Below, piece after piece: positions 1-59,917 of a stretch of 59,917 nucleotides of DNA (the first letter of the stretch is position 1; each line of letters begins with the position of its first letter). Under the pieces are notes generated by a model, which saw only the letters and a program-made list of their open reading frames with translations, was not told where the DNA came from and did no database searches. The stretch spans positions 1 to 59,917 of the forward strand of contig DAIDKV010000179.1 in assembly GCA_027449865.1 (NCBI GenBank), in the 5' to 3' direction. The DNA comes from Planctomycetales bacterium. GTDB taxonomy: Bacteria > Planctomycetota > Planctomycetia > Isosphaerales > Isosphaeraceae. A program made the position numbers and the translations under genes.

Positions 1-2
1 TG

Positions 3-1082
3 GCCCACGAGATGCGCAATCCCCTGTCGCCAATCCGCAACAGCCTGCACCTCCTGAAGCGCGGGCTGGATGATCCGCGGTTCGCCACCGATCTCTACGA
101 GGTGATGGACCGCCAGGTCGACCGCCTGACCCGGATCGTGGATGACGTTCTGGAAGTCTCCCGGCTTTCGCGAGGGTTGATCGTTCTGGAGCCGCAGCAC
201 GTCGACCTCCGGCAGGTTGGCCGGCAGGCGCTTGAGGCCCGTCGTCCCGAGGCCGATCGCCTCGGCCTCTCGATGGTCGCGGTGACCCCACCAGCACCGG
301 TCTGGATCCGGGCGGAGGCGGTTCGGCTCCGCCGGGTTGCGGAAGCCCTTCTGGAGAACGCCATCCGGCACACCGGCCGCGGTGGCACGATCACCCTGGA
401 GATCGTCGCCGACGCAGCCCATCCCCGGACATTGATGATCGTCCGAGACACCGGCGCGGGGATCTCGCCCGAGGTCCTGAGCAAGCTGAACGAGGCTCTG
501 GCTTCGCCCGAGGGGAGCCTCGAACGCGGCCGGGGCGGACTGGGGATCGGGCTCGCCCTGTCACGCGGAATCATCGAGCTGCACGGTGGGACCATTCAGG
601 TCGAGAGCGAGGGGCTTGGCCGGGGTGCTTCGTTCTCGGTGGAGATACCGATCGCCGGCCTGGAACCGGCCCTCCGCTCGAATCCCCTGCCCGCCTTCGA
701 GCCAAACGCCGAACGGCTCCGCATCCTGGTCGTCGAGGACAACGCCGACGCCGCCGAGAGCCTCAAGCGCCTGCTCCGGCTGCACGGCCACGAGGTGAGC
801 GTCGCCGATAACGGGGTGGACGGTGTCGCCGAGGCGAAGCGGTGCCATCCCGACGCCGTCGTCTGCGACATCGGCCTGCCCGGTATGGACGGCTACGCCG
901 TGGCCACGGCCCTCCGCGGCGACCCTGAAACCGCCCGCGCCCGGCTGATCGCCGTCACTGGCTACGGCCGGGCCGAGGACCGCGCCCGCGCCCTCTCTTC
1001 AGGCTTCGACGACCACATCACCAAGCCGGCCGACCCCGAGGTCTTGCTCCGCAAGCTGGTGATCGCCGGAGGCCGCTCTTGA
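3..1082 (+). CDS. Hybrid histidine kinase with C-terminal receiver domain (5' truncated)
   Basis: The gene runs in from outside the window, so the N-terminus and any sensor domain are missing. The first codons read AHEMRNPLSPI, the H-box of a HisKA domain, with the phospho-accepting His at bases 6-8. An HATPase_c domain follows, with an N-box (ENAIRHT), a G1 box (DTGAGIS) and a G2 box (GLGIGLALSRG). From about base 717 a receiver domain starts at RILVVEDN, with the phospho-Asp in VVCDIGLPGMDG and the conserved Lys in ITKPAD. It should autophosphorylate and pass phosphate to its own or a partner receiver. No DNA-binding domain is fused, so the output partner is unknown. The stop is TGA at 1080-1082. 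Confidence 0.93.
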   Translation, partial: AHEMRNPLSPIRNSLHLLKRGLDDPRFATDLYEVMDRQVDRLTRIVDDVLEVSRLSRGLIVLEPQHVDLRQVGRQALEARRPEADRLGLSMVAVTPPAPVWIRAEAVRLRRVAEALLENAIRHTGRGGTITLEIVADAAHPRTLMIVRDTGAGISPEVLSKLNEALASPEGSLERGRGGLGIGLALSRGIIELHGGTIQVESEGLGRGASFSVEIPIAGLEPALRSNPLPAFEPNAERLRILVVEDNADAAESLKRLLRLHGHEVSVADNGVDGVAEAKRCHPDAVVCDIGLPGMDGYAVATALRGDPETARARLIAVTGYGRAEDRARALSSGFDDHITKPADPEVLLRKLVIAGGRS

Positions 1083-1191
1083 AGGCCTGAGGGTTGACAA
1101 CCGCGTTCGGATTCGGTTTTTCGGATGGCCGCACAGCCTCGCCTGGGCTACGATCAAGCTTGTCGAATGTCCCAACCCGGGAGGCTGGTCG

Positions 1192-1743
1192 ATGAAACCC
1201 AGACGGCGGGTTCGCTTCACCATCGGACAGATGATGTGGGCCATTCTCGTCGTCGGTGGGGTGCTGGCCCTGCCCCGGATTCTCAACTCCCCAGACCGCG
1301 TGATCGCCTTCAGCGCCCTGGTGATTCTCTCGGTCCTTTGCCTGATCGCCGCGGTGGCGGAAATCGTTCTGAGCAAGCGGTGCCCGAACTGCTCGCGATG
1401 GTCGCTCCGCCGACTGGCCCGGCATTCTCGCTACTATCTCTGCACGTCTTGCCGGGCCCGGCTCAAACGCGGGTGGATGGGCCCCTGGCACGACGCCTCC
1501 GGCCCCGAGGACGCCGCGCGTTACGAGCGCCGGAGCCACGCGGGAATCTGGAAGGGCTACACGCCCCCAGGCGAGCCCGAAGGTTCCCGAAGCGGCCATC
1601 TTCTCCAGAGCAAGCGGATGCGAGACCCGATCGAGGAGATCCGCCGCCATCCCCGGCCGACACCCAGCGACCGAGGACTGGACCGTGCCTCGGCGAAGGT
1701 TCGTCGGTTCCTGCTGGCTCGTCGCGAGGACATCGAGGAGTAA
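1192..1743 (+). CDS. Small membrane protein with zinc-ribbon, unknown function
   Basis: The 183-residue product starts with a basic stretch (MKPRRRVRF), then two hydrophobic segments at about residues 12-26 and 41-60, likely membrane-spanning. Two CxxC pairs follow at about residues 64/67 (CPNC) and 84/87 (CTSC), a typical zinc ribbon. The C-terminal half is charged and soluble. Short proteins beginning with this basic motif plus a membrane segment are, from memory, common in planctomycetes. It stands alone between the kinase and the convergent MFS gene. Function not recognised. A longer open frame overlaps it in another phase but lacks any protein-like pattern. Confidence 0.7.
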   Translation: MKPRRRVRFTIGQMMWAILVVGGVLALPRILNSPDRVIAFSALVILSVLCLIAAVAEIVLSKRCPNCSRWSLRRLARHSRYYLCTSCRARLKRGWMGPWHDASGPEDAARYERRSHAGIWKGYTPPGEPEGSRSGHLLQSKRMRDPIEEIRRHPRPTPSDRGLDRASAKVRRFLLARREDIEE

Positions 1744-1827
1744 TCGCCGTTTCAGGCGGGCTTACGAGGCGAGAGAACCAGCAGAAGATCAAGGATTCGG
1801 AATCTTTCCCATCCTCTCGGCCCCGGG

Positions 1828-3090
1828 TCAACCCAGTCGATCGGCGTTCCGTAGAGCGGGGAACATCCGGGCCCAGGAGACGGTGACGGCCAGGGCGCCG
1901 AAGCCGCCGAAGGCGACCGCGGCGACAGGTCCGAGAAACCGCGTGACGACGCCGCTTTCGAACTCGCCAAGCTCGTTCGACGCTCCGATGAAAAGCGTCG
2001 AAACCGCCGAGACGCGCCCTCGCATCCGGTCTGGAGTCGCGATCTGAACGAGGCTCTGGCGGGTGAAGACCGAGACCATGTCGGCCCCGCCGAGGATCGC
2101 CAGGGCCAGCACCGAGAGCGGGAACGATCGCGACCACGCGAAGACGATCGTCATCGCACCGAAGAGCCCGACCGCGAGGAGCATCTTTGGCCCGACCTGA
2201 CGTCGGATGGGGTGCCGGGCGAGGAATCCGGCCACCAGCATCGCCCCAACCGCGGGCGCCGCGCGAAGGACGCCGAAGCCCTCGGAGCCGACGTCGAGCA
2301 CGTCGCGAGCGAAGACTGGCAGAAGGCTGGTGGCCCCGCCGAGCAGGACGGCGAACAGGTCGAGTGAGATCGCTCCAAAAACCAGCTTGTTCTGCCAGAC
2401 ATAGGCGAGCCCCTCGCGAATCTGTTCGAGCCGGGATCGGCCGCCGTGATGAGCGGGGCGGGTCTCTCCCCGGATCATTGATGCGCACAAGGCGGCGGTG
2501 GCATAAAGGGCACCGCTGACGGCGTAACCGAGCGTTGGCGAGGCCAGGCAGAGCAGCCCGCCAAGGGCCGGCCCGAGGATGCTTCCGAGCTGGGCGGCCA
2601 TGGAGTTCGTCGCGATCGCCCGGGGCAGCAATCGAAGCGGGACCAGCATCGGCGCGAGCGCTCCGGCGGCCGGGTGGAAGAACGCCCGGCTGGCGCCGAA
2701 GATCGAGGCGACAGCGAAAATCGGCCAGAGTCCCCCGCCCATCAACGACCGGATCGCCAGGATCACCGCCGTCGTCAACTGGGTGAGATAGCAACAGGCG
2801 AGGATCTTCCGGCGGTCGTGCCGGTCGGCCGCCTCACCGGCCATGAGCGTGAGCGCGAAGAGCGGGAGGAACTGCGCCAGGCCGAGCATCCCGACCGCGA
2901 AGGCAGCCTCGGAAACAGTCCGGCTTAGCCGGGCAACCTCGTAGACCTCCCAGGCCAGGATGACCGACTGCGAGCCGGTCGCCAGTGTGCCGAGGAAGCG
3001 ACCGGCCAGGAAAAATAGATAGGAAGGACGAGCGAGCAGCGAGTGGGTCTCGTCGTCACGATCGATCCGTGGAGCGGTGGTCGCGGACAT
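1828..3090 (-). CDS. MFS transporter (multidrug/siderophore exporter type)
   Basis: The 420-residue product has about 12 hydrophobic segments. After the second it carries the MFS loop motif GEAADRHDRR at residues 85-94, close to the G-x-x-x-D-R-x-G-R-R/K signature. The N-terminus (residues 1-22) is polar and the first membrane segment begins near SYLFFLAG. The overall pattern resembles the MFS_3 / EntS-like group of proton-driven efflux pumps, so export of a small molecule is likely; the substrate cannot be read. It is a single gene, convergent with the zinc-ribbon gene and followed upstream by a repeat-rich gap, so it is probably transcribed alone. Confidence 0.88.
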   Translation of the reverse strand: MSATTAPRIDRDDETHSLLARPSYLFFLAGRFLGTLATGSQSVILAWEVYEVARLSRTVSEAAFAVGMLGLAQFLPLFALTLMAGEAADRHDRRKILACCYLTQLTTAVILAIRSLMGGGLWPIFAVASIFGASRAFFHPAAGALAPMLVPLRLLPRAIATNSMAAQLGSILGPALGGLLCLASPTLGYAVSGALYATAALCASMIRGETRPAHHGGRSRLEQIREGLAYVWQNKLVFGAISLDLFAVLLGGATSLLPVFARDVLDVGSEGFGVLRAAPAVGAMLVAGFLARHPIRRQVGPKMLLAVGLFGAMTIVFAWSRSFPLSVLALAILGGADMVSVFTRQSLVQIATPDRMRGRVSAVSTLFIGASNELGEFESGVVTRFLGPVAAVAFGGFGALAVTVSWARMFPALRNADRLG

Positions 3091-3295
3091 TCCCTGTTCC
3101 CAACGGAGCGCAGGCCCTCGCCCCGGATCGTCGACGGGCCGAACCTCCCCGGACAGCCGGGCAGACTCCTCTCATTATAGCAGCCGCACGGATCCAAAGG
3201 CGGAAGGAGTCCCTCTCCTTTAGGTGAGGGAGGAATTCCGCTCGGGTCCGTCCGTCCGCCGGATGGACCGGGCGCTCGGATTCGTCTTCAATGCA

Positions 3296-3600
3296 AGCCA
3301 AAGGTCACGCGCAGATCGCCGGCTGGAGCCGGCTCCTACAAGGGTCATCGACCCGGACGTAGCCTTTGGTCACGCGCAGATCGCTGGCGAAAACCCTCGG
3401 AAGTCAAACGATGGGGCCATCGCGAAAGACCAGGCCAATCGCCCGTGTAGGAGCCAGCTCCAGCTGGCGACCCGGACGAAGCCTTTGGTCACGCGCCGAT
3501 CGCCGGCTGGAGCCGGCTCCTACAAGGGTTATCAACCCGGACGTAGCCTTTGGTCACGCGCAGATCGCCGGCTGGTGCCGGCTCCTACAAGGGTCATCGT
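3296..3600. repeat. Cluster of palindromic REP-like repeats
   Basis: At least four copies of a unit built around the palindromic core GCCGGCTGGAGCCGGCTCC followed by TACAAGGGTYATC are seen at about 3309-3346, 3494-3535 and 3554-3598. An inverted, diverged copy reading GTAGGAGCCAGCTCCAGC lies at about 3445-3465. Between them the linker 'cccggacgtagcctttggtcacgcg' style sequence is itself repeated. The same core recurs at 12992-13016. No gene is seen between the MFS start (3090) and the sialidase stop (3798). The remaining 3601-3797 holds no feature I can name. Confidence 0.85.
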
Positions 3601-3797
3601 AAGCTGGCGATAGAACGGGGAAGCCATCCGATTCGTCGGACGGTCAAACCGGAAAGCTCTCCGCTTTATCGGGGAGTTCCTTACATGCGATGCATATGAT
3701 TATCAAATCACCCTATCCTACCGGACGAATCTTCCGGCGCGGCGTTGCACGATCGATTCACCCGGTTGACTCGCGAGAGCTTCGACATTTTGAGGGT

Positions 3798-4862
3798 TCA
3801 TCGACCTTCGAGAATCCAGTTCTCGTCGATGACCGCGTGATTGACGACGGTTCGATGCCTGGACGTGTAGACGACATGAATGCGTCCGTCGCGGGCCTGG
3901 AAGGCGATCGGGTAGGCGAAGTCGTCCTGGCCCTCGCGGAGGTTGCGGCGGGCTGGCCAGGTTCGGTCCTGGTCGGAGGAGAGGGCGACGGTCAGGGGGG
4001 TCCGACCGGTCATGCTGTCGTTGTAGACCAGGAACAATCGACCGCTTCGGAGCTTCAGAAGGTCGACCGCCGCGTTCGGGTTCGGGAAGGCCGAATCGGT
4101 TCCGGGCGACCACGTTCGGCCGCCGTCGCGAGACTCGGAGCGGACGATGTGGCCGATTGTCTTCGGGTCGTAATCACCGCCGCGCCGGCAGTAGGCGATC
4201 AGTCGTCCGTCGTCGAGCTGGGCGACCGCCGGTTGAATGTTCCCGTTCGCGGATCGGATGGCCCCCATTCGGGTCCAGGTTCGTTGGCGGGGGTCGAACC
4301 GGAGGAACAGCGAGGTGCTCTCGGCGCCGACCTTCTCGGGGTCGTATCCCGTCTCGTGGTAGATCGGCAGCAGGTAATCGCCGTTGTTCAGGACGATCGG
4401 ACGACCACGGACCATGTCTCCCTCGACCATTGAGAGCACCGAGGCGTCGGACCACGTCGCCGCACGGTCACGCGAGACCTTGAACTGGATCCTCGACGTC
4501 GACCACGTCTCGCCGTACCGAACCACGTAGAAGAGCCAGACCAGCCCATCGGGAGCCTGCCAGATCACCCCGTTTCCAACCGATCGGAACGGGTCGTGCG
4601 CGATCGGAACCGGAGCCGACCACCTCGTTTCGCCCGACCGGCGCCGGAGGCCGTAGACAGAGGTATCCGTCGCATATTCGCCGGTCCCACCGTAGTAGAC
4701 CAGATAAAGGTCGCCATTATCCAGCTCGGCCATGCAAGCCGGGTGCTTGTACGGACCGGTCGGAACCTCGGGGCCGATCACGCGCTCGAACGTTGGTTCC
4801 GCGGCGCTCGCACTCGTGAGAGACCCGAGCAACAGCATCAGCCGGAGGAATCGCGGGTACAT
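3798..4862 (-). CDS. Secreted sialidase-family (BNR/Asp-box) protein
   Basis: The 354-residue product has a signal peptide (hydrophobic residues 6-20, cleavage likely after SASA). Three Asp-box-like motifs, S-x-D-x-(G)-x-T-W, are visible: SRDRAATWS at 130-138, SRDGGRTWS at 244-252 and SSDQDRTWP at 295-303, the hallmark of six-bladed sialidase propellers. An early Arg-rich strand and repeated 'DGR/NGDLYLVY' strands fit the BNR_2 family (exo-alpha-sialidase-like). In planctomycetes such proteins are widespread and usually of unproven substrate; cleavage of sialic acid is inference. It acts outside the cytoplasm. No operon partner: neighbours lie on the other strand or beyond repeats. Confidence 0.82.
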   Translation of the reverse strand: MYPRFLRLMLLLGSLTSASAAEPTFERVIGPEVPTGPYKHPACMAELDNGDLYLVYYGGTGEYATDTSVYGLRRRSGETRWSAPVPIAHDPFRSVGNGVIWQAPDGLVWLFYVVRYGETWSTSRIQFKVSRDRAATWSDASVLSMVEGDMVRGRPIVLNNGDYLLPIYHETGYDPEKVGAESTSLFLRFDPRQRTWTRMGAIRSANGNIQPAVAQLDDGRLIAYCRRGGDYDPKTIGHIVRSESRDGGRTWSPGTDSAFPNPNAAVDLLKLRSGRLFLVYNDSMTGRTPLTVALSSDQDRTWPARRNLREGQDDFAYPIAFQARDGRIHVVYTSRHRTVVNHAVIDENWILEGR

Positions 4863-5062
4863 GGCGGTCGCCTCTCATCGCGGCGGGATCGGCATCGGTT
4901 GACTTCGAGCCCCCATTGTGTGGCGCGCGAGCCGTCCGGAGCAAGCGGTCGGCCGGCCCTGGGGCTCGCGGGGGTTGACATCACTCTCCAGCGCGACGAC
5001 CATAACCTCACTCCGGTGCGACGAGATCCCTCCTCCCGATCTTCACCCAAGGAACGACGCTC

Positions 5063-6547
5063 ATGCCGACCACAGCGGCGAAGAAGGCGGCGAAGCCCGC
5101 GGCCGGACCCCAGATCCGGCTGACGCAGCTCTTCATCGAGAACCAGTGGGTCGACCCGATCGACGGCGGCTCGTTTGAGACCTACAACCCGGCCAACGGC
5201 CAGCCCATCGCCAGCGTCGCCGCGGCCGGCGCGAAGGACGTCGATCGAGCGGTCCGCGCCGCTCGTCGGGCGCTGGAATCGGGCCCCTGGAGCACGATGG
5301 ACGCCGCCGATCGCGGCCGGCTGATGGCCCGCCTCGCCGACCTCGTCGAGCAGAACGCCGACGAGCTTGCGGCGCTCGAATCGCTCAACTGCGGCAAGAC
5401 CATCGCCGACTCGAAGGGAGACGTCGAGGGCGTCTGCAACACCCTCCGCTACTATGCCGGCTGGGCCGACAAGGTCGAGGGGCGGACGATCCCGGTCCGA
5501 GGCAACATCTTCTGCTACACGCTCCGGCAGCCGGTCGGCGTTGTCGGCCAGATCATCCCCTGGAACTTCCCGATGCTGATGCTCGCCTGGAAGTGGGGCC
5601 CCGCCCTCGCCTGCGGCAACACCGTCGTGATGAAGCCCGCCGAGCAAACCCCGCTAACCGCCCTCCGCATGGCCGAACTCGCGAGGGAAGCCGGCTTCCC
5701 GGCCGGCGTCATCAACATCCTCAACGGGATGGGCGAGACCACCGGCGCGGCACTCGTCAACCACCCGGACGTCGACAAGATCGCCTTCACCGGCCACGTC
5801 GATACGGCCAAAATCATCCAGAAGGCCGCCGCCGAGACGCTGAAGCGCACCACCTTCGAGCTGGGCGGCAAGAGCCCCAACGTCGTCTTCGCCGACGCCG
5901 ATCTCGACGCCGCCGTCGCCGGAGCCTTCCACGCGATCTACTTCCACGGCGGCCAGTGCTGCACGGCCGGCAGCCGGCTCTTCGTCGAGTCGAGCATCCG
6001 CGAGGAGTTCGTCGAACGCCTCGCCGAAAAGGCCAAGGGCCGCCTCATCGGCGACCCGCTCGATCCGAAGACCGAGCAGGGCCCGCAGGTCTCGCAGGAG
6101 CAGCTTGACAAGATCCTCCACTACGTCCAGCTCGGCGAAAAGGAAGGCGCCCGGCTCATCACCGGCGGCGAGCGCGTCGGCACCGACGGCTTCTTTGTCC
6201 AGCCAACCATCTTCGATCACGTCCGGGACGACATGGCCATCGCCCGCGATGAAATCTTCGGCCCGGTCGTCAGCGTCCTCCCGTTCGAGGGCGTGGACGA
6301 GGTCATCGATCGGGCCAACCGAACCAACTACGGCCTCGCCGCCGCCATCTGGACCAAAAACCTCGACAAGGCCCACCTCTTCGCGAAGAAGGTCAAGGCG
6401 GGCACCGTCTGGGTCAATTGCTACCACGTCGTCGATTCAAACACCCCGTTCGGCGGGTTCAAAATGTCAGGCCAGGGCCGAGAAAACGGCGAGGCGGCGC
6501 TCGAACATTACACCGAGCTGAAGACCGTCACGATCAAGCTGGGGTAA
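5063..6547 (+). CDS. NAD(P)-dependent aldehyde dehydrogenase
   Basis: The 494-residue product has the full length and motifs of the ALDH superfamily. PWNFPMLM near residue 166 is the cofactor-binding loop, FELGGKSPN near residue 264 contains the general-base Glu, and GQCCTAGSR near residue 297 contains the nucleophilic Cys. The C-terminal [14 protein letters not shown] motif is typical of class 1/2 and betaine-aldehyde-type enzymes. It should oxidise an aldehyde to its acid; the substrate is not readable. The first 18 residues are a Lys/Ala-rich extension. The nitrilase gene starts 7 bases after the stop, so the two are probably one transcript. Confidence 0.93.
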
Positions 6548-6554
6548 ATCAACC

Positions 6555-7406
6555 TTGGAATCCCCGACTATCTTCCAGGTGGCCGGCGTTCAGATGAACC
6601 CGAAGCTCGGCCGGCTCGACCAGAACCTCGACGTCATCGTCGAGCGCCTGGTCGAGGCCGCCGGAGCCGGCGCCCACCTCGTCGTCTTTCCCGAGTGCGC
6701 CCTCTCCGGCTACGGCTTCGCCAGCCGGGATGAGGGCCTGGCGCACGCCGTGACAATCGACGGACCCGAGGTGCAAAGGGTCGTCTCCACCTGCGCCCAG
6801 AAGAACTGTTACGCCATCTTCGGATTGCTCGAACGCGACGGATCGGGCCTCTTCAACGCCTGCGTCCTGACCGGTCCCTCGGGCGTCGTCGGGACGTATC
6901 GGAAGATCCACCTGCCTTACCTCGGCATTGATATGTTTGTCAATCCAGGCGATCGACCGTTCGCCGTTCATGATGCCGGCGGTCTTCGGGTGGGAATGCA
7001 CATCTGTTACGACGGCACGTTCCCCGAGAGCGGCCGGATTCTCTCGCTCCTCGGCGCCGACCTGCTGGTGCTGCCGACCAACTGGCCAACCCACTCCGAA
7101 TGCGCCGCGGAGCACCAGATGCCAACCCGGGCGATGGAAAACACCGTCTACGCGATGGCCGTGAACCGCGTCGGCGAGGAGAGCGGATTCCGGTTCATCG
7201 GGTGCAGCTCGATCGTCGATCCGACCGGACGCGTCCTGGCGAAGGCCGGCGGCGATTCCGAGGAGATCCTCCTCGCCGAGGTCAACCCGGCGATCGCCCG
7301 GCAGAAGCACCTGGTCCGCGTTCCCGGTCGTCACGAGATCAACCGGATTCGCGACCGTCGACCGAGGTTCTACGACCCGCTCGTCGCCCCTAACGGCCGC
7401 GATTGA
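6555..7406 (+). CDS. Carbon-nitrogen hydrolase (nitrilase superfamily)
   Basis: The 283-residue product shows the nitrilase-superfamily catalytic triad: Glu47 in FPECALSGYGF, Lys117 in YRKIHLPYLG and Cys151 in MHICYDGTFPE. These enzymes hydrolyse amides, carbamoyl groups or nitriles in the cytoplasm. The start appears to be TTG at 6555, giving a short lead into the conserved FQVAGVQMNPKLG strand; a GTG at 6579 would cut into that strand. It lies 7 bases behind the aldehyde dehydrogenase, suggesting joint breakdown of an amine or amide compound (inference). Its 3' end overlaps the convergent TPR lipoprotein gene by 37 bases. Confidence 0.9.
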   Translation: MESPTIFQVAGVQMNPKLGRLDQNLDVIVERLVEAAGAGAHLVVFPECALSGYGFASRDEGLAHAVTIDGPEVQRVVSTCAQKNCYAIFGLLERDGSGLFNACVLTGPSGVVGTYRKIHLPYLGIDMFVNPGDRPFAVHDAGGLRVGMHICYDGTFPESGRILSLLGADLLVLPTNWPTHSECAAEHQMPTRAMENTVYAMAVNRVGEESGFRFIGCSSIVDPTGRVLAKAGGDSEEILLAEVNPAIARQKHLVRVPGRHEINRIRDRRPRFYDPLVAPNGRD

Positions 7407-8443
7407 CCCGGGCCCGATAATCCGTTGGAATCACCCGAAACTGGAGGCAACGGCGGCGGAGGCGGGATCGGGATGGTGACGATCGGCGGGGCTGATGTCC
7501 GCACGACGTCGCCATCGACCCGGGCCGATGGAAGCGGCCGGGTGTTCTGGGCGATCGCCGAATCCGGGCGGTCGGCGGGAATTCCCTTCTCCTGCCGGTC
7601 AAGCTGGGCCAGCGCCTGGGTCGCGAGCTGCAAGTCGGGCCGTATCGCGAGGGCCGCCCGGTATTCCTGGCGGGCTTGTTCATTCTGCCCGGTCGAGGCG
7701 AGAAGATAGCCGAGGTTCGCGTGCCCGACCGCCTCGCCATCGTTGGCGCTCAGTAGCCCGAGCGCCTCCTGAGACTTCCCAGCCGCGCCCAGCGTCATGC
7801 CAAGGTTGGTCCGGATTCGGGCGTCGCCGGGGGCGAGCTTCATCGCGGTCCGGAACGACCGCTCCGCCTCGTCCCATCGACCCTGAAGATAGGCGCTATA
7901 GCCCGAGTCGTTCCAGACTTTCGGGTCGCGGGGCGCGAGCTTTTGCGCCTTCTGATAATGCGGCTCGGCCTGGCGGAACCGGCCGGATCGGTCGAGGACG
8001 TTGGCGATTCGTCGATGGGCGAGTGCCTCGTCGGCGGCGGTCAGCTCACTCCGATGGCCGCGGGATTCGGCGACCTTCAGCGCGTCCTGGTATTCCTGGA
8101 GCGCTCGATCGGGGTTGGACTGCCCCTCGAAGACCTTGCCGAAATCGATGTGGACCTGAAACTTCTGACGCTCGGTCGGCGTCGCGTGGAAGGTGGTGTT
8201 CTCGCCGACGGTCCGATTCAGGTCGACGGTGGCCGTGGGAACGCCGTCCCGGCCGGCGACGGTGGGGGGCGTCGGTGGACTGGTCGCCGAGCGGTCGAGC
8301 ACCGAGTCGGGCGAAGTCCGGGGTGTGTGGACGCATCCGCCCACAAGCAGGACCCAGGCGATCGCCAGTCCGACCCGGATACGAATCCGGATCGGCCGGG
8401 CGTTCTTCTCGGGATCTTGCATGTCTGTGCCCTTTCCGATCAT
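7370..8443 (-). CDS. TPR-repeat lipoprotein, third gene of the secretin operon
   Basis: The 357-residue product has an Arg-rich N-terminus, a hydrophobic segment and a lipobox LVGGC with the lipidated Cys at about residue 37. A Pro/Ser/Thr-rich linker follows, then three to four tetratricopeptide repeats at about residues 100-290, with typical phrases such as WNDSGYSAYLQGRWDEAE and HANLGYLLASTGQNEQA, and a Pro-rich tail. It resembles TadD/PilF-like pilotins that assist secretin assembly. Its start overlaps the stop of the upstream 209-residue gene by four bases (ATGA), so translation is coupled. An in-frame ATG 21 bases further in is an alternative start. Confidence 0.87.
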   Translation of the reverse strand: MIGKGTDMQDPEKNARPIRIRIRVGLAIAWVLLVGGCVHTPRTSPDSVLDRSATSPPTPPTVAGRDGVPTATVDLNRTVGENTTFHATPTERQKFQVHIDFGKVFEGQSNPDRALQEYQDALKVAESRGHRSELTAADEALAHRRIANVLDRSGRFRQAEPHYQKAQKLAPRDPKVWNDSGYSAYLQGRWDEAERSFRTAMKLAPGDARIRTNLGMTLGAAGKSQEALGLLSANDGEAVGHANLGYLLASTGQNEQARQEYRAALAIRPDLQLATQALAQLDRQEKGIPADRPDSAIAQNTRPLPSARVDGDVVRTSAPPIVTIPIPPPPPLPPVSGDSNGLSGPGQSRPLGATSGS

Positions 8444-9069
8444 CGGAGTCCCATCTGTGCCGAGAAGGTCGGCGTCGGTGGGAAGGCCCCGGACGCGGCC
8501 TGCATCCGAAGCATCAAATTGTTGTAGTCATTCGTCGCCTCGGTACCCATGGCGCCCGGATAAAGCGACGGGCCGACCACGACGCGGTCCTCGGCGATCG
8601 GATGTCCGGCGGCGGCGAGGGTCGTCAGGATCGCCTTGCGCCTCTGCTGGGCGAGCTCGGGATGATCCGGGGTCCACTCCACGACAATCGGACCAGGCCA
8701 TCCGGCGAGCCGGGCGTACATCTGGTTGAACCGAGAGGCCCCAACGGGTGAAAACAGCTCGGTCCCGGGCAGGAAGTCCGACCGGTAGACGGTGAATCGG
8801 TGCGTGTCGGCCTTGGCGACCTGCACCGCGAATTGCCGGTTGACATACGCGCCCAGCGGCGGCTCAACGAACGTATCGGGATAACCGATGAAGTCGTCCT
8901 GCAACGTGTGAGCGGTGTGGTGCCAGATCCGGTGCAATCGCCCGCGACGCTGGCAGACCGGCTGACCCGCGGGAGGCGACGGCGGCTGCGCGCCCGCCTC
9001 GCCCGCGAGGATCGCCGCGGCAATCGCGGCGAGAGACCGGCGGGTGATCGTCGAGAACCGGCGAGGCAT
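8440..9069 (-). CDS. Exported protein of unknown function, second gene of the secretin operon
   Basis: The 209-residue product starts with an Arg-rich n-region and a hydrophobic Ala-rich core, with signal cleavage likely after GEAGA (about residue 27). The mature part contains VCQRRGRLHRIWHHTAHTLQDDFIG and a region around VVEWTPDHPELAQQRRKAILTTL that loosely recalls OmpA-like peptidoglycan-binding sequences, but I do not assign the family. It lies between the secretin (14-base gap) and the TPR lipoprotein (4-base overlap), so it is very likely a periplasmic accessory of that outer-membrane channel. Confidence 0.8.
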   Translation of the reverse strand: MPRRFSTITRRSLAAIAAAILAGEAGAQPPSPPAGQPVCQRRGRLHRIWHHTAHTLQDDFIGYPDTFVEPPLGAYVNRQFAVQVAKADTHRFTVYRSDFLPGTELFSPVGASRFNQMYARLAGWPGPIVVEWTPDHPELAQQRRKAILTTLAAAGHPIAEDRVVVGPSLYPGAMGTEATNDYNNLMLRMQAASGAFPPTPTFSAQMGLR

Positions 9070-9083
9070 GATTCACTCCTCTG

Positions 9084-11027
9084 TTAATCCGAATATCCGT
9101 GAGGCCCGACGACCCAGTGCTGCTCGCTCTGGAAATGTTTCATGATGTTCAGCGGGTCCTGCCATCCCATCGTCGAACGGAACTCACGCCCGAGCTTTCC
9201 TTCCATCCGGCCGAGCAGGAAGAATTCGGGGTCGTTCGGCTGCATCACGCGATCGCCGGGCGCCTCGGTCACCTCGGGCTTGTCGAGCGGAGAGACCAAC
9301 TGGGGCGTCACCAGAATGATCGTCTCGGTCTCGATCGACTCGATGTAATCGCCGCTGAACCAGGGGCCGACAATCGGCAGGTCGCCCAGGCCGGGAATCC
9401 GGGTCGTTGTGGCGTTGGTCGAAAGCTGGAGCAACCCGGCGATCGCAAGGGTCTGCCCCTCGCGCAGTTCGACGATCGTCCTCGCGGCACGCTGGGTGAT
9501 CGACGGGACAATCCCGCCGTTGACGGTGGTCGTCTGGCCGTAATTCAACTCGCTGATGACCGGCTCGACATCCAGCCGAATCACATCGTTGGCGAGAATG
9601 TGCGGCTCGAACGTCAGAATGGTACCGAACTGCTGGAACTGAACCGTGACGACCGCCGTACCACCCGGAATGGAGCTACTCTGTGGAACCGGGTAGGGAA
9701 AGATGCCGCCGACCAGGAATCGGGCAGGCTGACCGTCCATCGCCATCAGGTTCGGCTCGGCGAGAACCTTCGCCAGCGCGTTCGTTCGAAGCGCCTCGAT
9801 GAAAAGCGAGAAATGGCCCGAGTCGAACACGCCAAAGAGTGTCGTGTTGGCGTTGGGCGAGGCCGAGCCGGTCGCGGTCGCCCCACCCCGGATCAGGGTG
9901 GACGTGGCGGCCGAGACCGTTCCCCCGGTGTACGCCCCGCCAATCGACGACCCGATGATCGACCGCCCCCGCGAATACAGCCAGTTCACGCCAACCTGCC
10001 GGGTCGCGCTTCGGTTGATCTCGGCGATCTTCACATGGAGCAAGACCTGCCGCGGCCCCGGAACCGTGACCCGGTTGACCAGCACCATCCCGGCCCTTCC
10101 GGAGACGTTCCCGCCGCCGCCCATCCCACCGCCGCCGCCCATCCCACCACCGCCACCACCCATCCCACCACCGCCGCCGGAGTTCCCCCGATAGAGCGGA
10201 CTCGTCATCGTCAGCGTGGTGTAAACCACCTGCAAGACGTCGGACATGGTTTTGGAGTCGGGCACCTGGCCGTCAAGAATGATCTGGGCGCCCACCTGAC
10301 GGACCTTCACATCCGCGCCAGGGAAGGCCTGTCGGATGCGTGCCTCAAGATCCTGCGTGTCGATGGTCACCCGGATGCGGAAGGTCACGGGGCGATCGGT
10401 CTCGTCCCAGAGCGTCATCGTGGTCGAACCCGATCGCACGGCCCGAAGGTTCCAGAGCCTCGACTCCGGCTGATCGTTGAGCAATTCCACATCGGCGACG
10501 GTCGGATCCGAGATGACAATCCGGCTCAGGACGCGGCGCGTCTGGAGAATCCGCGATTGTCCCTCGACCAGGCCGATCTCGGCCTCGGGGTCGCTGACGG
10601 CCTCGATGAGATTATTGATGTCGTGAACGACCTCATGATCGTTGCGGGCGGGCATAACAACGCTCGGCCGGACTGGGACCAGTCCACCGGCATCGCGTGG
10701 AAACTGAATAATTCGGGGACGCGGAGGAACGACCGCCGGGCCCTGGGTCTCGACCTCGGGACCGAGCGGGATCACCCGAGGAACGGCGTCGGGCTCTGGC
10801 TTCGCGGCTCCAGGCTTTTCACCGCGATCGGTCATCGGCGTCGGGAAGATCGGCCGGGGCGCGGGGATCGTCGGCCGATCCTCGGCAAGGACCGGCGGCA
10901 TCGCCGGTGGGGGTGCGGGGGTCGTCGCGGAACGTGGCGTCGTCGCCTGACCGCCGGCCGTCGCGGCCGTACCCACGAGGAGCAACGTCGCCAGGACCGG
11001 CCGGAGCCCGCTCGTGGATCGCTTCAT
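9084..11027 (-). CDS. Secretin (type II/IV pilus-type outer-membrane channel, CpaC-like)
   Basis: The 647-residue product has a signal peptide (MKRSTSGLRPVLATLLLVGT). In order follow a Pro-rich linker, a pilus-secretin N-terminal domain (RILQTRRVLSRIVISDPTVA), a BON-like domain (DLEARIRQAFPGADVKVRQV), a Gly/Met-rich stretch coded at about 10100-10190, and a C-terminal secretin domain ending in LVTPQLVSPL. It should form the multimeric outer-membrane pore of a Tad- or type II-like system. The start at 11027 is preferred because it begins directly at the signal peptide; a start 24 bases upstream is possible. It heads a three-gene operon, but no secretion ATPase or pilin gene is in the window. 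Confidence 0.92.
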   Translation of the reverse strand: MKRSTSGLRPVLATLLLVGTAATAGGQATTPRSATTPAPPPAMPPVLAEDRPTIPAPRPIFPTPMTDRGEKPGAAKPEPDAVPRVIPLGPEVETQGPAVVPPRPRIIQFPRDAGGLVPVRPSVVMPARNDHEVVHDINNLIEAVSDPEAEIGLVEGQSRILQTRRVLSRIVISDPTVADVELLNDQPESRLWNLRAVRSGSTTMTLWDETDRPVTFRIRVTIDTQDLEARIRQAFPGADVKVRQVGAQIILDGQVPDSKTMSDVLQVVYTTLTMTSPLYRGNSGGGGGMGGGGGGMGGGGGMGGGGNVSGRAGMVLVNRVTVPGPRQVLLHVKIAEINRSATRQVGVNWLYSRGRSIIGSSIGGAYTGGTVSAATSTLIRGGATATGSASPNANTTLFGVFDSGHFSLFIEALRTNALAKVLAEPNLMAMDGQPARFLVGGIFPYPVPQSSSIPGGTAVVTVQFQQFGTILTFEPHILANDVIRLDVEPVISELNYGQTTTVNGGIVPSITQRAARTIVELREGQTLAIAGLLQLSTNATTTRIPGLGDLPIVGPWFSGDYIESIETETIILVTPQLVSPLDKPEVTEAPGDRVMQPNDPEFFLLGRMEGKLGREFRSTMGWQDPLNIMKHFQSEQHWVVGPHGYSD

Positions 11028-11290
11028 CACGCGTCTACCTCGAGACTTCACGGCCGATCGTCCTCGGTCGGTTCGGACCCCCGCCGAAACCTGCTCGGCC
11101 CGCCATTTGACACGGATCGGCCGGGGCTCGCCGGATCCTGCGGGTTCTGAGGATTAATTCGGCATCCGCCGGCGCGAACTTCACGCCGATCCGGAAACTC
11201 GGCGGCGCGCCCTTGTCGGCGCCGGAAAGGCTCCCGCACAATGGAGTTTTGACCGGGGCCGGTTCGGCCCCCAGACGGCCGGTTCGTGAG

Positions 11291-12178
11291 ATGCGAATGT
11301 CCAACACGCGACAGCCATTCGGGATCGAGGAACTGGATCGAGCCCTTGGGGGCGGATTGCTCCCAGGCACCTTGACCGTCCTCGCCGGGACAACCGGGAT
11401 CGGCAAGACCCAACTTGGCCTGAAATGGGCCGACTCGGGGCGCCTGGTCGAGGGCCGGCGCGGGGTGCTCTGCGACCTCACCAGCCGGGGCGACCCGCAA
11501 AATCACGCCGACTACGCCCACCGCCTCTTCGGCTGGGATCTGACCGATTACCCCCTGTCCCTCACACCCGACTTCAGCCACGCCTGGGACGCTTCTCGCC
11601 TGATCGGCGACTACTTCCACCCGATCGACCGCGCCGGACGCCGCGTCACTCGAACCGACCTGGAATCCGAGCAATGGCACGAGTGGAAATCCGACCTCGC
11701 CCGGATTTTCCGGGGCTCGGTCGGCTTCTTCTACCAGCACCTGGCCCGCGGAACGCGCCGGGTCGTCTTCGACGGTCTGGAGCCCGCCGACCGATTCAGC
11801 GATTCCATCCAGTTCGAGTTCTTCGAGTATATTTATCATCATGTCCTCCGCAAGGAGGACGAGTGGGCGGCGCGCGAATGGCTCCGCGAGAAGTATCGGA
11901 CGTTCGAGAACGAGGTCCACGCGCATCGATACGACCACAGGCAGGTTGGCTGCGTTTACCTTTACACGACGACGCAGGTCATGCTGGACGAGCTGCTGGA
12001 GCAGCCGATCGGCCAGGGAGACATCTTCGCCAACGCCAACACGATCGTCCTGATGGGCCGGACGCGGCAGGAGGGCCGACTGGGCCGGGCGCTCGCGGTG
12101 GTGAAGCACCGCGGCAGTTCCTGCTCCGAGGAGATTCTGCCGTACCGGATCACCGACGAGGGGATTCGCTTCGAATGA
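11291..12178 (+). CDS. KaiC/RAD55-like RecA-superfamily ATPase
   Basis: The product has about 295 residues. A Walker A motif GTTGIGKT lies at residues 33-40, preceded by FGIEELDRALGGGLLPGT, the typical opening of KaiC/RAD55 domains. A Walker B-like strand RRVVFDGLEP follows at about 156-165. Only one RecA domain is present, unlike KaiC. The middle holds unusual His/Trp-rich stretches (for example FSHAWDASRLIGDYFHPID). The start at 11291 (or ATG 11297) is chosen because upstream codons look non-coding, although the frame stays open to 11213. The stop overlaps the SDR start by 4 bases. Role unknown; such proteins often act in signalling or regulation. Confidence 0.82.
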   Translation: MRMSNTRQPFGIEELDRALGGGLLPGTLTVLAGTTGIGKTQLGLKWADSGRLVEGRRGVLCDLTSRGDPQNHADYAHRLFGWDLTDYPLSLTPDFSHAWDASRLIGDYFHPIDRAGRRVTRTDLESEQWHEWKSDLARIFRGSVGFFYQHLARGTRRVVFDGLEPADRFSDSIQFEFFEYIYHHVLRKEDEWAAREWLREKYRTFENEVHAHRYDHRQVGCVYLYTTTQVMLDELLEQPIGQGDIFANANTIVLMGRTRQEGRLGRALAVVKHRGSSCSEEILPYRITDEGIRFE

Positions 12179-12933
12179 GCCTCACGATCGACCTATCTGA
12201 CCGAACGGCTCTGGTGACGGGTTCCTCGCAGGGAATCGGCGCCGCGATCGCGCGGGCTTTGCATCGGGCGGGTGCCCGGGTGGTGGTGAACCATCCGGGC
12301 GGTCAGGCCGGTCGCGATGCCGATTCCCTCCGCGACGAACTGGAATCGGCCCGTGCTGGCAGCGCGATGGTGATCGAGGCCGATGTCGCCGATCCCTCGG
12401 CGGTCGAGGCGATGATGAGGCGAGTGGCCGACGAGTGGAGCGGGTTGGACATCCTGGTGAACAACGCCGGGATTCTCCGGGATCGCTCGATCCTGAAGAT
12501 GACACCCGAGGAGTGGCGATCGGTTCTGGACGTGGACCTCGGCGGCGTCTTCTTCGGCTGCAAGTACGGCCTCCCGATCCTCCGCGACGGGGGCGCGATC
12601 GTCTCGATTGGCAGCCTGGCGGCTCGGATGGGCTTCCACGGACAGGCAAACTACGCGGCGGCGAAGGCAGGTGTCCACGCTTTGACGCGTGTCCTGGCGC
12701 GTGAGTGTTCCCGTCGCTCGATCCGGGTCAACGCCGTGGCCCCTGGCGTCATCGACACCCCGATGATGTCGCAGGTGAGCGAGCCCGCGCGTACCGAACT
12801 GGCTCGCTCGATCGCCCTGGGCCGTTTAGGTCAGCCCGAGGAGATCGCCAACGCCGTCGTCTTCCTCTGCTCGCCACTCGCCTCGTACATTAACGGCTGC
12901 ATCCTTGAAGCGGACGGGGGATATTTGGGATAA
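12175..12933 (+). CDS. Short-chain dehydrogenase/reductase (FabG-like)
   Basis: The 252-residue product is a classical SDR. The nucleotide motif TGSSQGIGAA sits at residues 15-24, NNAG near residue 96, and the catalytic set Ser147, Tyr160 and Lys164 (YAAAK) has standard spacing. The C-terminus ends ...DGGYLG as in FabG-type 3-oxoacyl-ACP reductases. NADPH-dependent reduction of a keto group is expected; the substrate is not readable. ATG at 12175 overlaps the ATPase stop (ATGA), so the two genes are translationally coupled. The TAA stop (12931-12933) directly abuts a heptamer repeat array. The frame continues open upstream, but that part is a shadow of the ATPase gene. Confidence 0.92.
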   Translation: MSLTIDLSDRTALVTGSSQGIGAAIARALHRAGARVVVNHPGGQAGRDADSLRDELESARAGSAMVIEADVADPSAVEAMMRRVADEWSGLDILVNNAGILRDRSILKMTPEEWRSVLDVDLGGVFFGCKYGLPILRDGGAIVSIGSLAARMGFHGQANYAAAKAGVHALTRVLARECSRRSIRVNAVAPGVIDTPMMSQVSEPARTELARSIALGRLGQPEEIANAVVFLCSPLASYINGCILEADGGYLG

Positions 12934-13278
12934 GTTTTCAGTTTTCAGTTTTCAGTTTTCAGTAAGCGAACCGCAGGGTCCAGAGTATTTTTGTAGGAGC
13001 CGGCTCCAGCCGGCGATCGGCGAGACACCTTCGGCTTTGTCCGGGTCGAAGCTGGAGCTCCCTCCTATCAACAGAGAAGATCGTCCCAGTTTGGTGGTGT
13101 CCCGGGCGAATGGAATAGCCTCCGTAAGTCGTTACAGGACAATGCATCTGCCGCAGCGGCACGCCAAACAGAACACATTGTGGCGATTGGAGTTAGTGCG
13201 ACTATTCAATTTCCCTGGCACACAACCCCCAGTTCCGCGGCAAAGCAGAAAACTGAAAACTGAAAACTGAAAACTGAA
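12933..13278. repeat. Composite intergenic element: inverted TTTTCAG heptamer arms with REP core
   Basis: The left arm has four copies of AGTTTTC at 12933-12960. The right arm has four copies of the complement GAAAACT at 13248-13275. The arms can pair into a long hairpin. A palindromic REP-like unit (TGTAGGAGCCGGCTCCAGCC) lies inside at about 12992-13012, with a diverged copy (GAAGCTGGAGCTCC) near 13050. The rest (13060-13245) shows no gene. The left arm begins in the last base of the SDR stop codon. The element fills the gap between the SDR and the 307-residue protein. Confidence 0.88.
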
Positions 13279-13307
13279 GACCAAACCCCCCGCTGGAGGC
13301 GAGAAAA

Positions 13308-14231
13308 ATGCCCATCGACGATCCGCGTGACGAGACGGAGAAGCGGGGTGAGCCAGAGATCGCCGCCGCGGAGTTACTTTTCCGCGACCAGCCGGTCGGT
13401 TCGAAGCCGGCGGCCTCGGTCACTGGTGCTTCGGCACCGGTGGCAGCCGGTGAGACGTTCGAGCTTGCGGATGCGCCTGACGATGAGGCGGGCGCCTCGG
13501 ATCCTCCGGTCGCGCCGATCCCAACGGTCGACCGCCCTGCCCCTCGGGCGCGTGAGTCGGCCCGGCCCACGCCAAGGGCCCGGGAATCGTACCCGATCGA
13601 ACCCGAGGCGGCCGTCGATGAGGTCTGGTCGCGGGGTGCGGAATGGGGTCCGAATCTGGTGGTGGTCGGCGGCTGGCTGGCCGGGCTTGGGCTTGTCCTG
13701 TACTTCCTGATGGGGTGGGAGTGGTACTGGCTGGCCTTCCTGGTTTTGATGCTCGGCGGGCTCGGAGCGATGGTGCTAAGCTACCCAATCTTCATCACGC
13801 TGGAGCGGCCGGTCCGGATGACGCCCGAGCAGGCGTTGAAGGATTTCTACGGAGCCCTCTCGCACCATCTCCCGCATTACCGACGGATGTGGTTGCTGCT
13901 GGCCCGGAGCGGGCGGCTCTCGTCGTCGTTCGGCTCGTTCGAGGGCTTCAAGGCCTACTGGGACGAGAAGCTCCAGACGATCAAGGGAAGCCGCGCCGGT
14001 CGCTGGACGCCGCTGGTCTTCGAGGTCGAGGGATACCGAGGCGACAAGAGCGCGGGGAAGTCGCAGGTCGAGGTGAAATTCACACTGAAGATTTACATCC
14101 GTGGCAAGCGGCAGGACGGCCCGATCGCCTCGATCCCGGGCCAGGTCTCGATGGCTCGCGGACCCGACAAGATGTGGTATCTGGAAAGCGGCACTCTGCC
14201 TCACTCGCAACGTGAGAGCCGATCCACCTGA
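13308..14231 (+). CDS. Conserved membrane protein of unknown function
   Basis: The 307-residue product has a disordered, acidic and Pro/Ala-rich N-terminal third (residues 1-105). Two adjacent membrane segments follow at about 113-160 (GGWLAGLGLVLYFLMG and WLAFLVLMLGGLGAMVLSYP). A cytoplasmic or periplasmic domain completes it, containing MTPEQALKDFYGALSHHLPHYRRMW, KAYWDEKLQTIKG and a C-terminal beta-rich part (VEVKFTLKIYIRGKRQDG) that may be an NTF2/SnoaL-like fold. I do not recognise a function. It stands alone after the composite repeat element. Confidence 0.75.
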   Translation: MPIDDPRDETEKRGEPEIAAAELLFRDQPVGSKPAASVTGASAPVAAGETFELADAPDDEAGASDPPVAPIPTVDRPAPRARESARPTPRARESYPIEPEAAVDEVWSRGAEWGPNLVVVGGWLAGLGLVLYFLMGWEWYWLAFLVLMLGGLGAMVLSYPIFITLERPVRMTPEQALKDFYGALSHHLPHYRRMWLLLARSGRLSSSFGSFEGFKAYWDEKLQTIKGSRAGRWTPLVFEVEGYRGDKSAGKSQVEVKFTLKIYIRGKRQDGPIASIPGQVSMARGPDKMWYLESGTLPHSQRESRST

Positions 14232-14463
14232 GGCGCGACCCGGGTGACACGGTTTATCCCGCGAAGATCGCTGGCTGGGGTCATCGCCTCCAGGGAGAAC
14301 CGTTCCGCCTCCCGACGACCCATTCTTCCCAGAAACTCTTTGCTTTCGGCACCACAATCACGACCGTCACGCCGCCTCGCGTGGATTCCCGGCTCTGTGT
14401 TCGATCATGGGATAAGCTAGGGCCAGAGAGGATCTCCGCCTGTCCCATTCCACGGAGGACCCC

Positions 14464-14829
14464 ATGCAGGCCACACTGATCCTGATGATCGCCTACACAG
14501 GCCTCGGGTGTCAGAACCCCGAGGTCGACATCATCCCGATTCCGCCTGGTCTGGTGCGTCCCGCGCCCTCGGGCCGCGAGGTCGTCGGCGCTCCCGCGCC
14601 TCGTCCGGGCCAGCCGCCGGTTGAGCCGATCGAGGAACCCGGTCCCTCGCTCTCGCCTTCGCCCTACCAGATCGGCAACCACGACCTTTGCGAGGATCCG
14701 GGCGAGCACGAGACGTTCCGCGGCGTCGTCCGAGAGACCTTCTGGAGTTTCGTCCTCGGCCGAAGCCCCGACGTCCCCTCCGCCCGCGAGATTGAGGCCG
14801 CCTATCGATCTGGCTTCTACGCCCAATGA
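14464..14829 (+). CDS. Small exported, Pro-rich protein (possible lipoprotein)
   Basis: The 121-residue product opens with a hydrophobic stretch ending in TGLGCQNP; Cys16 could be a lipidation site, but the lipobox is atypical (Gly at -3) and there is no charged n-region. A Pro-rich segment (residues 24-65) follows, then an acidic C-terminal domain with ETFRGVVRETFWSFVLGRSP. Upstream, 'ccacggaggacccc' supplies a GGAGG about 5 bases from the ATG, supporting this start. Its role is unknown. It ends 43 bases before the stop of the convergent ABC permease. Confidence 0.62.
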   Translation: MQATLILMIAYTGLGCQNPEVDIIPIPPGLVRPAPSGREVVGAPAPRPGQPPVEPIEEPGPSLSPSPYQIGNHDLCEDPGEHETFRGVVRETFWSFVLGRSPDVPSAREIEAAYRSGFYAQ

Positions 14830-14872
14830 GCTGAGGCGAGTTGAGGGCAGGTGACGGCGCGACCAGGCCCGG

Positions 14873-16555
14873 CTATCCGAGCCCGCCCGACCGCCACCAT
14901 CGCCACCGGAACGCCAGATACGTGATCCCGAAAAACACCAGGCAAATCGGCGGATAGATCAGCAGGAAGACCGCCCAGACCGGCAGCCAGATCCCCGGCG
15001 TGAAGCCCTTCGGCGTGATCGGGATCATCACCGATTCCTCGATCGGCAGATTCTGGATATTCCATCCATCTCCGCGAGAGGTGTGCATGGGAACGCTCAT
15101 CGCGGCCGAAAACGGGCTGGTGACCGTCAGCATGGCCATCCTCGGCTTGCTGACGGTGTTCAGCCCCTGAAGATACCATCCCAGCCCCATCGGCAGCACG
15201 AAGAGCAGCAAGAGCGACATGTAGGTCAGCACCATCGCCACCGACGTCCGACGCGCCAGGGCCGAGCACATCAGGCCGATGCTCGAGGTCGCCAGACAGG
15301 TCATCGCGATGATGAGGAGAAAGAGAAGCAACGTCCAGAACCGCCCTCGAAGCTCCGGCAGTAATAAATACGCCAGCAGCATCTGCTCGGTCAGGAGGAA
15401 CGTGAGCACGGTGGAGACCCGGAGCGCGGCGAGGAGCTTGGCCAGCACGATCTTGCCGGGTTTGAGCAGCGTGGTCAGCAGCAGGCTGAGCGTCTGGCGC
15501 TCGCGTTCCTGGGTGATGCTCCCCGACGAGAACACCGGCCCGACCAGCAGGTTGAACGCCAGCACATACGAGACGTAATACCCCGAAAGCTCCGACCGCA
15601 GGAACAGCAGTACGGCCATCAGCGGGATCGAGAGCAACATGCTCACCTGAATCACAACGCGGAGCATCAGCGTTCCCTGGCTGAAGATTTCGCTCCGCAG
15701 TTCCTTGTCGAGGACCGGATTGGTCCCGTCGGGCATCAGCTCGGTTCGCTTCGCGGGCGCGAAGAGCTTGTCGGGGAAGAGGTCGCGATCGATCACGACA
15801 CCGATCGCGTACTTCATCTCCTCCTCCTCGTCGACGACGTCCTTCCCCTCGCTGCCGACATCGGGCGGGCGGAGCAATCGAGCGTTGACAAGGATGCCGA
15901 GCACAGTCCACGCGGCGAGGCACCATGGCGGCAAAACGGCGATCGAGACAAAGTCGCGCACCTGAACGTTGTCGGTCCGTGTCAACACGACGCAGGCCAC
16001 CGCCAGGGGGAGGATGACGAGATAACTCACCACGAGCGCCGAGCTGGTCCGGCGGAAGTAGCTCGAACACGCGATGCTCAGTAGCCCGAACGTCCCCGCC
16101 GCCAGAATCAAAACGAGGTAACTGCGCGTGATCTCCGAGAGCAGGAGGCCGCCAAGCAGGTAGCAGAGGATCATCAGGGGAAGGCTGGAGATGATCAGGA
16201 TCACCAGGTAGCCGAGCGAGCTGAGCAGCTTCCCGACGAGGATCGTTCCGGGCCTCAGCGGGCTGGCGAGCAGGAGTTCATAGGTCTTCCGCTCCTTCTC
16301 GCCGGTGATGCTCCCCGCGGCGAACGTCGGGGCCATCAGCGAGACGAGGAAGAACTGGCCGAGGAAGAAGATGTCAAAGAGTCGACGCGCCTCGGCCGCC
16401 TTCGCCTGGTGCGCGCTCCCCTCTCCCGCCGGCCAGTAGAAATAGACAAGCGACCCGAGCGCACAGATATAAAGAATCTGCAAGATAAAAGCGCGCGGCG
16501 ACCGAAGGGTCACCAGCAATTCTCGGGTCAATACGGGATTGTCGCGGAAGAGCAT
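14873..16555 (-). CDS. ABC-2 type transporter permease with internal duplication
   Basis: The product has about 560 residues and roughly 12 membrane segments in two similar halves. Each half begins NPVL-x-(K/R)EL (RDNPVLTRELLVTLRS and TNPVLDKELRSEIFS) and contains the ABC-2 signature GSIT-x-E-(K/R)-E-R-(K/Q)-T followed by LLL-x(4)-L-(R/K)PG-x-I. The gene therefore encodes both permease halves in one chain. It is the last gene of a minus-strand operon with an ATPase (17199-18128) and two accessory proteins. The stop of the preceding gene, a GTG and this ATG read TGAGTGATG, so start is either GTG 16558 or ATG 16555. Export substrate unknown. Confidence 0.88.
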   Translation of the reverse strand: MLFRDNPVLTRELLVTLRSPRAFILQILYICALGSLVYFYWPAGEGSAHQAKAAEARRLFDIFFLGQFFLVSLMAPTFAAGSITGEKERKTYELLLASPLRPGTILVGKLLSSLGYLVILIISSLPLMILCYLLGGLLLSEITRSYLVLILAAGTFGLLSIACSSYFRRTSSALVVSYLVILPLAVACVVLTRTDNVQVRDFVSIAVLPPWCLAAWTVLGILVNARLLRPPDVGSEGKDVVDEEEEMKYAIGVVIDRDLFPDKLFAPAKRTELMPDGTNPVLDKELRSEIFSQGTLMLRVVIQVSMLLSIPLMAVLLFLRSELSGYYVSYVLAFNLLVGPVFSSGSITQERERQTLSLLLTTLLKPGKIVLAKLLAALRVSTVLTFLLTEQMLLAYLLLPELRGRFWTLLLFLLIIAMTCLATSSIGLMCSALARRTSVAMVLTYMSLLLLFVLPMGLGWYLQGLNTVSKPRMAMLTVTSPFSAAMSVPMHTSRGDGWNIQNLPIEESVMIPITPKGFTPGIWLPVWAVFLLIYPPICLVFFGITYLAFRWRWWRSGGLG

Positions 16556-16558
16556 CAC

Positions 16559-17182
16559 TCACCTATCTCTCTTGGCTGGCTGGGAAGCCGAGGTCGTCCG
16601 GCAAAGTCGGGGGAGCCAGACCTTCGCGAACGCTCGCGATCCGGTCCCGGACGGCGTTCCTCGGCCCGCCAGGAACCCGCCGACCATCGCCAGCAATCCG
16701 CCAATAACGCTCGAGATCAACAAGGCCACCTTCATTCTCCACTGGCGATAGCCGCGTTCGAAGGCTTGCGCATTGATCGGCGACGAGTGAGCCTGGAAGG
16801 CTTGACGATAGGTCTCGCCAAAACGCGAATCGGGGAGAAAATCGATCCAGGGACACCAGGTTAGCCGCAAATAGCGCGGCCTGAGCCCCTCCAGTTGCTT
16901 CCGGGTCGCTCTCCAGCCGGCCAGGCTCGCAACCCAGGCCCGATGATCGGGATGCGAAATCGGCTGCCGGTCGGAATTGTCGATCCGGGCGGAAAGTTCC
17001 TGGATCTGCCGATCGGCCTCGCGCAAACTTCCATCGATCTCATCGACGACAGCCAGTCGCGCCCGGACTTCCTTCCGGAGTTCCACGTCGTCCTCCAGTA
17101 CCCGGAAGACCAGGCCGCCGAGGAGCGCAATGAAAGCGACCACAAACATCAGGCCCCCGGTCGTCACGCGAAACGCTCGCAT
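16559..17182 (-). CDS. Membrane-anchored coiled-coil accessory protein of the ABC operon
   Basis: The 207-residue product has one N-terminal membrane segment (GGLMFVVAFIALLGGLVFRV, residues 9-28) and a second at about 152-171 (LLISSVIGGLLAMVGGFLAG). Between them is a heptad-rich region (ELRKEVRARLAVVDEIDG, READRQIQELSARI) likely to be a coiled coil outside the membrane. The tail is basic. It lies between the ATPase (16-base gap) and the permease (abutting), so it is almost certainly co-expressed and may be a periplasmic adaptor. No family name is assigned. Confidence 0.75.
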   Translation of the reverse strand: MRAFRVTTGGLMFVVAFIALLGGLVFRVLEDDVELRKEVRARLAVVDEIDGSLREADRQIQELSARIDNSDRQPISHPDHRAWVASLAGWRATRKQLEGLRPRYLRLTWCPWIDFLPDSRFGETYRQAFQAHSSPINAQAFERGYRQWRMKVALLISSVIGGLLAMVGGFLAGRGTPSGTGSRAFAKVWLPRLCRTTSASQPAKRDR

Positions 17183-17198
17183 GTCCCGGCCCCCGGCC

Positions 17199-18128
17199 TT
17201 ACGCCACGATCCCCTTGGTAATCATCATGAAGACCTCTTCGAGCGAGAGCGGCTCCTCGGCGAACGACTGCACGGTGATCCCCGACTGAATCAGCCGATC
17301 GAGAACTCGGGCCATGTCGCGGTCCTGGCCCTCGAACTCAGCGCTCAGCGTGTGGTCATAAGCCTCAACCATCCGGATCGACGAATCCCCCCTCAGCAAT
17401 TCGGCGGCGCGGTCGGTCGACTCGTCGAGGACGCGCACCTTCAACACCCGGTGCGAGCGGATCTGGTTCTGGATCTCGCGGATGCTCCCCGCCGCGAGCA
17501 GCTTGCCCCGCTCGATGATCCCGATCGACGTGCAGAAATCGGCCAGCTCCGAAAGAATATGACTGGAGATCAAAATCGTCTTGCCCATCTGCCGAAGCTC
17601 GTTCAAAAGCGCCTTCATCTCCAGTCGGGCGCGAGGGTCGAGACCCGAGGCCGGCTCATCCAGGATCAAGACGGGCGGGTCGTGCACCAGCGTCTTCGCC
17701 AGGCAGAGCCGCTGTTTCATCCCCTTGGAGAGCCCGTTGACATAATCATCTCGCTTGTGCGTCAGGTCGAGCAGTTCCAGGACCTCGCCGATGATCTTCT
17801 TCCGATACCCTCGCGGGATCTCGTACGCGACCGCGAAGAAATCGAGGAACTCCCAGACCTTCATCCCGTCATAGACGCCGAAATCGTCGGGCATGAAGCC
17901 GATCACGCGACGGACGGCCATCGGCTCCGACGTCACCGAAAAGCCGGCGACGCGTCCCTCGCCCGAGGTCGGTCGAAGGAGGGTCGCCAGAAAGCGAATC
18001 GTCGTGCTCTTGCCGGCGCCGTTGGGGCCGATGAAGCCGAACGTCTCCCCCTTGCCGATGGTGAAGCTCAGGTCGTCGACGGCGATGAAGTCGCCGTAGT
18101 GCTTGGTGAAGTGCTGGACCTCGATCAT
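17199..18128 (-). CDS. ABC transporter ATP-binding protein
   Basis: The 309-residue product has all ABC motifs: Walker A GPNGAGKSTT at about residues 34-43, signature LSKGMKQR near 137, and Walker B with D-loop VLILDEPASGLDPRAR near 154-169. The sequence style (MIEVQHFTKHYGDFIAVDDL...) matches the ATPases of ABC-2 exporters such as GldA, NatA and CcmA relatives. A C-terminal extension of about 80 residues (after SSHILSELADFCTS) is typical of this group. It energises the duplicated permease encoded downstream. The upstream 859-residue membrane protein ends 52 bases before its start. Confidence 0.95.
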   Translation of the reverse strand: MIEVQHFTKHYGDFIAVDDLSFTIGKGETFGFIGPNGAGKSTTIRFLATLLRPTSGEGRVAGFSVTSEPMAVRRVIGFMPDDFGVYDGMKVWEFLDFFAVAYEIPRGYRKKIIGEVLELLDLTHKRDDYVNGLSKGMKQRLCLAKTLVHDPPVLILDEPASGLDPRARLEMKALLNELRQMGKTILISSHILSELADFCTSIGIIERGKLLAAGSIREIQNQIRSHRVLKVRVLDESTDRAAELLRGDSSIRMVEAYDHTLSAEFEGQDRDMARVLDRLIQSGITVQSFAEEPLSLEEVFMMITKGIVA

Positions 18129-18180
18129 CGGTCGCGCGTCTCCCCGGCCCGGGCCGGTACGGTGCTGGTCTCGGGATCGG

Positions 18181-20760
18181 TTACTTCTTCGGCGGGCTCG
18201 CCTGCGGAGGGACCTGGGCCCTGAGGGCGTCCATCATCGTCCGCATCGATCGTCCTTCGGGCGACTGGTCGTTGATCGTCTCGGAGGCAAAATAAAGCTT
18301 GCTGTCCGGGCTGGGCGGCGGACCGCTCCTCAGGTGGACCAGCACGGCGGTTCGACCGCGAAGGCGGTCGAGCGGCGGATCGATCACCTGACCGGGCATC
18401 GACCGCGCCACCCAGGCGACCAGCCGAATCTCGCCCGCATTCTCCGGCGACGGTTCCCAGGTGGATCGGACCACCCGAAGGAACGCGTCCAGGTCGGGCC
18501 CATCCCCCGCATCCAGCTTCTCGGGAGGCTTCGACCCGCCAACCGCGCCGATCTCGACCGAGCCCCCAGGTGCGATGGTGCCGAGGTAGCGCTCGTCCCA
18601 GGCCGCTCGGTCGGTCCCGTTGATGTCGATCAGGATCGCGTCGCGCAGCTCCAGCTCGCTCCCGTTGACGACCTTCCGCGCCGTCCCTTCGCCCTCGATC
18701 CGGATCGCTCCGGCGAGGGTGGTCATCTCCTCGGCGCGGAAGAGTGAGAGGGTTCTCGGCTGGATGATCAGGTTCGAGAGCGCGGGCACCGGGCTGGAGT
18801 CCCAGGTCGTGACGGTCCGGTCCTCGCCGGCGATCGTCCGGCCGGTGCCGAGCGGAAGCGCCAGCGCCGTGTTGTTGTCGGGATACGAGATTGTGTAATC
18901 CCCTCGCCCGCTGCTGTAAATCGAGGCAAACCGAGACAGGTGAGCGCGGGGATAATCGCCATGGACTTCCAGGAGATCAAGCTCGTCGGAGGCCGAGTCA
19001 AACCCAAGGTCGTAGGCCGCCCCACGCTGGACGCCGATGGCGAACGCAAACGCCACGACCGGAACCACAAACCAGGCCCACTCGCGCCGGTTGAAGACGA
19101 ACCGGCAGACCAGCCAGTTGAGCGGAACGACCACGATCAGATACGCGAAGATCACGCGGAGAACAAAGCCCGAGCTGGGGATGCGAATGCCCGACGACTC
19201 TTCGAGCAGGTCGCGGGCCAGCGCGGGGAGGCGGGAGTTGTCGCGCCAGTCGGCAACGCCCGGCTCGTACGGCCGGGACGGGTCGCGGAACGGTCCGAGA
19301 TTTGGAACCGCGCTTGTTTTGGCCTCCTCCCGGGAAGCCGTCCCGGGGGCCTGCGGAACGTGGCCGCCGGTGTCCTCGCCGACGCGAGCATCCCGGCTGG
19401 TGATCCGGTACCACGAGAGGTTGCGGCCCGCAAGCCGCCCGCGCTGAACTTCGGTGTAGGCGTTGATGAGCTGGCCGGCGTTGAGGATCGGATCGTCCGG
19501 ACGCCGGAGGATCACCCGGCGGACCATCGTGTCGAGGCCCGGCCAGTGGGCGAACGTCGGCTCCGTCGGATTGATCGTCAGCATCGTGATCCGCCCCCGG
19601 CCGACCCTCCGCTCGACGGCAAGCAGGTGCGGACTCCCCTCGCCAAGCGAGATCGTCGACGCCCCGGGCGCTGGCCGGAGCGCCGCCAGATACACCGGCT
19701 TCTTGTCCGCCGGCCGGATCGGGACCGAACGCTGATAGGTCCGGTTCAGGTCGGGACCACGCGCCGCCCGCTGGATCGTCGCGTAGTCCTCGGAGAAAGG
19801 CAAAAACCCGACTGTCGGCGGCGGATACGTCTTCGAGAGCGGGTCGAGCTCGGCCTCGCCGAGTGCGACCGTCTCGCCGGTCGGCTCGCCGGGAAGATAA
19901 GGGCCGAGAAAGCCCTCCTTGTCCAGCGCGTACGAATGGCCGGCTCCGCCGATCAGGATGAGCTGGCCGCCCCAGTGCAGCCAGTCGATCATCGCCTGCT
20001 GCTGGCCAATGGTCAATGTGTCGGGCGGCAGACCGTCCCAGATCACGTGGCTGAAGGTTGTCCAGGTCAGCGGATGCGAGGAAAGCGGCATCTTCTCGAT
20101 CTCGGCCGGCAGAACGACGCGGTAATACCGCTCTCGGTCGATCGACTGCGGGTTATCACGCTCGGTCGCCGACGGAATCATCGCGGCCATCCGGTTCCAG
20201 GTCGCGAATCGCGTCGTCGCATCCTTGCTCAAAATGAGCACCAGCGCCTGGTGAGGCGACATCTCCGTCAATGGCACCTGCCACGGAGCATCCGCGCGGA
20301 GCGAGCCCGGCCGGGCGATGGAAACGGTCCACTCCTTCGGAACATTCGGCAGCAGCACCTGCTCGGAGAGCCATCGCCGCTGGTCCTTCAGCAGCCGGGC
20401 GTCACGCCGGTATACCACGTCGATCGCCGTTCCTTCGAGCGGGACCGGGTCGGAGCGCAGCAGACCCTCGTAGTCCTCGTTATTGGCCCGCACGTCAAGC
20501 GAAAGCGTGCTCCAGTGATTCGCTTTCACATACGGAAGAATATCAAACGGCGCGATCTGCGACTTGAAGAACTCAAACGGCGGCTTGTCACGCTTCTCCT
20601 CGATCTTCTTCTTGACCGCCTCGGGATCCGTCAGAATGCGCAGACGGTCTTCCTCCTGCGTCGGCAGTTGCGCGGCGGCCGACCCGGCGATCGCCAGGAC
20701 AAGCCCAACGACCAGCCCGGACATTCTCCATCCGCGATCGCTCGATCGTTCGCATTCCAT
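18181..20760 (-). CDS. Large exported membrane protein of the ABC operon
   Basis: The product has about 859 residues. An Arg-containing n-region and hydrophobic core (MSGLVVGLVLAIAGSAAAQ) form a signal peptide. The long extracytoplasmic part includes MIDWLHWGGQLILIGGAGHS, which resembles the Rossmann/GATase-like domain found in proteins beside ABC-2 gliding-type exporters. Three membrane segments follow at about residues 595-665 (LRVIFAYLIVVVPLNWLVC, WAWFVVPVVAFAFAIGVQRG), then a beta-rich C-terminal domain. Position directly before the ATPase marks it as first gene of this operon. Start at 20760 keeps positive charges before the signal core; 20724 is an alternative. The frame is open to 20934, but that part looks non-coding. 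Confidence 0.8.
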   Translation of the reverse strand: MECERSSDRGWRMSGLVVGLVLAIAGSAAAQLPTQEEDRLRILTDPEAVKKKIEEKRDKPPFEFFKSQIAPFDILPYVKANHWSTLSLDVRANNEDYEGLLRSDPVPLEGTAIDVVYRRDARLLKDQRRWLSEQVLLPNVPKEWTVSIARPGSLRADAPWQVPLTEMSPHQALVLILSKDATTRFATWNRMAAMIPSATERDNPQSIDRERYYRVVLPAEIEKMPLSSHPLTWTTFSHVIWDGLPPDTLTIGQQQAMIDWLHWGGQLILIGGAGHSYALDKEGFLGPYLPGEPTGETVALGEAELDPLSKTYPPPTVGFLPFSEDYATIQRAARGPDLNRTYQRSVPIRPADKKPVYLAALRPAPGASTISLGEGSPHLLAVERRVGRGRITMLTINPTEPTFAHWPGLDTMVRRVILRRPDDPILNAGQLINAYTEVQRGRLAGRNLSWYRITSRDARVGEDTGGHVPQAPGTASREEAKTSAVPNLGPFRDPSRPYEPGVADWRDNSRLPALARDLLEESSGIRIPSSGFVLRVIFAYLIVVVPLNWLVCRFVFNRREWAWFVVPVVAFAFAIGVQRGAAYDLGFDSASDELDLLEVHGDYPRAHLSRFASIYSSGRGDYTISYPDNNTALALPLGTGRTIAGEDRTVTTWDSSPVPALSNLIIQPRTLSLFRAEEMTTLAGAIRIEGEGTARKVVNGSELELRDAILIDINGTDRAAWDERYLGTIAPGGSVEIGAVGGSKPPEKLDAGDGPDLDAFLRVVRSTWEPSPENAGEIRLVAWVARSMPGQVIDPPLDRLRGRTAVLVHLRSGPPPSPDSKLYFASETINDQSPEGRSMRTMMDALRAQVPPQASPPKK

Positions 20761-20921
20761 GGCCGGCGACCTCCGGACCGGGCCGAGACCCGAAAACCAT
20801 CGACGGGCCGATCGGATCTCTCGGACCATCTCGACCTCGTCAACTCCTGACGATTGTAACAGCCGAAAGTCGCGCCCGGAAGGGTCACGCTCGCGGCAAT
20901 CGGAGACCCTCACCTCGATAA

Positions 20922-22595
20922 TCAGCGTACCCACATGTAAAAATACGGATCAAGACTCGGTCCCGGCCGGTAGCGGAACCGGCGAAGGTCGATCGAGGTC
21001 CCGGGGATCACGGGATTGGGTGTCGGGTTGATGACCGCGCGAACGGGATCCGTGGCGATCACGCGGGGAAGCCATCGCGCCCGCGGCTCGGCCAGACCCT
21101 CGACCTCGAAAACCGGGTAGAGCCAGTCGTCATAAACCAGTTCGAGCCGGCCGTTCAGCCGATTGAGGCCCGGCCGGTCCGTGAAGAACATCGATGACCG
21201 TGCGACTGGTCCGTTCTCGTACAGGCTTGTGGTGAGCGATCGGAGCCGGTCCGTCTCCCAGGTGGCTTCCCTCACCACCGTGAGGTCCGCGAACACAACA
21301 ACCGCCGACGCCACGACCATCGCCCGCTGGACCAACCGAGGCGTCCCCCGCTCAATCGCCGAGACAACCGCGCGGGCGCCCAGGACCGACGCGAAGACCG
21401 ACGCCGGAATCCCATAATTCACCCAGGCGCCGGCACTGTTGTGGCTGAGAATCGCCGCCATCGCCAGTTCGGCCCCCAGGCAGACCGCCAGAACAACGTC
21501 GCTCCAGGAATAATTTCTCAAAAGAACACAGGTTACCAAAGTCAGAGTAACCACGATTGTAATTGCAAGAAAAAGTGCCGCGCCGGACCTCGGACCCGTA
21601 TAGTAAAAATGGGCAGCCGTCCCCACAAAAAGTCCCATGGAGTACACCGAGGTGCCAAAAGTCGCGACCGACCTTCGGATCCCCGGCCCGCTCGCCGCGA
21701 CGCCGAGCACTCCCACGGCGATCATGGCCCACGCCCCGGCGGATCGATCCACGATCATCAAGAAAAGGATGATCACCATGTCCAGGCCGCCCGGATGAAG
21801 GTGCCCGATCCGCGAGGCGGCCATGAACGCCGCGTCCCAGATCCGCCCGCTCGTGACAACCCATTCCATTCCGTAGATCACCAGGGCCGTCGCGATCCCC
21901 GGCAAGGCCAGACGTGCGAGTGCCCCCGTTCCGCATCGACCCGTGAGCGTCACCAGAAGGCCCACGCCCCATGCCACAACCAGATGTTGCTTCACGCAGA
22001 CCGCTAGCCCAAACAGGATCGACGCCGCGACAAGCCGGCGACGGTCCTCGCCGATCGATTCGAGCGTCAGCACAACGCCCCAGGTCTGGAGCGCCACGCC
22101 GAGAAGGTCCGGCCGAACCGCGAACGGAAAGCCCGCGAGCATCGGCGAGGCGGCCAGAAGCAGGACCGACCACCAACCCGATCGACGCGAACGCCCCCCA
22201 ATCCGACCCAGTCGATAGGCGGCGGCGAGGGTCGCCAGCAACCCCACCGCGGAGACCAGCCGACCCGCCAACCTCGCCGCCTCGACCGGGTGAAGACCGG
22301 CCTTCCAGATCGGCCAGGCCAACAGTCCCGCTACCCGGTAATACAGAGGCGCGTGGATCAGGACCAGCGGGTTCGTGCCGCTGTAGGGACCGTACAACTC
22401 TCGCGGGCTCGCGGTCAACTGGCGGGCGACCGCCATCATCAGCGGCGATTCCATCGCCTCGGTATCGGCCGCGCCTAGACCGCGCCCCGCCCAGTAGCCG
22501 ATCGCAAGCGCCGCCGTGATCGCGAGCGCCGCCGTGATCGCGGCCGGCTCCCAACCCTCTGCGCGGCTCGGATGGCTCGGACTCGGCTCGCTCAT
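20922..22595 (-). CDS. Polytopic membrane glycosyltransferase (GT39/ArnT-like), copy A
   Basis: The 557-residue product has 11-13 hydrophobic segments. After the first helix it carries ESPLMMAVARQL and a luminal loop with GPYSGTNPLVLIHAPLYYRV, the position where GT-C glycosyltransferases (PMT/ArnT type) place their acidic catalytic residues. It would transfer a lipid-linked sugar on the outer face of the membrane; acceptor unknown. The start ATG (22595) overlaps the stop of copy B by 4 bases (ATGA), so both are one operon. It is a tandem paralogue of 22592-24208: the segment coded at about 21960-22400 is nearly identical in DNA, while the C-terminal halves differ. Confidence 0.82.
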   Translation of the reverse strand: MSEPSPSHPSRAEGWEPAAITAALAITAALAIGYWAGRGLGAADTEAMESPLMMAVARQLTASPRELYGPYSGTNPLVLIHAPLYYRVAGLLAWPIWKAGLHPVEAARLAGRLVSAVGLLATLAAAYRLGRIGGRSRRSGWWSVLLLAASPMLAGFPFAVRPDLLGVALQTWGVVLTLESIGEDRRRLVAASILFGLAVCVKQHLVVAWGVGLLVTLTGRCGTGALARLALPGIATALVIYGMEWVVTSGRIWDAAFMAASRIGHLHPGGLDMVIILFLMIVDRSAGAWAMIAVGVLGVAASGPGIRRSVATFGTSVYSMGLFVGTAAHFYYTGPRSGAALFLAITIVVTLTLVTCVLLRNYSWSDVVLAVCLGAELAMAAILSHNSAGAWVNYGIPASVFASVLGARAVVSAIERGTPRLVQRAMVVASAVVVFADLTVVREATWETDRLRSLTTSLYENGPVARSSMFFTDRPGLNRLNGRLELVYDDWLYPVFEVEGLAEPRARWLPRVIATDPVRAVINPTPNPVIPGTSIDLRRFRYRPGPSLDPYFYMWVR

Positions 22596-24208
22596 GGCAT
22601 CCCAGGAAACCCGACCCAGACCCAGAATCGACCGGCCCGCCCAGCGCGGCGGTATCCCCGCTCCAGAAGCGATCCCGGCAGACCCTCGATCCGGTCGCCC
22701 TCTGATTCGAGAACGACAGCCCCGACTCCCGCCTCGGGACGAATCCTCGGCCCAAGCCATCGCGAACGTGGCTCGGCCAGTTTCCTCGATTCGAAGACCG
22801 GATACAACCAGTCGTCGAAGACCAGGTCGAGCCGGCCCGTCATCCGGTTCCGAGACGGCCGGTCGCCAAAGACGATCGCCGAGGGCGACACCCCCGCCGT
22901 CTCCAGTACGCGGGCCAGGTCACGATGCTCGGCCGACCGACGAGTCGCCTCGACCTTCGCGTCCATCCAGGCCGAGGCCAGCACCGCGACGACCGCCGTC
23001 GCCACGATCGTCTGACCAGGCCAACCGGCGCCCTCCGCGGCAGCGATCATCGGCCGGGCGATCATCGCCGAGGCAAGCGGGATCATCGGAATCGCATAGT
23101 TGATCCAGGCCCCGCTCGACGACCACGAGAGAACGATCACCACCACCAGCTCGGCCACGAGACAGGCACCCAGCATCCCCTCGACCCGACCAGCGCGGGC
23201 GCAACCGGCCAGGCCGATCGCCAGGCCAGCCATCGAGAGCGCGGGGAGGATCGTCGTGACCCACGGACCTGGCCAGAAGACCTGCGCGATCGAGAGCCCC
23301 GCGAGAGCGCCGACCAGCCCCACACCAGCGCCTCCGAGGGCCGAGGCCGCCACCGCCGCCGCCGAGAGCCCAGCCGCCTTGCCAGCCACCGCCGCGAGTA
23401 CCGTTGCGACGTGGAGCCCATCGCCGGGGTGGACCCGTCCGACGCCCGACGCCACGACAAATGCCGAGTCCCACAGACGCCCGCCCGTGATGATCGCCTC
23501 GACCGCGTACAGCAGCCCCGCCGTCGCGAGGCCCGGCCCCATCAGCCGCGCGACCGAGGATGGCCGAGGCTGCCCCCTCAACGTGGCGATCGCGATCATC
23601 ACGCCCCATGCCACAACCAGATGTTGCTTCACGCAGGCGGCCAGCCCGAAGAAGATCGAGGCCGCGACAAGCCGGCGACGGTCCTCACCGATCGATTCGA
23701 GCGTCAGCGCGACACCCCAGGTCTGGAGCGCCACCCCGAGAAGGTCCGGCCGAACCGCGAACGGATAGGCATCCAGCGCAGGGCACGAGGCGACCAGAAG
23801 CGCGGCCCACAGTCCGGCGTCCTGCGAACGTCCTCCGATCCGGCCAAGCCGATAGGCGGCGGCGAGGGTTGCCAGCAACCCCACCGCGGAGACCAGCCGC
23901 CCCGCCAACCTCGCCGCCTCGACCGGGTGAAGACCGGCCTTCCAGATCGGCCAGGCCAGCAGTCCCGAAACCCGGTAATACATCGGCGCGTGGATCAGGA
24001 CCAGCGGGTTCGTATGGCCGTAGGGACCGTACAACTCCCCAGGTCCGGCGACAAGCTGCCGGGCCACGGACATCATCAGCGGCGACTCGTACGGCTCGAC
24101 ATCTTCACGACCGATCCCCCACGCGAGCCGGAAGCCGAGAAAGGCCACGGCCGAGGCGATCAGCAGCACTCGGATCCCGATCGCCGGCCGATTCTTGCCT
24201 TGGGCCAT
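22592..24208 (-). CDS. Polytopic membrane glycosyltransferase (GT39/ArnT-like), copy B
   Basis: The 538-residue product is the upstream partner of copy A. It shares ESPLMMSVARQL, GPYGHTNPLVLIHAPMYYRV and a long run around GLLAWPIWKAGLHPVEAARL with only a few substitutions. It is predicted to be a GT-C type integral membrane glycosyltransferase with about 12 helices. The C-terminal third (PSRNRMTGRLDLVFDDWLYP) matches PGLNRLNGRLELVYDDWLYP in copy A, so the similarity extends over the whole length at protein level. The start at 24208 (MAQGKNRPAIGIR) precedes the first helix; the frame is open upstream but without conserved features. Confidence 0.82.
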   Translation of the reverse strand: MAQGKNRPAIGIRVLLIASAVAFLGFRLAWGIGREDVEPYESPLMMSVARQLVAGPGELYGPYGHTNPLVLIHAPMYYRVSGLLAWPIWKAGLHPVEAARLAGRLVSAVGLLATLAAAYRLGRIGGRSQDAGLWAALLVASCPALDAYPFAVRPDLLGVALQTWGVALTLESIGEDRRRLVAASIFFGLAACVKQHLVVAWGVMIAIATLRGQPRPSSVARLMGPGLATAGLLYAVEAIITGGRLWDSAFVVASGVGRVHPGDGLHVATVLAAVAGKAAGLSAAAVAASALGGAGVGLVGALAGLSIAQVFWPGPWVTTILPALSMAGLAIGLAGCARAGRVEGMLGACLVAELVVVIVLSWSSSGAWINYAIPMIPLASAMIARPMIAAAEGAGWPGQTIVATAVVAVLASAWMDAKVEATRRSAEHRDLARVLETAGVSPSAIVFGDRPSRNRMTGRLDLVFDDWLYPVFESRKLAEPRSRWLGPRIRPEAGVGAVVLESEGDRIEGLPGSLLERGYRRAGRAGRFWVWVGFPGMP

Positions 24209-24254
24209 CGCACGGCTCCTCGGGCTTCTCGATACTCCAGGCCACTCCTCGAAA

Positions 24255-24971
24255 TCACGGCACCAGGAGGATCGCGATCGCCACCAGAGCGGCCGCGCCA
24301 AGCAGGCCAATGACCAGCCCCGGAACGCGACGAAGCTTGAGGAAGAAGATCAGGATCAGGCCTGTCGCTGAGATGATTGTCAGGACAACCGCCGAGAGAT
24401 CAATCACGACCGACCAGACCGGCCCCGTGTCACGCCCCTTGTGCAAATCGTTGATGACCGCGACAAAGCCGTGAGAAGTCTGCGTCAGATTATAGTGGCC
24501 GGAGTCGCGGTCGATGAAGGCGTCGGCGGCATAGCCCGGGCCCTTGAAGGTGACCGTGCATTCCGCCTCCTCAACCCGAAAATCGACGAGCGCCCCGCGG
24601 ATCGCGTGCTCTTGCCGAAGGTGCTCGACAATCTCGAGCTTCGCGACCCCGCTCGACCCCTCCGCATCCGACGTCCCCGAGGGACCGCGCAGCCACTTCG
24701 CTTCGAGCTGTCCCTCAGCCTGCTCCTGCCGTTCAGAGCCGGCGAAAAACCAGTCGGGGTGGTTGAGAGTGATCCCGGTCACGCTGAAGAAGAGGACCGC
24801 CGCAAGCCCAAACATCGAGACGTAAATGTGAAGCCAGAGGGTCAGCTTGACGGTCCTGATCTTCAGAGTGCGCAGCCGCGACGTCCCGGGCCTCGACCGG
24901 TCGCCAGGCTCCGGGCTATTTCGTCGCAGGCTTTCGGCGATACTCGATCGAGGCGGATCGGATCTCGACAT
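24255..24971 (-). CDS. PepSY-associated transmembrane protein
   Basis: The 238-residue product has a polar N-terminus, a first helix KLTLWLHIYVSMFGLAAVLF followed by SVTGITLNHPDW, the classical signature of PepSY_TM proteins. A periplasmic region follows (EIVEHLRQEHAIRGALVDFR ... VTFKGPGYAADAFIDRDSG), then a second PepSY_TM signature NDLHKGRDTGPVWSVVIDLS with SATGLILIFFLKLRR and a last C-terminal helix. Such proteins work in membrane electron transfer or flavin-linked iron reduction. Its start lies inside the 3' end of the ApbE gene (56-base overlap), so the two are translationally coupled. ApbE-type FMN attachment to a partner is plausible, but no clear D-G-x-S/T-G-A-S/T site is seen here. 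Confidence 0.85.
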   Translation of the reverse strand: MSRSDPPRSSIAESLRRNSPEPGDRSRPGTSRLRTLKIRTVKLTLWLHIYVSMFGLAAVLFFSVTGITLNHPDWFFAGSERQEQAEGQLEAKWLRGPSGTSDAEGSSGVAKLEIVEHLRQEHAIRGALVDFRVEEAECTVTFKGPGYAADAFIDRDSGHYNLTQTSHGFVAVINDLHKGRDTGPVWSVVIDLSAVVLTIISATGLILIFFLKLRRVPGLVIGLLGAAALVAIAILLVP

Positions 24972-26487
24972 TTCCCTTGAGTTCCTCGGTGAACGGGGTC
25001 TCGCCCACGGCGACCTTCTTGCGAATCTCCTGATAGGTCCCGTGCTCGCGCGCGGCCTCGATCGTGATCGTGTACTCGCCAGCCGGCAGGGGCTTCTTGA
25101 AATTGTCCTTGCCGTCCCAGATGACCCGGTACTTCCCCGGCGGGCGTGTCGGCCGCGCCAGGCTGTAGAACAGCTCTTTCTTGTCGCGGAGTTTCCGATC
25201 GGTGTCGGCGGCGTACCATCGCTTCAGGTCCGGCATCCATTGAAACGGACCGGCGCCTCCCATCGAGACCCAGAGCGAGAGCGTCCGCACCAGATTTCCC
25301 TTCGCGTCCTCGACCCAGACGACCACGTACGGCCGACGATACCGACCTCCGTCGTCGGGACGGTTCACCTCATAGTGAACCACCATCTCGAAATCGGGAT
25401 TCCAGGGCTTACCCTCAGCCGTCTTCCTTGCGAGACCGCCCTGGCCCGGATCCTTGCCCGGGTCGTCGGCCGAGGCCAGCAGCGTGGGTGCCGGACGCTC
25501 GTATCGGTGCCAGCCGGGGCTCCGGGTGGTCGTCCCGTCCTTCTCGACGACAAGGAACTCGACGCCAGGCATCGATCCCGCAAGCCGGCTCGCTTCCTCG
25601 GGCCCGAGAACGTTCAGCGCGGTGGCGAGGGCGTCGGCATCCATCCCGCGTTCGGCGATCACGACGGCCTCGGTCACGCGATCGACGGGCTGGCCGGTCC
25701 TTGGATCGAGGATGTGCGAATACCACTGGCCGCCGATCCGGAACCCGCGCTGGGAGTTCCCGCTGGTGGAGACCGAGCGATCCTGGACGTCAATGAACGT
25801 CAGCGGCTCGGAGGATTCGGAATCCGCCCAGGGCGCGGCGATCCCGATCGTCCCACCAATCTGACCCCGAACGCGGAGATCGCCGCCGACGTTGAGCAAA
25901 ACTCCGAAAACCCCGGGAACCTCGGCCATCGCGGCGTCGCAGACCCGGCCGACAATGTACCCCTTGGCGATCCCGTCGAGGGTGATCGGCGCGTCCGAGA
26001 GGCGCTCGGCCGTCCCCGAGACTGGATCGAGCCGCCAGGCCGGCTCGGCGATCGCCGATCGGGCGCGGGTTCGCTCGCCGGAAGTCGGAAGGTAGCCGCG
26101 ACGGGCCGATTCGACCCAGAGTCGAGAGAGTGCGCCGACCCTCGGATCGAAGGCACCGCCGGTCCGTTGACGCCACTCGTCCGACGCCCGCAGGACCTCG
26201 AACAATTCAGGCGAGACCGTTGAGCATCCGCGCGGGGCGTCGTGCCATCGCCGGAATTCACTGGTCGGGTCGTACCCGCTCAGGATCGCCGAGAGGCGAT
26301 CGATCCGGTCGAGGACCACCCCCTCGGCCCGGCGCGCCGCGGCCTCGTCGACCGCCCGGACGCGCAGCTCGAGCGACGTCCCCATGACGTTCTCGTGGAA
26401 GTAGCTGTAATCGCCGGCGCGGGAGCGGTCGGATCCCCCGATTACCGCGACGACGAGACAAACCGCGGACCGGATGAAGCGACTCAT
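24916..26487 (-). CDS. Exported FAD:protein FMN transferase (ApbE) fused to DUF2271, copy 1
   Basis: The 523-residue product has a signal peptide (ends near DRSRAG). Residues 30-330 are an ApbE domain with YFHENVMGTSLELRV, GGAFDPRVG, ITLDGIAKGYIVGRV, LLNVGGDLRVRG and YSHILDPRTGQPV, including the conserved Asp/Gly loop for FAD and metal. After a low-complexity linker, residues 370-523 form a DUF2271 beta-domain (EMVVHYEVNRPDD, YRRPYVVVWVEDAKG, PPGKYRVIWDGKDN). ApbE enzymes attach FMN to Ser/Thr of exported redox proteins. It is paralogous to 51125-52690. The neighbouring PepSY protein is the likely electron-transfer partner. Confidence 0.92.
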   Translation of the reverse strand: MSRFIRSAVCLVVAVIGGSDRSRAGDYSYFHENVMGTSLELRVRAVDEAAARRAEGVVLDRIDRLSAILSGYDPTSEFRRWHDAPRGCSTVSPELFEVLRASDEWRQRTGGAFDPRVGALSRLWVESARRGYLPTSGERTRARSAIAEPAWRLDPVSGTAERLSDAPITLDGIAKGYIVGRVCDAAMAEVPGVFGVLLNVGGDLRVRGQIGGTIGIAAPWADSESSEPLTFIDVQDRSVSTSGNSQRGFRIGGQWYSHILDPRTGQPVDRVTEAVVIAERGMDADALATALNVLGPEEASRLAGSMPGVEFLVVEKDGTTTRSPGWHRYERPAPTLLASADDPGKDPGQGGLARKTAEGKPWNPDFEMVVHYEVNRPDDGGRYRRPYVVVWVEDAKGNLVRTLSLWVSMGGAGPFQWMPDLKRWYAADTDRKLRDKKELFYSLARPTRPPGKYRVIWDGKDNFKKPLPAGEYTITIEAAREHGTYQEIRKKVAVGETPFTEELKGNVEIRSASIEYRRKPATK

Positions 26488-26744
26488 GATGGGCGGCCTG
26501 TCTCCGGGACGGATGCGTTGCGGTGAGCAGCAAGGATCGCGACCGCGAACCGGGGGGGCGATGTCGCGGTCGAAGTATTATGCCCCGGTTGCTGGTCGGG
26601 GGAAAGTCTCCTAACTTGGAGAGGCTGCCCGCGCTCATCATGTCATGGATTCCCAACGAATCCCGATTGCCTGGCGTGGGGGTTGGGGGGAAAATGGATG
26701 CGGCGATTCGACGGGATGATCAGTCCGGAGGAGGGATGGAGAGG

Positions 26745-26976
26745 ATGATAGACACATCCAACGGACAACGGCTCTGCGTCTCGGCCTTACCTGACGCGGC
26801 GCCTTACATCGACCTTCCCTTGAGTCAGGTTGAAGAGGTCTGCAGGCGACTCGATCGAGCGGGGATCTCCTACTGGGGCCATCTCGATCGATGATGAGCC
26901 CGAGACGACGACCATCAACTTCAGCCGATATATAGACGCGGCGCGGATCCAGGCGGCCCTGGACGACATCCCTTGA
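26745..26976 (+). pseudogene. Small conserved protein split by a one-base frameshift
   Basis: The first part reads MIDTSNGQRLCVSALPDA-APYIDLPLSQVEEVCRRLDR-AGISYWG and then hits a stop at 26892-26894. In the next frame, directly from 26878, the text continues sensibly as AISIDDEPETTTINFSRYID and on to a stop at 26974-26976. From memory, a family of about 70-90-residue planctomycete proteins shows the same order: Val-rich start, 'GPYI', 'RYWVDE', then 'AISxDGGPE' and a C-terminal helix. So one base seems to be missing in the 'tactggggcc' stretch. It is either a real pseudogene or a sequencing error. A start at 26736 is equally possible. The HEPN-like gene follows 7 bases later. Confidence 0.6.
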
Positions 26977-26983
26977 AGGCGAG

Positions 26984-27658
26984 GTGCTGGTCGTGTCGCT
27001 CGGCGTCGAGATCCAGGACCTCTCGAATCGGATTCAGGCCGATCTGATGGCGGCGCATGACGACTATCACCACACGAGACTGAGCTGGCGCCTCTTGAGG
27101 GCGCAAGCCAGGCGTGGCATCCGCTTCACCGTCAGGAACCTGATAACGGGGACGACCGTGAACGAGAAGCTGTTGATGGACCTGTCGGGGCATTACGAGT
27201 CCATCCTCCTCGCCGAGTCCGTCTTCCAGCACTTCATCGCCCTCTTCGAGGACTTCGTCTTCGAGTTCCTCCGCCTCTGGCTCGCGGCCCATCCCGCCGG
27301 CATCCCCAACAAGGAGCGGAAACCCGTCGACCTGGCGACGGTCATAGACGCCCCCGATCGCGAGGCCATCCTCCGGGCCGTCATTGATCGGGAGCTGAAC
27401 GCCCTCAAATACGAGCGGCCGACGGCCTGGTTCCGCTACATCAACGACCGCGTCAAGCTCGGCGTCCCGACCGACGAGCAGCTCGAGCGGTTCGCCGAGG
27501 CGAAGGCGACCCGCGACATCCTGGCCCACAACCGGGGCGTCGTGAACCCGATGGCCCAGGCGCCGCGGCGTGAGGGGACGCTGGGCAAAATCAGCCTGAG
27601 CCCGATCGCCGCGGCGTTGCGTGCCCAGGCCGAGGAAGATCCGACGGACGCGGTCTGA
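26984..27658 (+). CDS. HEPN-like helical protein
   Basis: The 224-residue product is nearly all alpha-helical. It contains SVFQHFIALFEDFVFEFLRL, WFRYINDRVKLG and RDILAHNRG, where Arg177 and His182 give the R-x(4)-H motif of HEPN domains, which are RNases in many toxin and defence systems. The start is probably GTG at 26984 (a second GTG is at 26993). It is 7 bases downstream of the frameshifted small gene and presumably co-transcribed. After the HN motif the C-terminal 40 residues do not match any pattern I know. The toxin role is inference; no antitoxin such as MNT is adjacent. Confidence 0.68.
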   Translation: MLVVSLGVEIQDLSNRIQADLMAAHDDYHHTRLSWRLLRAQARRGIRFTVRNLITGTTVNEKLLMDLSGHYESILLAESVFQHFIALFEDFVFEFLRLWLAAHPAGIPNKERKPVDLATVIDAPDREAILRAVIDRELNALKYERPTAWFRYINDRVKLGVPTDEQLERFAEAKATRDILAHNRGVVNPMAQAPRREGTLGKISLSPIAAALRAQAEEDPTDAV

Positions 27659-28019
27659 GGGACAGAAAACGAGAGCCGAGGCAGGCTGATCCGTGATCGC
27701 GGTGCGCGCCGAGCCAGCGTGGAGACCGCACGAGGCCACGCGGACGACGAATCCGCTTGGTCAAGAGGCCGAAATAACGGCCACCTGCCCGGTGCAATCA
27801 TGGGTGTCCCGCAAAAGTTGCAACGACAACGCAAGCCTCTCGGATACGGAAGGATGCGGCACTGTGGATCCCGCACGCGAGGAGCAGACAGACACTCCGA
27901 CTCCTCGGGCCGTACCTGTCACCATTGCCCATCCACGCCCGTCCGATTATCCTGGCACGATCTCGATCCGCGGGGGTCGTGCTTTGATTTCGGGATCGAT
28001 CACGGGGGGGGAGCGGCGG
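27659..28019. other. Gene-free gap upstream of aminotransferase gene
   Basis: No convincing gene, tRNA or repeat is seen in these 361 bases. Open frames exist on both strands but their translations lack protein-like composition or recognisable motifs. The last bases (GGGGGGGGAGCGGCGG) serve as the ribosome binding site of the next gene. Confidence 0.5.
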
Positions 28020-28895
28020 ATGCAGGTTCTGGCATGCCTCAATGGAGAGACGATGCCCGTCGAGCAGGCGCGCGTCCCCGTCTGGGATCGCGGCTTCCTC
28101 TTCGGCGACGCGGTCTACGAGGTCTGCCGGATCTACGCGGGCCGGTGCTGGCTCGAAGACGCCCACTTTGCCCGACTCCGCCGGAGCCTCGCCGAGCTGG
28201 AGTTCCCGCCCGTCGACATCGACCGCCTCATCGATCGTGTCCACCAGACCATCGCCGCATCGGGCGTCGGCGAGGGAACGGTCTACATGCAGATCACGCG
28301 AGGGGTCGCGCCCCGGGCGCACGCCTACCCCGACCCTCCCGTCGAACCGACCGAGCTGATCGTCGTCCGGCCTTATGACGATTCGGCCACCGCCCGACTC
28401 CGAGAGTCAGGCGCCCGGCTGCTCAGCCATCCCGACCTGCGCTGGAAACGGTGCGACATCAAGACCACCAACCTTCTCGGCAACTGCATCGCGACCGAAG
28501 CCGCCCACCGCGCCGGCTGCCATGAGGCTGTCCTCATCGACGCCGACGGATATGTCACCGAGTCGACGCATACCTCGCTCCTCTGGGTGCGCGGCGGTCG
28601 GATCGAGGGAACGCCCGAAGGCCCCGAGATCCTTCCCGGGACGACCCGGCAACTGGTCCTCCGGCTGATCGAGCCGCTGGAAATCCCGTTCGCCGAAACA
28701 AGGGTGACGCTCGACGAACTGGCCGCGGCCGACGAGGTGATTCTGGTCGGGACGACCACGGAGGTTGTCCCCGTTGTCCGTGTGGACGATCGGAGAATTG
28801 CCGCGGGGAGCCCCGGACCGGTCGCCGGTCGACTCTGGGAAGCTTATCGCCGGGCGGTCGAGGGCTGGCTAGCCGGCCGCCCCTCCCTCGCCTGA
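28020..28895 (+). CDS. Aminotransferase class IV (D-amino acid/branched-chain type)
   Basis: The 291-residue product has the fold-type IV PLP enzyme pattern. WDRGFLFGDAVYEV lies at residues 22-35, the PLP-binding Lys148 in KRCDIKTTNLLGN, Glu near residue 182 in VTESTHTSLLWV, and a C-terminal PLP-phosphate loop (EVILVGTTTEVVPV). The sequence is closest in style to D-alanine aminotransferase, but ilvE- or pabC-like specificity cannot be excluded. The ATG at 28020 is preceded by a strong GGGGGGAG site. The frame remains open to 27693, but the family starts here. The glycosyltransferase-like gene follows after 30 bases on the same strand. Confidence 0.9.
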   Translation: MQVLACLNGETMPVEQARVPVWDRGFLFGDAVYEVCRIYAGRCWLEDAHFARLRRSLAELEFPPVDIDRLIDRVHQTIAASGVGEGTVYMQITRGVAPRAHAYPDPPVEPTELIVVRPYDDSATARLRESGARLLSHPDLRWKRCDIKTTNLLGNCIATEAAHRAGCHEAVLIDADGYVTESTHTSLLWVRGGRIEGTPEGPEILPGTTRQLVLRLIEPLEIPFAETRVTLDELAAADEVILVGTTTEVVPVVRVDDRRIAAGSPGPVAGRLWEAYRRAVEGWLAGRPSLA

Positions 28896-28925
28896 CAAGC
28901 CCGATCGCCGGCTCCTGGAGCGTTC

Positions 28926-30158
28926 ATGGCCACCAGCGAGGAATTCGACGATCCCTTTCTCCGCCATTTCCGGCGCGAGCCGATGCCCGGGGCCGGCGTC
29001 CGGGTTCTCCTGCTCACCGACCTGCCCGACGACCGCGCCTCGACAATCCTCGAACCCGCGATCGAGGCCCTCGAATCCGAGGGGCGGACTGTTGAGACTC
29101 GGCTGATCTCGATCGAGGGCCAGGCCCTCGACCAGGCCATCCGGATCGGCCTGGAGGGCGCGCATCTCCCGCTGGTCCTCGTCGTGACAGCCGACGAGCC
29201 GGTCACCGCGGCCCATGTCAAGCCTCTCCTCGAAGCCATCGACCACTGTGACCACGTGATCGGCCGAAGGCCGGGACACAAGCTCGCCCGATGGCTGGCG
29301 ACCTGGCCGCGCCGGGCTGTCTTCGCCGTCCCGCTTCGCGACGTCCACTCGCCCTGCCGACTCCACCGGCTGGAGAAACTGGCAGCCATCCCGCTGCAAT
29401 CGTCCACGGCCATGGTCGACCTGGAGATCCTCGCCAAGGCGACATTCTTCGGCCACCTGATTGACGAGGTCGATATCCCCGCCCTCGCGGCCCGGCCCAG
29501 AACGCGAGGGCGATGGGCCGACCTCCGCCGATTGCTCCGCGAGCCCAACTTCCAGCAGACGTCAGGTCCACTTGAAGTAGCGGAGAGCCAGGACGAAGGT
29601 GACGACCGCCCAGGCGCCGAGGATCGCCAGCGCGGGGGCCACCTCGACCAGCCCGGCGCCCTCGAGGATCACCCGGCGCAGGGCGCCGGCGGTCTGAGTC
29701 AGCGGGAGGGCCTGGATGAACGGCTGGGCCGAGTCGGGGAAGCGATCGGTCGCGAAGAAGACGCCCGAGAACAGCCACTGCGGGAGCATCACCAGGTTCA
29801 TCAGCCCGCTGACAGCCTCAGTGGTACTGGTCCGGCAGGCGACCAGCAGGCCGATCCCGGCGAAGGCCAGCGCCCCGGCCACGTCGACCAGAATCACCAG
29901 CCCCAGATTCCCTCGGATCGGCATGCCGAACATCAGCGTGCCGAGGAGCAGGAGCACGGTGAGGTCGGGGACCAGGAACGTCAGTCGGGCGCCCAGCAGG
30001 GCCAGCAGGAAATCCCGACGGGGCATCGGCGTGGCGACGAACCGCTTCAGCAGCTTGCCGATCCGCAGATTCACCAGCAGGAAGCCAAGTCCCCAGAGCC
30101 CGCCACCCATTGTGTTGACCGCGATCAGGCCGGGAATCAGGAAGTCGATGTAACGTGA
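28926..30158 (+). CDS. Glycosyltransferase-like protein with run-on C-terminus
   Basis: The first about 212 residues look like a real protein with a GT-A-like alpha/beta pattern: VRVLLLTDLPDDRASTILEP, IEALESEGRTVETRLI, PLVLVVTADEPVTAAHVKPL, HVIGRRPG and a membrane-proximal region ARWLATWPRRAVFAVPL. GGAG precedes the ATG by 6 bases. At 29562 the frame enters the antisense of the convergent ABC permease and meets no stop until 30156-30158, adding about 198 residues of low-complexity Gln/Asp/Gly/Arg-rich text that mirrors the permease. The functional part probably ends near 29565; the annotated end is only where the frame stops. A lost stop codon is likely. Confidence 0.65.
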   Translation: MATSEEFDDPFLRHFRREPMPGAGVRVLLLTDLPDDRASTILEPAIEALESEGRTVETRLISIEGQALDQAIRIGLEGAHLPLVLVVTADEPVTAAHVKPLLEAIDHCDHVIGRRPGHKLARWLATWPRRAVFAVPLRDVHSPCRLHRLEKLAAIPLQSSTAMVDLEILAKATFFGHLIDEVDIPALAARPRTRGRWADLRRLLREPNFQQTSGPLEVAESQDEGDDRPGAEDRQRGGHLDQPGALEDHPAQGAGGLSQREGLDERLGRVGEAIGREEDAREQPLREHHQVHQPADSLSGTGPAGDQQADPGEGQRPGHVDQNHQPQIPSDRHAEHQRAEEQEHGEVGDQERQSGAQQGQQEIPTGHRRGDEPLQQLADPQIHQQEAKSPEPATHCVDRDQAGNQEVDVT

Positions 30159-30650
30159 GCCCCGCTCCTGGACCGGAAGGTTCGACGTCACGACCGGATC
30201 CTTCCGTCCCCGCGCACGCTGGAGAATCTCGTCAACCGTCTGGCGAGCGGCGGCCGCCTCGGGCCGGGTCGGATCGTAGCGGTAGACGATCGACTCCGAC
30301 CCTTTCGGCTCGATCACCAGCGGCGTCTTGCCCGTGTTCAGCCGCTTGATCGCCTCGGCCTCCGGTGCCCGCCGGAGCAGGACCTCGGGGACATCCTTCC
30401 GCAACCCGCTCACCCGGTCGCGGGCCAGAGCCTCGTTGTGCGCCCCTAACGCCGAATCCACCCACGAGGCGCCCGGCCCCTCGACCAGGTCGATCGAAAT
30501 CGGCTCGGCCTCCCGGTTCTGAAACGCGGTCCCCAGCACGATCGCCAGGAGTGTCGGGAAGCCGTAGACCCAGAAAATCCGAGCCGGCTGCCGGTAAAAG
30601 TCGCGCATCCGCGTCGCGTAAAGCTGAAAGAGCGGTGAGTTCTGAAGCAT
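29562..30650 (-). CDS. ABC-2 type transporter permease
   Basis: The 362-residue product has one N-terminal helix (FWVYGFPTLLAIVLGTAF), a large extracytoplasmic loop (residues 45-170), and five C-terminal helices with the ABC-2 stretch GLMNLVMLPQWLFSGVFFAT near residue 300, as in drug and lipid exporters of the DrrB/YhhJ type. The start at 30650 (MLQNSPLFQLYATRMRDFYR) begins at the conserved cytoplasmic amphipathic helix; the frame is open to 30800 without matching features. The ATPase gene lies upstream on the same strand, separated by 160 bases that contain a small inverted repeat element. Its 3' half is overlapped by the run-on frame of the convergent gene. Confidence 0.9.
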   Translation of the reverse strand: MLQNSPLFQLYATRMRDFYRQPARIFWVYGFPTLLAIVLGTAFQNREAEPISIDLVEGPGASWVDSALGAHNEALARDRVSGLRKDVPEVLLRRAPEAEAIKRLNTGKTPLVIEPKGSESIVYRYDPTRPEAAAARQTVDEILQRARGRKDPVVTSNLPVQERGSRYIDFLIPGLIAVNTMGGGLWGLGFLLVNLRIGKLLKRFVATPMPRRDFLLALLGARLTFLVPDLTVLLLLGTLMFGMPIRGNLGLVILVDVAGALAFAGIGLLVACRTSTTEAVSGLMNLVMLPQWLFSGVFFATDRFPDSAQPFIQALPLTQTAGALRRVILEGAGLVEVAPALAILGAWAVVTFVLALRYFKWT

Positions 30651-30734
30651 GTTCGGTCCGTGGGGTGGGTCGGTTCGGCGGCCTCGGGTCCTCGCCCCTC
30701 CATCGGCCATCCCGAGTCTTTCCTGTTCGTTGTC

Positions 30735-30806
30735 CTCGATTCTCGATTCTTCACTTTTTCCAGTTGCCTGTTCCACAGTGACCATCAAACGAAGAATCAA
30801 GATTCC
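30735..30806. repeat. Short inverted element with CTCGATT/GAATC arms
   Basis: The left arm CTCGATTCTCGATTCTTC (30735-30752) and right arm CGAAGAATCAAGATTCC (30790-30806) are imperfect inverted copies of a 7-8-base unit. The right arm ends four bases from the TAG stop of the ABC ATPase gene. It has the same build as the heptamer elements elsewhere in the window. It lies between the ATPase and permease genes and could reduce or process the joint transcript. Confidence 0.6.
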
Positions 30807-30810
30807 GGTC

Positions 30811-31806
30811 CTATCCTCGCCGGCGCCGGCCTCTCCGGGGCGCGGGGGCTCTCTCGCCGGTTTCGTCGTCGCGAAGATGCCGGCCCGTCAGCGAGACAAA
30901 GACATCCTCCAGGCTGACGTGGCGCGTGGTGAGGCGGGCCATCGGTCGGCCGATCCGGTCGAGGGCGTCGAGCAGCGCGGGGATCGCCCGGTGGGGCTCG
31001 GCCACGGTCAGCGAGTAGCCGTCGGCCTCGTCTCGGACCGCCAGGACCGAGTCCAGGCCGGCGAAGTCAGAGCCTGGCGGTGGCGGACCCTCGCCCGCCA
31101 GTGCAAACTCGACGACGTGTTCCCCGCCGAGCCGGGCGATCAGCTCGGCCGGCGAGCCGATTGCGATCACCTTGCCCCGGTCGACGATCGCGACCCGATC
31201 GCAGAGCCGCTCGGCCTCGTCCATGTAGTGCGTGGTCAGAACGACGGTCCGTCCCCGTTCGCCAAGCCCACGGATCAGGTCCCAGAGTTGCCGGCGTGAC
31301 TGCGGATCGAGGCCCGTCGTCGGCTCGTCGAGGAAGAGGATTTCCGGGTCACCCACCATCGAGAGCGCCACGGCGAGGCGCTGCTGCTGCCCGCCGGAGA
31401 GCTGCTCGATGAAGGCGTTGGCCTTTGACTCGAGCGCCACCCGGCCGATCACGTCCTCGGGATCAAGACCTTCCCGGTAAAAGCTTCGGAACGTCCGGAC
31501 GATCTCGCGGACGGTCTCCTTGTCCGGCAACCGGGTCTCCTGGAGGGTCACGCCGATTCGCTCGCGGATCGCCTTTTCGTCGGCCGACCAGCGGAGGCCC
31601 AGAACCTCGACCTCGCCCGAGGTCGGCTCATTGAGTCCTTCCAGGATCTCGACCGTCGTGGTCTTCCCCGCGCCATTGGGACCGAGCAGCCCGAAGCACT
31701 CGCCGCGGCCGATCTCCAGATCGATCCCGTCGACCGCCGTCACTGGACCGCTTCGTCCCCGGTACACCTTTCGCAGACCGCTCACTCGGATCGCCGGATC
31801 GGGCAT
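30811..31806 (-). CDS. ABC transporter ATP-binding protein (DrrA/CcmA type)
   Basis: The 331-residue product has Walker A GPNGAGKTTT at about residues 40-49, signature LSGGQQQRL near 140 and Walker B FLDEPTTGLDPQSRRQ near 160, followed by the switch His in TTHYMDEAERL. A C-terminal region of about 90 residues (GGEHVVEFALAGEGPPPPGS ... SLEDVFVSLTGRHLRDDE) is the usual extension of daunorubicin-resistance-type ATPases. It pairs with the permease at 29562-30650. The start MPDPAIRVSGLRKVY is standard. The AT-rich 31807-31851 gap separates it from glgC. Confidence 0.95.
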   Translation of the reverse strand: MPDPAIRVSGLRKVYRGRSGPVTAVDGIDLEIGRGECFGLLGPNGAGKTTTVEILEGLNEPTSGEVEVLGLRWSADEKAIRERIGVTLQETRLPDKETVREIVRTFRSFYREGLDPEDVIGRVALESKANAFIEQLSGGQQQRLAVALSMVGDPEILFLDEPTTGLDPQSRRQLWDLIRGLGERGRTVVLTTHYMDEAERLCDRVAIVDRGKVIAIGSPAELIARLGGEHVVEFALAGEGPPPPGSDFAGLDSVLAVRDEADGYSLTVAEPHRAIPALLDALDRIGRPMARLTTRHVSLEDVFVSLTGRHLRDDETGERAPAPRRGRRRRG

Positions 31807-31851
31807 TTTTATCCTGGGATTGATACTTAAAAATAGGTCATGGGTGACTAT

Positions 31852-33141
31852 TCAGATCTGGGTTCCGTCCTCGATAACGATCCCCTTGTGGGTCACCACG
31901 ATGCCGTCCCGGATCACGTGGGTCGGCGTTTCCTCGGTGTGGTCGTGGCCGGCCTGGTTGATGATTCGGACGTCGCGCCCGATTCGGACGTTCTTGTCGA
32001 TGATCGCGCGCTCGATCACCGAGTTCGCGCCGATCCCCAGCGGCGGGGGGCCCGAAGAATCCAGCGAGAACTGGCCGGAGGGATTCTCCAGAAAGTCGAT
32101 CCCCATGATGTACGAGTCGCGAATCGTCACATTCTCGCCGATCCGTGCCCGAACGCCGATGACCGAATTCTCGATCACCGAGCCAGGAGAGATCACCGAT
32201 CCATCGCAAATCAGGCTATTGCGTACCGTCGCGCCCAGGATTCGGGAGCAGGGAAGAAACCTCGGCCGGGTGAAGATGGGGCCATCCTCGTGGCTGAAGT
32301 CGAAGGGCGGCTCGTCGCGGGTCAGCTCGATGTTTGCCTTGTGGAAGGCGCCCACCGTGCCGATGTCCTCCCAGTAGCCGTCGAACAGGTGCGCCTGCAC
32401 GCGGTGGTTGCGAATCGTCTGGGGCAGAAGCTCGTGGCCGAAGTCGGCCGATTCGCTGGAGTTCAACAGGTCGACCAGCGTCGATCGGTTGAACAGGTAG
32501 ATGCCCATGCTCGCCAGATAGGGGCGGCCGGTGGCGTTCAGGCCCAGCCGCTGGAGCCAGTTTGGATCGGTGCGAACCCGGTCGAGCTTCTCGCGTGTCT
32601 TGGGCTTCTCCTCGAAATCGACCACCTGGCCGTCGGCCCGGATCACCATGATCCCGCACGCCTTCGCCTCGGCCTCGGCCACCGGCAGGGCGGCGATGGT
32701 CACCGCGGCGTGATTCTCGCTATGGGTCCGGATCATCTCGCGGAAGTCCATCCGGTAGAGCTGATCGCCCGAGAGAATCAGCACCAGGTCGTGATTCCCC
32801 TCGGTAAAATAGGGGATATTCCGCCGGACGGCGTCGGCCGTCCCCTGATACCACGACTCATTCTCCATGGTCTGCTGCGCGGCCAGGATCTCGACAAACC
32901 CACCGCCGTAGGGGTCGAACTTGTAGGTGTTGTAGATGTGCCGGTGCAGACTGACCGAGTTGAACTGGGTCAGGACGAAAATCCGGTTCAGACCGGAATG
33001 AATACAGTTCGAGACCGGAATATCGATCAGGCGGTACTTGCCGGCAATCGGGACCGCCGGCTTGCTCCGCGACTTGGTCAGTGGGTACAGCCGGGTACCG
33101 CGGCCTCCCCCCAGAATCAGCGAGATCACCCGCGACGGCAT
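31852..33141 (-). CDS. glgC: Glucose-1-phosphate adenylyltransferase (ADP-glucose synthase)
   Basis: The 429-residue product makes ADP-glucose from glucose-1-phosphate and ATP, the committed step of bacterial glycogen synthesis. It has the pyrophosphorylase loop GGGRGTRLYPLT, SKPAVPIAGKYRLIDIP, the GTADAVRRN motif, FEEKPK, and a C-terminal left-handed beta-helix with hexapeptide repeats (SVIENSVIGVRARIGENVTI). The start at 33141 (MPSRVISLILGGG) is chosen because family members begin just before the loop; the frame is open to 33198. No other glycogen gene is adjacent. Confidence 0.96.
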   Translation of the reverse strand: MPSRVISLILGGGRGTRLYPLTKSRSKPAVPIAGKYRLIDIPVSNCIHSGLNRIFVLTQFNSVSLHRHIYNTYKFDPYGGGFVEILAAQQTMENESWYQGTADAVRRNIPYFTEGNHDLVLILSGDQLYRMDFREMIRTHSENHAAVTIAALPVAEAEAKACGIMVIRADGQVVDFEEKPKTREKLDRVRTDPNWLQRLGLNATGRPYLASMGIYLFNRSTLVDLLNSSESADFGHELLPQTIRNHRVQAHLFDGYWEDIGTVGAFHKANIELTRDEPPFDFSHEDGPIFTRPRFLPCSRILGATVRNSLICDGSVISPGSVIENSVIGVRARIGENVTIRDSYIMGIDFLENPSGQFSLDSSGPPPLGIGANSVIERAIIDKNVRIGRDVRIINQAGHDHTEETPTHVIRDGIVVTHKGIVIEDGTQI

Positions 33142-33265
33142 CGCTCCCAACCTTTCCAGATCGCGGCCGGAAACGGCCGGCAGCGTCCCTTCTCTCACCT
33201 CCCGCCGACGGGTCGCGTCGCCCCTCGCGTCCGCGCCCCCGACCGGCGGAAACCCTCTCTCTCGG

Positions 33266-33505
33266 GTGGTCAGTGGTCAGTGATCGGTGGTCAGTGTTCA
33301 GTCGCTGATTCTCCCGTCGGGTCGGGATCATCTTCCAAAGGAGTCGATGGAGGAAGGAGTTCCTGCTCCCGATCCGGATGATCCTGGTCTAACGCTGAGA
33401 CCATTGCCGACTGGAGCCGACTCCTCCAGGAATTCGGCTGGATCTTTCGGAAAGCACACGCTGGCTGGTCATTCACTGAAAACTGAAAACCGAAAACCGA
33501 AAACC
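33266..33505. repeat. Composite intergenic element with GTGGTCA and GAAAACY arms
   Basis: The left arm has five heptamers of GTGGTCA and variants at 33266-33300. The right arm has four heptamers GAAAACT/GAAAACC at 33478-33505. Between them is a diverged REP-like palindrome (GACTGGAGCCGACTCCTCC, near 33410). The right arm touches the TAG stop (33505-33507) of the minus-strand 108-residue gene. Same architecture as 12933-13278. Confidence 0.75.
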
Positions 33506-33831
33506 TACCACCCCCGAACCATGTTCGACTCGATGACCCTTCGCGCTCCGTCCAGATCGGTCCCGGTCGACTGCATGTACAGCCGGACGGCGTGCAACTT
33601 GTCTCCCTGCGCCTTCGCCAGGCAATCCCGGGCCGTCTGGCAGACATCGCCATCGGTCCCCGAAATCCCCAGCAAATTCTTGGAAATCACCCAGGCGTCC
33701 CTCGGACGGTGGCTCACCCGGACGACTTCCTCGCTCGGGTAATGTTCCGCCGCAAAGCTCCGCGCCCCCGACTCGTCGTCAACGCACGCAATCATGATAT
33801 GCGACGTCGTCTCGACCTCGTACAGTGGCAT
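33505..33831 (-). CDS. Small conserved protein of unknown function
   Basis: The 108-residue product is soluble and mixed alpha/beta (MPLYEVETTSHIMIACVDDE, FAAEHYPSEEVVRVSHRPRD, CQTARDCLAKAQGDKLHAVR, GARRVIESNMVRGW). No catalytic motif or membrane segment is visible. Composition and codon use are those of the neighbours, so it looks like a real gene. It lies divergently from leuC. The stop codon TAG abuts a heptamer repeat arm. Function not recognised. Confidence 0.68.
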   Translation of the reverse strand: MPLYEVETTSHIMIACVDDESGARSFAAEHYPSEEVVRVSHRPRDAWVISKNLLGISGTDGDVCQTARDCLAKAQGDKLHAVRLYMQSTGTDLDGARRVIESNMVRGW

Positions 33832-34143
33832 GGCCGGCTCCTTTCGAAAGAGATGGGATGGTGCCAGGCACGGGGCGACCAGCGCATATTACGGTGCGTT
33901 GGCGAGGCCCCGATTGCTGGATCGTAACCGTCGCGATGGCCGCGGTCAAACGTGGCGACGAATCGGCTCGGGGACCAGGCGAAGCGGATGGCCTTGTCCG
34001 CGGGTCGAGTGGGTGCGACAATCGGGAGAGGTCGACCCGGGGCGGGCTGGTGGTGCGAGCCGGCCGTGGACCGGTCGGCGCCCTCTACCCGTTGCCGCGC
34101 GGTGATCGCGGGGTCGCAGCCGCATCCGAGGTCGATCGAGAAC
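33832..34143. other. Divergent intergenic region before leuC
   Basis: These 312 bases separate the 108-residue gene from leuC and should hold promoters for both. I could not identify convincing -35/-10 pairs. I found no T-box, leader peptide with Leu codons or attenuator hairpin. A frame in phase with leuC is open back to 33952, but its translation is Arg/Gly-rich and unlike LeuC. Confidence 0.45.
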
Positions 34144-35544
34144 ATGCCTCAGACACTCTTCCAGAAGGTTTGGGACCGACACGTCATCCGGGCCGCCGAG
34201 GGCGCCACGCTCCTCTTTATTGATCGGCACCTGATCCACGAGGTCACGAGTCCACAGGCGTTTGACGGACTTCGGCTCGCCGGACGGAAGGTCCGACGGC
34301 CGGAATTGACGTATGCGACGGTCGATCATAACGTCCCGACCGAGAATCAGCTCGACATCCGCGACCCGCTCTCACGTCGGCAGGTGGAGGTCCTCCGGGC
34401 GAACTGCCGGGAGTTCGGCGTCTCGCTGCTGGATATTCAGAGCGGACGGCAAGGGATCGTCCACGTGATCGGCCCCGAGCTTGGCCTGACCCTCCCCGGC
34501 CTGACAATCGTCTGTGGCGACAGCCACACCAGCACCCACGGCGCCTTCGGGGCGCTGGCCTTCGGAATCGGGACCAGCGAGGTTGAACACGTCCTCGCCA
34601 CCCAGACCCTCTGGCAGGGCGCCCGTCCGAAATCGCTTGGGATTGAGGTCACCGGAACGCTCGGATCGGGGCTCGAACCCAAGGACATCATCCTCGCGAT
34701 CATCCGCAAAATAGGGACAGGCGGTGCCACCGGCCAGGTGATCGAGTATTACGGGCCGGCCATCGAGGCCCTCTCGATGGAAGGCCGGATGACCATCTGC
34801 AACATGTCGATCGAGGCCGGCGCCCGCGCCGGGATGATCGCGCCCGACGACGTCACCTTTGATTACATCGCCCGCGGATCTCGCCCCTACGCCCCGAAGG
34901 GCGCAACGCTCGACGCGGCCATCCGCGACTGGAAGACCCTCCGCACCGACGACTCCTCGGCCTTCGATCGCCGAATCACGATCGATGCCGGCTCGCTCGT
35001 CCCACAGGTCACCTGGGGAACGACCCCAGCAATGACGGTCGACATCACGGGCGTCGTCCCCAATCCCGAAGATGTACCATTCGCCAGCCCCGACGACGCC
35101 CGGCGCGCCCTCGAATACATGGGCCTCACACCCGGGACACCCGTCGAGCAAATCCCGGTCGATCTCGTCTTCATCGGGTCGTGCACAAACGGCCGGATCG
35201 AGGACCTGCGCACCGCGGCGAGCATCTTCCGCGGCCGAAAGACCGCCCCCGGCGTCCGCGCCATGATCGTCCCCGGCAGCGAGCAGGTCCGGATGCAGGC
35301 CGAGGCCGAAGGGCTCGACAGAATCTTCACCCAGGCCGGCGCCGAATGGCGACAGTCCGGGTGCAGCATGTGCCTCGGGATGAACCCCGACAAGCTCACG
35401 CCAAAACAGCGATCGGCCAGCACCAGCAACCGGAACTTCGAGGGACGTCAAGGCCCCGGCGGCCGAACGCACCTGGTCAGCCCGGCCATGGCCGCCGCCG
35501 CCGCCGTCACCGGCCACTTTACCGACGTTCGCCACCTGGTCTAA
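34144..35544 (+). CDS. leuC: 3-isopropylmalate dehydratase large subunit
   Basis: The 466-residue product isomerises 2-isopropylmalate to 3-isopropylmalate with LeuD in leucine synthesis. The three [4Fe-4S] ligands are visible at about Cys347 (IGSCTNGR), Cys407 and Cys410 ([10 protein letters not shown]). Aconitase-family motifs [29 protein letters not shown] and [10 protein letters not shown] are present. The start at 34144 ([13 protein letters not shown]) matches the family exactly. leuD follows after 47 bases. The enzyme is cytoplasmic and oxygen-sensitive through its cluster. Confidence 0.97.
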
Positions 35545-35591
35545 TCAGGCGGAAAATCGCTTCCAATTCTCAGATTCCAGATTTAAAAAAA

Positions 35592-36269
35592 ATGGAACCG
35601 TTCGTCACGCACCGAGGCCGGCTGGCCCTCCTGGACTGGACCGACGTCAACACCGACCTGATCATCCCCGCGCGCTACCTGAAACGGATCGAGCGGACCG
35701 GCTTCGGCCCCCTGCTCTTCGCCGACAAGCGCTACGCCCCCGGCGGTGCCCCGGAGATCGACGACCCGGAGCGTCACGGCCCGGAGAACCCCGAATTTCC
35801 GCTGAACGACCCGGCACTCAAGGACGCGACGATCCTGGTGGTCGGCCGAAATTTCGGCTGCGGATCCAGCCGAGAGCATGCGGTCTGGGCCGTGCAACAG
35901 GCCGGATTCCGGGCGGTCATCGCTCCCGTGCCCGGCGAGGGATTCGCCGATATCTTCGAGTCGAACGCCTTCAACAACGGCCTGCTCGTGATCGAACTCC
36001 CCCAGGCCGACTGGGAGATGATTGCCAAGGCTAGCCACACTGCCCCCGGCCGCGCCGAGGCCACCATCGACCTCCGCCAGCAGAAGATCACCATCGAGCC
36101 CGTCGACGGCATCCCCGCCGCGAGCCTGGCCTTCCAGGTTCCCGAATCACAGCGCCATCGGCTGCTCCATGGTCTCGACGCGATCGCCGAGACCATGGCC
36201 CACGAACCCGAGATCGATCGCTACGAACGGTCCGCTCCCGAGTGGTCGCTCCCGTCGGGCGTCGCCTGA
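35592..36269 (+). CDS. leuD: 3-isopropylmalate dehydratase small subunit
   Basis: The 225-residue product is the swivel-domain partner of LeuC. It shows DWTDVNTDLIIPARYLKRIE, VVGRNFGCGSSREHAVWAVQ and the C-terminal FQVPESQRHRLLHGLDAI, all typical of LeuD. Start is ATG 35592 after an A-run (TTTAAAAAAAATGG). No Shine-Dalgarno sequence is visible, so initiation may depend on the A-rich leader. Upstream in-frame codons back to 35181 are a leuC shadow. A hairpin terminator follows the gene at 36302. Confidence 0.96.
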   Translation: MEPFVTHRGRLALLDWTDVNTDLIIPARYLKRIERTGFGPLLFADKRYAPGGAPEIDDPERHGPENPEFPLNDPALKDATILVVGRNFGCGSSREHAVWAVQQAGFRAVIAPVPGEGFADIFESNAFNNGLLVIELPQADWEMIAKASHTAPGRAEATIDLRQQKITIEPVDGIPAASLAFQVPESQRHRLLHGLDAIAETMAHEPEIDRYERSAPEWSLPSGVA

Positions 36270-36301
36270 CTTCCCGCCTACCTGCAACCCCACCACACAA
36301 A

Positions 36302-36342
36302 GCCCCGGAGGATCCGCGACGATCCGCCGGGGCCATTGTTTT
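36302..36342 (+). terminator. Rho-independent terminator after leuD
   Basis: GCCCCGGAGGATC (36302-36314) and GATCCGCCGGGGC (36321-36333) form a 13-bp stem with one mismatch around the loop CGCGAC. CATTGTTTT follows as a short U-tract. It ends the leuCD unit before the cysH promoter. Confidence 0.75.
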
Positions 36343-36362
36343 GCGCGGACCTCGCCAGAATC

Positions 36363-36391
36363 TTGACCTTGATGACCAGGATACCTAAGAT
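36363..36391 (+). promoter_or_regulatory. Sigma-70-type promoter for cysH
   Basis: TTGACC (36363-36368), a 17-base spacer and TAAGAT (36386-36391) form a good housekeeping promoter 49 bases before the GTG start. The segment ATACCTAAGATTGTCGCAAC around the -10 could hold a regulator site, possibly for the Rrf2 protein encoded behind cysH (inference). Confidence 0.65.
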
Positions 36392-36439
36392 TGTCGCAAC
36401 CCTGGAGGACGTGTCCGGGAACGGAAAGGACGAAGACCC

Positions 36440-37162
36440 GTGAATTCGGCACTGGCGACACCGGCGACCGAGGACTGGAGAGAGGCCCACTCGCAGCTCG
36501 AGGGGGCGACGCCGAGGGAGATCGTCCGATGGGCGGTGGAGCGATTCCACCCCCGGCTGACGATGGCGACGGCGTTCGGGCCGGAGGGCTGTATCCTGCT
36601 GCACATGCTCGCGGAGATCGAGCCGAAGGTCCGGGTCTTCAACCTCGACACGGGTTATCAGTTCCCGGAGACGCTCGAACTGCGCGACCGGATCGCCGAT
36701 CGTTACGGGATCGAGGTCGAGATGGTGGGGGCAGAGTTATCCGTTCCGGAGTACGAGGCGAAGCACGGCGGGCCGCTCTACGTGGCGAACTCGGACCAGT
36801 GCTGCTACGACCGGAAGATCGTTCCGCTCCGTCGGGCGCTGGTGGGATATGACGCCTGGATCACGGCGATCCGCGCCGACCAGTCGCCGGACCGCGCGGC
36901 CGCCCCGATCGTCGGACCCGACCCGAAGTTCGGACTGGTCAAGGTGAATCCCCTGCTCCACTGGACCAAGCGCGATGTCTGGGCCTTCATCGCCGCCCAC
37001 GACGTGCCGTACAACCCGCTGCACGACCGAGGTTATCCCTCGATCGGATGCTGGCCCTGCACGAAGCCGGTCGCCGCGGGCGACGACGACCGCGCCGGCC
37101 GATGGGCCGGCCAGGCCAAGACCGAATGCGGCCTGCACTCACTCGATAGTTCGCAACTCTAA
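36440..37162 (+). CDS. cysH: Phosphoadenylyl/adenylyl-sulfate reductase
   Basis: The 240-residue product reduces activated sulfate (APS or PAPS) to sulfite with thioredoxin. It carries Cys121-Cys122 and Cys204-x-x-Cys207, the ligands of a [4Fe-4S] cluster found in APS-type assimilatory reductases, plus the catalytic C-terminal ECGLH (Cys230). The cluster cysteines indicate the APS-using or dual-specific class rather than the clusterless PAPS reductase. The start is GTG at 36440. The TAA stop (37160-37162) is followed at once by an inverted repeat element, then by an Rrf2 regulator. Confidence 0.94.
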   Translation: MNSALATPATEDWREAHSQLEGATPREIVRWAVERFHPRLTMATAFGPEGCILLHMLAEIEPKVRVFNLDTGYQFPETLELRDRIADRYGIEVEMVGAELSVPEYEAKHGGPLYVANSDQCCYDRKIVPLRRALVGYDAWITAIRADQSPDRAAAPIVGPDPKFGLVKVNPLLHWTKRDVWAFIAAHDVPYNPLHDRGYPSIGCWPCTKPVAAGDDDRAGRWAGQAKTECGLHSLDSSQL

Positions 37163-37290
37163 TTTGTTCTTTGTAATTGGTAATTGGTTCTCTACCAGAC
37201 GTGCCAGCGTGGCTGCCAAATGGCCTCCCTGGCTACCCATTACCAGGAACAAATTACCATCTACAATCTGCCAATTACCAAGTATCAAGA
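37163..37290. repeat. Inverted short-repeat element (AATTGGT arms) between cysH and rrf2
   Basis: The left arm is TTGTAATTGGTAATTGG (about 37171-37187). The right arm carries matching CCATTACC, AAATTACC and CCAATTACC copies (37237-37280). The centre has a short GC hairpin (GCCAGCGTGGCTGCC). The left arm starts directly behind the cysH stop codon, and the right arm ends just before the ATG of the regulator. It is markedly AT-richer than its surroundings. Confidence 0.7.
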
Positions 37291-37292
37291 AA

Positions 37293-37712
37293 ATGAAAAT
37301 CTCGGCGAAGGCCGAATACGCCTGCCTGGCGCTGGTGGCCCTCGCGCGGCAGGCTTCGGAATCTCCGCCGATGCGAATTCGGGAGATCTCGGAGGAGTTC
37401 GGCATCCCCGAGCGGTATCTCGTGCAGATCCTGCTCCGGCTCAAGGGAGCGGGACTGGTGACGAGCCGACGCGGGGCCTCGGGTGGATATCATCTCGCTC
37501 GGCCGGCATCGGCGATCTCGATGGCGCAGATCCTTGAGGCGATCGACGGCCCCGATCTCTCCGTCCGCGCCTCCGGTCAGGCGAACCGCCCTGGCGCGGC
37601 GATTCTTGATCCCGTCTGGGACGAGGTTCGTGTTGCCGAGCGTACCGTTCTTGAGCGGACCACTCTGGCCCACCTCGCCGACCGAGCGGCTCCCCACGAC
37701 TGGAGCATCTAA
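37293..37712 (+). CDS. Rrf2-family transcriptional regulator
   Basis: The 139-residue product begins with the canonical Rrf2 winged helix: MKISAKAEYACLALVALARQ, IREISEEFGIPERYLVQIL and LKGAGLVTSRRGASGGYHLA. The three clustered Cys of IscR/NsrR are missing, so it probably does not bind an Fe-S cluster and is more like CymR, the cysteine-metabolism repressor. Together with its position behind cysH this suggests control of sulfate assimilation (inference). The start at 37293 is fixed by the family; upstream in-frame text is a cysH shadow. It is convergent with nagB across a perfect hairpin. Confidence 0.9.
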   Translation: MKISAKAEYACLALVALARQASESPPMRIREISEEFGIPERYLVQILLRLKGAGLVTSRRGASGGYHLARPASAISMAQILEAIDGPDLSVRASGQANRPGAAILDPVWDEVRVAERTVLERTTLAHLADRAAPHDWSI

Positions 37713-37743
37713 TCACCGCTCAGCTATCACACATTCCTTAATC

Positions 37744-37762
37744 TTTCGATTTTGAATCGAAA
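37744..37762. terminator. Small hairpin between convergent rrf2 and nagB
   Basis: TTTCGATT (37744-37751), loop TTG and AATCGAAA (37755-37762) form a perfect 8-bp stem in an AT-rich gap. T- and A-rich flanks could let it act in both directions, but the stem is GC-poor, so the terminator role is tentative. Confidence 0.45.
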
Positions 37763-37781
37763 ACATCAAACCAAGGAAATC

Positions 37782-38591
37782 TCATCTCCCCGGCAGCAGC
37801 CGTGCCGCGGGCTCGTCGAGGATCCAGGCCACGCGGTCGGCCGCTGATTGCAGCAGCGAGGCCGGAACGGTGGCCGTCATCGGGCCGGTCAGAGCGGCGG
37901 CCACGGCCTCGGCCTTGCGAGGACCTGTGGCGAGGATCAGGATCGACCGGGCCGACAGAATGGTCCCGATGCCCATCGTCAGGGCTCTGGGAATCACGGC
38001 CTCGATCGAGCCAAACTCACGGACCGCGTCGGCGCGGGTGACCGGGTGCAGCTCGACCATCCGGGTGGGGAGCCGGAGGGCTTCCTCCACCGGGAGGTCG
38101 GTCGGCTCGTTGAAGCCGATGTGCCCGTTCCGGCCGATGCCGAGAAGCTGAAAGTCCAGCCCGCCGTCGGCCTGAATCCACCGGTCGAACTGTGCGGCCG
38201 ACTCAGCGGCGAACGCCTCGGGGACGGTCCCATCGAGAACATGCGCCCGGTCTGGCGCCAGGTCGACTCGGCTGAAGAGGTGCCGGTGCATGTACGACCG
38301 ATAGCTCCTCGGATCGATCGGGCTGATCGGGTAATATTCGTCGAGGTTATAGGTGGTGACATCGCGGAAGGAAAGTGAGCCGGCCTCGTGACGATCGGCC
38401 AGGTGGGCATACACCGCCTCGGGCGTGGCGCCTGTGGCCAGTCCCAGGACAGCCCGGCCTCGCGCGCCGAGTGCCGAGCGGATCGCGGCCTCCACGTGGT
38501 CCGCGGCGAGCCGGCAGACCTCGGCCGCATTCTCAACCACGATCACCGACATGCCGGCCAGGCGGAGCGAACGGTCGTCGGCGTCTTTCAA
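37782..38591 (-). CDS. nagB: Glucosamine-6-phosphate deaminase
   Basis: The 269-residue product converts glucosamine-6-phosphate to fructose-6-phosphate and ammonia. Motifs are GLATGATPEAVY (phosphate loop), VTTYNLDEYY with the catalytic Asp, GIGRNGHIGFNEP with the catalytic His, and TMGIGTILSARSILILATG. Length and order match NagB. The start may be ATG 38591 or ATG 38552 (MSVIVVENAAEV); the second lies nearer the conserved part. It follows a LmbE-type deacetylase on the same strand (82-base gap), fitting use of N-acetylated amino sugars. Confidence 0.94.
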   Translation of the reverse strand: MKDADDRSLRLAGMSVIVVENAAEVCRLAADHVEAAIRSALGARGRAVLGLATGATPEAVYAHLADRHEAGSLSFRDVTTYNLDEYYPISPIDPRSYRSYMHRHLFSRVDLAPDRAHVLDGTVPEAFAAESAAQFDRWIQADGGLDFQLLGIGRNGHIGFNEPTDLPVEEALRLPTRMVELHPVTRADAVREFGSIEAVIPRALTMGIGTILSARSILILATGPRKAEAVAAALTGPMTATVPASLLQSAADRVAWILDEPAARLLPGR

Positions 38592-38673
38592 GGCGGGGGC
38601 TCCTCGCAGCGCCGATGAAGGCGCCGGGGTCGTCAGAATCCGATTGGGAGAAAATCTGCCGCGGGGCGATCCA

Positions 38674-39681
38674 TCAAACGGCGGCGACCGCCTCGGGCTC
38701 GGCGTGAGCCGGCTGGGTCGCAGGTGCCGTCGCGGCAGCGGTCGCCAATGGCGTCACGCACGATCCGGGATCGTCGAAGGCCAGGTGCCCGCCGAGGATT
38801 CCCAGGGCCAGATGAATCGGGTCGGGCGGGGTCGAACGGCATCGGGCCGCGTCGAACGATTCGATCTGGAAGAGTTCCACGCCGACGAATCGATCTTCCT
38901 TGCGATGGGCCCGGCCGGTGAGGCTATGCCCTTCGGCCCACTCACGCGTGAGCGCGGCGTAAGCCCGGCCCAGATGCGAGCAATACTGAGTATAGTCGGT
39001 CAATAGCACCTGCGAGGCGTGGCAATGGATGGCCCATTCCTTGGTGCGCTCGGCCTCGCCATCGTAACTAAAGTAAGCATTCGGCTGTGGGAGCGGGCCC
39101 CAGGGAGTCCATCCCGAGAGGACCAGCGTGTCGTGCAGCCCGGCGCCGACCAGGCCGATCGCGGCCAGTGCGCGGGTCATCCGGTGGGCCATGTGGGCGT
39201 CGTTGGCCGGCGGGACAATCACGGCGCCGGGACGTCGCCGGGCAAACCAGTCGACGACCTTGGCAAGATCGCCCTCGGTCGGCTCGTAGCCGGGACGATT
39301 GTACGATTCGAGGTTCCAGCAAACCGCCTCGGCGCCCAGGACGTTGCATTCGAGACGGAATTCGCCCTCGCGAACGGTGATCTTCTTCTGGTCGTTGAGC
39401 CAGGGGGCGGCGACGTTCCGTTCACCGGCGAAGAGCAGAACCTCGACGACCGGCAGGCCGCGGCGGACGGCGTATTCATGCAGCAGACAGGCGGCCGTGA
39501 TGGCGCCGTCGTCGGCATGCGGGCAGAGCATGACCAGAGGCCGGTCGGGGCGGAGAACGGCCCGGAGCGAGTCGCGGACGTCGACCAGATGGCCGTGGGT
39601 GCAGCAATCGCGGACACTCGCCAGGATACGATTGATCGCCGGCCGGCAATCCGCGGAAACGGGCGTCGCTATGTGGTCCAT
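38674..39681 (-). CDS. PIG-L/LmbE-type deacetylase
   Basis: The 335-residue product has the zinc-binding PHADD motif (residues 54-58) and a second set of ligands in NDAHMAHR (His162, His165), as in LmbE/PIG-L N-acetylglucosaminyl deacetylases. These zinc enzymes remove acetyl groups from GlcNAc-containing molecules. The downstream nagB gene suggests deacetylation of GlcNAc or GlcNAc-6-phosphate followed by deamination (inference from context). The C-terminal 60 residues are His/Ala/Thr-rich and less conserved. Cytoplasmic; no signal peptide. Confidence 0.88.
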   Translation of the reverse strand: MDHIATPVSADCRPAINRILASVRDCCTHGHLVDVRDSLRAVLRPDRPLVMLCPHADDGAITAACLLHEYAVRRGLPVVEVLLFAGERNVAAPWLNDQKKITVREGEFRLECNVLGAEAVCWNLESYNRPGYEPTEGDLAKVVDWFARRRPGAVIVPPANDAHMAHRMTRALAAIGLVGAGLHDTLVLSGWTPWGPLPQPNAYFSYDGEAERTKEWAIHCHASQVLLTDYTQYCSHLGRAYAALTREWAEGHSLTGRAHRKEDRFVGVELFQIESFDAARCRSTPPDPIHLALGILGGHLAFDDPGSCVTPLATAAATAPATQPAHAEPEAVAAV

Positions 39682-40219
39682 GGGAAGGTTCCGTCGGCCT
39701 CGTCGGCGATCGGCGGGAGGGCCCGGGGACCGGTGACGTTCCGGTGCCGCCGAATTTCATTCTCCGATCGCGATGCATGCGCGTCAACGGCAGAGACAAT
39801 CTGATCGTACCGGTGGCCCCTCGCGATCGGACTCTCCCTCGTGTCAGGCCATTGGTTCCGACTCTTCCCTCCTGAAACAAACAGCCCGGAAGCCGGCCCA
39901 TTCCAGGGATTCTTACGGTCGCGCCGTGATTTCGGGTGAGGCAAGATGGCGGCGAACCGCCCAGGGAAAATTTGTCCCTCAAAACGTCAGGCCCGTGACT
40001 CCACGGAAACCTCGACAGATATCGAAGCGTTCCGTGACTGTTGTCGATATTCTGGATGTCTCCATTTCCCGCCCGGCGGAGCTTCCGGAGATCGACCGCG
40101 GAATCCCGCGATCACTCCAGGCGATCCGCACGCTATTCGGCAGGAATCCACGACGGATGGACAGCGGTGAGGCCGGATCACTGAATGGAGACCGAGACCG
40201 AGTGAAAGGCGGTATCGTC
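39682..40219. other. Intergenic region, no gene recognised
   Basis: Across these 538 bases I see no supported gene or repeat. A frame in phase with the next gene is open from 39773, but its translation has no protein-like pattern. The region should contain the divergent promoters for the LmbE gene and the 115-residue gene. Confidence 0.45.
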
Positions 40220-40567
40220 ATGAGTACGATGGACAGGAAGGTAAGGATCTCGCTCAAGGGCGTGAAGGTGAACACGCTGTTGCCACCGGCGGCGTTGCCG
40301 GCCGACCTGGTGCCGCCCGAGCCGCAGCCGGCCGGCAACCCGGTGCTCGAGCTGGAGGTCGAGGGAACACCGCTGGTGATGCGGGTGGTCCTCAACGGCA
40401 AGTCGGTCCGTCGGGCGCTCAAGACGATCGCCGAGCACGGACCGGGAAACGTCAACGTGTTGTTGCAGGGAAATCTGAAGCCGGCGACCTCTCCGGGCGG
40501 CCCGTACGAGCTGGACGCGGCCGGGTTAACGGTCACACCCAAGGCGGCGAAGCCGGAGACTCCTTGA
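40220..40567 (+). CDS. Small FinO-like conserved protein
   Basis: The 115-residue product starts MSTMDRKVRISLKGVKVNTL. A Pro-rich turn is followed by VLELEVEGTPLVMRVVLNGK, SVRRALKTIAEHGPGNVNVL and LLQGNL, then a tail LTVTPKAAKPETP. The order 'beta strands, Lys-rich helix, V-x-L-Q-G strand' recalls small proteins annotated in cyanobacteria and planctomycetes as fertility-inhibition FinO-like, which may bind RNA. This is a memory-based resemblance. A GTG at 40202 is an alternative start. It stands alone. Confidence 0.6.
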   Translation: MSTMDRKVRISLKGVKVNTLLPPAALPADLVPPEPQPAGNPVLELEVEGTPLVMRVVLNGKSVRRALKTIAEHGPGNVNVLLQGNLKPATSPGGPYELDAAGLTVTPKAAKPETP

Positions 40568-41062
40568 TGGTCCCGATCGGTCGTGAAGCGGCGGGATCCG
40601 TCCGCGTGGAACGTCCGATAAGGGCAAACGGTCTCCGCCCGTCGCGGGACAGGGGTGTGGACCACGTCCAATCAGTCGGCCGTATGTTCGGTATCCCTCG
40701 CCGGGTCGTGACGGATCTGACGAGCCGCCGACCTGTCGAGGCGCCGCCGGCATCCCCGCCCGGTAGATCGGTCCAGTGCGGGATCCGTCGGACCCGGTCT
40801 GGCGGTCGGCCGGGTGGCATATCGGACAATTGTCAATATCCGTTCCGTCCCATTATCCGCCGCGTTCTGTCCCCTTTATCCGCGTCCATCCTGCCAGACT
40901 GTTATCATGCAATTTCGTGCTCAATTCAAGAATTTCAATCTGGAGGTAATCTCAGGTCCACGTAGGCCGGGCTCTTGATTGTTCGTATACTATTTCTTTG
41001 ACAAGACAGACAGCGCGTTTACGAGACGGTTCATTGTAATTTTGTAAATATAAGGAACACCG
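40568..41062. other. Intergenic transition into a lower-GC island
   Basis: From about 40830 onward the composition shifts from GC-rich to AT-rich. No gene is supported. Close to the ankyrin gene, TTGACA occurs at 40998-41003, and an AAGGA ribosome binding site lies at 41052-41056. Confidence 0.5.
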
Positions 41063-41803
41063 ATGAAAAAAAATCAGGGGGGGGTTTGCAGGCTTGCAGA
41101 AGGTATGCGGCAAAGCCGAATCGAATCGGAGTTGGCTAAGGCCATCGTTCACCATGATTTTGATCGAGTTGAAGTACTCTTGGGCTTAGGTGCCGACCCT
41201 AACCATGTAGATGGTGATGATCTTCGTCCTCTCGACATCGCGTTCTTGACGGTCGATTGCCCTTGGGAATTAGTCGAGTCACTTCTCCAAGCTGGGGCGA
41301 ACCCGAATACGGTCGACGAGGATGGATGCACACCGCTGATGGTGGCGCCTACGCGTTTTATCACTCTCTTAATATCCTTTGGTGCGGATGTTCATGCGAG
41401 AGATCTAGTGGGTAATACGGCAATGATCAGGGCTGCGTCTCATGATCTACCCGATCGACTTGCCATTCTTCTCGATTGTGGGGCCGACCTTGATGCTGTC
41501 AATTATCAAGGCCAGAACGCTTTGATTGCCGCAGTTGAGTCAGGGCAGGTTGAGAACGTCAGGTTATTGCTCGCCCGTGGCGCTAGCATCGTTCCACCTA
41601 CCTCCTATGGATGGATCGCTGTGATTTTGGCCGCTGCGGCGGGCGAGGCTGAGAAGTTACGGGGACTCTTAGACCATGGGGATTTCCGAGATATTACGAC
41701 TGCCAAGGGAGAGACCGCTCTGGACTGGGCACATAAGATGGGACAGCACCAGACCAAGAGGATTCTGAGGGAGTCCAGGAAACGGGGACGCAGTGCGCCG
41801 TGA
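41063..41803 (+). CDS. Ankyrin-repeat protein
   Basis: The 246-residue product has five to six ankyrin repeats from residue 25 on: VEVLLGLGADPNHVDGDDLR, VESLLQAGANPNTVDEDGCT, LLISFGADVHARDLVGNTAM, LAILLDCGADLDAVNYQGQN and VRLLLARGASIVPPTSYGWI. It is a protein-binding scaffold without a visible effector domain. AAGGA lies 7 bases before the ATG. Base and codon use are clearly less GC-rich than in the neighbours, suggesting transfer. The last codons (RKRGRSAP and the stop TGA) are encoded by the 26-base inverted repeat of the RAYT element, so the original C-terminus may have been replaced. Confidence 0.82.
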   Translation: MKKNQGGVCRLAEGMRQSRIESELAKAIVHHDFDRVEVLLGLGADPNHVDGDDLRPLDIAFLTVDCPWELVESLLQAGANPNTVDEDGCTPLMVAPTRFITLLISFGADVHARDLVGNTAMIRAASHDLPDRLAILLDCGADLDAVNYQGQNALIAAVESGQVENVRLLLARGASIVPPTSYGWIAVILAAAAGEAEKLRGLLDHGDFRDITTAKGETALDWAHKMGQHQTKRILRESRKRGRSAP

Positions 41804-41805
41804 AA
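41780..41805. repeat. Left 26-base inverted repeat of RAYT element
   Basis: It contains GGGGACGCAGTGCGCC and encodes the ankyrin C-terminus and stop codon. It is perfectly complementary to 42757-42782. Confidence 0.9.
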
Positions 41806-41952
41806 TGGCCTGCCCCCCAAAAGCTGGTCCAGTCTTAATGGGAATCGTATAACTGGCTGCTTCAGCCAAGGAACGACCCATGCGAAAGCGACCCCGACCG
41901 GACCAGAACGCCGGACGGGTAAACCGGGTCGGACGGGTAAACAGGGTCGCAG

Positions 41953-42651
41953 CTAGTTTTGCGGCCCATCCCCCGTTCGATTCCGCTTGGGCGGCCGGCC
42001 TTCCGGCCGCGTCGTATGTTCCAGGCCGAGCTCGCCCGCCGTCCGCTCGATCCACCGATCGTCTCCGTATGGTCGGCCCCGTTCGATGCTGATCCGCAGT
42101 CGCCCCAGTTCTCGCTCGCTCAGCGGCGCATTGACCCGACCCGTCCAGTCCCGAGGCCGCTCAACGGGCCAGCGAGTCAGGATGGCCTTGAGCGCCTTCT
42201 CGCCTCGTCGACGGGCCCACAGACTGCCCCATCGCCAGTCCTCCGCTCGCGCCACCAGCCCGGCCCCCAGGGCGTTCCGCTCCACATAACGCAGCACGGT
42301 TTTCAGGTGCTCGTCGCTCTGAACCGGGAAACTCTTGAACCGGCCTTGATACAGGTGACCGTTCCCCACGGTCCGGTTCGCGACCCGCCATCGCATCGCA
42401 TGCGTGTGGGCCAGCCACCGGAAGAAGTCGGTCACCTGACCGTCCGCCTCGGGCCAGACCACAAAGTGCCAGTGGTTGGACAGGATGCAGTAGGCCAGAA
42501 TGCGGATCGGGTGCCGCTGATGCGCCTCGATCATCACACGCTGGAACACCTCAAAGTCGGCATCCGAGCTGAAGAGGTGCATCTTGCCGACCGATCGGTT
42601 CAGCACGTGGTAGACCTGGCCTCCAGGGGCGTTCCGAGCGACTCTTGGCAT
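41953..42651 (-). CDS. REP-associated tyrosine transposase (Y1, HUH superfamily)
   Basis: The 232-residue product belongs to the Y1/HUH single-strand transposase family. The HUH motif is His60-Trp-His62 in CILSNHWHFVVWP and the nucleophilic Tyr is Tyr122 in RYVERNALGAGL. NRTVGNGHLYQGRFKSFPV is also typical of REP-associated tyrosine transposases. These enzymes cut and join ssDNA at REP-like palindromes. The start at 42651 (MPRVARNAPGGQVYHVLNRS) is family-typical; an open extension to 42762 merely translates the repeats. The stop lies within an inner inverted repeat. The gene is intact. Confidence 0.92.
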   Translation of the reverse strand: MPRVARNAPGGQVYHVLNRSVGKMHLFSSDADFEVFQRVMIEAHQRHPIRILAYCILSNHWHFVVWPEADGQVTDFFRWLAHTHAMRWRVANRTVGNGHLYQGRFKSFPVQSDEHLKTVLRYVERNALGAGLVARAEDWRWGSLWARRRGEKALKAILTRWPVERPRDWTGRVNAPLSERELGRLRISIERGRPYGDDRWIERTAGELGLEHTTRPEGRPPKRNRTGDGPQN

Positions 42652-42690
42652 GAGTCGCAGGTTACCTGGCTGCACCATCCCCGTCAATAC

Positions 42691-42738
42691 TAGCTGCGTC
42701 CCCGTTTCCCGTTCTAGCTGCGTCCCCGTTTCCCGTTC
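42691..42738. repeat. Two tandem 24-base GGGGACGCA-type repeats
   Basis: TAGCTGCGTCCCCGTTTCCC plus GTTC is repeated exactly at 42691-42714 and 42715-42738, just upstream of the transposase start. On the minus strand each reads GAACGGGAAACGGGGACGCA. The GGGGACGCA core also occurs in the terminal repeats and once more at 44495-44503. Confidence 0.9.
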
Positions 42739-42756
42739 CGCTGAAGACTCAGACCT

Positions 42757-42782
42757 TTTCACGGCGCACTGCGTCCCCGTTT
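42757..42782. repeat. Right 26-base inverted repeat of RAYT element
   Basis: Perfect complement of 41780-41805. It ends 22 bases before the stop of the TlpA-like gene. Confidence 0.9.
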
Positions 42783-42804
42783 AGTCCCCCCGTCCTTCGC
42801 ATCG

Positions 42805-44193
42805 TCAATTGCCGGCTTCCGTCCTGGGTCGATCGTGCCTCTGGCCGGGAGCTTTCGACTCCATCTCCGCTAGCAGCTTCTCGATGAGCTTGTCCACCAG
42901 CGGGGTTCGGCCCTGGATGATTCCCTTCGCATCGACAACGAAAATCGAGGGAAATCCTCGGATGTGGTAGCGCTTGGCGATCGGCCCCAGGTCGTTGTTT
43001 CCGTCGTACCAGCTCGGCCAGGTCATCCGTTCTCGGGCCATCACCGCGCGGGCCTTTTCCTTGCTGTCGAGACAATCAACCCCCAACATTGCGAACGGCC
43101 GGCCCTGGAATCGCTCGACCAGCTCGCGCTCGTGCGGAACCATCGCCATGCAGGGCCCGCACCACGTCCCCCAGAAGACGAGCATCACCACCTTGCCTCG
43201 GTAATCGCTCAGCTTCATCGGCTTGCCGTTCATGTCGAGGCCCTCGATCTCCGGGGCCGGCTTGCCGGCGACCAGGTTGAACATCGCGTCGAGCCGGGCC
43301 TCGGCCACCTCTCCCAGCGTGGACCTTCGCGCGAGCCGCTTCTCGATCGCGGCACGATCGTCGGCCGTCAGCGGCTGCCCGTTTCGTTGCGCATCGGGCT
43401 CCTTCAGCAGGGCCTCCAGCTCGCGATGGCGGCGGGTGATGTACGGGATGTCGGCATAATCGGAGATCACCTCCTTGAAGAGGCAGAGACCCTCGGCCTG
43501 GATGGCTTCGGGATCGCACAGGCGACGCCCGAGATGAATGGCGAATTCCTCATCGGTCAGGTCGAACTCGCGGACCGAATTCCTGGCCATGTTGAACATG
43601 CGTCGCTTCGGCCGGCCCTCGGTCTTCCGGGCGTAGGTCACGAGCATGGCCTTGCGGATTAGGTACTGAGCCAGGGCGAGCCTGGCCAGCCCCTTCGCCT
43701 CTCGGCCCCGGGCCGACGCGTAGAATCCAAGCAGCAGGGCCTCGCTCCAGGGGCTCGCCACGTTCTCGAGGTTCAGGCCAATACGCACGGCCTCGGGGTC
43801 GTCGCCATAATGGCGGACCAGCAGCGCCCCAGCGCGGGCGACCTGATCGCCGTAGGACCCAATGTCGCGGGGGCCGACGTCGACCGCCCAGACCAGGGCG
43901 TCGCGCGAGGCAAGGTCGTCGGGCTTCGTCTCGGCCAGGTCGACCACGCGCCGGGCATATTCGGCGGCCAGGTCAATGGGCTGCTTCGCGGAGGCCCTGG
44001 ATTTATCACGCGATCCCTCTTCCCTATTGGCTTTCCGCAATGCCTGGATCGCGACATCGTACTCGGCCCGGATCTTCTTGTATCGCTCGGCGATCGTTGG
44101 ATCGGGAGTGAGGGATGGGGCCTTCGGCTCGTCGGCCCTCGCGGATGGGATGGCGAGGAAGATGGCGAGACTCGCCAGGGCAAACGTTCTCAC
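42805..44193 (-). CDS. Exported TlpA-like thioredoxin-fold protein
   Basis: The 462-residue product has a signal peptide (MRTFALASLAIFLAIPSARA). A long helical N-terminal domain (residues 25-310) follows, and then a redoxin/TlpA domain starting at GKPAPEIEGLDMNGKPMKLS with the active site WCGPC near residue 353 and a cis-Pro in IRGFPSIFVVD. It is probably a periplasmic thiol-disulfide oxidoreductase, perhaps a reductant for cytochrome maturation or another exported protein. The N-terminal helical domain is typical of large planctomycete TlpA proteins. It stands alone behind the RAYT element. Confidence 0.9.
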   Translation of the reverse strand: MRTFALASLAIFLAIPSARADEPKAPSLTPDPTIAERYKKIRAEYDVAIQALRKANREEGSRDKSRASAKQPIDLAAEYARRVVDLAETKPDDLASRDALVWAVDVGPRDIGSYGDQVARAGALLVRHYGDDPEAVRIGLNLENVASPWSEALLLGFYASARGREAKGLARLALAQYLIRKAMLVTYARKTEGRPKRRMFNMARNSVREFDLTDEEFAIHLGRRLCDPEAIQAEGLCLFKEVISDYADIPYITRRHRELEALLKEPDAQRNGQPLTADDRAAIEKRLARRSTLGEVAEARLDAMFNLVAGKPAPEIEGLDMNGKPMKLSDYRGKVVMLVFWGTWCGPCMAMVPHERELVERFQGRPFAMLGVDCLDSKEKARAVMARERMTWPSWYDGNNDLGPIAKRYHIRGFPSIFVVDAKGIIQGRTPLVDKLIEKLLAEMESKAPGQRHDRPRTEAGN

Positions 44194-44362
44194 GTGAGAA
44201 GCCTCCGGATTCGAGGTTGAGTCGATCGCGCCTGCTGCCTTCTATTCAAGAAGCGTCAATCACGATAAATCTGACCGACGAAATGCCTCAGGCTGCTCGA
44301 TCCTGATGGGAATGGCAGGGGGAGACCAATAGGGCCTGTTCATTTTTCCTTTCGAGGAGATA

Positions 44363-44587
44363 ATGTCCGTTCATAATAGCACGTCTCCATGGCGGACAGA
44401 CGAAATAAATGTGCCCCAGATCACCCGGATTCTCGCCTGGAAGGTAGAGGACGTGCCGTTCGGGTCAGAAGCCTATCTGGACAGGACCAAAAAAGGGGAC
44501 GCAAATCCTCTCGCCGCCTTGGCTTTCATTAGAATCAGCACTTTTCCTCGGTCCCAGCTCTTCATGCGGGGGCGTTCCACGAATTAG
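44363..44587 (+). CDS. Possible small protein or gene remnant
   Basis: The 74-residue frame begins ATG behind GAGGAG (5-base spacing) and reads MSVHNSTSPWRTDEINVPQI, ending RSQLFMRGRSTN. It lies in a less GC-rich stretch. It contains the DNA motif GGGGACGCA at 44495-44503 preceded by an A-run, similar to the RAYT repeats, so the C-terminal part may be repeat-derived. No family is recognised. The rest of the gap 44194-44654 shows nothing else. Confidence 0.3.
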   Translation: MSVHNSTSPWRTDEINVPQITRILAWKVEDVPFGSEAYLDRTKKGDANPLAALAFIRISTFPRSQLFMRGRSTN

Positions 44588-44654
44588 CAAGAAGTTTGCT
44601 GGCTGCCACCGAGAAAGCGCTCGACTGGATTCCCTCCGCGATGCGGACCCTCAA

Positions 44655-45188
44655 TCACGCGCCTCCCTCGTCGAAGAGGCGGGCGCGGAAGCCGGCCCAT
44701 TCCGAGGTGCGTGCGGGCTCGTTGCGGTGGCGGGTGAAGTAGTCGGTTAGCAGCCGGTCCATCAGGTCGAACCGCTCGGAGAGCGCCCGGAGGATCGCGA
44801 CGGCCAGCGCCTCGGCGGCCCTGGGGTTATCGCGACGGAGCGACTCGTGCTCGGGGTGGTTCAGCGTGAGGAACCAGACGTCGGACGTCGCCCGGACCGC
44901 GACGGAGGGGGGATCGGGTCGGAAGAACGACGTCGTGCCGAAGACCGAGGGCGCGGTGATCGTCGTGATGACTTCGCGACGACCGTTCGCGAAGGTTCGA
45001 TCGATCTGGGCGGTCCCCTCGATCAGGAACGAGAGGTGGTCGTTCGGCTGGTCCTGGGCGAGCAGGATTGCACCGCTGGCGGCCCGCGACTCGGCGAGGG
45101 CGGCCAGGATCGCCCGCTTGCTCTCGGAGTCGACCTCGCCGAGCCAGGGAGCGGACATGAAACGCTGGGTGGCTTCAGGATCGATCAT
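44655..45188 (-). CDS. Cyclic nucleotide-binding domain protein (no DNA-binding domain)
   Basis: The 177-residue product shows a CNMP-binding beta-barrel: AILLAQDQPNDHLSFLIEGT, AQIDRTFANGRREVITTITA and SVFGTTSFFRPDPPSVAVRA, followed by a helix with LTLNHPEHESLRRDNPRAAE. The phosphate-binding Arg-Ala pair is not evident, so the ligand may differ or be absent. There is no C-terminal helix-turn-helix, unlike Crp. It may be a stand-alone sensor. Start at 45188 (MIDPEATQRFMSAPW) is natural; the frame is open to 45617 with non-protein-like text. It is divergent from the Cys-rich lipoprotein gene. Confidence 0.78.
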   Translation of the reverse strand: MIDPEATQRFMSAPWLGEVDSESKRAILAALAESRAASGAILLAQDQPNDHLSFLIEGTAQIDRTFANGRREVITTITAPSVFGTTSFFRPDPPSVAVRATSDVWFLTLNHPEHESLRRDNPRAAEALAVAILRALSERFDLMDRLLTDYFTRHRNEPARTSEWAGFRARLFDEGGA

Positions 45189-45510
45189 CGACCAGCCTCT
45201 ATCGGATCGCCGGCCCAACCGCCGCCGACCGCCACAACGGGGACGATGCGCGGCCATCGGGCCCGGGCTCTTGCGAAAAGGGGACGGCTCTCCGGGTCCA
45301 CCCCCATTGTTCACATTGTGTCGGGGGCGGCAATCGTGCTGTTTTTTTTGCACGGTCGGATCCTGTCGCGTCGGCGCGAATCCACCCCGACAAATCGGTC
45401 CGATCGGCCCGTCCCGGCGGCCGATCCCTAGGACAACGACTTCCGGGGCCGGGCGGCGCGGGTGCCCCTCGGCTCGACGGATCGACCACCACCAGGCGGG
45501 AGGAGACGCC
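45189..45510. other. Divergent intergenic region
   Basis: The 322 bases between two divergent genes hold no supported gene. A T-run (GTTTTTTTTG) lies near 45340. The right end, GGGAGGAGACGCC, is the ribosome binding site of the lipoprotein gene. Confidence 0.45.
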
Positions 45511-46728
45511 ATGCGTCTTCGCGACTCGGCGATCGTGACGATTTTGCTGCTGGGCCTCTCCGGTTGCGCCGGCGTCCAGCCTCGCCTGGGGTGGATGCAG
45601 CCATCCTCCTCGGGCACTCAGGATTCCGAGGGAAGGCCCCTCTCGCGGCTGGCCTTCTGGCGGCACCACTCCGCCGACGATCAGGCCGCCTCGGCCGACG
45701 AAACGACCCTGGCAAGCCGTGACGAGGCGAACAGCCGGCCCCGCCTGCTCCGCCGCCTTCCGGTGGTGAGCCGGTTCTTCAAGGACGAGAGCGCCGAGGA
45801 GTCGTACGACCTGGGCTCGCCGGCCACCCGGTACGCCCGCGGATTGCTGAGCCCGCCGGCCAACGCGGTTGCGACGGCCTCACCCGCCCCTTCGACGGCC
45901 ACTCGCCCGATTCAGACCACTTCCGCCAGCGTGCCGACTTCCGAGACCCCGTCGCTCCGCGAGCTGACGGTCAACCTGGCCGGCAATCGGCCGGATGTCG
46001 ACGCGGCGACGGTTCCGGTGCGCAACCCGGCCGCGATGCCGCCTCCGCTCCAGAACACGCCGTCCACCGCCAACATCCCAGCGCCCCCGCTGGCGCCGGC
46101 GACGATGCCGAACCTCGGCCCGGATAACGTCCCGCCACCGACGGCCGTTCCTGGTCCGGCGCCGAGCATCGAGTCGCCCGACCTCGTCCCGGCACCGCCT
46201 TCCACCCCGGCCGCGCCGGCCGCTCGTCCGGCGGCCCCGTCGTCCTCGACGCCCGAGCCGCAACCCGCTCCAAAGCAGGCTGCCACCGAGACCGCCAGCC
46301 CGGCCTCAACGGTGACCTCGACACCGGGACCGGCCTGGCCGGTCGAGACTCCGTCGGTCGAGTCGAGCTACCTGGGCTCTGTCCAGTCCTCCGGCCAGTC
46401 GGTCGTGATGCCGTCGGCCCAGGGCGGATACGTCTCGGGCGGGTGTGAGTCTCCCTGTGGCGCGAAGTGCAAGATTCACAAACTCTGCCCGCTGAAGAAG
46501 CACAAGCAGATGGTCGCCTCGACGGTCGTGCTGCCTTCGGGCCAGGGGTCGGTCTCGTCGTGCGAGGCGACCGTGCCCTGCAAGAAGGAATGTTTCCTGA
46601 AGAAGTGGCTGCACCACAAGTCGAGCTGCAAGCTCAAGGGATGCAAGGGCTGCAAGAGCTGCGCCTACTGTGGCGAGGCTCCGTCGATGGTCTCGGCGCA
46701 GGGGCCGATGGTCTCCTCGCAGTGGTGA
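45511..46728 (+). CDS. Exported lipoprotein with Pro/Ala linker and Cys/Lys-rich tail
   Basis: The 405-residue product begins MRLRDSAIVTILLLGLSGCA with a lipobox LSGC at residue 19. Residues 20-120 are charged. Residues 120-300 are a low-complexity Pro/Ala/Thr/Ser linker. The C-terminal 90 residues contain 12 cysteines among many lysines (CESPCGAKCKIHKLC, CKKECFLKKW, CKLKGCKGCKSCAYC). These could bind metal or form cross-links in the envelope. A GGAGGAG site lies 6 bases before the ATG. The frame is open upstream to 44866, but that text mirrors the neighbour. Function unknown. Confidence 0.78.
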   Translation: MRLRDSAIVTILLLGLSGCAGVQPRLGWMQPSSSGTQDSEGRPLSRLAFWRHHSADDQAASADETTLASRDEANSRPRLLRRLPVVSRFFKDESAEESYDLGSPATRYARGLLSPPANAVATASPAPSTATRPIQTTSASVPTSETPSLRELTVNLAGNRPDVDAATVPVRNPAAMPPPLQNTPSTANIPAPPLAPATMPNLGPDNVPPPTAVPGPAPSIESPDLVPAPPSTPAAPAARPAAPSSSTPEPQPAPKQAATETASPASTVTSTPGPAWPVETPSVESSYLGSVQSSGQSVVMPSAQGGYVSGGCESPCGAKCKIHKLCPLKKHKQMVASTVVLPSGQGSVSSCEATVPCKKECFLKKWLHHKSSCKLKGCKGCKSCAYCGEAPSMVSAQGPMVSSQW

Positions 46729-46762
46729 TCCATCGGGAAAAGAGCGTCCTGCGGGCGCGGGT

Positions 46763-47812
46763 TCAGAACGGCAGGAGCCGACGGAACCCGTGCCCGAGGA
46801 TGACCGGATAGAGCATCAAATTCCTCGCCATCGCCGACGCCGCCGAGTAGCCCGGCACCACGGACGAATCCCCCTGGCGACGTCGAGCCAGGCACTCGGC
46901 CAGGGCCCTTAAATGAGAGGGCCCGAATGGTCCGTCGTGGATGCGTGCGATCCGACCGATCGGCAGTCCCGACTCGCCGTGAAGCGCCCCGAGCCAACCT
47001 CCCAGAATCGCACCGATCGAGTCGCTGTCGCCACCGACCGAGACCGCATCGACGAGGGTGGCGAACACGTCGCCGGCATGTCGCAAAAAGGCAAACGTCG
47101 CGAAGGCGAGCGTCTGGACGACGAACCCCGATGTCCCGCACTCATGGGCCGCCTCGAGAACCGACGCCCCGGATTCGGCCAGCGATCGGGCCCGGTCAAT
47201 CGCGCCGGCCAGTTCCGGATCGGTGACGACCCGCCGGCCCTCAGCCTGGCAGACGAAGGGGCTGACATCGCCCGGCCGCCGCGAGCAGGCCGCGGCGATC
47301 TCCGCGACATAAAGCGCGCCCTCGACCGCCCGGATATCGAGGTGGGTGACCTCGGCCAGGGCCCGGCCGAACGCGAGGCGATTCTCGGCGTCCTCGCGGA
47401 AAAACGTCCCGACCACCGCCGCTCGCATCGCGGCGCCGTTGCCGGCGGATCGAACCCCGGTCGGCCGGATCCCCAGGGCGATTCGGGCGCACGAAAGGAT
47501 CGTCGCCCGCCCAACGCCCCACGGAAGCCGCCCGAACCAGCCGAGCAGCGACCGCCGAAATACACCGACGCAAAGGTCGACATCATCAGGATGCCGGGCG
47601 ATCGCCTGCGCGATCAGGGCCGATTGCTCGGTGTCGTCGGAAACGAAGCCGATCGAGCCGAGCAGCCGAAAGCGATCGAGACGGCCAAACCGCCGGGCGA
47701 TCGCCGTTGCCGACATCCCCTCGGCGGGCAGTCCCAGAGCGTCGCCGAGCGCGATGCCGAGCAAGGTCCCGACAAGTCGGTCGTGCAGATCGATCGGATC
47801 GTCCGGCGTCAT
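46763..47812 (-). CDS. ADP-ribosylglycohydrolase family protein
   Basis: The 349-residue product shows ADP-ribosyl hydrolase (DraG/ARH) motifs: [16 protein letters not shown] at residues 17-32, [12 protein letters not shown] at 57-68 with metal-binding Asp pair, and near the C-terminus [14 protein letters not shown] with further Mg ligands. It should remove ADP-ribose from proteins or other targets using two Mg ions. No ADP-ribosyltransferase gene is nearby. The start at 47812 ([15 protein letters not shown]) precedes the first motif; the frame is open to 48988 over the convergent esterase and that part is not accepted. Confidence 0.88.
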
Positions 47813-47995
47813 CGTTTCACCGACGGGAAGCGAGGAGCAAAACCTCCATCCGACCATCCTATCGCACGCGACCGGATCGGGGCCAGGTCTGGGTCGTTGT
47901 CCGACGATCGGCGCCCGGTTATCCTCGGTCCGAACCCGACGGGCCAGGGTCGTGGCGGCCGTCGGAGATCCACCGCCCTCCCTCGGAGTCGCGCC

Positions 47996-48994
47996 ATGAG
48001 ACTGCTCGCCGCCTGCTCGATCGTCTTCTCCATGGCCCTCTCGGCCGCGATGGCCGCGCCGCCGGACAACCTCTACCACCTCGGGCCCGATTCGGAACCG
48101 CATCCCGAGGTGCCGAAGGGGAAGGTCGTTGGGCCGAGCGTCCTCAAAAGCGAGGTCTACCCGGGGACCACCCGGAATTACTGGGTCTACATCCCCGCAC
48201 AATATGACCCGACGAAACCAGCCTGCCTGATGGTCTTCCAGGACGGTCATGCCTTCCTCGGTCCGAAGGGGGACTACCGGATCCCAACCGTCTTCGACAA
48301 CCTGATCTACCGCCGCGAGATGCCGGTGACGATCGGCGTCTTCATCAACCCGGGTCACACCGAGAAGCAAAAAGAGGCGACGGATTCCAACTGGGGCGAT
48401 GGGACGACCAACCGTCGGGTCGAGTACAACGCGCTCGATGACCGCTATTCCCGCCTGATCGTGAATGAGTTGCTCCCCACGCTGAAGAAGGATTTCCGGA
48501 TCTCGGACGACCCCGAATGCCGGGCGATCGCCGGCGCCAGTTCGGGGGCGATCTGTGCGTTCACGGTGGCCTGGCACCGGCCCGACCAGTTCCGGAAGGT
48601 CATCAGCACGATCGGGAGCTTCACAAACATCATGGGCGGCCATGTTTACCCCGACCTGGTCCGCCAGGCCGAGCACAAGCCGATCCGGATCTTCCTTCAG
48701 GACGGTGCCAACGACAACCGAGGCACCCGCCGCGGCGGAGCCTACGACCCGAAGTGGGACTGGCACGCGCAGAACCGCAAGATGCTCGCCGCGCTCTCGG
48801 AAAAAGGTTACGATGTGAATTATGTCTGGGGAATTGGAACGCACTCGAACAAGCAGGGCGGCGCGATCATGCCCGAGATGCTCCGATGGCTCTGGCGCGA
48901 CCACCCCAGACCCGACGACCCGAAGGACGCCAGCAACCGCGGGCCGCTCGCCGCTCCCGAGCCGACCGCAACCGCCGCGCCTGCCCACCCGTAA
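47996..48994 (+). CDS. Exported esterase of the alpha/beta hydrolase (esterase D-like) type
   Basis: The 332-residue product has a signal peptide (residues 1-20, SAAMAAPP). The nucleophile elbow GASSG places Ser182 as catalytic residue, and [20 protein letters not shown] with a following [10 protein letters not shown] is the entry typical of Fes/esterase-D-like enzymes. The likely acid and base lie in [11 protein letters not shown] and [10 protein letters not shown]. It would hydrolyse esters outside the cytoplasm, perhaps of sugars or siderophores. Start at 47996 directly precedes the signal peptide. The small membrane protein gene follows after 22 bases. Confidence 0.87.
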
Positions 48995-49016
48995 TCCGAC
49001 GGTGGAGGACCCATTC

Positions 49017-49409
49017 GTGGATTCCGCCGACGAGATCCGGCGCGCGCTGATCGCCGGATTGTTCCTGTGGTCACTGCTCTCGCTCGGGACGGCAACGGCC
49101 GGGCTTTATGCTCGCCCGGGCGAGACGATGCGCGCCTTCTGGTTCATGAGCGCCCTCTGGGGGCTGATCGACGGCCTGATCGCCCTCTACGCGCTCCTCG
49201 CCGATCCGCAAACGCCCGCTCAACTCCTCCCCATCTTCCGATTCAACGCCGGTCTCGATGGGCTCTACATCGCCGCCGGCGCGGGGATCGCCTCTCGAAA
49301 GGGTCCAAGGGCACGCGGGTTCGGCCTCGCGGTGATCGTGCAGGGCGTCTTCCTCCTGATGTTCGACGGCTATTTCTGGTGGCGATGCGCGCGGGTGATC
49401 GTCGGATGA
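49017..49409 (+). CDS. Small four-helix membrane protein
   Basis: The 130-residue product has four hydrophobic helices: LIAGLFLWSLLSLGTATAGL, FWFMSALWGLIDGLIALYAL, LDGLYIAAGAGI and GFGLAVIVQGVFLLMFDGYF. GTG at 49017 is chosen as start because GGAGGA ends 7 bases upstream; the frame is open further 5' but overlaps the esterase. It is in the same direction as the esterase gene (22-base gap), so probably co-transcribed. Function unknown. Confidence 0.72.
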   Translation: MDSADEIRRALIAGLFLWSLLSLGTATAGLYARPGETMRAFWFMSALWGLIDGLIALYALLADPQTPAQLLPIFRFNAGLDGLYIAAGAGIASRKGPRARGFGLAVIVQGVFLLMFDGYFWWRCARVIVG

Positions 49410-49497
49410 CAACCAACCGCCAGGAGCGCGCGTACCGGCTCCAGCCATAGATCCCTGCGACACCAGAGTCTGCGTCACATCCAGAGACCAGGGCAAT

Positions 49498-49515
49498 CTA
49501 CTACAATTGTAGAAT
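49498..49515 (+). promoter_or_regulatory. BlaI/CopY-type palindromic operator with overlapping -10
   Basis: CTACAATTGTAG (49501-49512) is a perfect palindrome containing TACA-N2-TGTA, the half-site spacing recognised by BlaI/MecI/CopY winged-helix repressors. TAGAAT (49510-49515) overlaps it as a likely -10 box; the -35 is poor. It lies about 130 bases before the EF-hand methyltransferase gene. No BlaI gene is in the window. Confidence 0.55.
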
Positions 49516-49645
49516 TCCGCGGCGGTCGTGGATGGTCTTCTGGAGACGATCGACGCAGTCCCTTCGACAAAACGCGAGCGGTCGTCCGTCCCTGGTGTCT
49601 CCGAGCCCGCGTGCCTCCGTTTCCAGTGATAAAGGAGGACGAACC

Positions 49646-50533
49646 ATGAAGCGATCTCTGTTCGTGTTGAGCGTGGTCTCGGGTGCCGCTCTGGCGGTGG
49701 GATCGATGGTCGTGGTGGCCCAGCCGCCGGGCGGACCGGGCCGCGGCGGTCCGCCGAACCCGCTCTTGCAGGCGTTCGACACCGACCATGACGGCACCCT
49801 CTCGGCGGCCGAGATCGATGCCGCCTCGGCCAGGCTTCGCGAGCGCGACGCCAACCACGACGGCAAGCTCACCGCCGACGAGTTACCCCGCGGACCCGGT
49901 CGCGGGCCCGGCCGCGGCGGCCCAGGCGCCAGCAGGCCCGACGCCGCCAGCGACCTCAGCAAGCCACCTCTGCCGAAGGACGACGGCGAGAAGCGCATCC
50001 TCGCCGCCATCGAGAAGGCCCGCCAGGGCGAGCGGTACGCGAACGTCTCCACCGCCGACGGCCGCCTCCTCCGCCAGCTTGCCGAGTCGATCGGCGCCCG
50101 TCGGATCGTCGAACTCGGCACGTCCACCGGCGAGTCGGGCCTCTGGTTCTCGCTCGCGCTCCGCAAGACCGGCGGCAAGCTCTATACCCACGACATCGAC
50201 CCCGGCCGGATCGCCGTGGCCCGCGAAAACTTCAAGCAGGGCGGCGTCGACGACCTCATCATCATCACCGAGGGCGACGCCCACCAGACCGCCGTCCGCA
50301 ACCACGACCCGATCGATCTTCTCTTCATCGACGCCGAGAAGCCGGGATACGACGCCTATTTGAAGGAACTGCTCCCCTACGTACGACCCGGCGGCCTGAT
50401 CGTCGCCCACAACATGCGACAACCCGCCCCGAACCCCCGATACATCGAGGCCATCACCACCAACCCCAACCTCGACACCTCATTCGTCCTGATGGACGGC
50501 GCCGGCGTCGGGATCACCCTCAAAAAAAGGTAA
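49646..50533 (+). CDS. Exported fusion of two EF-hands with an O-methyltransferase domain
   Basis: The 295-residue product has a signal peptide (residues 1-26, ending VVVAQ). Two EF-hand loops, D45-x-D-x-D-G to E56 and D68-x-N-x-D-G to E79, are followed by a Gly/Pro linker. Residues 112-295 form an O-methyltransferase: GERYANVSTADGRLLRQLAE, SAM-binding VELGTSTGESG at 155-165, YTHDIDPGR and DLLFIDAEKPGYDAYLKELL. The COMT-type Asp-Asn metal pair is replaced by His-Asn (AHNM). AAAGGAGGA gives a very strong ribosome binding site. An exported SAM enzyme is unusual, since SAM is cytoplasmic. It probably heads an operon with the next two genes. Confidence 0.88.
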   Translation: MKRSLFVLSVVSGAALAVGSMVVVAQPPGGPGRGGPPNPLLQAFDTDHDGTLSAAEIDAASARLRERDANHDGKLTADELPRGPGRGPGRGGPGASRPDAASDLSKPPLPKDDGEKRILAAIEKARQGERYANVSTADGRLLRQLAESIGARRIVELGTSTGESGLWFSLALRKTGGKLYTHDIDPGRIAVARENFKQGGVDDLIIITEGDAHQTAVRNHDPIDLLFIDAEKPGYDAYLKELLPYVRPGGLIVAHNMRQPAPNPRYIEAITTNPNLDTSFVLMDGAGVGITLKKR

Positions 50534-50541
50534 TCCGAGCG

Positions 50542-51087
50542 ATGAAGCGAACGATCGTTCTGGTCAGTCTCACGATCGGCGCGGCCATCCTGGCCGGGAC
50601 CGTCCGGGCCCAGCGCCCGGGTGGTCCTGGCGGAATGCCGGGTCGCGGATTCCCGCCGCCTCCCGTGATGGCCGCACTCGACGCCAACGGCGACGGCGAG
50701 ATCTCGGCGAAGGAGATCGACAACGCCTCCGCGTCGCTCCGAACTCTCGATCGAAACCACGACGGCAAGCTCTCGCGCGAGGAACTGCTGGGCGCCCCCC
50801 GAGGATTCGGCAGACCCGGCGGCCCCGACCCCGGCGAGCTGGTCACCCGGATGATGGCGTTCGACAAAAACAGCGACAGCAAGCTCAGCCGCGATGAACT
50901 CCCCGAACGGATGCGCGGCCTGATGGAACGGGCCGACACCAACAAGGACGGCTTCGTCGACCGCGACGAGCTGACCCGGCTGGCGCGCGAGCAGGGCGGA
51001 CGCGGCCGTGGCCCCGGCGGCGAAGGCGAACGTCGCGGACCCGGACGAGAAGGCGGACGCGGACCTGGCCAGGATCACGACGATTGA
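50542..51087 (+). CDS. Exported protein with four EF-hand loops
   Basis: The 181-residue product has a signal peptide (residues 1-23). Four EF-hand loops are visible: D47-x-N-x-D-G to E58, D70-x-N-x-D-G to E81, D108-x-N-x-D-S to E119 and D132-x-N-x-D-G to E143. The third has Ser instead of Gly at loop position 6 and may be weak. The tail is Gly/Arg-rich. It is expected to bind calcium outside the cytoplasm. It starts 8 bases after the methyltransferase fusion, whose EF-hand part it resembles, and ends 37 bases before the ApbE gene. Confidence 0.9.
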   Translation: MKRTIVLVSLTIGAAILAGTVRAQRPGGPGGMPGRGFPPPPVMAALDANGDGEISAKEIDNASASLRTLDRNHDGKLSREELLGAPRGFGRPGGPDPGELVTRMMAFDKNSDSKLSRDELPERMRGLMERADTNKDGFVDRDELTRLAREQGGRGRGPGGEGERRGPGREGGRGPGQDHDD

Positions 51088-51124
51088 CCGCCTCCAGGAC
51101 AATCCCCAGGGAGCCCCTCAACCC

Positions 51125-52690
51125 ATGACGATCCGTATCCCGACTTCGATGGCTCGCCTCGCGGGCCTGGTTCTGCCGATGCTCGGAGCGCTCGCCGCCG
51201 AGGCTGGACCACCGGCCCGCGACTTCGAATTCCGACACGAAAACGTCCTGGGGACCTCCATGGAGCTTCGCGTCCGCGCGGAGACCCCCGCCGCCGCTCA
51301 GGCGGCCGAGGCGCGAGTCCTCGCCGAGATCGACCGCCTCGCCGCGATCCTCAGCGGCTACGATCCCGCGAGCGATTTCCGACGCTGGCAGGCCACCATC
51401 GGCCAGCCCCAGATCGTCGCGCCCGAGCTTTACGCACTCCTCCAGGCCAGCGACCGATGGCGCGAGGCCAGCGGCGGCGCCTTTGATCCCCGCGTCCAGG
51501 TGCTGACCGAACTCTGGGCGCGATGCGCCCGCCTCGATCGCCGCCCAACCGACCACGAACTCGCCCACGTCCAGGCCCAGATGGCCCGCCCCGCCTGGCG
51601 GCTCGAACCGGACGGCAAAACGGCCGAGCATCTCTCCGACGTCCCGCTCAGCCTCAACTCGATCGCCAAGGGAGACATCCTCGGCCGAGCCGCCGAGGCC
51701 GCCCGCGCCAGCGATCCCGCGATCCTCGGCGTGCTGCTCAACATCGGCGGCGACATCCGCGTCATCGGCGAGGTCGAGCGCACGGTCGGCATCACACCCC
51801 CGATCGGCGACTCGGAAACCGCCGGGCCGATCGCCGTGGTCACGGTGAAGAACCGCTCGGTCGCGACCAGCGGAAACTATCAACGCGGTTTTTCGATCGC
51901 TGGGAAATGGTATTCGCACATCTTCGACCCGAGGACCGGTCGACCCGCCTCCGGTGTCCTCAGCTCCACCGTGATCGCCGATCACGCCGCCGATGCCAAC
52001 GCCATCGCCACCACACTCAACGTCCTCCCCGTCGAGAACGGCCTCCGATGGGTCGCCTCGATCCCGGGCGTCGAGTGCCTGATCGTCACGGTCGACGGCC
52101 ACCTCCACAAAAGCGCGGGGTGGTCGAAATATGAGCGGCCGATCCGCGTGACGGCCGCCCCGGCCAGACCTCGCACAACGCCGGCTGTCGCCGAACCCAA
52201 CGCCAGTGCCTGGGGCCAGACCCACGAACTACGGGTGAACTTCGAGCTCCGGGGCCCGGAAGGCAACACGCGTCGGCGTTACCAGCGCCCCTACGTCGCC
52301 GTCTGGGTCGAGGATCACGACGGGCTCGCCGCGCGAACGCTGGCCCTCTGGTTGCAGAAACGAGATCCCGGCCCGCGCTGGCACCCCGATTTGAAGCGAT
52401 GGTATCGCGACGACCAGACCCGCAAGCTCGCCGATGACACCGACCTGATCGACACCATCGCCCGCGCCACCCGTCCACCGGGAAAGTACACCGTCACCTG
52501 GGACGGCAAGGACGACCACGGCCAGCCACTCGCGCCCGGGAAATACACAATCTGCATCGAGGCCGCCCGCGAACACGGAACCTATCAGCTCATCCGCAAG
52601 GAGATCACCATCGGCAACACACCCTTCACCGCCGACCTCGGCGGCAACCCCGAAATCAAGGCGGCCTCAATCGACTATCACCAAAAGTAA
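51125..52690 (+). CDS. Exported FAD:protein FMN transferase (ApbE) fused to DUF2271, copy 2
   Basis: The 521-residue product has a signal peptide ending near ALAAEAG. The ApbE domain shows FRHENVLGTSMELRVRA, GGAFDPRVQVL, SLNSIAKGDILGRAAEAA, LLNIGGDIRVIG and YSHIFDPRTGRPA. The C-terminal DUF2271 domain (from about residue 365) shows ELRVNFELRGPEGNTRRRYQ, RPYVAVWVEDHDG and PPGKYTVTWDGKDDHGQPLA. It aligns along its whole length with 24916-26487. Start at 51125 precedes the signal peptide; the frame is open back to 51008. It is likely the third gene of the EF-hand operon. The TAA stop abuts an inverted repeat element. Confidence 0.92.
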   Translation: MTIRIPTSMARLAGLVLPMLGALAAEAGPPARDFEFRHENVLGTSMELRVRAETPAAAQAAEARVLAEIDRLAAILSGYDPASDFRRWQATIGQPQIVAPELYALLQASDRWREASGGAFDPRVQVLTELWARCARLDRRPTDHELAHVQAQMARPAWRLEPDGKTAEHLSDVPLSLNSIAKGDILGRAAEAARASDPAILGVLLNIGGDIRVIGEVERTVGITPPIGDSETAGPIAVVTVKNRSVATSGNYQRGFSIAGKWYSHIFDPRTGRPASGVLSSTVIADHAADANAIATTLNVLPVENGLRWVASIPGVECLIVTVDGHLHKSAGWSKYERPIRVTAAPARPRTTPAVAEPNASAWGQTHELRVNFELRGPEGNTRRRYQRPYVAVWVEDHDGLAARTLALWLQKRDPGPRWHPDLKRWYRDDQTRKLADDTDLIDTIARATRPPGKYTVTWDGKDDHGQPLAPGKYTICIEAAREHGTYQLIRKEITIGNTPFTADLGGNPEIKAASIDYHQK

Positions 52691-52897
52691 TTTCTCTTTG
52701 TAATTTCTACTTCGTTATTTGTTATTGGTAATCGGGAATCTGGATCTGGCAATCGGTACGCTCTCGCGGATGTCGGAACCGCCCGAACCATGGGGCGGCC
52801 ACCCTCGAGTGCCGATGTGGGCGCTCAGGATGGACGCTCCTCCAATTCCAGACCCCAGATTACCAATGACAAATGACAAAGAACTAATGACCAAAGA
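52691..52897. repeat. Inverted short-repeat element supplying the wrbA stop
   Basis: The left arm (52691-52742) reads TTTGTAATTTCTACTTCG and on with TTTGTTATTGGTAATCGGGA. The right arm (52846-52897) has the complementary style: CCAGATTACCAATGACAAAT, GACAAAGAAC, TAATGACCAAAG. The left arm begins right behind the ApbE TAA. The right arm overlaps the last codons and the TAG stop (52884-52886) of wrbA. Confidence 0.65.
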
Positions 52898-53498
52898 GCC
52901 GTCGAGTGATATCGGCGACGTGTCGGCCCTGATATCGGGCGATGTTGAGCTCGATCTCGCTCGGCAGGCGGCTGCCGTCGCCTCGGGTGATCGTCGTGGC
53001 GCCGTAGGGCGTTCCGCCGCTGATTTCGTCCATCTGCGTGAGGCCAGGCTCGGCGTACGGAACGCCCACGATGATCATCCCATGGTGCAGTAGCGTCGTG
53101 TGAAAGCTCGTGATGGTCGTCTCCTGGCCGCCGTGCTGGCTCGCCGTGCTCGCGAAGACGCTCCCCACCTTCCCCACGAGCCCGCCGGCCATCCAGAGCC
53201 GACCCGTCTGATCCAGGAAGTTCCGCATCTGCGCGCTCATGTTGCCAAACCGCGTCGGCGTCCCGAAGAGGATCGCATCGGCCTCCGCCAGCCGATCCGG
53301 CTCGATCACCGGAACGTGCGCGAACGCCGACCGCGCGGCCTTCCCCCCCGTCCGCTCCAGCGCCTCGTCGGGAACCAGTTCGGGCACCTGGTACAGCTCC
53401 ACCTCGGCCCCCTGCACCTGCCGCGCTCCCTCGGCGATCGCCTCGGCCATCCGGTAGATATGCCCGTACATGCTGTAAAAAACCACCTGAATCTTCAT
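52884..53498 (-). CDS. wrbA: NAD(P)H:quinone oxidoreductase, flavodoxin-like
   Basis: The 204-residue product reduces quinones by two electrons with FMN. The FMN phosphate loop is [20 protein letters not shown], and further motifs are [35 protein letters not shown] and [14 protein letters not shown], all diagnostic of WrbA. AAAGGAG lies 6 bases before the ATG. It is the third gene after MarR and pirin on the minus strand, so it probably belongs to a quinone/electrophile stress unit. Its last residue His and stop codon lie in a repeat arm. Confidence 0.95.
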
Positions 53499-53555
53499 CG
53501 CAACTCCTTTGAGTAAGAATACCCTGTCCTGTCCTGTCTGGCCCCGCCGCGCCGA

Positions 53556-54254
53556 TCACGGCAGGTCGAAGACCAGAACCTCCGCCGGCCCCTCAGCACG
53601 GATCGCCAGCGTTGGCTCCTCGGCGATCGCCGCGCCGTCGCCGGCCGACATCCGAAGTTCGCCCAACGCCACCTCGCCACGCAACACCTGAACCCACGCG
53701 TAACGTCCCGGCTCCAGCTCATGCGGGATCGCCTCACCGCCCTCCATCAAGGCCAGATACAGCCGTGCATCCTGCCGGATCGATAGCGAGCCGTCCCGCC
53801 CATCCGGTGAGGCGACCAGCCGCAACCGCCCCCGACGCTCCTCCTCCGAAAACGCCTTCTGCTCGTACGACGGCTCCAACCCCGCCCGCTCCGGATACAT
53901 CCAGATCTGGTACAGATGCACCGGCTCCGTCGACGACGGATTGAACTCGCTGTGCACAATCCCCGTTCCCGCCGTCATCCGCTGCAATTCCCCAGGCCGA
54001 ATCGTGCTCCCCGTCCCCAGACTGTCCCGATGCTCCAGCTCGCCCGAGAGCACATACGTCACAATCTCCATGTTCTCATGCGGATGCGCCCCAAACCCAC
54101 GCCCCGCCCCAATCCAGTCCTCGTTCATCACCCGAAGCGATCGGAACCCCATCTGTCCCCGATCGTGATACCCCGCGAACGAAAACGTGTGATACGTGTT
54201 CAACCACCCGTGATCGAAATGACCACGATCCTCTCCCCGACGAACCCGGACCAT
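53556..54254 (-). CDS. Pirin-family protein (YhhW-like)
   Basis: The 232-residue product is a bicupin of the pirin family. The metal-binding set is in FGAHPHENMEIVTYVLSGEL (two His and a Glu) plus a later His in GTGIVHSEFN. HFDHGWLNTYHTFSFAGYHD is the usual start. E. coli YhhW has quercetin dioxygenase activity; the physiological substrate is uncertain. GAGGAGGT stands 4-5 bases before the ATG. It lies between marR and wrbA, and a sequence shared with the marR promoter precedes it. Confidence 0.95.
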   Translation of the reverse strand: MVRVRRGEDRGHFDHGWLNTYHTFSFAGYHDRGQMGFRSLRVMNEDWIGAGRGFGAHPHENMEIVTYVLSGELEHRDSLGTGSTIRPGELQRMTAGTGIVHSEFNPSSTEPVHLYQIWMYPERAGLEPSYEQKAFSEEERRGRLRLVASPDGRDGSLSIRQDARLYLALMEGGEAIPHELEPGRYAWVQVLRGEVALGELRMSAGDGAAIAEEPTLAIRAEGPAEVLVFDLP

Positions 54255-54279
54255 CGCGACCTCCTCATCCCTTCAGGGA

Positions 54280-54307
54280 TCAATCATTGAAACGTCAACC
54301 AATCGGG
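54280..54307 (-). promoter_or_regulatory. Probable MarR operator before the pirin gene
   Basis: CGTCAACCAATCGGG (54293-54307) differs at one base from CGTCAATCAATCGGG in the marR promoter (54865-54879). It adjoins the inverted half-sites TTGA-N4-TCAA (54287-54298). The location 30-50 bases before the pirin ATG fits an operator. Confidence 0.6.
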
Positions 54308-54327
54308 CAAAAAAAGCGGCGGGCGGC

Positions 54328-54810
54328 TCATCCTCCGCAATCGTCGAGCGACTGCCGGGCCTTTTCCAGCAGACGGGTGAGCTCGCGAAGTTCGTCCGGA
54401 GTCAAATGGCCGAGGAGCCTCCTGTGGAGCGCGGCCTCGGGCGCATCGATCCGGGCGAGCAGTTGGAGGCCAGGCTCCGTGATCGTCACGAAGACGACGC
54501 GGCGATCCTCGGTCGAGCGCTCCCGATCGAGCAGGCCCATCGCTTCCAGGCGGTCGATCAGCCCGGTGATCCCGGGAACGGCCGTCAGCATCCGGTCGGC
54601 CACCTCCAGGATCGGCAGCGGCTTCCCCTCACCACGGAGAATCCGCAATACGTTGTACTGCGAGGGCGTCAGCCCGTGCTCCCGAAACAGCCGCGTGAAG
54701 CAGATGCCAAACCGGTCGGCCGTTCGCGTGATGTTCAGCGCCGCCTCCTGCTCCAGCGAGTCAAACGGCCGGCGCTTCTTCAGTTCCCGCTGCAACCGGC
54801 CGCCTGCCAT
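54328..54810 (-). CDS. MarR-family transcriptional regulator
   Basis: The 160-residue product has the MarR winged helix: LNITRTADRFGICFTRLFRE, HGLTPSQYNVLRILRGEGKP, LEVADRMLTAVPGITGLIDR and LEAMGLLDRERSTEDRRVVF with the wing D-R-R. It should repress itself, pirin and possibly wrbA, and respond to a phenolic or oxidative ligand. Start at 54810 has GGAGG 9 bases upstream; ATG 54819 would leave no spacing, and ATG 54870 would lie inside the promoter. There is no redox Cys at the N-terminus as in OhrR (one Cys is in GICFTRL). Confidence 0.9.
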   Translation of the reverse strand: MAGGRLQRELKKRRPFDSLEQEAALNITRTADRFGICFTRLFREHGLTPSQYNVLRILRGEGKPLPILEVADRMLTAVPGITGLIDRLEAMGLLDRERSTEDRRVVFVTITEPGLQLLARIDAPEAALHRRLLGHLTPDELRELTRLLEKARQSLDDCGG

Positions 54811-54856
54811 CACGCCCATCCTCCCCGAGAATCCGTCTCCGACGCCCACACCAATT

Positions 54857-54885
54857 AGTTTACGCGTCAATCAATCGGGTGTCAA
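54857..54885 (-). promoter_or_regulatory. marR promoter with operator in the spacer
   Basis: On the minus strand TTGACA (54885-54880), a 17-base spacer and TAAACT (54862-54857) form a near-ideal sigma-70 promoter. The spacer and -10 carry the imperfect palindrome TTGATTGACGCGTAAACTAA (14 of 20 positions symmetric), the presumed MarR site. The TGA stop of kup (54884-54882) lies inside the -35 hexamer. Confidence 0.75.
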
Positions 54886-57104
54886 GTATTTTCGACCGGG
54901 ACGGCGGCCGGGATGGGCTGGGAGTCGGCGTCGACGATTTCGAGTTCGGGGAGGGAGACGCTGACGTCGTCCCGGGTGAAGACAACGGGGATCAGTTCCT
55001 TGGAGATGCCGGCGTCGAACGAGAGGCCGAAGAAGCGGTGGGCTGGGGTGGAGAGTCGAAGGATCCAGCGGAAGAGGATCAGGCGAACTCTTGCGATCGG
55101 GCTCACGTCGTCGCCGATGATGATTTCTTCCTCGCCGATGACGATGATCCAGCGGTCGGAGGGAATATCCAGTTCGCCGTGGATGCGAAGCTCGAGGAGG
55201 CCGCCGCGGATATCGGGGCGTTCCATGTAGCCGTAGGTACCGGAGACGGCGACGATGTTCCGGCCGAGGTTGACGACCTGAAGGTTGGCGCCCCCCTGGG
55301 CCTCGGCGTACTCCACCTGCTGGACGTGGAAAAAAGTGATGTGCGCCGGCAGGACGCCATACTTTTTCAGGAAGATTCGCATGGTGACGGGCAGGTAGTC
55401 ATCCGGCCCGAGGATCGGCCGCGAGCAAAGGAAAACGAAGGCGCGGTCGGTCTCGCCGAGGCGGCGCCGGCCTTGCACCAGGGCGCGCGCCTGCGGCAGG
55501 TTTTCCTCGACCGAGACCCGAATCTCGTCGAGCTTGTCTCGAAGCGCGATGAGCCACGAGACCTTCTTCCCGCCGCGGATGCCAAACGCGTAAAACGCCC
55601 GGGCCAGCTCGCTCCGGCCCCATTGCCAGGTGAGCATGATGATCACCAGTCCGGCGGCGATGGCCATCGGAAAATACCCGCCGTGGAAGAACTTCAGCAG
55701 GTTGCTCGCGAAGAAGAGCAGGTCGATCGCCAGGAGCGGCCCGCAAACCACCGCAACCTTCGGCAGACTCCATCCCCATCGATAGTGCGCCACGTAGCCG
55801 AAGGCGAGCGTCGTGATTCCCATGGTCCCGGTCACGGCAATCCCGTAGGCCGCCGCCAGGTTCCCGCTGGTCCGGAACGCCATCGTGATCGTGGCGCAAC
55901 CCAGAAACATCGCCCAGTTGATCGCCGGAAGGTAGACCTGTCCCTCGGCCTCCCGGCTGGTGAATTTCACCTCGAACCGCGGGCAGAACCCCAGCGCGAT
56001 CGCCTGCTTGACGATCGAGAACATCCCGGTGATGAGCGCCTGCGAGGCGATAAACGCCGCGATGGCCGAGATCACCATGTCGACACCAAGAATCACGTGA
56101 TCGGTCGTTGGGTTGCCGGTCGTCGGGGTCAGGGCGTAAAAGGTGTTGGCCCTTGGCGGAACGCCGCGATCGAGCACATAGGCCACCTGGCCGGCGTAAT
56201 TGCAGATCAGGCACGGCAGGACCATTCCAAGCCACGAGGCCATCACCGGATGTCGGCCCGAGTCGCGCGGGTTCAGGCTTTCGCTCGGTCCGGCTTCCTC
56301 GTCGCCACGTCGTGAAAAGTGGCCGATGTCGGCATACTTCGCCTCGCCCCCGGTGATCGCCAGCACGACAACGCCCAGGATCACAAACGCGCCCAGCTTC
56401 GGAAAACTCGTGAGAAAATGGATCGCATGGGCCGGGTGGATTGCCTCGAACACCTCCGGCCGGGCGAAGATCCAGGGCAGACCCTTGATCGCAATCCAGG
56501 GGAACCAGACCAGCATCATGAACCAGCCGAAGAAGCCGCCGACCTGGCTTGTCCCCCGCCACTGGGCCTTGAACAGTACCAGAAGACTGGCGAGTGTTAG
56601 CCCAACGGCCATCGACTCGCCCGCCGGCTCGTACGCGCCGAGCATGCTGATCGACGGCGTGATCACTCCGTCGGCCGCCAGCAGCCCCGCCGCCGCAACC
56701 ACCAGGTAGCCAAGCGAGGCCATCCCGACAATCCGCCCCGTGTACCCCTTCAACAGCGCCCAGAGCGCGAAGGTTCCCCCCTCGCCCCGGTTGTCGGCGC
56801 GCATGATGAGCAGGTCGTATTTGATCGTCAAAAAAATCAAGGCCCAGAAGACCAGGCTCAGCCCGCCGAGCGCCTCCGAGGGCGTGACCAGGTCGCCCCC
56901 ATGCTCCAGCAGCGCCGAGAGCCGGCCATCGTCCTCGGCCCCGTGCTTCAGCCGAACCGTCTCTCGCGTGATCTCCACAATGGTGTAGAGGACCGACGTC
57001 CCAAGGTCCCCATACACCGTCCCCGTCGCCTCCCGCATCCGACTCAGGACCCCCGCCGCGTGGGTCTTTTGATGCGCGTTCCTGCTCAACTCGGCCTCTT
57101 GCAC
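54882..57104 (-). CDS. kup: KUP-family potassium transporter
   Basis: The 740-residue product imports potassium, probably with protons. It has the KUP signature GTVYGDLGTSVLYT near residues 28-41, ADNRGEGGTFALWALL, the pore-region text GLLAADGVITPSISMLGAYE and 12 hydrophobic segments up to about residue 480. A cytoplasmic C-terminal domain follows (VFLCSRPILGPDDYLPVTMR, ITFFHVQQVEYAEAQGG). The length is slightly above E. coli Kup (622), due to a longer C-terminus and an insertion near residues 280-310. It is transcribed away from the repeat-rich gap. Confidence 0.95.
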   Translation of the reverse strand: MQEAELSRNAHQKTHAAGVLSRMREATGTVYGDLGTSVLYTIVEITRETVRLKHGAEDDGRLSALLEHGGDLVTPSEALGGLSLVFWALIFLTIKYDLLIMRADNRGEGGTFALWALLKGYTGRIVGMASLGYLVVAAAGLLAADGVITPSISMLGAYEPAGESMAVGLTLASLLVLFKAQWRGTSQVGGFFGWFMMLVWFPWIAIKGLPWIFARPEVFEAIHPAHAIHFLTSFPKLGAFVILGVVVLAITGGEAKYADIGHFSRRGDEEAGPSESLNPRDSGRHPVMASWLGMVLPCLICNYAGQVAYVLDRGVPPRANTFYALTPTTGNPTTDHVILGVDMVISAIAAFIASQALITGMFSIVKQAIALGFCPRFEVKFTSREAEGQVYLPAINWAMFLGCATITMAFRTSGNLAAAYGIAVTGTMGITTLAFGYVAHYRWGWSLPKVAVVCGPLLAIDLLFFASNLLKFFHGGYFPMAIAAGLVIIMLTWQWGRSELARAFYAFGIRGGKKVSWLIALRDKLDEIRVSVEENLPQARALVQGRRRLGETDRAFVFLCSRPILGPDDYLPVTMRIFLKKYGVLPAHITFFHVQQVEYAEAQGGANLQVVNLGRNIVAVSGTYGYMERPDIRGGLLELRIHGELDIPSDRWIIVIGEEEIIIGDDVSPIARVRLILFRWILRLSTPAHRFFGLSFDAGISKELIPVVFTRDDVSVSLPELEIVDADSQPIPAAVPVENT

Positions 57105-57135
57105 GATTGGTTTTCCCTCAGGAACTCGTTGTTAT

Positions 57136-57254
57136 CAGTTTTCAGTTTTCAGTTTTCAGTTTTCAGTTTTCAGTTTTCAGTTTTCAGTTTTCAGTTTTCA
57201 GTTTTCAGTTTTCAGTTTTCAGTTTTCAGTTTTCAGTTTTCAGTTTTCAGTTTT
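57136..57254. repeat. Seventeen perfect CAGTTTT heptamers
   Basis: CAGTTTT is repeated 17 times without error over 119 bases. It forms the left arm of a composite element whose right arm is at 57545-57600. A second small tandem (CCGCTTGCGGATTG, TGCGGATT) follows at 57255-57290. Confidence 0.95.
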
Positions 57255-57544
57255 CCGCTTGCGGATTGCCGCTTGCGGATTGCGGATTCCAGCGTAGGAG
57301 TGACGCGGTTGGATTTTAGATGCCAGAACAGGAGCGACACAGTTGGGTTTTGCGGAATATCTGTGACGATTTCTCCGCGGTAACAGGTCTGTTCAAGCCA
57401 GAGTGAAGAGCCGGCCAGCTTCTTACCATCTCGCGTGACTTTCCACTCGTCCGACCGGACAGACGGCCAACGGTGTCACTATTACACGTATATATCCAAA
57501 TTAAACTATCGACCTTTCGTATATGAATTCTGCATCCGCGATCT
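57255..57544. other. Gene-free centre of the composite element
   Basis: No gene is supported. The sequence is of mixed composition, with an AT-rich part at 57480-57530 (ACACGTATATATCCAAATTA). Short repeats such as 'aggagtgacgcggttggatttt' and 'aggagcgacacagttgggtttt' at 57296-57345 are two diverged copies of a roughly 34-base unit. Confidence 0.55.
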
Positions 57545-57600
57545 GAAAACTGAAAACTGAAAACCGAAAACTGAAAACCGAAAACTGAAAACCGAAAACC
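57545..57600. repeat. Eight GAAAACT/GAAAACC heptamers (right arm)
   Basis: Eight heptamers GAAAACY, alternating T and C at the last base, complement the left array at 57136-57254. The strip 57601-57821 up to the next gene shows no feature besides the promoter region expected there. Confidence 0.9.
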
Positions 57601-57821
57601 CTCGCATGCCAATCCTGCGCCAGTCCCGAACATAGCAGGTCGTCCCCGCCTCGTGTAGGCGCACTCGACGGATCGGCCATCCCTTGGCTATATTACGTCG
57701 GCATGGAAGTCGGTCAGGCTTTTCGGCCGGGCCCTCCCGAAGGTGAGACCGGCGTCATCCGTCGACGGATGCCAATGCAACTGCCAATGCCCCTGACTCT
57801 GGCTCCACGCCCGAGGCCCGG

Positions 57822-58700
57822 ATGCGCCTCCTCGTCGCGATCCCGCATTTCTACGCCGAAGCCTCGCGGTCGCCCGACGGCCGATGGCACGGCTCGGTCG
57901 GACTCGGCCCCGCGCCCCGGATCACAGCGCTTTCGGCCTGCATCGCCAGCCTTCACCAGCTCTACGGACTGGCGCAGTACACCGTCGAGCATGCCACCGG
58001 GGTGGCCTCGCCGGCCAACATCCGAACCGCGGGCACCGTCGACATTGTTGTCTGCACGACCGGCTCTCACCACCTCCTCGACCGGCTCCCGATCCCGGTC
58101 GGATCGTACACCCACCGACCGACCACCGCGCCGGCTCCGCTGCTTGGCTTCGAGTGCCACGCGGTCCTGCGTGAGGGGCTCGGCCGGTACGATTACTTCG
58201 CCTACCTCGAAGACGATCTGATCTCCCGCGACCCCTGGCTCCTCGTCAAGCTCGGCTGGTTCACCGCTCAGCTCGGCGACGAGGCCCTCCTTCAGCCGAA
58301 CCGCTTCGAGGTCGGCCCGCTCGGACTGGTCCACAAGGTCTACATCGACGGCGACCTCGCCCCGCAGGTCACGGCCCCGTTCCAGGATCTTTCGGTCGTC
58401 CCCATCGTGACCGGCCACCTGCTTGGAACCACGATCGAATTCCGCCGGGCCCGAAACCCACACGCCGGCACTTTTTTTCTCAACGCCCGCCAGATGCAGA
58501 CCTGGGCCAGCCGACCCGACTTCCTCGATCGCGAGACCTCGTTCGTCGGCCCGCTCGAAAGCGCAGCGACCCTCGGAATCATGCGGACCTTCCGCGTCTA
58601 CAAGACGGCCCCCGAATCCGCCGGCTTCCTCGAAATCGAGCACTTCGGCACCAACTTCCTCTCGCAGCTCCGCCGCCGGGGCGACGTCGACCGCTCATGA
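57822..58700 (+). CDS. Glycosyltransferase-like protein
   Basis: The 292-residue product starts MRLLVAIPHFYAEASRSPDG with a GT-A-like first strand. It has SLHQLYGLAQYTVEHATG, VDIVVCTTGSHHLLDRLP, and an acidic cluster in YDYFAYLEDDLISRDPWLLV that could be the DxD-type metal/nucleotide-sugar site. The C-terminal GFLEIEHFGTNFLSQLRRRG is cytoplasmic. It is probably a sugar transferase of unknown acceptor. It is convergent with the GT2 gene and both stop codons share the palindrome TCATGA (58695-58700). Confidence 0.75.
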   Translation: MRLLVAIPHFYAEASRSPDGRWHGSVGLGPAPRITALSACIASLHQLYGLAQYTVEHATGVASPANIRTAGTVDIVVCTTGSHHLLDRLPIPVGSYTHRPTTAPAPLLGFECHAVLREGLGRYDYFAYLEDDLISRDPWLLVKLGWFTAQLGDEALLQPNRFEVGPLGLVHKVYIDGDLAPQVTAPFQDLSVVPIVTGHLLGTTIEFRRARNPHAGTFFLNARQMQTWASRPDFLDRETSFVGPLESAATLGIMRTFRVYKTAPESAGFLEIEHFGTNFLSQLRRRGDVDRS

Positions 58701-59510
58701 CCCCGGACCAAGCCGGTACACCAGCGACCGGGAAAGCGACCGACCACCCGGAACGATCCCCTCCGGCAATCGGACCGTCAACTCGCCCGGCCGCCCCGAC
58801 CGGATCGCCTCGCCGATGACCTCGGCGATCTTCTCATAGAGGGCCCGACAGACCGGCCCCGAGGTCGGCTCACGATTGACCCGGGCCAGGTCCCACTTGA
58901 GAATCCGATACGCTCGATTGATCGCGTGGCCGAGTTCCTTGTCGGCGACATCGTAGAACCGCGTCCGGGCGTCATCGTCATGGTCGAGGTGCCGAACCAG
59001 CCCGCCGTCGAACCCCCTGCGTTCCAGGCCGGCGAACTCGAAGGCATCGAAGAGGTCATTATCCTCCTCGCCCCAGCAGGGATAGGTTTCGTCGTACCCG
59101 CCGACGCGCTCAAAATCGCGTCGCGAGCAAACGAACGTACCGCCGAGCCCGGGGTCGGCCGACCTCGCCCGGTAGTATCCTCCAGAAGCGAGCGCCGGCC
59201 GGACGGTCGCCGCGAACGCCGGATCGAGAACGACATCCGAATCGACGAACGCGATCCAGCCCGCCGCCTCGCCAACAGCCCGGGCGCCGGCGTTCCGAGC
59301 CGCCGAGAGATTGAACCGCGACCGACCCGGCACGCGAACCACCCTGGCCGCGGGATGCTCGATCGAGGCCCAGTCGCCCGCCCCCTCGGGACACGAATAA
59401 TCGACGACAACCACCCCGCCGACCCCCTTTTGAGCCAGCATCGGCCCAAGCGTCCGACGAAGCGAAGCCAGCCGCCCCATGCAGGTCGTCACAATCCAGA
59501 GTTCGCCCAT
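58695..59510 (-). CDS. Glycosyltransferase family 2
   Basis: The 271-residue product has the GT2 opening MGELWIVTTCMGRLASLRRT, the donor-site FNLSAARNAGARAVGEAAGW with IAFVDSDVVLDPAF (DSD metal motif) and the acceptor-side GGTFVCSRRDFERVGGYDET plus CWGEEDNDLFDAFEFAG with the catalytic EED. This is the GT2/GT27-C pattern of galactosyl- or N-acetylgalactosaminyl-transferases. Start at 59510 is directly before the first strand; the frame is open to 59714 without features. It overlaps the convergent gene by six bases. Confidence 0.9.
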   Translation of the reverse strand: MGELWIVTTCMGRLASLRRTLGPMLAQKGVGGVVVVDYSCPEGAGDWASIEHPAARVVRVPGRSRFNLSAARNAGARAVGEAAGWIAFVDSDVVLDPAFAATVRPALASGGYYRARSADPGLGGTFVCSRRDFERVGGYDETYPCWGEEDNDLFDAFEFAGLERRGFDGGLVRHLDHDDDARTRFYDVADKELGHAINRAYRILKWDLARVNREPTSGPVCRALYEKIAEVIGEAIRSGRPGELTVRLPEGIVPGGRSLSRSLVYRLGPGS

Positions 59511-59842
59511 CGCGGTCGTGAACCCCTCGGGGTCTTCGGTTTTTCGAACAGAGGATCTTCCCGACGGAGTTGCCAGGCATTTGCATGACGGTGCGGAAGA
59601 GAGCGTATCGCAAGGATTCCGATGCGACCACCCAGCCCCAGGGAGCGACCCCCTTTCGACCGCCAATCTCGGCCACCCCTGGCCATCCCAACGAATCCCG
59701 CCAGCCCAGTTCACAGCAGGAAATCACATCATGCAATGCACTTTTTTCTCACAAAGCAACATGGTGTCTCTGGACTACTAGCCCGGATTATTCAGCCCGG
59801 ATCGAATAAGTAGACCTCGTTCGGCGTCTAAGCTCTTGTGCC
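59511..59842. other. Gap with probable insertion-sequence end
   Basis: No gene is supported in 59511-59779. From about 59780 the sequence AGCCCGGATTATTCAGCCCG (a duplicated AGCCCGGAT) with following GAATAAGTAGACCTCG is reminiscent of the terminal region of IS1380-type elements; this is a memory-based resemblance. Confidence 0.35.
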
Positions 59843-59917
59843 ATGAGAACTTACACGTTCGCGCCGAGGTCTCCCATGAGTTCACAGTCTGTCCCCGGAA
59901 CGGCACTCGATTTCTTC
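59843..59917 (+). CDS. N-terminus of a gene running off the window, possibly a transposase
   Basis: The open frame reads MRTYTFAPRSPMSSQSVPGT ALDFF and continues beyond the right edge. A second ATG at 59876 (MSSQSVPG) is an equally good start. Too little is visible to name a family; the preceding repeat-like leader suggests an insertion-sequence gene. Confidence 0.35.
   Translation, partial: MRTYTFAPRSPMSSQSVPGTALDFF

Follow-up and report, generated by a model that had tools for sequence, protein, structure and literature searches.

Does the gene pair at positions 26745–27658 encode a working two-gene unit in which a small protein is completed by a shift of reading frame, is it what is left of such a unit, and what would an intact copy do? 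The window analyzed here is the whole stretch of 59,917 nt, and all the features described below lie on its forward strand. A first-pass annotation of these letters had seen a HEPN-like gene behind a small partner gene that ends early, and had offered two readings of the partner, decay or a programmed frameshift at the stretch tactggggcc, adding that loss of the partner would matter if the HEPN protein is a toxin. We examined the occurrence of the pair in related genomes, the sequence and predicted structure of both products, and the state of the window copy.

Occurrence of the two-gene unit

The small gene belongs to a family of proteins of about 80 aa, and the intact HEPN protein has about 230 aa. 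A query with the HEPN protein matched 12 of 59 genomes, the source genome included, and just upstream of all 11 complete in-frame HEPN genes found in this way, the window copy being excluded, there was an open small-gene frame (in one case truncated at the start where the contig ends), which bears out the proposal that the two genes are linked in other genomes. Across 392 genomes of the phylum, the small-family profile matched five and the HEPN profile seven, with the source genome in both sets. The two genes are adjacent and both open in G313 and G322, which belong to another family, and the HEPN matches in G284, G323 and G321 have no visible small gene next to them. A scan of genome contigs for the small family, which required an intact small motif, retrieved 15 loci (12 planctomycete MAG contigs, Aquisphaera insulae, Singulisphaera acidiphila and one Opitutales MAG), and at least part of a HEPN gene adjoins the small gene in 14 of them; the locus from S. 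acidiphila is without HEPN gene. The taxa with the small gene directly upstream of a HEPN gene are Planctomycetota plus the single Opitutales MAG.

The unit is patchily distributed, with several copies in some genomes, and its other neighbor genes vary, as judged by eye, among the seven loci listed. In the closest relative, G003:C97, from the same genus, blastn places the unit at the same site and between the same flanks, which in the window are an ApbE-family gene and an aminotransferase gene. The source genome is 99.4% complete, and no second match to the HEPN or the small family was found in it. Two variants in arrangement were seen: in G008:C127 (L003:2073-2794), two tandem small-partner genes precede one HEPN gene, and in L070:1866-2927 an intact pair is immediately preceded by a nucleotidyltransferase-like gene (NTP_transf_5, E 1e-6; AbiEii, E 1e-5). 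This AbiEii-like gene was set aside, since by eye it was not seen among the genes listed at six other loci.

Scanning viral contigs with the window protein returned 13 stretches that match the pattern, none of them a relative, and phages gave no HEPN match. Plasmids gave no match to the small protein and five records with distant HEPN matches; no small gene was visible in three of these five, those with gene tables that we inspected. Among the matches listed in literature searches of titles and abstract starts, we found no description of this pair. Through this locus, a two-gene unit comes into view that recurs, in some genomes in several copies, and has no name in the family libraries searched.

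Motif and predicted fold of the HEPN protein

A feature of the HEPN superfamily, as described in PMC3710099, is the motif Rx4-6H with a polar residue after the arginine. This pattern occurs in the window as RDILAH (codons 27512–27529), the R-x(4)-H motif already noticed in the first-pass annotation, as well as in alignments A2, where the R, D and H are invariant in 13 of 13 rows, and A6, where R, then D or N, and H are found in all 10 rows, giving the form R-D/N-x3-H. The tyrosine of the extended motif RX4HXY, two residues after the histidine, is absent from every row of both alignments (13 in A2, 10 in A6).

The HEPN models of Pfam matched neither the window protein nor the 13 A2 rows. Likewise, nothing convincing for the close family was found in Pfam (A2 rows and A3 rows, the latter from the small family), PADLOC (A2 rows and one small protein), NCBIfam (two HEPN proteins and one small protein) or PHROGs (three HEPN proteins and one small protein), nor among PDB sequences searched with the A2 and A3 profiles; neither protein is named by any of the profile libraries searched.

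The predicted model of the intact HEPN protein from L070 is helical, with a mean pLDDT of 90. Foldseek returned no PDB match at E 0.001 for this model or for that of the small protein. The top VIA-align matches of the L070 model were 6m6w, 2hsb, 8xdj, 7bxo and 1ylm (Z 9.6-8.9, rmsd 3.4-4.2, 126-135 residues); the first four of these (Z 9.4-9.6) have titles naming MntA/HepT or HEPN, and the fifth, 1ylm (YutE; Z 8.9), is presumably also a HEPN protein. Designed GPCR-like bundles and rhodopsins follow (Z 7.7-8.2), and the tool itself cautions that, for helical bundles, Z values below about 13 may lack specificity, so the fold match is not decisive by itself. The model suggests a HEPN fold for the intact protein, and the downstream gene had been rightly called HEPN-like.

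The small protein and the proposed function of the pair

The model of the small protein (pLDDT 89) shows a loose resemblance to ACT and PII folds, with Z up to 6.2, and the protein has no convincing Pfam family match. A loosened pattern for the motif GSX10DXD was found in none of 15 A3 rows and none of 15 A5 rows; identity as an MNT-type antitoxin was rejected on the missing motif.

The small domain was also seen fused to the front of another protein, in L048:1402-2421 (G036:C244), which we took as Aquisphaera insulae. Stand-alone relatives of the second part of this fusion (L092, L093, L094 and L104) are located immediately upstream of similar genes. One of these, the gene in L092, was tested and has a PIN_12 match at E 2e-5, short of the cut-off; in L048, the PIN-like gene seems to carry a frameshift. 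The fusion may be accidental; judging by its gene context, it again puts the small module beside a probable RNase.

In the mechanism that we propose, an intact unit would encode the small protein just before the HEPN protein with its R-x4-H motif. The HEPN protein would most likely act as an RNase toxin or an abortive effector, and the small protein would bind and restrain it, by analogy with type II toxin-antitoxin pairs. The sequences show the gene order and linkage, the conserved motif, the missing MNT and HXY signatures and the damage to both genes of the window copy, whereas RNase activity, toxicity and neutralization by binding are inferred. The intact family is probably an undescribed HEPN toxin-antitoxin-like system. 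More tentatively, the family could be one of toxin-antitoxin or defence systems, found mainly in Planctomycetota, in which the HEPN RNase of about 230 aa is checked without nucleotidylation by a loosely ACT-/PII-like protein of about 80 aa, perhaps being released by a ligand or by infection, and in which other RNase toxins may likewise make use of the small module, for instance in the PIN-like gene context of the genome taken as A. insulae; we would put this fuller picture at somewhat less than an even chance. If the toxin-antitoxin-like reading is true, the pair can be tested directly; its damaged copies hint at which of the two genes can be dispensed with.

A pair with no toxin-antitoxin role, in which the HEPN protein would bind or process RNA and the small protein would be a regulatory or ligand-binding subunit, would suit the loose likeness of the small model to ACT and PII folds, which bind small ligands. 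Nevertheless, all 13 A2 rows and all 10 A6 rows retain R-x4-H, and the unit is patchy, multi-copy in some genomes and set among neighbors that vary by eye, and we consider such a pair unlikely.

Decay of the window copy

Both genes of the window copy are damaged. The N-terminal piece of the small gene (26745–26894; 49 aa, from ATG 26745 to an early stop at 26892-26894) matches positions 1-44 of the small-family profile A3, built from relatives, at E 9e-11, whereas its C-terminal piece (26878–26976), which runs in the next frame over 26878-26973 to a stop at 26974-26976, matches positions 48-79 at E 1e-10. With both matches near E 1e-10, the split gene is real, far beyond chance, and the open reading frames and profile matches together confirm a small gene that ends early and has its family-typical C-terminus in the next frame, with a stop 7 bases 5′ of GTG 26984. 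The frame breaks at 26871–26880, although the G run leaves its exact position ambiguous: where the window reads GGCC (4 nt) between TACTGG and ATC, all four aligned relatives have 15 nt, or five residues, and are ungapped and in a single frame across the site. This net loss of 11 nt, in a gene that otherwise matches well, costs about four residues of a well-conserved stretch. Since the relatives read in one frame and a shift of frame cannot return lost residues, the break is, from this alignment, a deletion and involves no recoding; the suggestion of a decaying partner was the correct one of the two put forward.

The homologous part of the HEPN gene extends over 26984–27551, with 74% identity over 185 codons to G003:C97, and its likely start is GTG 26993, which fits the N-termini of relatives better than GTG 26984. 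The blastn match to G003:C97 (L002) ends at 27551 and, from 27552, the sequence corresponds to the 3′ end of an insertion element that carries a DDE_Tnp_1 transposase (27552–27842; 87% DNA identity to G003:C464, in which the ORF of the element matches Pfam DDE_Tnp_1 at E 2e-14). The open reading frame is therefore a chimera, in which HEPN sequence reaching to 27551 is followed by an in-frame transposase tail, PMAQAPRREGTLGKIS..., that ends with the stop at 27656-27658; the first-pass annotation had not noticed this second break. The junction is base-precise, and the right end of the element is, as read by eye, common to the copies in G001 and G003. As measured on G003:C97, the window protein has lost 45-48 C-terminal residues and keeps R-x4-H; the lost region contains the last helix, residues 205-231, in the predicted model of the intact relative L070. 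A complete HEPN domain is thus absent from the window copy, where homology stops at 27551 and the last-helix part is replaced by the transposase tail.

Past the element, the stretch 27902–27929 is a possible leftover of the HEPN 3′ end, by local alignment to the HEPN tail of L002. Its resemblance to the G003 HEPN 3′ end has p 0.001 in 2000 shuffles, and in a narrower comparison 13 of 5000 shuffles were as good; from this resemblance, the sequence suggests that an insertion element entered the HEPN gene and that deletions occurred afterwards. Nearly the same stretch is present in G001 (93 of 5000 shuffles as good), where the HEPN tail that should follow is also missing, so the HEPN damage may predate the split from G001, though this is only a hint because the G001 contig ends there. 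When G001, G002 and G004 were searched for the 5′ flank together with the small gene and the HEPN part, the G001 matches covered only query positions 32-1398, before the small gene. In a comparison of 26993-28892 with G003, dS was 0.88 in the HEPN part and 0.24 in the downstream aminotransferase gene, which could reflect recombination or fast evolution.

Because the HEPN protein is truncated and fused to a transposase remnant, it is unlikely that a working toxin was set free by loss of the partner. In the course of events that we envisage, the insertion element probably entered the 3′ region of the HEPN gene and deletions left the fused tail; the small gene lost its 11 nt. Loss of the partner is tolerable where there is no complete toxin.

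The source genome is a draft in 278 contigs, and insertion elements are often a source of misassembly, but a loss of 11 nt is atypical for a base-call error, the downstream flank is collinear with both G003 and G001, and the right end of the element agrees with its other copies; an assembly or sequencing error behind the 11-nt loss or the chimera is consequently very unlikely. The frame is open through the HEPN/transposase junction and dN/dS of the window HEPN part is 0.17, compared with 0.19 and 0.20 for pairs with an intact HEPN gene, which gives no sign of decay (the frameshifted HEPN gene in L083 has 0.41), as might be expected if the chimera were still functional or newly domesticated. 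Nonetheless, the chimera lacks the region corresponding to the last helix of the L070 model (residues 205-231), an in-frame tail is expected by chance in one third of cases and most of the divergence measured may predate the damage, so that we regard a functional chimera as highly improbable. Still further from plausible, to the point of being negligible, is a programmed +1 frameshift that fuses both pieces into a full small protein: although the second frame is open up to the expected stop, the pieces fit consecutive parts of the profile and their dN/dS values against G003 are low (0.28 for the first and 0.24 for the second), the shift would not restore the 11 nt and the four or so residues that the four aligned relatives carry in frame, and no slippery signal of a known type was seen at the break. 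A programmed shift at tactggggcc was discarded, the site not being conserved and the full protein being encoded in one frame in those relatives.

Decay of the window locus is, at the level of sequence comparison, well supported; the locus is a fossil, and no exotic recoding is needed to account for it. Altogether, we consider it reasonably likely that what survives in the window is a defunct member of an undescribed toxin-antitoxin-like two-gene family, composed of a HEPN RNase and a small partner that is not of the MNT type.

Distribution of damage between the two genes

To see which gene breaks, we classified 34 loci, hand-picked from the searches of genomes and genome contigs for the HEPN and small families after merging duplicates on the same contig; the distant HEPN genes without visible small gene (G284, G323 and G321), the plasmid records and the transposase locus G003:C464 were left out. 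Both genes are open, adjacent and in the order of type II systems, with the small gene directly upstream, in 18 of the 34 (the small gene being cut by a contig end in one), and the window keeps this order with both genes broken. The small gene is open and the HEPN gene broken or absent in seven, whereas none has an intact HEPN gene with a broken small gene. The small gene is broken in four: G019:C345, G005:C43, a second small gene that lies at a contig end in G019:C217, and the window, the only one of the four with a HEPN part. The remainder comprises three atypical small matches without HEPN gene (G036:C244, G002:C30 and G260), one partial match in both genes (UBA8133) and one HEPN fragment without small gene (G034:C6).

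The asymmetry of seven to none is the pattern expected of a toxin and its antitoxin. It lends weak support, because the HEPN gene is about three times longer than the small gene, so that by rough arithmetic a probability of about 0.13 is obtained for seven to none from length alone, because the scan required an intact small motif, and because most loci with a broken HEPN gene come from MAGs and may contain assembly errors.

Comparison with known HEPN systems

Among described systems, PADLOC RTasHEPN, in which a HEPN gene lies beside defence-type reverse transcriptases, is approached by the distant relative L067, with a weak match (E 1e-5), and by L112, where a HEPN relative is located downstream of an annotated RNA-directed DNA polymerase gene; the A2 rows, however, have no match to it and their partner is the small gene. 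The L112 stretch (L112:662-3558) comes from the Aliarcobacter faecis plasmid pAFAEC. The RiboL-PSP-HEPN family (PF18735) is similarly matched by a distant relative, L110, from a Rhodococcus opacus plasmid (E 9e-5, under the cut-off), but by neither the window protein nor the 13 A2 rows.

A pairing of MAE_18760, a HEPN protein, with a ParA/Soj ATPase is proposed in PMC3710099 as a HEPN dyad whose first gene is not an MNT. The present unit also has a first gene of non-MNT type, although here the partner has only about 80 aa and no convincing Pfam family. The same source describes the antitoxin-first order as usual for such pairs.

HEPN/MNT (HepT/MntA) shares with our unit the gene order, partner first and HEPN second, the R-x4-H motif and the structural matches of the L070 model (6m6w, 7bxo, 8xdj, 8yuf and 8xeh). 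The two differ in that the partner here, of about 80 aa, lacks GSX10DXD and the HEPN protein lacks the tyrosine of RX4HXY, and also in size, about 230 aa here versus 124-134 aa in the solved HepT/HEPN chains. In HepT, it is this tyrosine that receives AMP, according to PMC7641770. With neither the HepT tyrosine nor the MntA motif, the partner bears no signature of the known adenylylation route, and an antitoxin role, if real, would work differently, most simply by binding, which would be another way to restrain HEPN RNases.

Follow-up and report, generated by a model that had tools for sequence, protein, structure and literature searches.

The analyzed window comprises 59,917 nucleotides of contig DAIDKV010000179.1, originating from a member of the Isosphaeraceae within the phylum Planctomycetota. 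Within this window, an open reading frame of 295 amino acids with an ATG start codon was observed at positions 49646-50533 on the plus strand. From the N- to the C-terminus, the deduced protein consists of a signal peptide, a pair of EF-hand loops, a Gly/Pro-rich linker and a complete O-methyltransferase of the COMT fold. The following features were assigned to the gene and its downstream neighbours:

49633-49638, plus strand: Shine-Dalgarno sequence AGGAGG, located 7 nt ahead of the ATG (sequence reading and start-codon scan)
49646-49720, plus strand: signal peptide, residues 1-25, with a predicted cut between VVA and QPP (sequence and homologues)
49778-49813, plus strand: EF-hand loop 1, DTDHDGTLSAAE, residues 45-56 (PF13202, PF00036)
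49847-49882, plus strand: EF-hand loop 2, DANHDGKLTADE, residues 68-79, starting 23 residues after loop 1
49955-50530, plus strand: COMT-fold O-methyltransferase domain, residues ~104-295
50330-50332, plus strand: D229, position of the first COMT metal Asp, invariant in 49/49 members; K232, the catalytic Lys position, lies further along the motif
50408-50413, plus strand: H255-N256, replacing the COMT-type Asp-Asn metal pair
50542-51087, plus strand: next gene, encoding the exported EF-hand protein P0002
51119-52690, plus strand: gene for a predicted periplasmic protein with ApbE (FAD:protein FMN transferase) and DUF2271 domains

The N-terminal ~93 residues of P0002 are 57% identical to those of the methyltransferase protein, and the N-terminal part of the latter is paralogous to the next gene. 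Further downstream, genes for WrbA, a quercetinase-type pirin and a MarR regulator were found in a row on the minus strand (52884-54870), an arrangement resembling a quinone or phenol response cluster. WrbA scored above its NCBIfam cut-off, the pirin carries the quercetinase C-terminal domain, and the MarR protein is closest to HpaR of homoprotocatechuate degradation, at a score below the cut-off. On the other side of the gene, the C-terminal part of a minus-strand open reading frame (46763-48988) resembles an ADP-ribosylglycohydrolase, as recognized by eye only.

The combination of a signal peptide, two EF-hands and a complete O-methyltransferase in one chain, which an earlier note on this DNA had described from the sequence alone, was confirmed by sequence inspection, Pfam and homologues. 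That note had also proposed a search for the same domain order in other genomes; the architecture was indeed recovered in a sister MAG (95% identity) as well as in further families of Planctomycetota. A scan of genome contigs returned matches in planctomycetes only, plus one EF-only match. Conservation of the architecture in these relatives is far beyond chance.

In total, 49 members of the family were collected, all from Planctomycetota. Within the Isosphaeraceae, the family is present in 19 of 45 genomes. Scores obtained for a class-wide sample of 397 genomes were bimodal: 39 genes matched at E <= 2.5e-75 and the next only at 2.8e-35, from which point onward other types of O-methyltransferase begin. 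Ten further members originated from a sample of 392 genomes across the phylum. By these search scores, the members form a discrete, phylum-wide family. Matches from a plasmid homologue search all showed less than 60% identity, and the one examined (Rhizobium, locus L155) is of the DN type and has no export signal. Viral contigs yielded three weak matches.

Membership of the catalytic domain in Methyltransf_3 (PF01596; 2.8e-18) is supported by 66.4 bits against a cut-off of 22, and a match to Methyltransf_24 was obtained at 1.3e-16; the fusion homologues at loci L143 and L145 reached 91 and 98 bits for PF01596. The AlphaFold2 model, computed from an input alignment of 7 sequences, is confident for the methyltransferase domain only, with pLDDT values of about 70-91 for residues 111-260; the N-terminal 110 residues mostly remained below 50, and no confident EF fold was obtained. 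Superposition on family-3 O-methyltransferases and COMTs gave Z scores of 16.7-19.4 over 157-183 residues, and phmmer against the PDB found the same proteins as the fold search, the best being the Niastella COMT 7cvu (2.2e-19). Model, fold match and alignment agree: the domain has a Rossmann-like class I methyltransferase fold in which no SAM motif is missing, the motifs being ELGTSTGES (156-164) for SAM binding, the acidic residue D183, GDAH (210-213) and FIDAEK (227-232).

The most distant of the 49 aligned members share 34-55% identity with the window protein over the domain. Throughout the alignment, residues E156, G158, G162, S164, A212, D229, K232, H255 and N256 are invariant, D211 is kept in 98%, and position 183 holds an acidic residue (Asp or Glu) in every case. 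The earlier note had named a loss of SAM-binding residues in close homologues as an outcome that would speak against it; such a loss was looked for and is absent from these 49 members. A broken or decoy SAM site is ruled out by the same invariant residues.

The metal site departs from that of COMT. From alignments and what is known of COMT, we take D229, K232 and N256 to be the first metal Asp, the catalytic Lys and the metal Asn, and H255 to occupy the position of the second metal Asp. The metal triad is therefore D/H/N rather than D/D/N. His was found in 49/49 family members, whereas Asp was found in 13/13 aligned paralogues that have no export signal, and the family was accordingly not filed under the canonical COMT-type Asp/Asp/Asn site, in which the second ligand is an Asp beside the Asn. 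The earlier note had read this pair correctly as His-Asn and had seen in it a hint of changed chemistry, a suggestion to which the difference between the family and its non-exported paralogues lends further weight. Another residue specific to the family is H213 (94%) in the GDAH motif, which, by our own alignment, presumably lies near the COMT adenine contact.

The N-terminus of the window protein, MKRSLFVLSVVSGAALAVGSMVVVA followed by QPP, was recognized from the sequence and its homologues as a Sec-type signal peptide of the classical kind, in which a V-x-A site lies ahead of Q. Across the family, signal peptides were assessed by eye and by a hydrophobicity and motif scan. A hydrophobic export signal or anchor was present at the N-terminus of 48/48 members with an intact N-terminus, the 49th (L151) being truncated by a contig end and left outside this count; in the window sequence, a positive n-region, a hydrophobic core and a signal peptidase I site were recognized. 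The export signal reported in the earlier note is thus upheld, and the family proteins are probably truly exported. Lipobox-like LSAC motifs were noticed in L114 (at the N-terminus, the same gene as in L040) and L149, which raises the possibility that part of the family consists of lipoproteins. L153 and L154, closely related to the family without belonging to it, are predicted to be exported yet retain the Asp, which indicates that export and the His are not strictly tied. In L153 (2204-4435, minus strand), the methyltransferase domain forms the C-terminal part of a 743-aa secreted matrixin-like protein, either a true fusion or a join made in assembly, in which FDN replaces AHN.

Both loops of the window protein are canonical DxDxDG...E EF-hand loops and were assigned to EF-hand_5 (1e-07; 31.5 bits, cut-off 25.9) and EF-hand_1 (9e-06; 25.4 bits, cut-off 25.4); they likely bind calcium. 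Such a pair occurs in 15 of the 49 members, distributed over five family groups (f1, f4, f24, f55 and f87), and consists of exactly two loops between signal and catalytic domain, always at the short spacing of 23 residues. The idea that the window protein arose by a recent, one-time fusion with its neighbour P0002 was rejected, since the same loops with the exact spacing recur in all five groups. On the catalytic-domain tree, the trait requires nine changes of state, and close sisters differ: L113 has the pair and L114 lacks it, as is the case for L129 and L127, respectively. Two genomes harbour one member with and one without the pair (L112 and L119 in G027; L113 and L123 in G001). Members devoid of the pair occur, among others, in the cultivable Isosphaeraceae Paludisphaera soli (L041) and Aquisphaera insulae (L040). 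An old module lost repeatedly and a module gained repeatedly both fit this pattern. The idea put forward in the earlier note that calcium might control the enzyme is not supported as a general mechanism, because the pair is restricted to these 15 members and is absent from near neighbours; calcium as a family-wide switch was rejected on the same count and on the nine state changes. Calcium control is at most an accessory feature, and calcium binding is not needed for the conserved core.

To characterize the genomic context, neighbouring genes were clustered across 50 loci. One recurrent partner emerged, a LAT-type amino-acid permease of the APC superfamily. In 8 of 49 loci (L108, L113, L131, L143, L144, L145, L148 and L150), it directly follows the methyltransferase gene on the same strand, the gap between the two being -15 to +101 bp. 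In L130 it directly precedes that gene, and in L132 it is located upstream at a distance of about 3 kb. The rough chance expectation for this adjacency is 0.018 in 49 loci, a value that presumes random gene order; L143 and L144 are from congeneric genomes. No such exchanger was found within about 1.5 kb of flank beside the O-methyltransferases outside the family that served as control. In genomes G437 and G279, the linked exchanger is the single PF13520 gene, and two PF13520 genes each are present in G334, G350 and G101. The window locus has no exchanger, and ten PF13520 genes are located elsewhere in its genome.

The exchangers match PF13520 well above its cut-off. Their best NCBIfam match is TIGR00911 (L-type amino acid transporter), for which six exchangers scored about 178-222 bits against a cut-off of 702; accordingly, they are classified here only as APC superfamily, LAT-like. 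When placed in one tree together with 40 further permeases of the same and related genomes, the linked exchangers fall into at least three separate clades, and the pairing therefore probably arose more than once. This distribution speaks for a functional pairing more than for simple inheritance. Ordinary amino acids are the usual substrates of LAT-type exchangers, and yeast Sam3 is a precedent for a SAM permease of the APC type. Since SAM and SAH bear a free alpha-amino-acid group, a LAT-type exchanger would be a chemically reasonable SAM/SAH carrier. SAM/SAH exchange is known for plant SAMT1 (PMC4158793) and for SLC25A26 (PMC9239748).

A weaker theme among the neighbours is that of aromatic compounds. 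Predicted intradiol dioxygenases (PF00775, Dioxygenase_C) occur near the orthologues L108, L110 and L112, at distances of 32 bp, 197 bp and 1.5 kb, respectively. A Tat-like N-terminus (SRRGFLGA) was noticed in the dioxygenase of L110 (349-1053, minus strand) and also in those of L108 and L112. The ApbE gene occurs beside the orthologue L110 as well; together with the EF-hand gene it was considered as a universal partner and discarded, both being seen only in the window, the sister MAG (L037) and L110. Together with the WrbA, pirin and MarR genes of the window, these neighbours suggest phenolic or quinone substrates, as a hint and no more; they are limited to a few Isosphaeraceae loci and may reflect shared synteny or chance.

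Based on these results, the reading we favour, at somewhat less than even confidence, is that of an extracytoplasmic, SAM-dependent phenol or catechol O-methyltransferase with a D/H/N metal site, to which SAM is delivered across the membrane. The protein would be exported by the Sec system and then either be set free or stay anchored to the cytoplasmic membrane at its outer face, where the catalytic domain would fold and bind SAM in its fully conserved pocket. The conserved Lys and a divalent metal, coordinated by Asp229, His255 and Asn256 rather than by Asp/Asp/Asn, would then serve to methylate a hydroxyl group, with a phenol- or catechol-type compound as the most likely substrate; the His may fit the site to a metal other than Mg2+. 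SAM would have to cross the membrane to reach the outer side, and in several lineages the downstream LAT-type exchanger may carry SAM out and SAH back. The EF pair would represent an optional calcium-binding module for stability, localization or surface binding, apart from the core chemistry. We infer real export, catalytic activity, the identity of the metal, the substrate and the SAM route from the data above; what the comparison of homologues itself demonstrates is limited to selection for joint retention of the export signal and the SAM site.

To our knowledge, SAM has not been reported from the bacterial periplasm, and this methyl donor is as a rule confined to the cell interior. A further point against the favoured reading is that the exchanger neighbours the gene in only 8 of 49 loci, the window not among them. 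The expected lack of SAM outside the cytoplasm gives weight to the strongest competing explanation, a co-opted fold: a periplasmic scavenging or sensing protein would bind SAH, methylthioadenosine, another adenine nucleoside or an aromatic ligand, no methylation would take place, and the exchanger would import an amino-acid-like ligand. The replacement of the metal Asp in every member, H213 near the presumed adenine contact and the affiliation of the linked transporter to amino-acid exchangers are in line with such a role. However, a pure binder would be expected to lose some of the residues Lys232, D229 and N256 among 49 diverse members, and all three are invariant; we consider the co-opted fold unlikely, though worth keeping in view.

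An enzyme at the inner face of the membrane or in the cytoplasm has a poorer standing. Its N-terminus would be a weak or uncleaved signal, or its catalytic domain would be inserted inside, and ordinary cytoplasmic SAM would be used, as by many anchored methyltransferases. L140 and L141 are indeed anchor-like and have no clear cleavage site, and planctomycete membranes are complex. On the other hand, Lys/Arg ahead of the hydrophobic core in many members predicts an N-in/C-out orientation, and an A-x-A-like site was detected in 43 of 50 scanned rows (48 complete members and two relatives), many ending in AQ as canonical signal peptides do; moreover, the EF-hand modules and the exported EF-hand neighbour fit a calcium-rich outside. 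Equally improbable is an exchanger unrelated to SAM, by which a LAT-type permease would import the product of a periplasmic methylation of an amino acid or amino-acid-containing compound (e.g., a DOPA-like catechol): the best NCBIfam match is an L-type amino acid transporter and LAT-type carriers can take aromatic amino acids, but the source of SAM would be left unexplained and no DOPA-related gene was seen nearby.

The extracytoplasmic methyltransferase may also be placed in a wider frame, in which Planctomycetota would methylate outside the cytoplasm by an exported COMT-like His-site enzyme, to which an APC-superfamily exchanger dedicated to SAM and SAH, recruited to the operon several times, would supply the methyl donor. 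As a complete scenario, this proposal is rather doubtful.

With class I methyltransferases of family 3 and the COMT type (PF01596; Niastella COMT 7cvu, S. avermitilis COMT 8c9s, TomG 5n5d, rat and human COMT), the family shares the fold, the SAM motifs, the FIDA-x-K motif, which holds both the first metal Asp and the catalytic Lys, and the metal Asn. It differs from them in being predicted as exported, in the invariant His for the metal Asp, in H213 and in the optional EF pair in front. Mammalian MB-COMT resembles the family in combining a COMT domain with a membrane-bound form, but is eukaryotic, has no EF-hands and retains the Asp-Asn pair. Membrane-associated catalysis has been described for this membrane-bound form (PMC7031182). 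Lanmodulin-like EF-hand proteins and P0002 are likewise exported with loops about 23 residues apart; the window protein differs by its methyltransferase fusion and by having only two loops, and its match to the Lanmodulin profile NF053806 is weak (23 bits against a cut-off of 135). In the open-licence papers searched, neither a direct precedent for an exported bacterial SAM enzyme nor a description of this family or of an EF-hand/O-methyltransferase fusion was found. The family represents a D/H/N variant, predicted to be exported, of a known fold family, lying within PF01596 and lacking the Asp-Asn metal pair.

It is a general assumption that SAM-using methyltransferases depend on the cytoplasm. 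The joint retention of export signal and complete SAM site over deep divergence in 49 genes means that this assumption deserves a direct test. Furthermore, the invariant change from Asp to His represents a possible new metal specificity in a fold that is a drug target (COMT). Finally, with the recurrent LAT-type exchanger there is a specific candidate SAM/SAH transporter in bacteria, so that the question could be addressed by transport assays.
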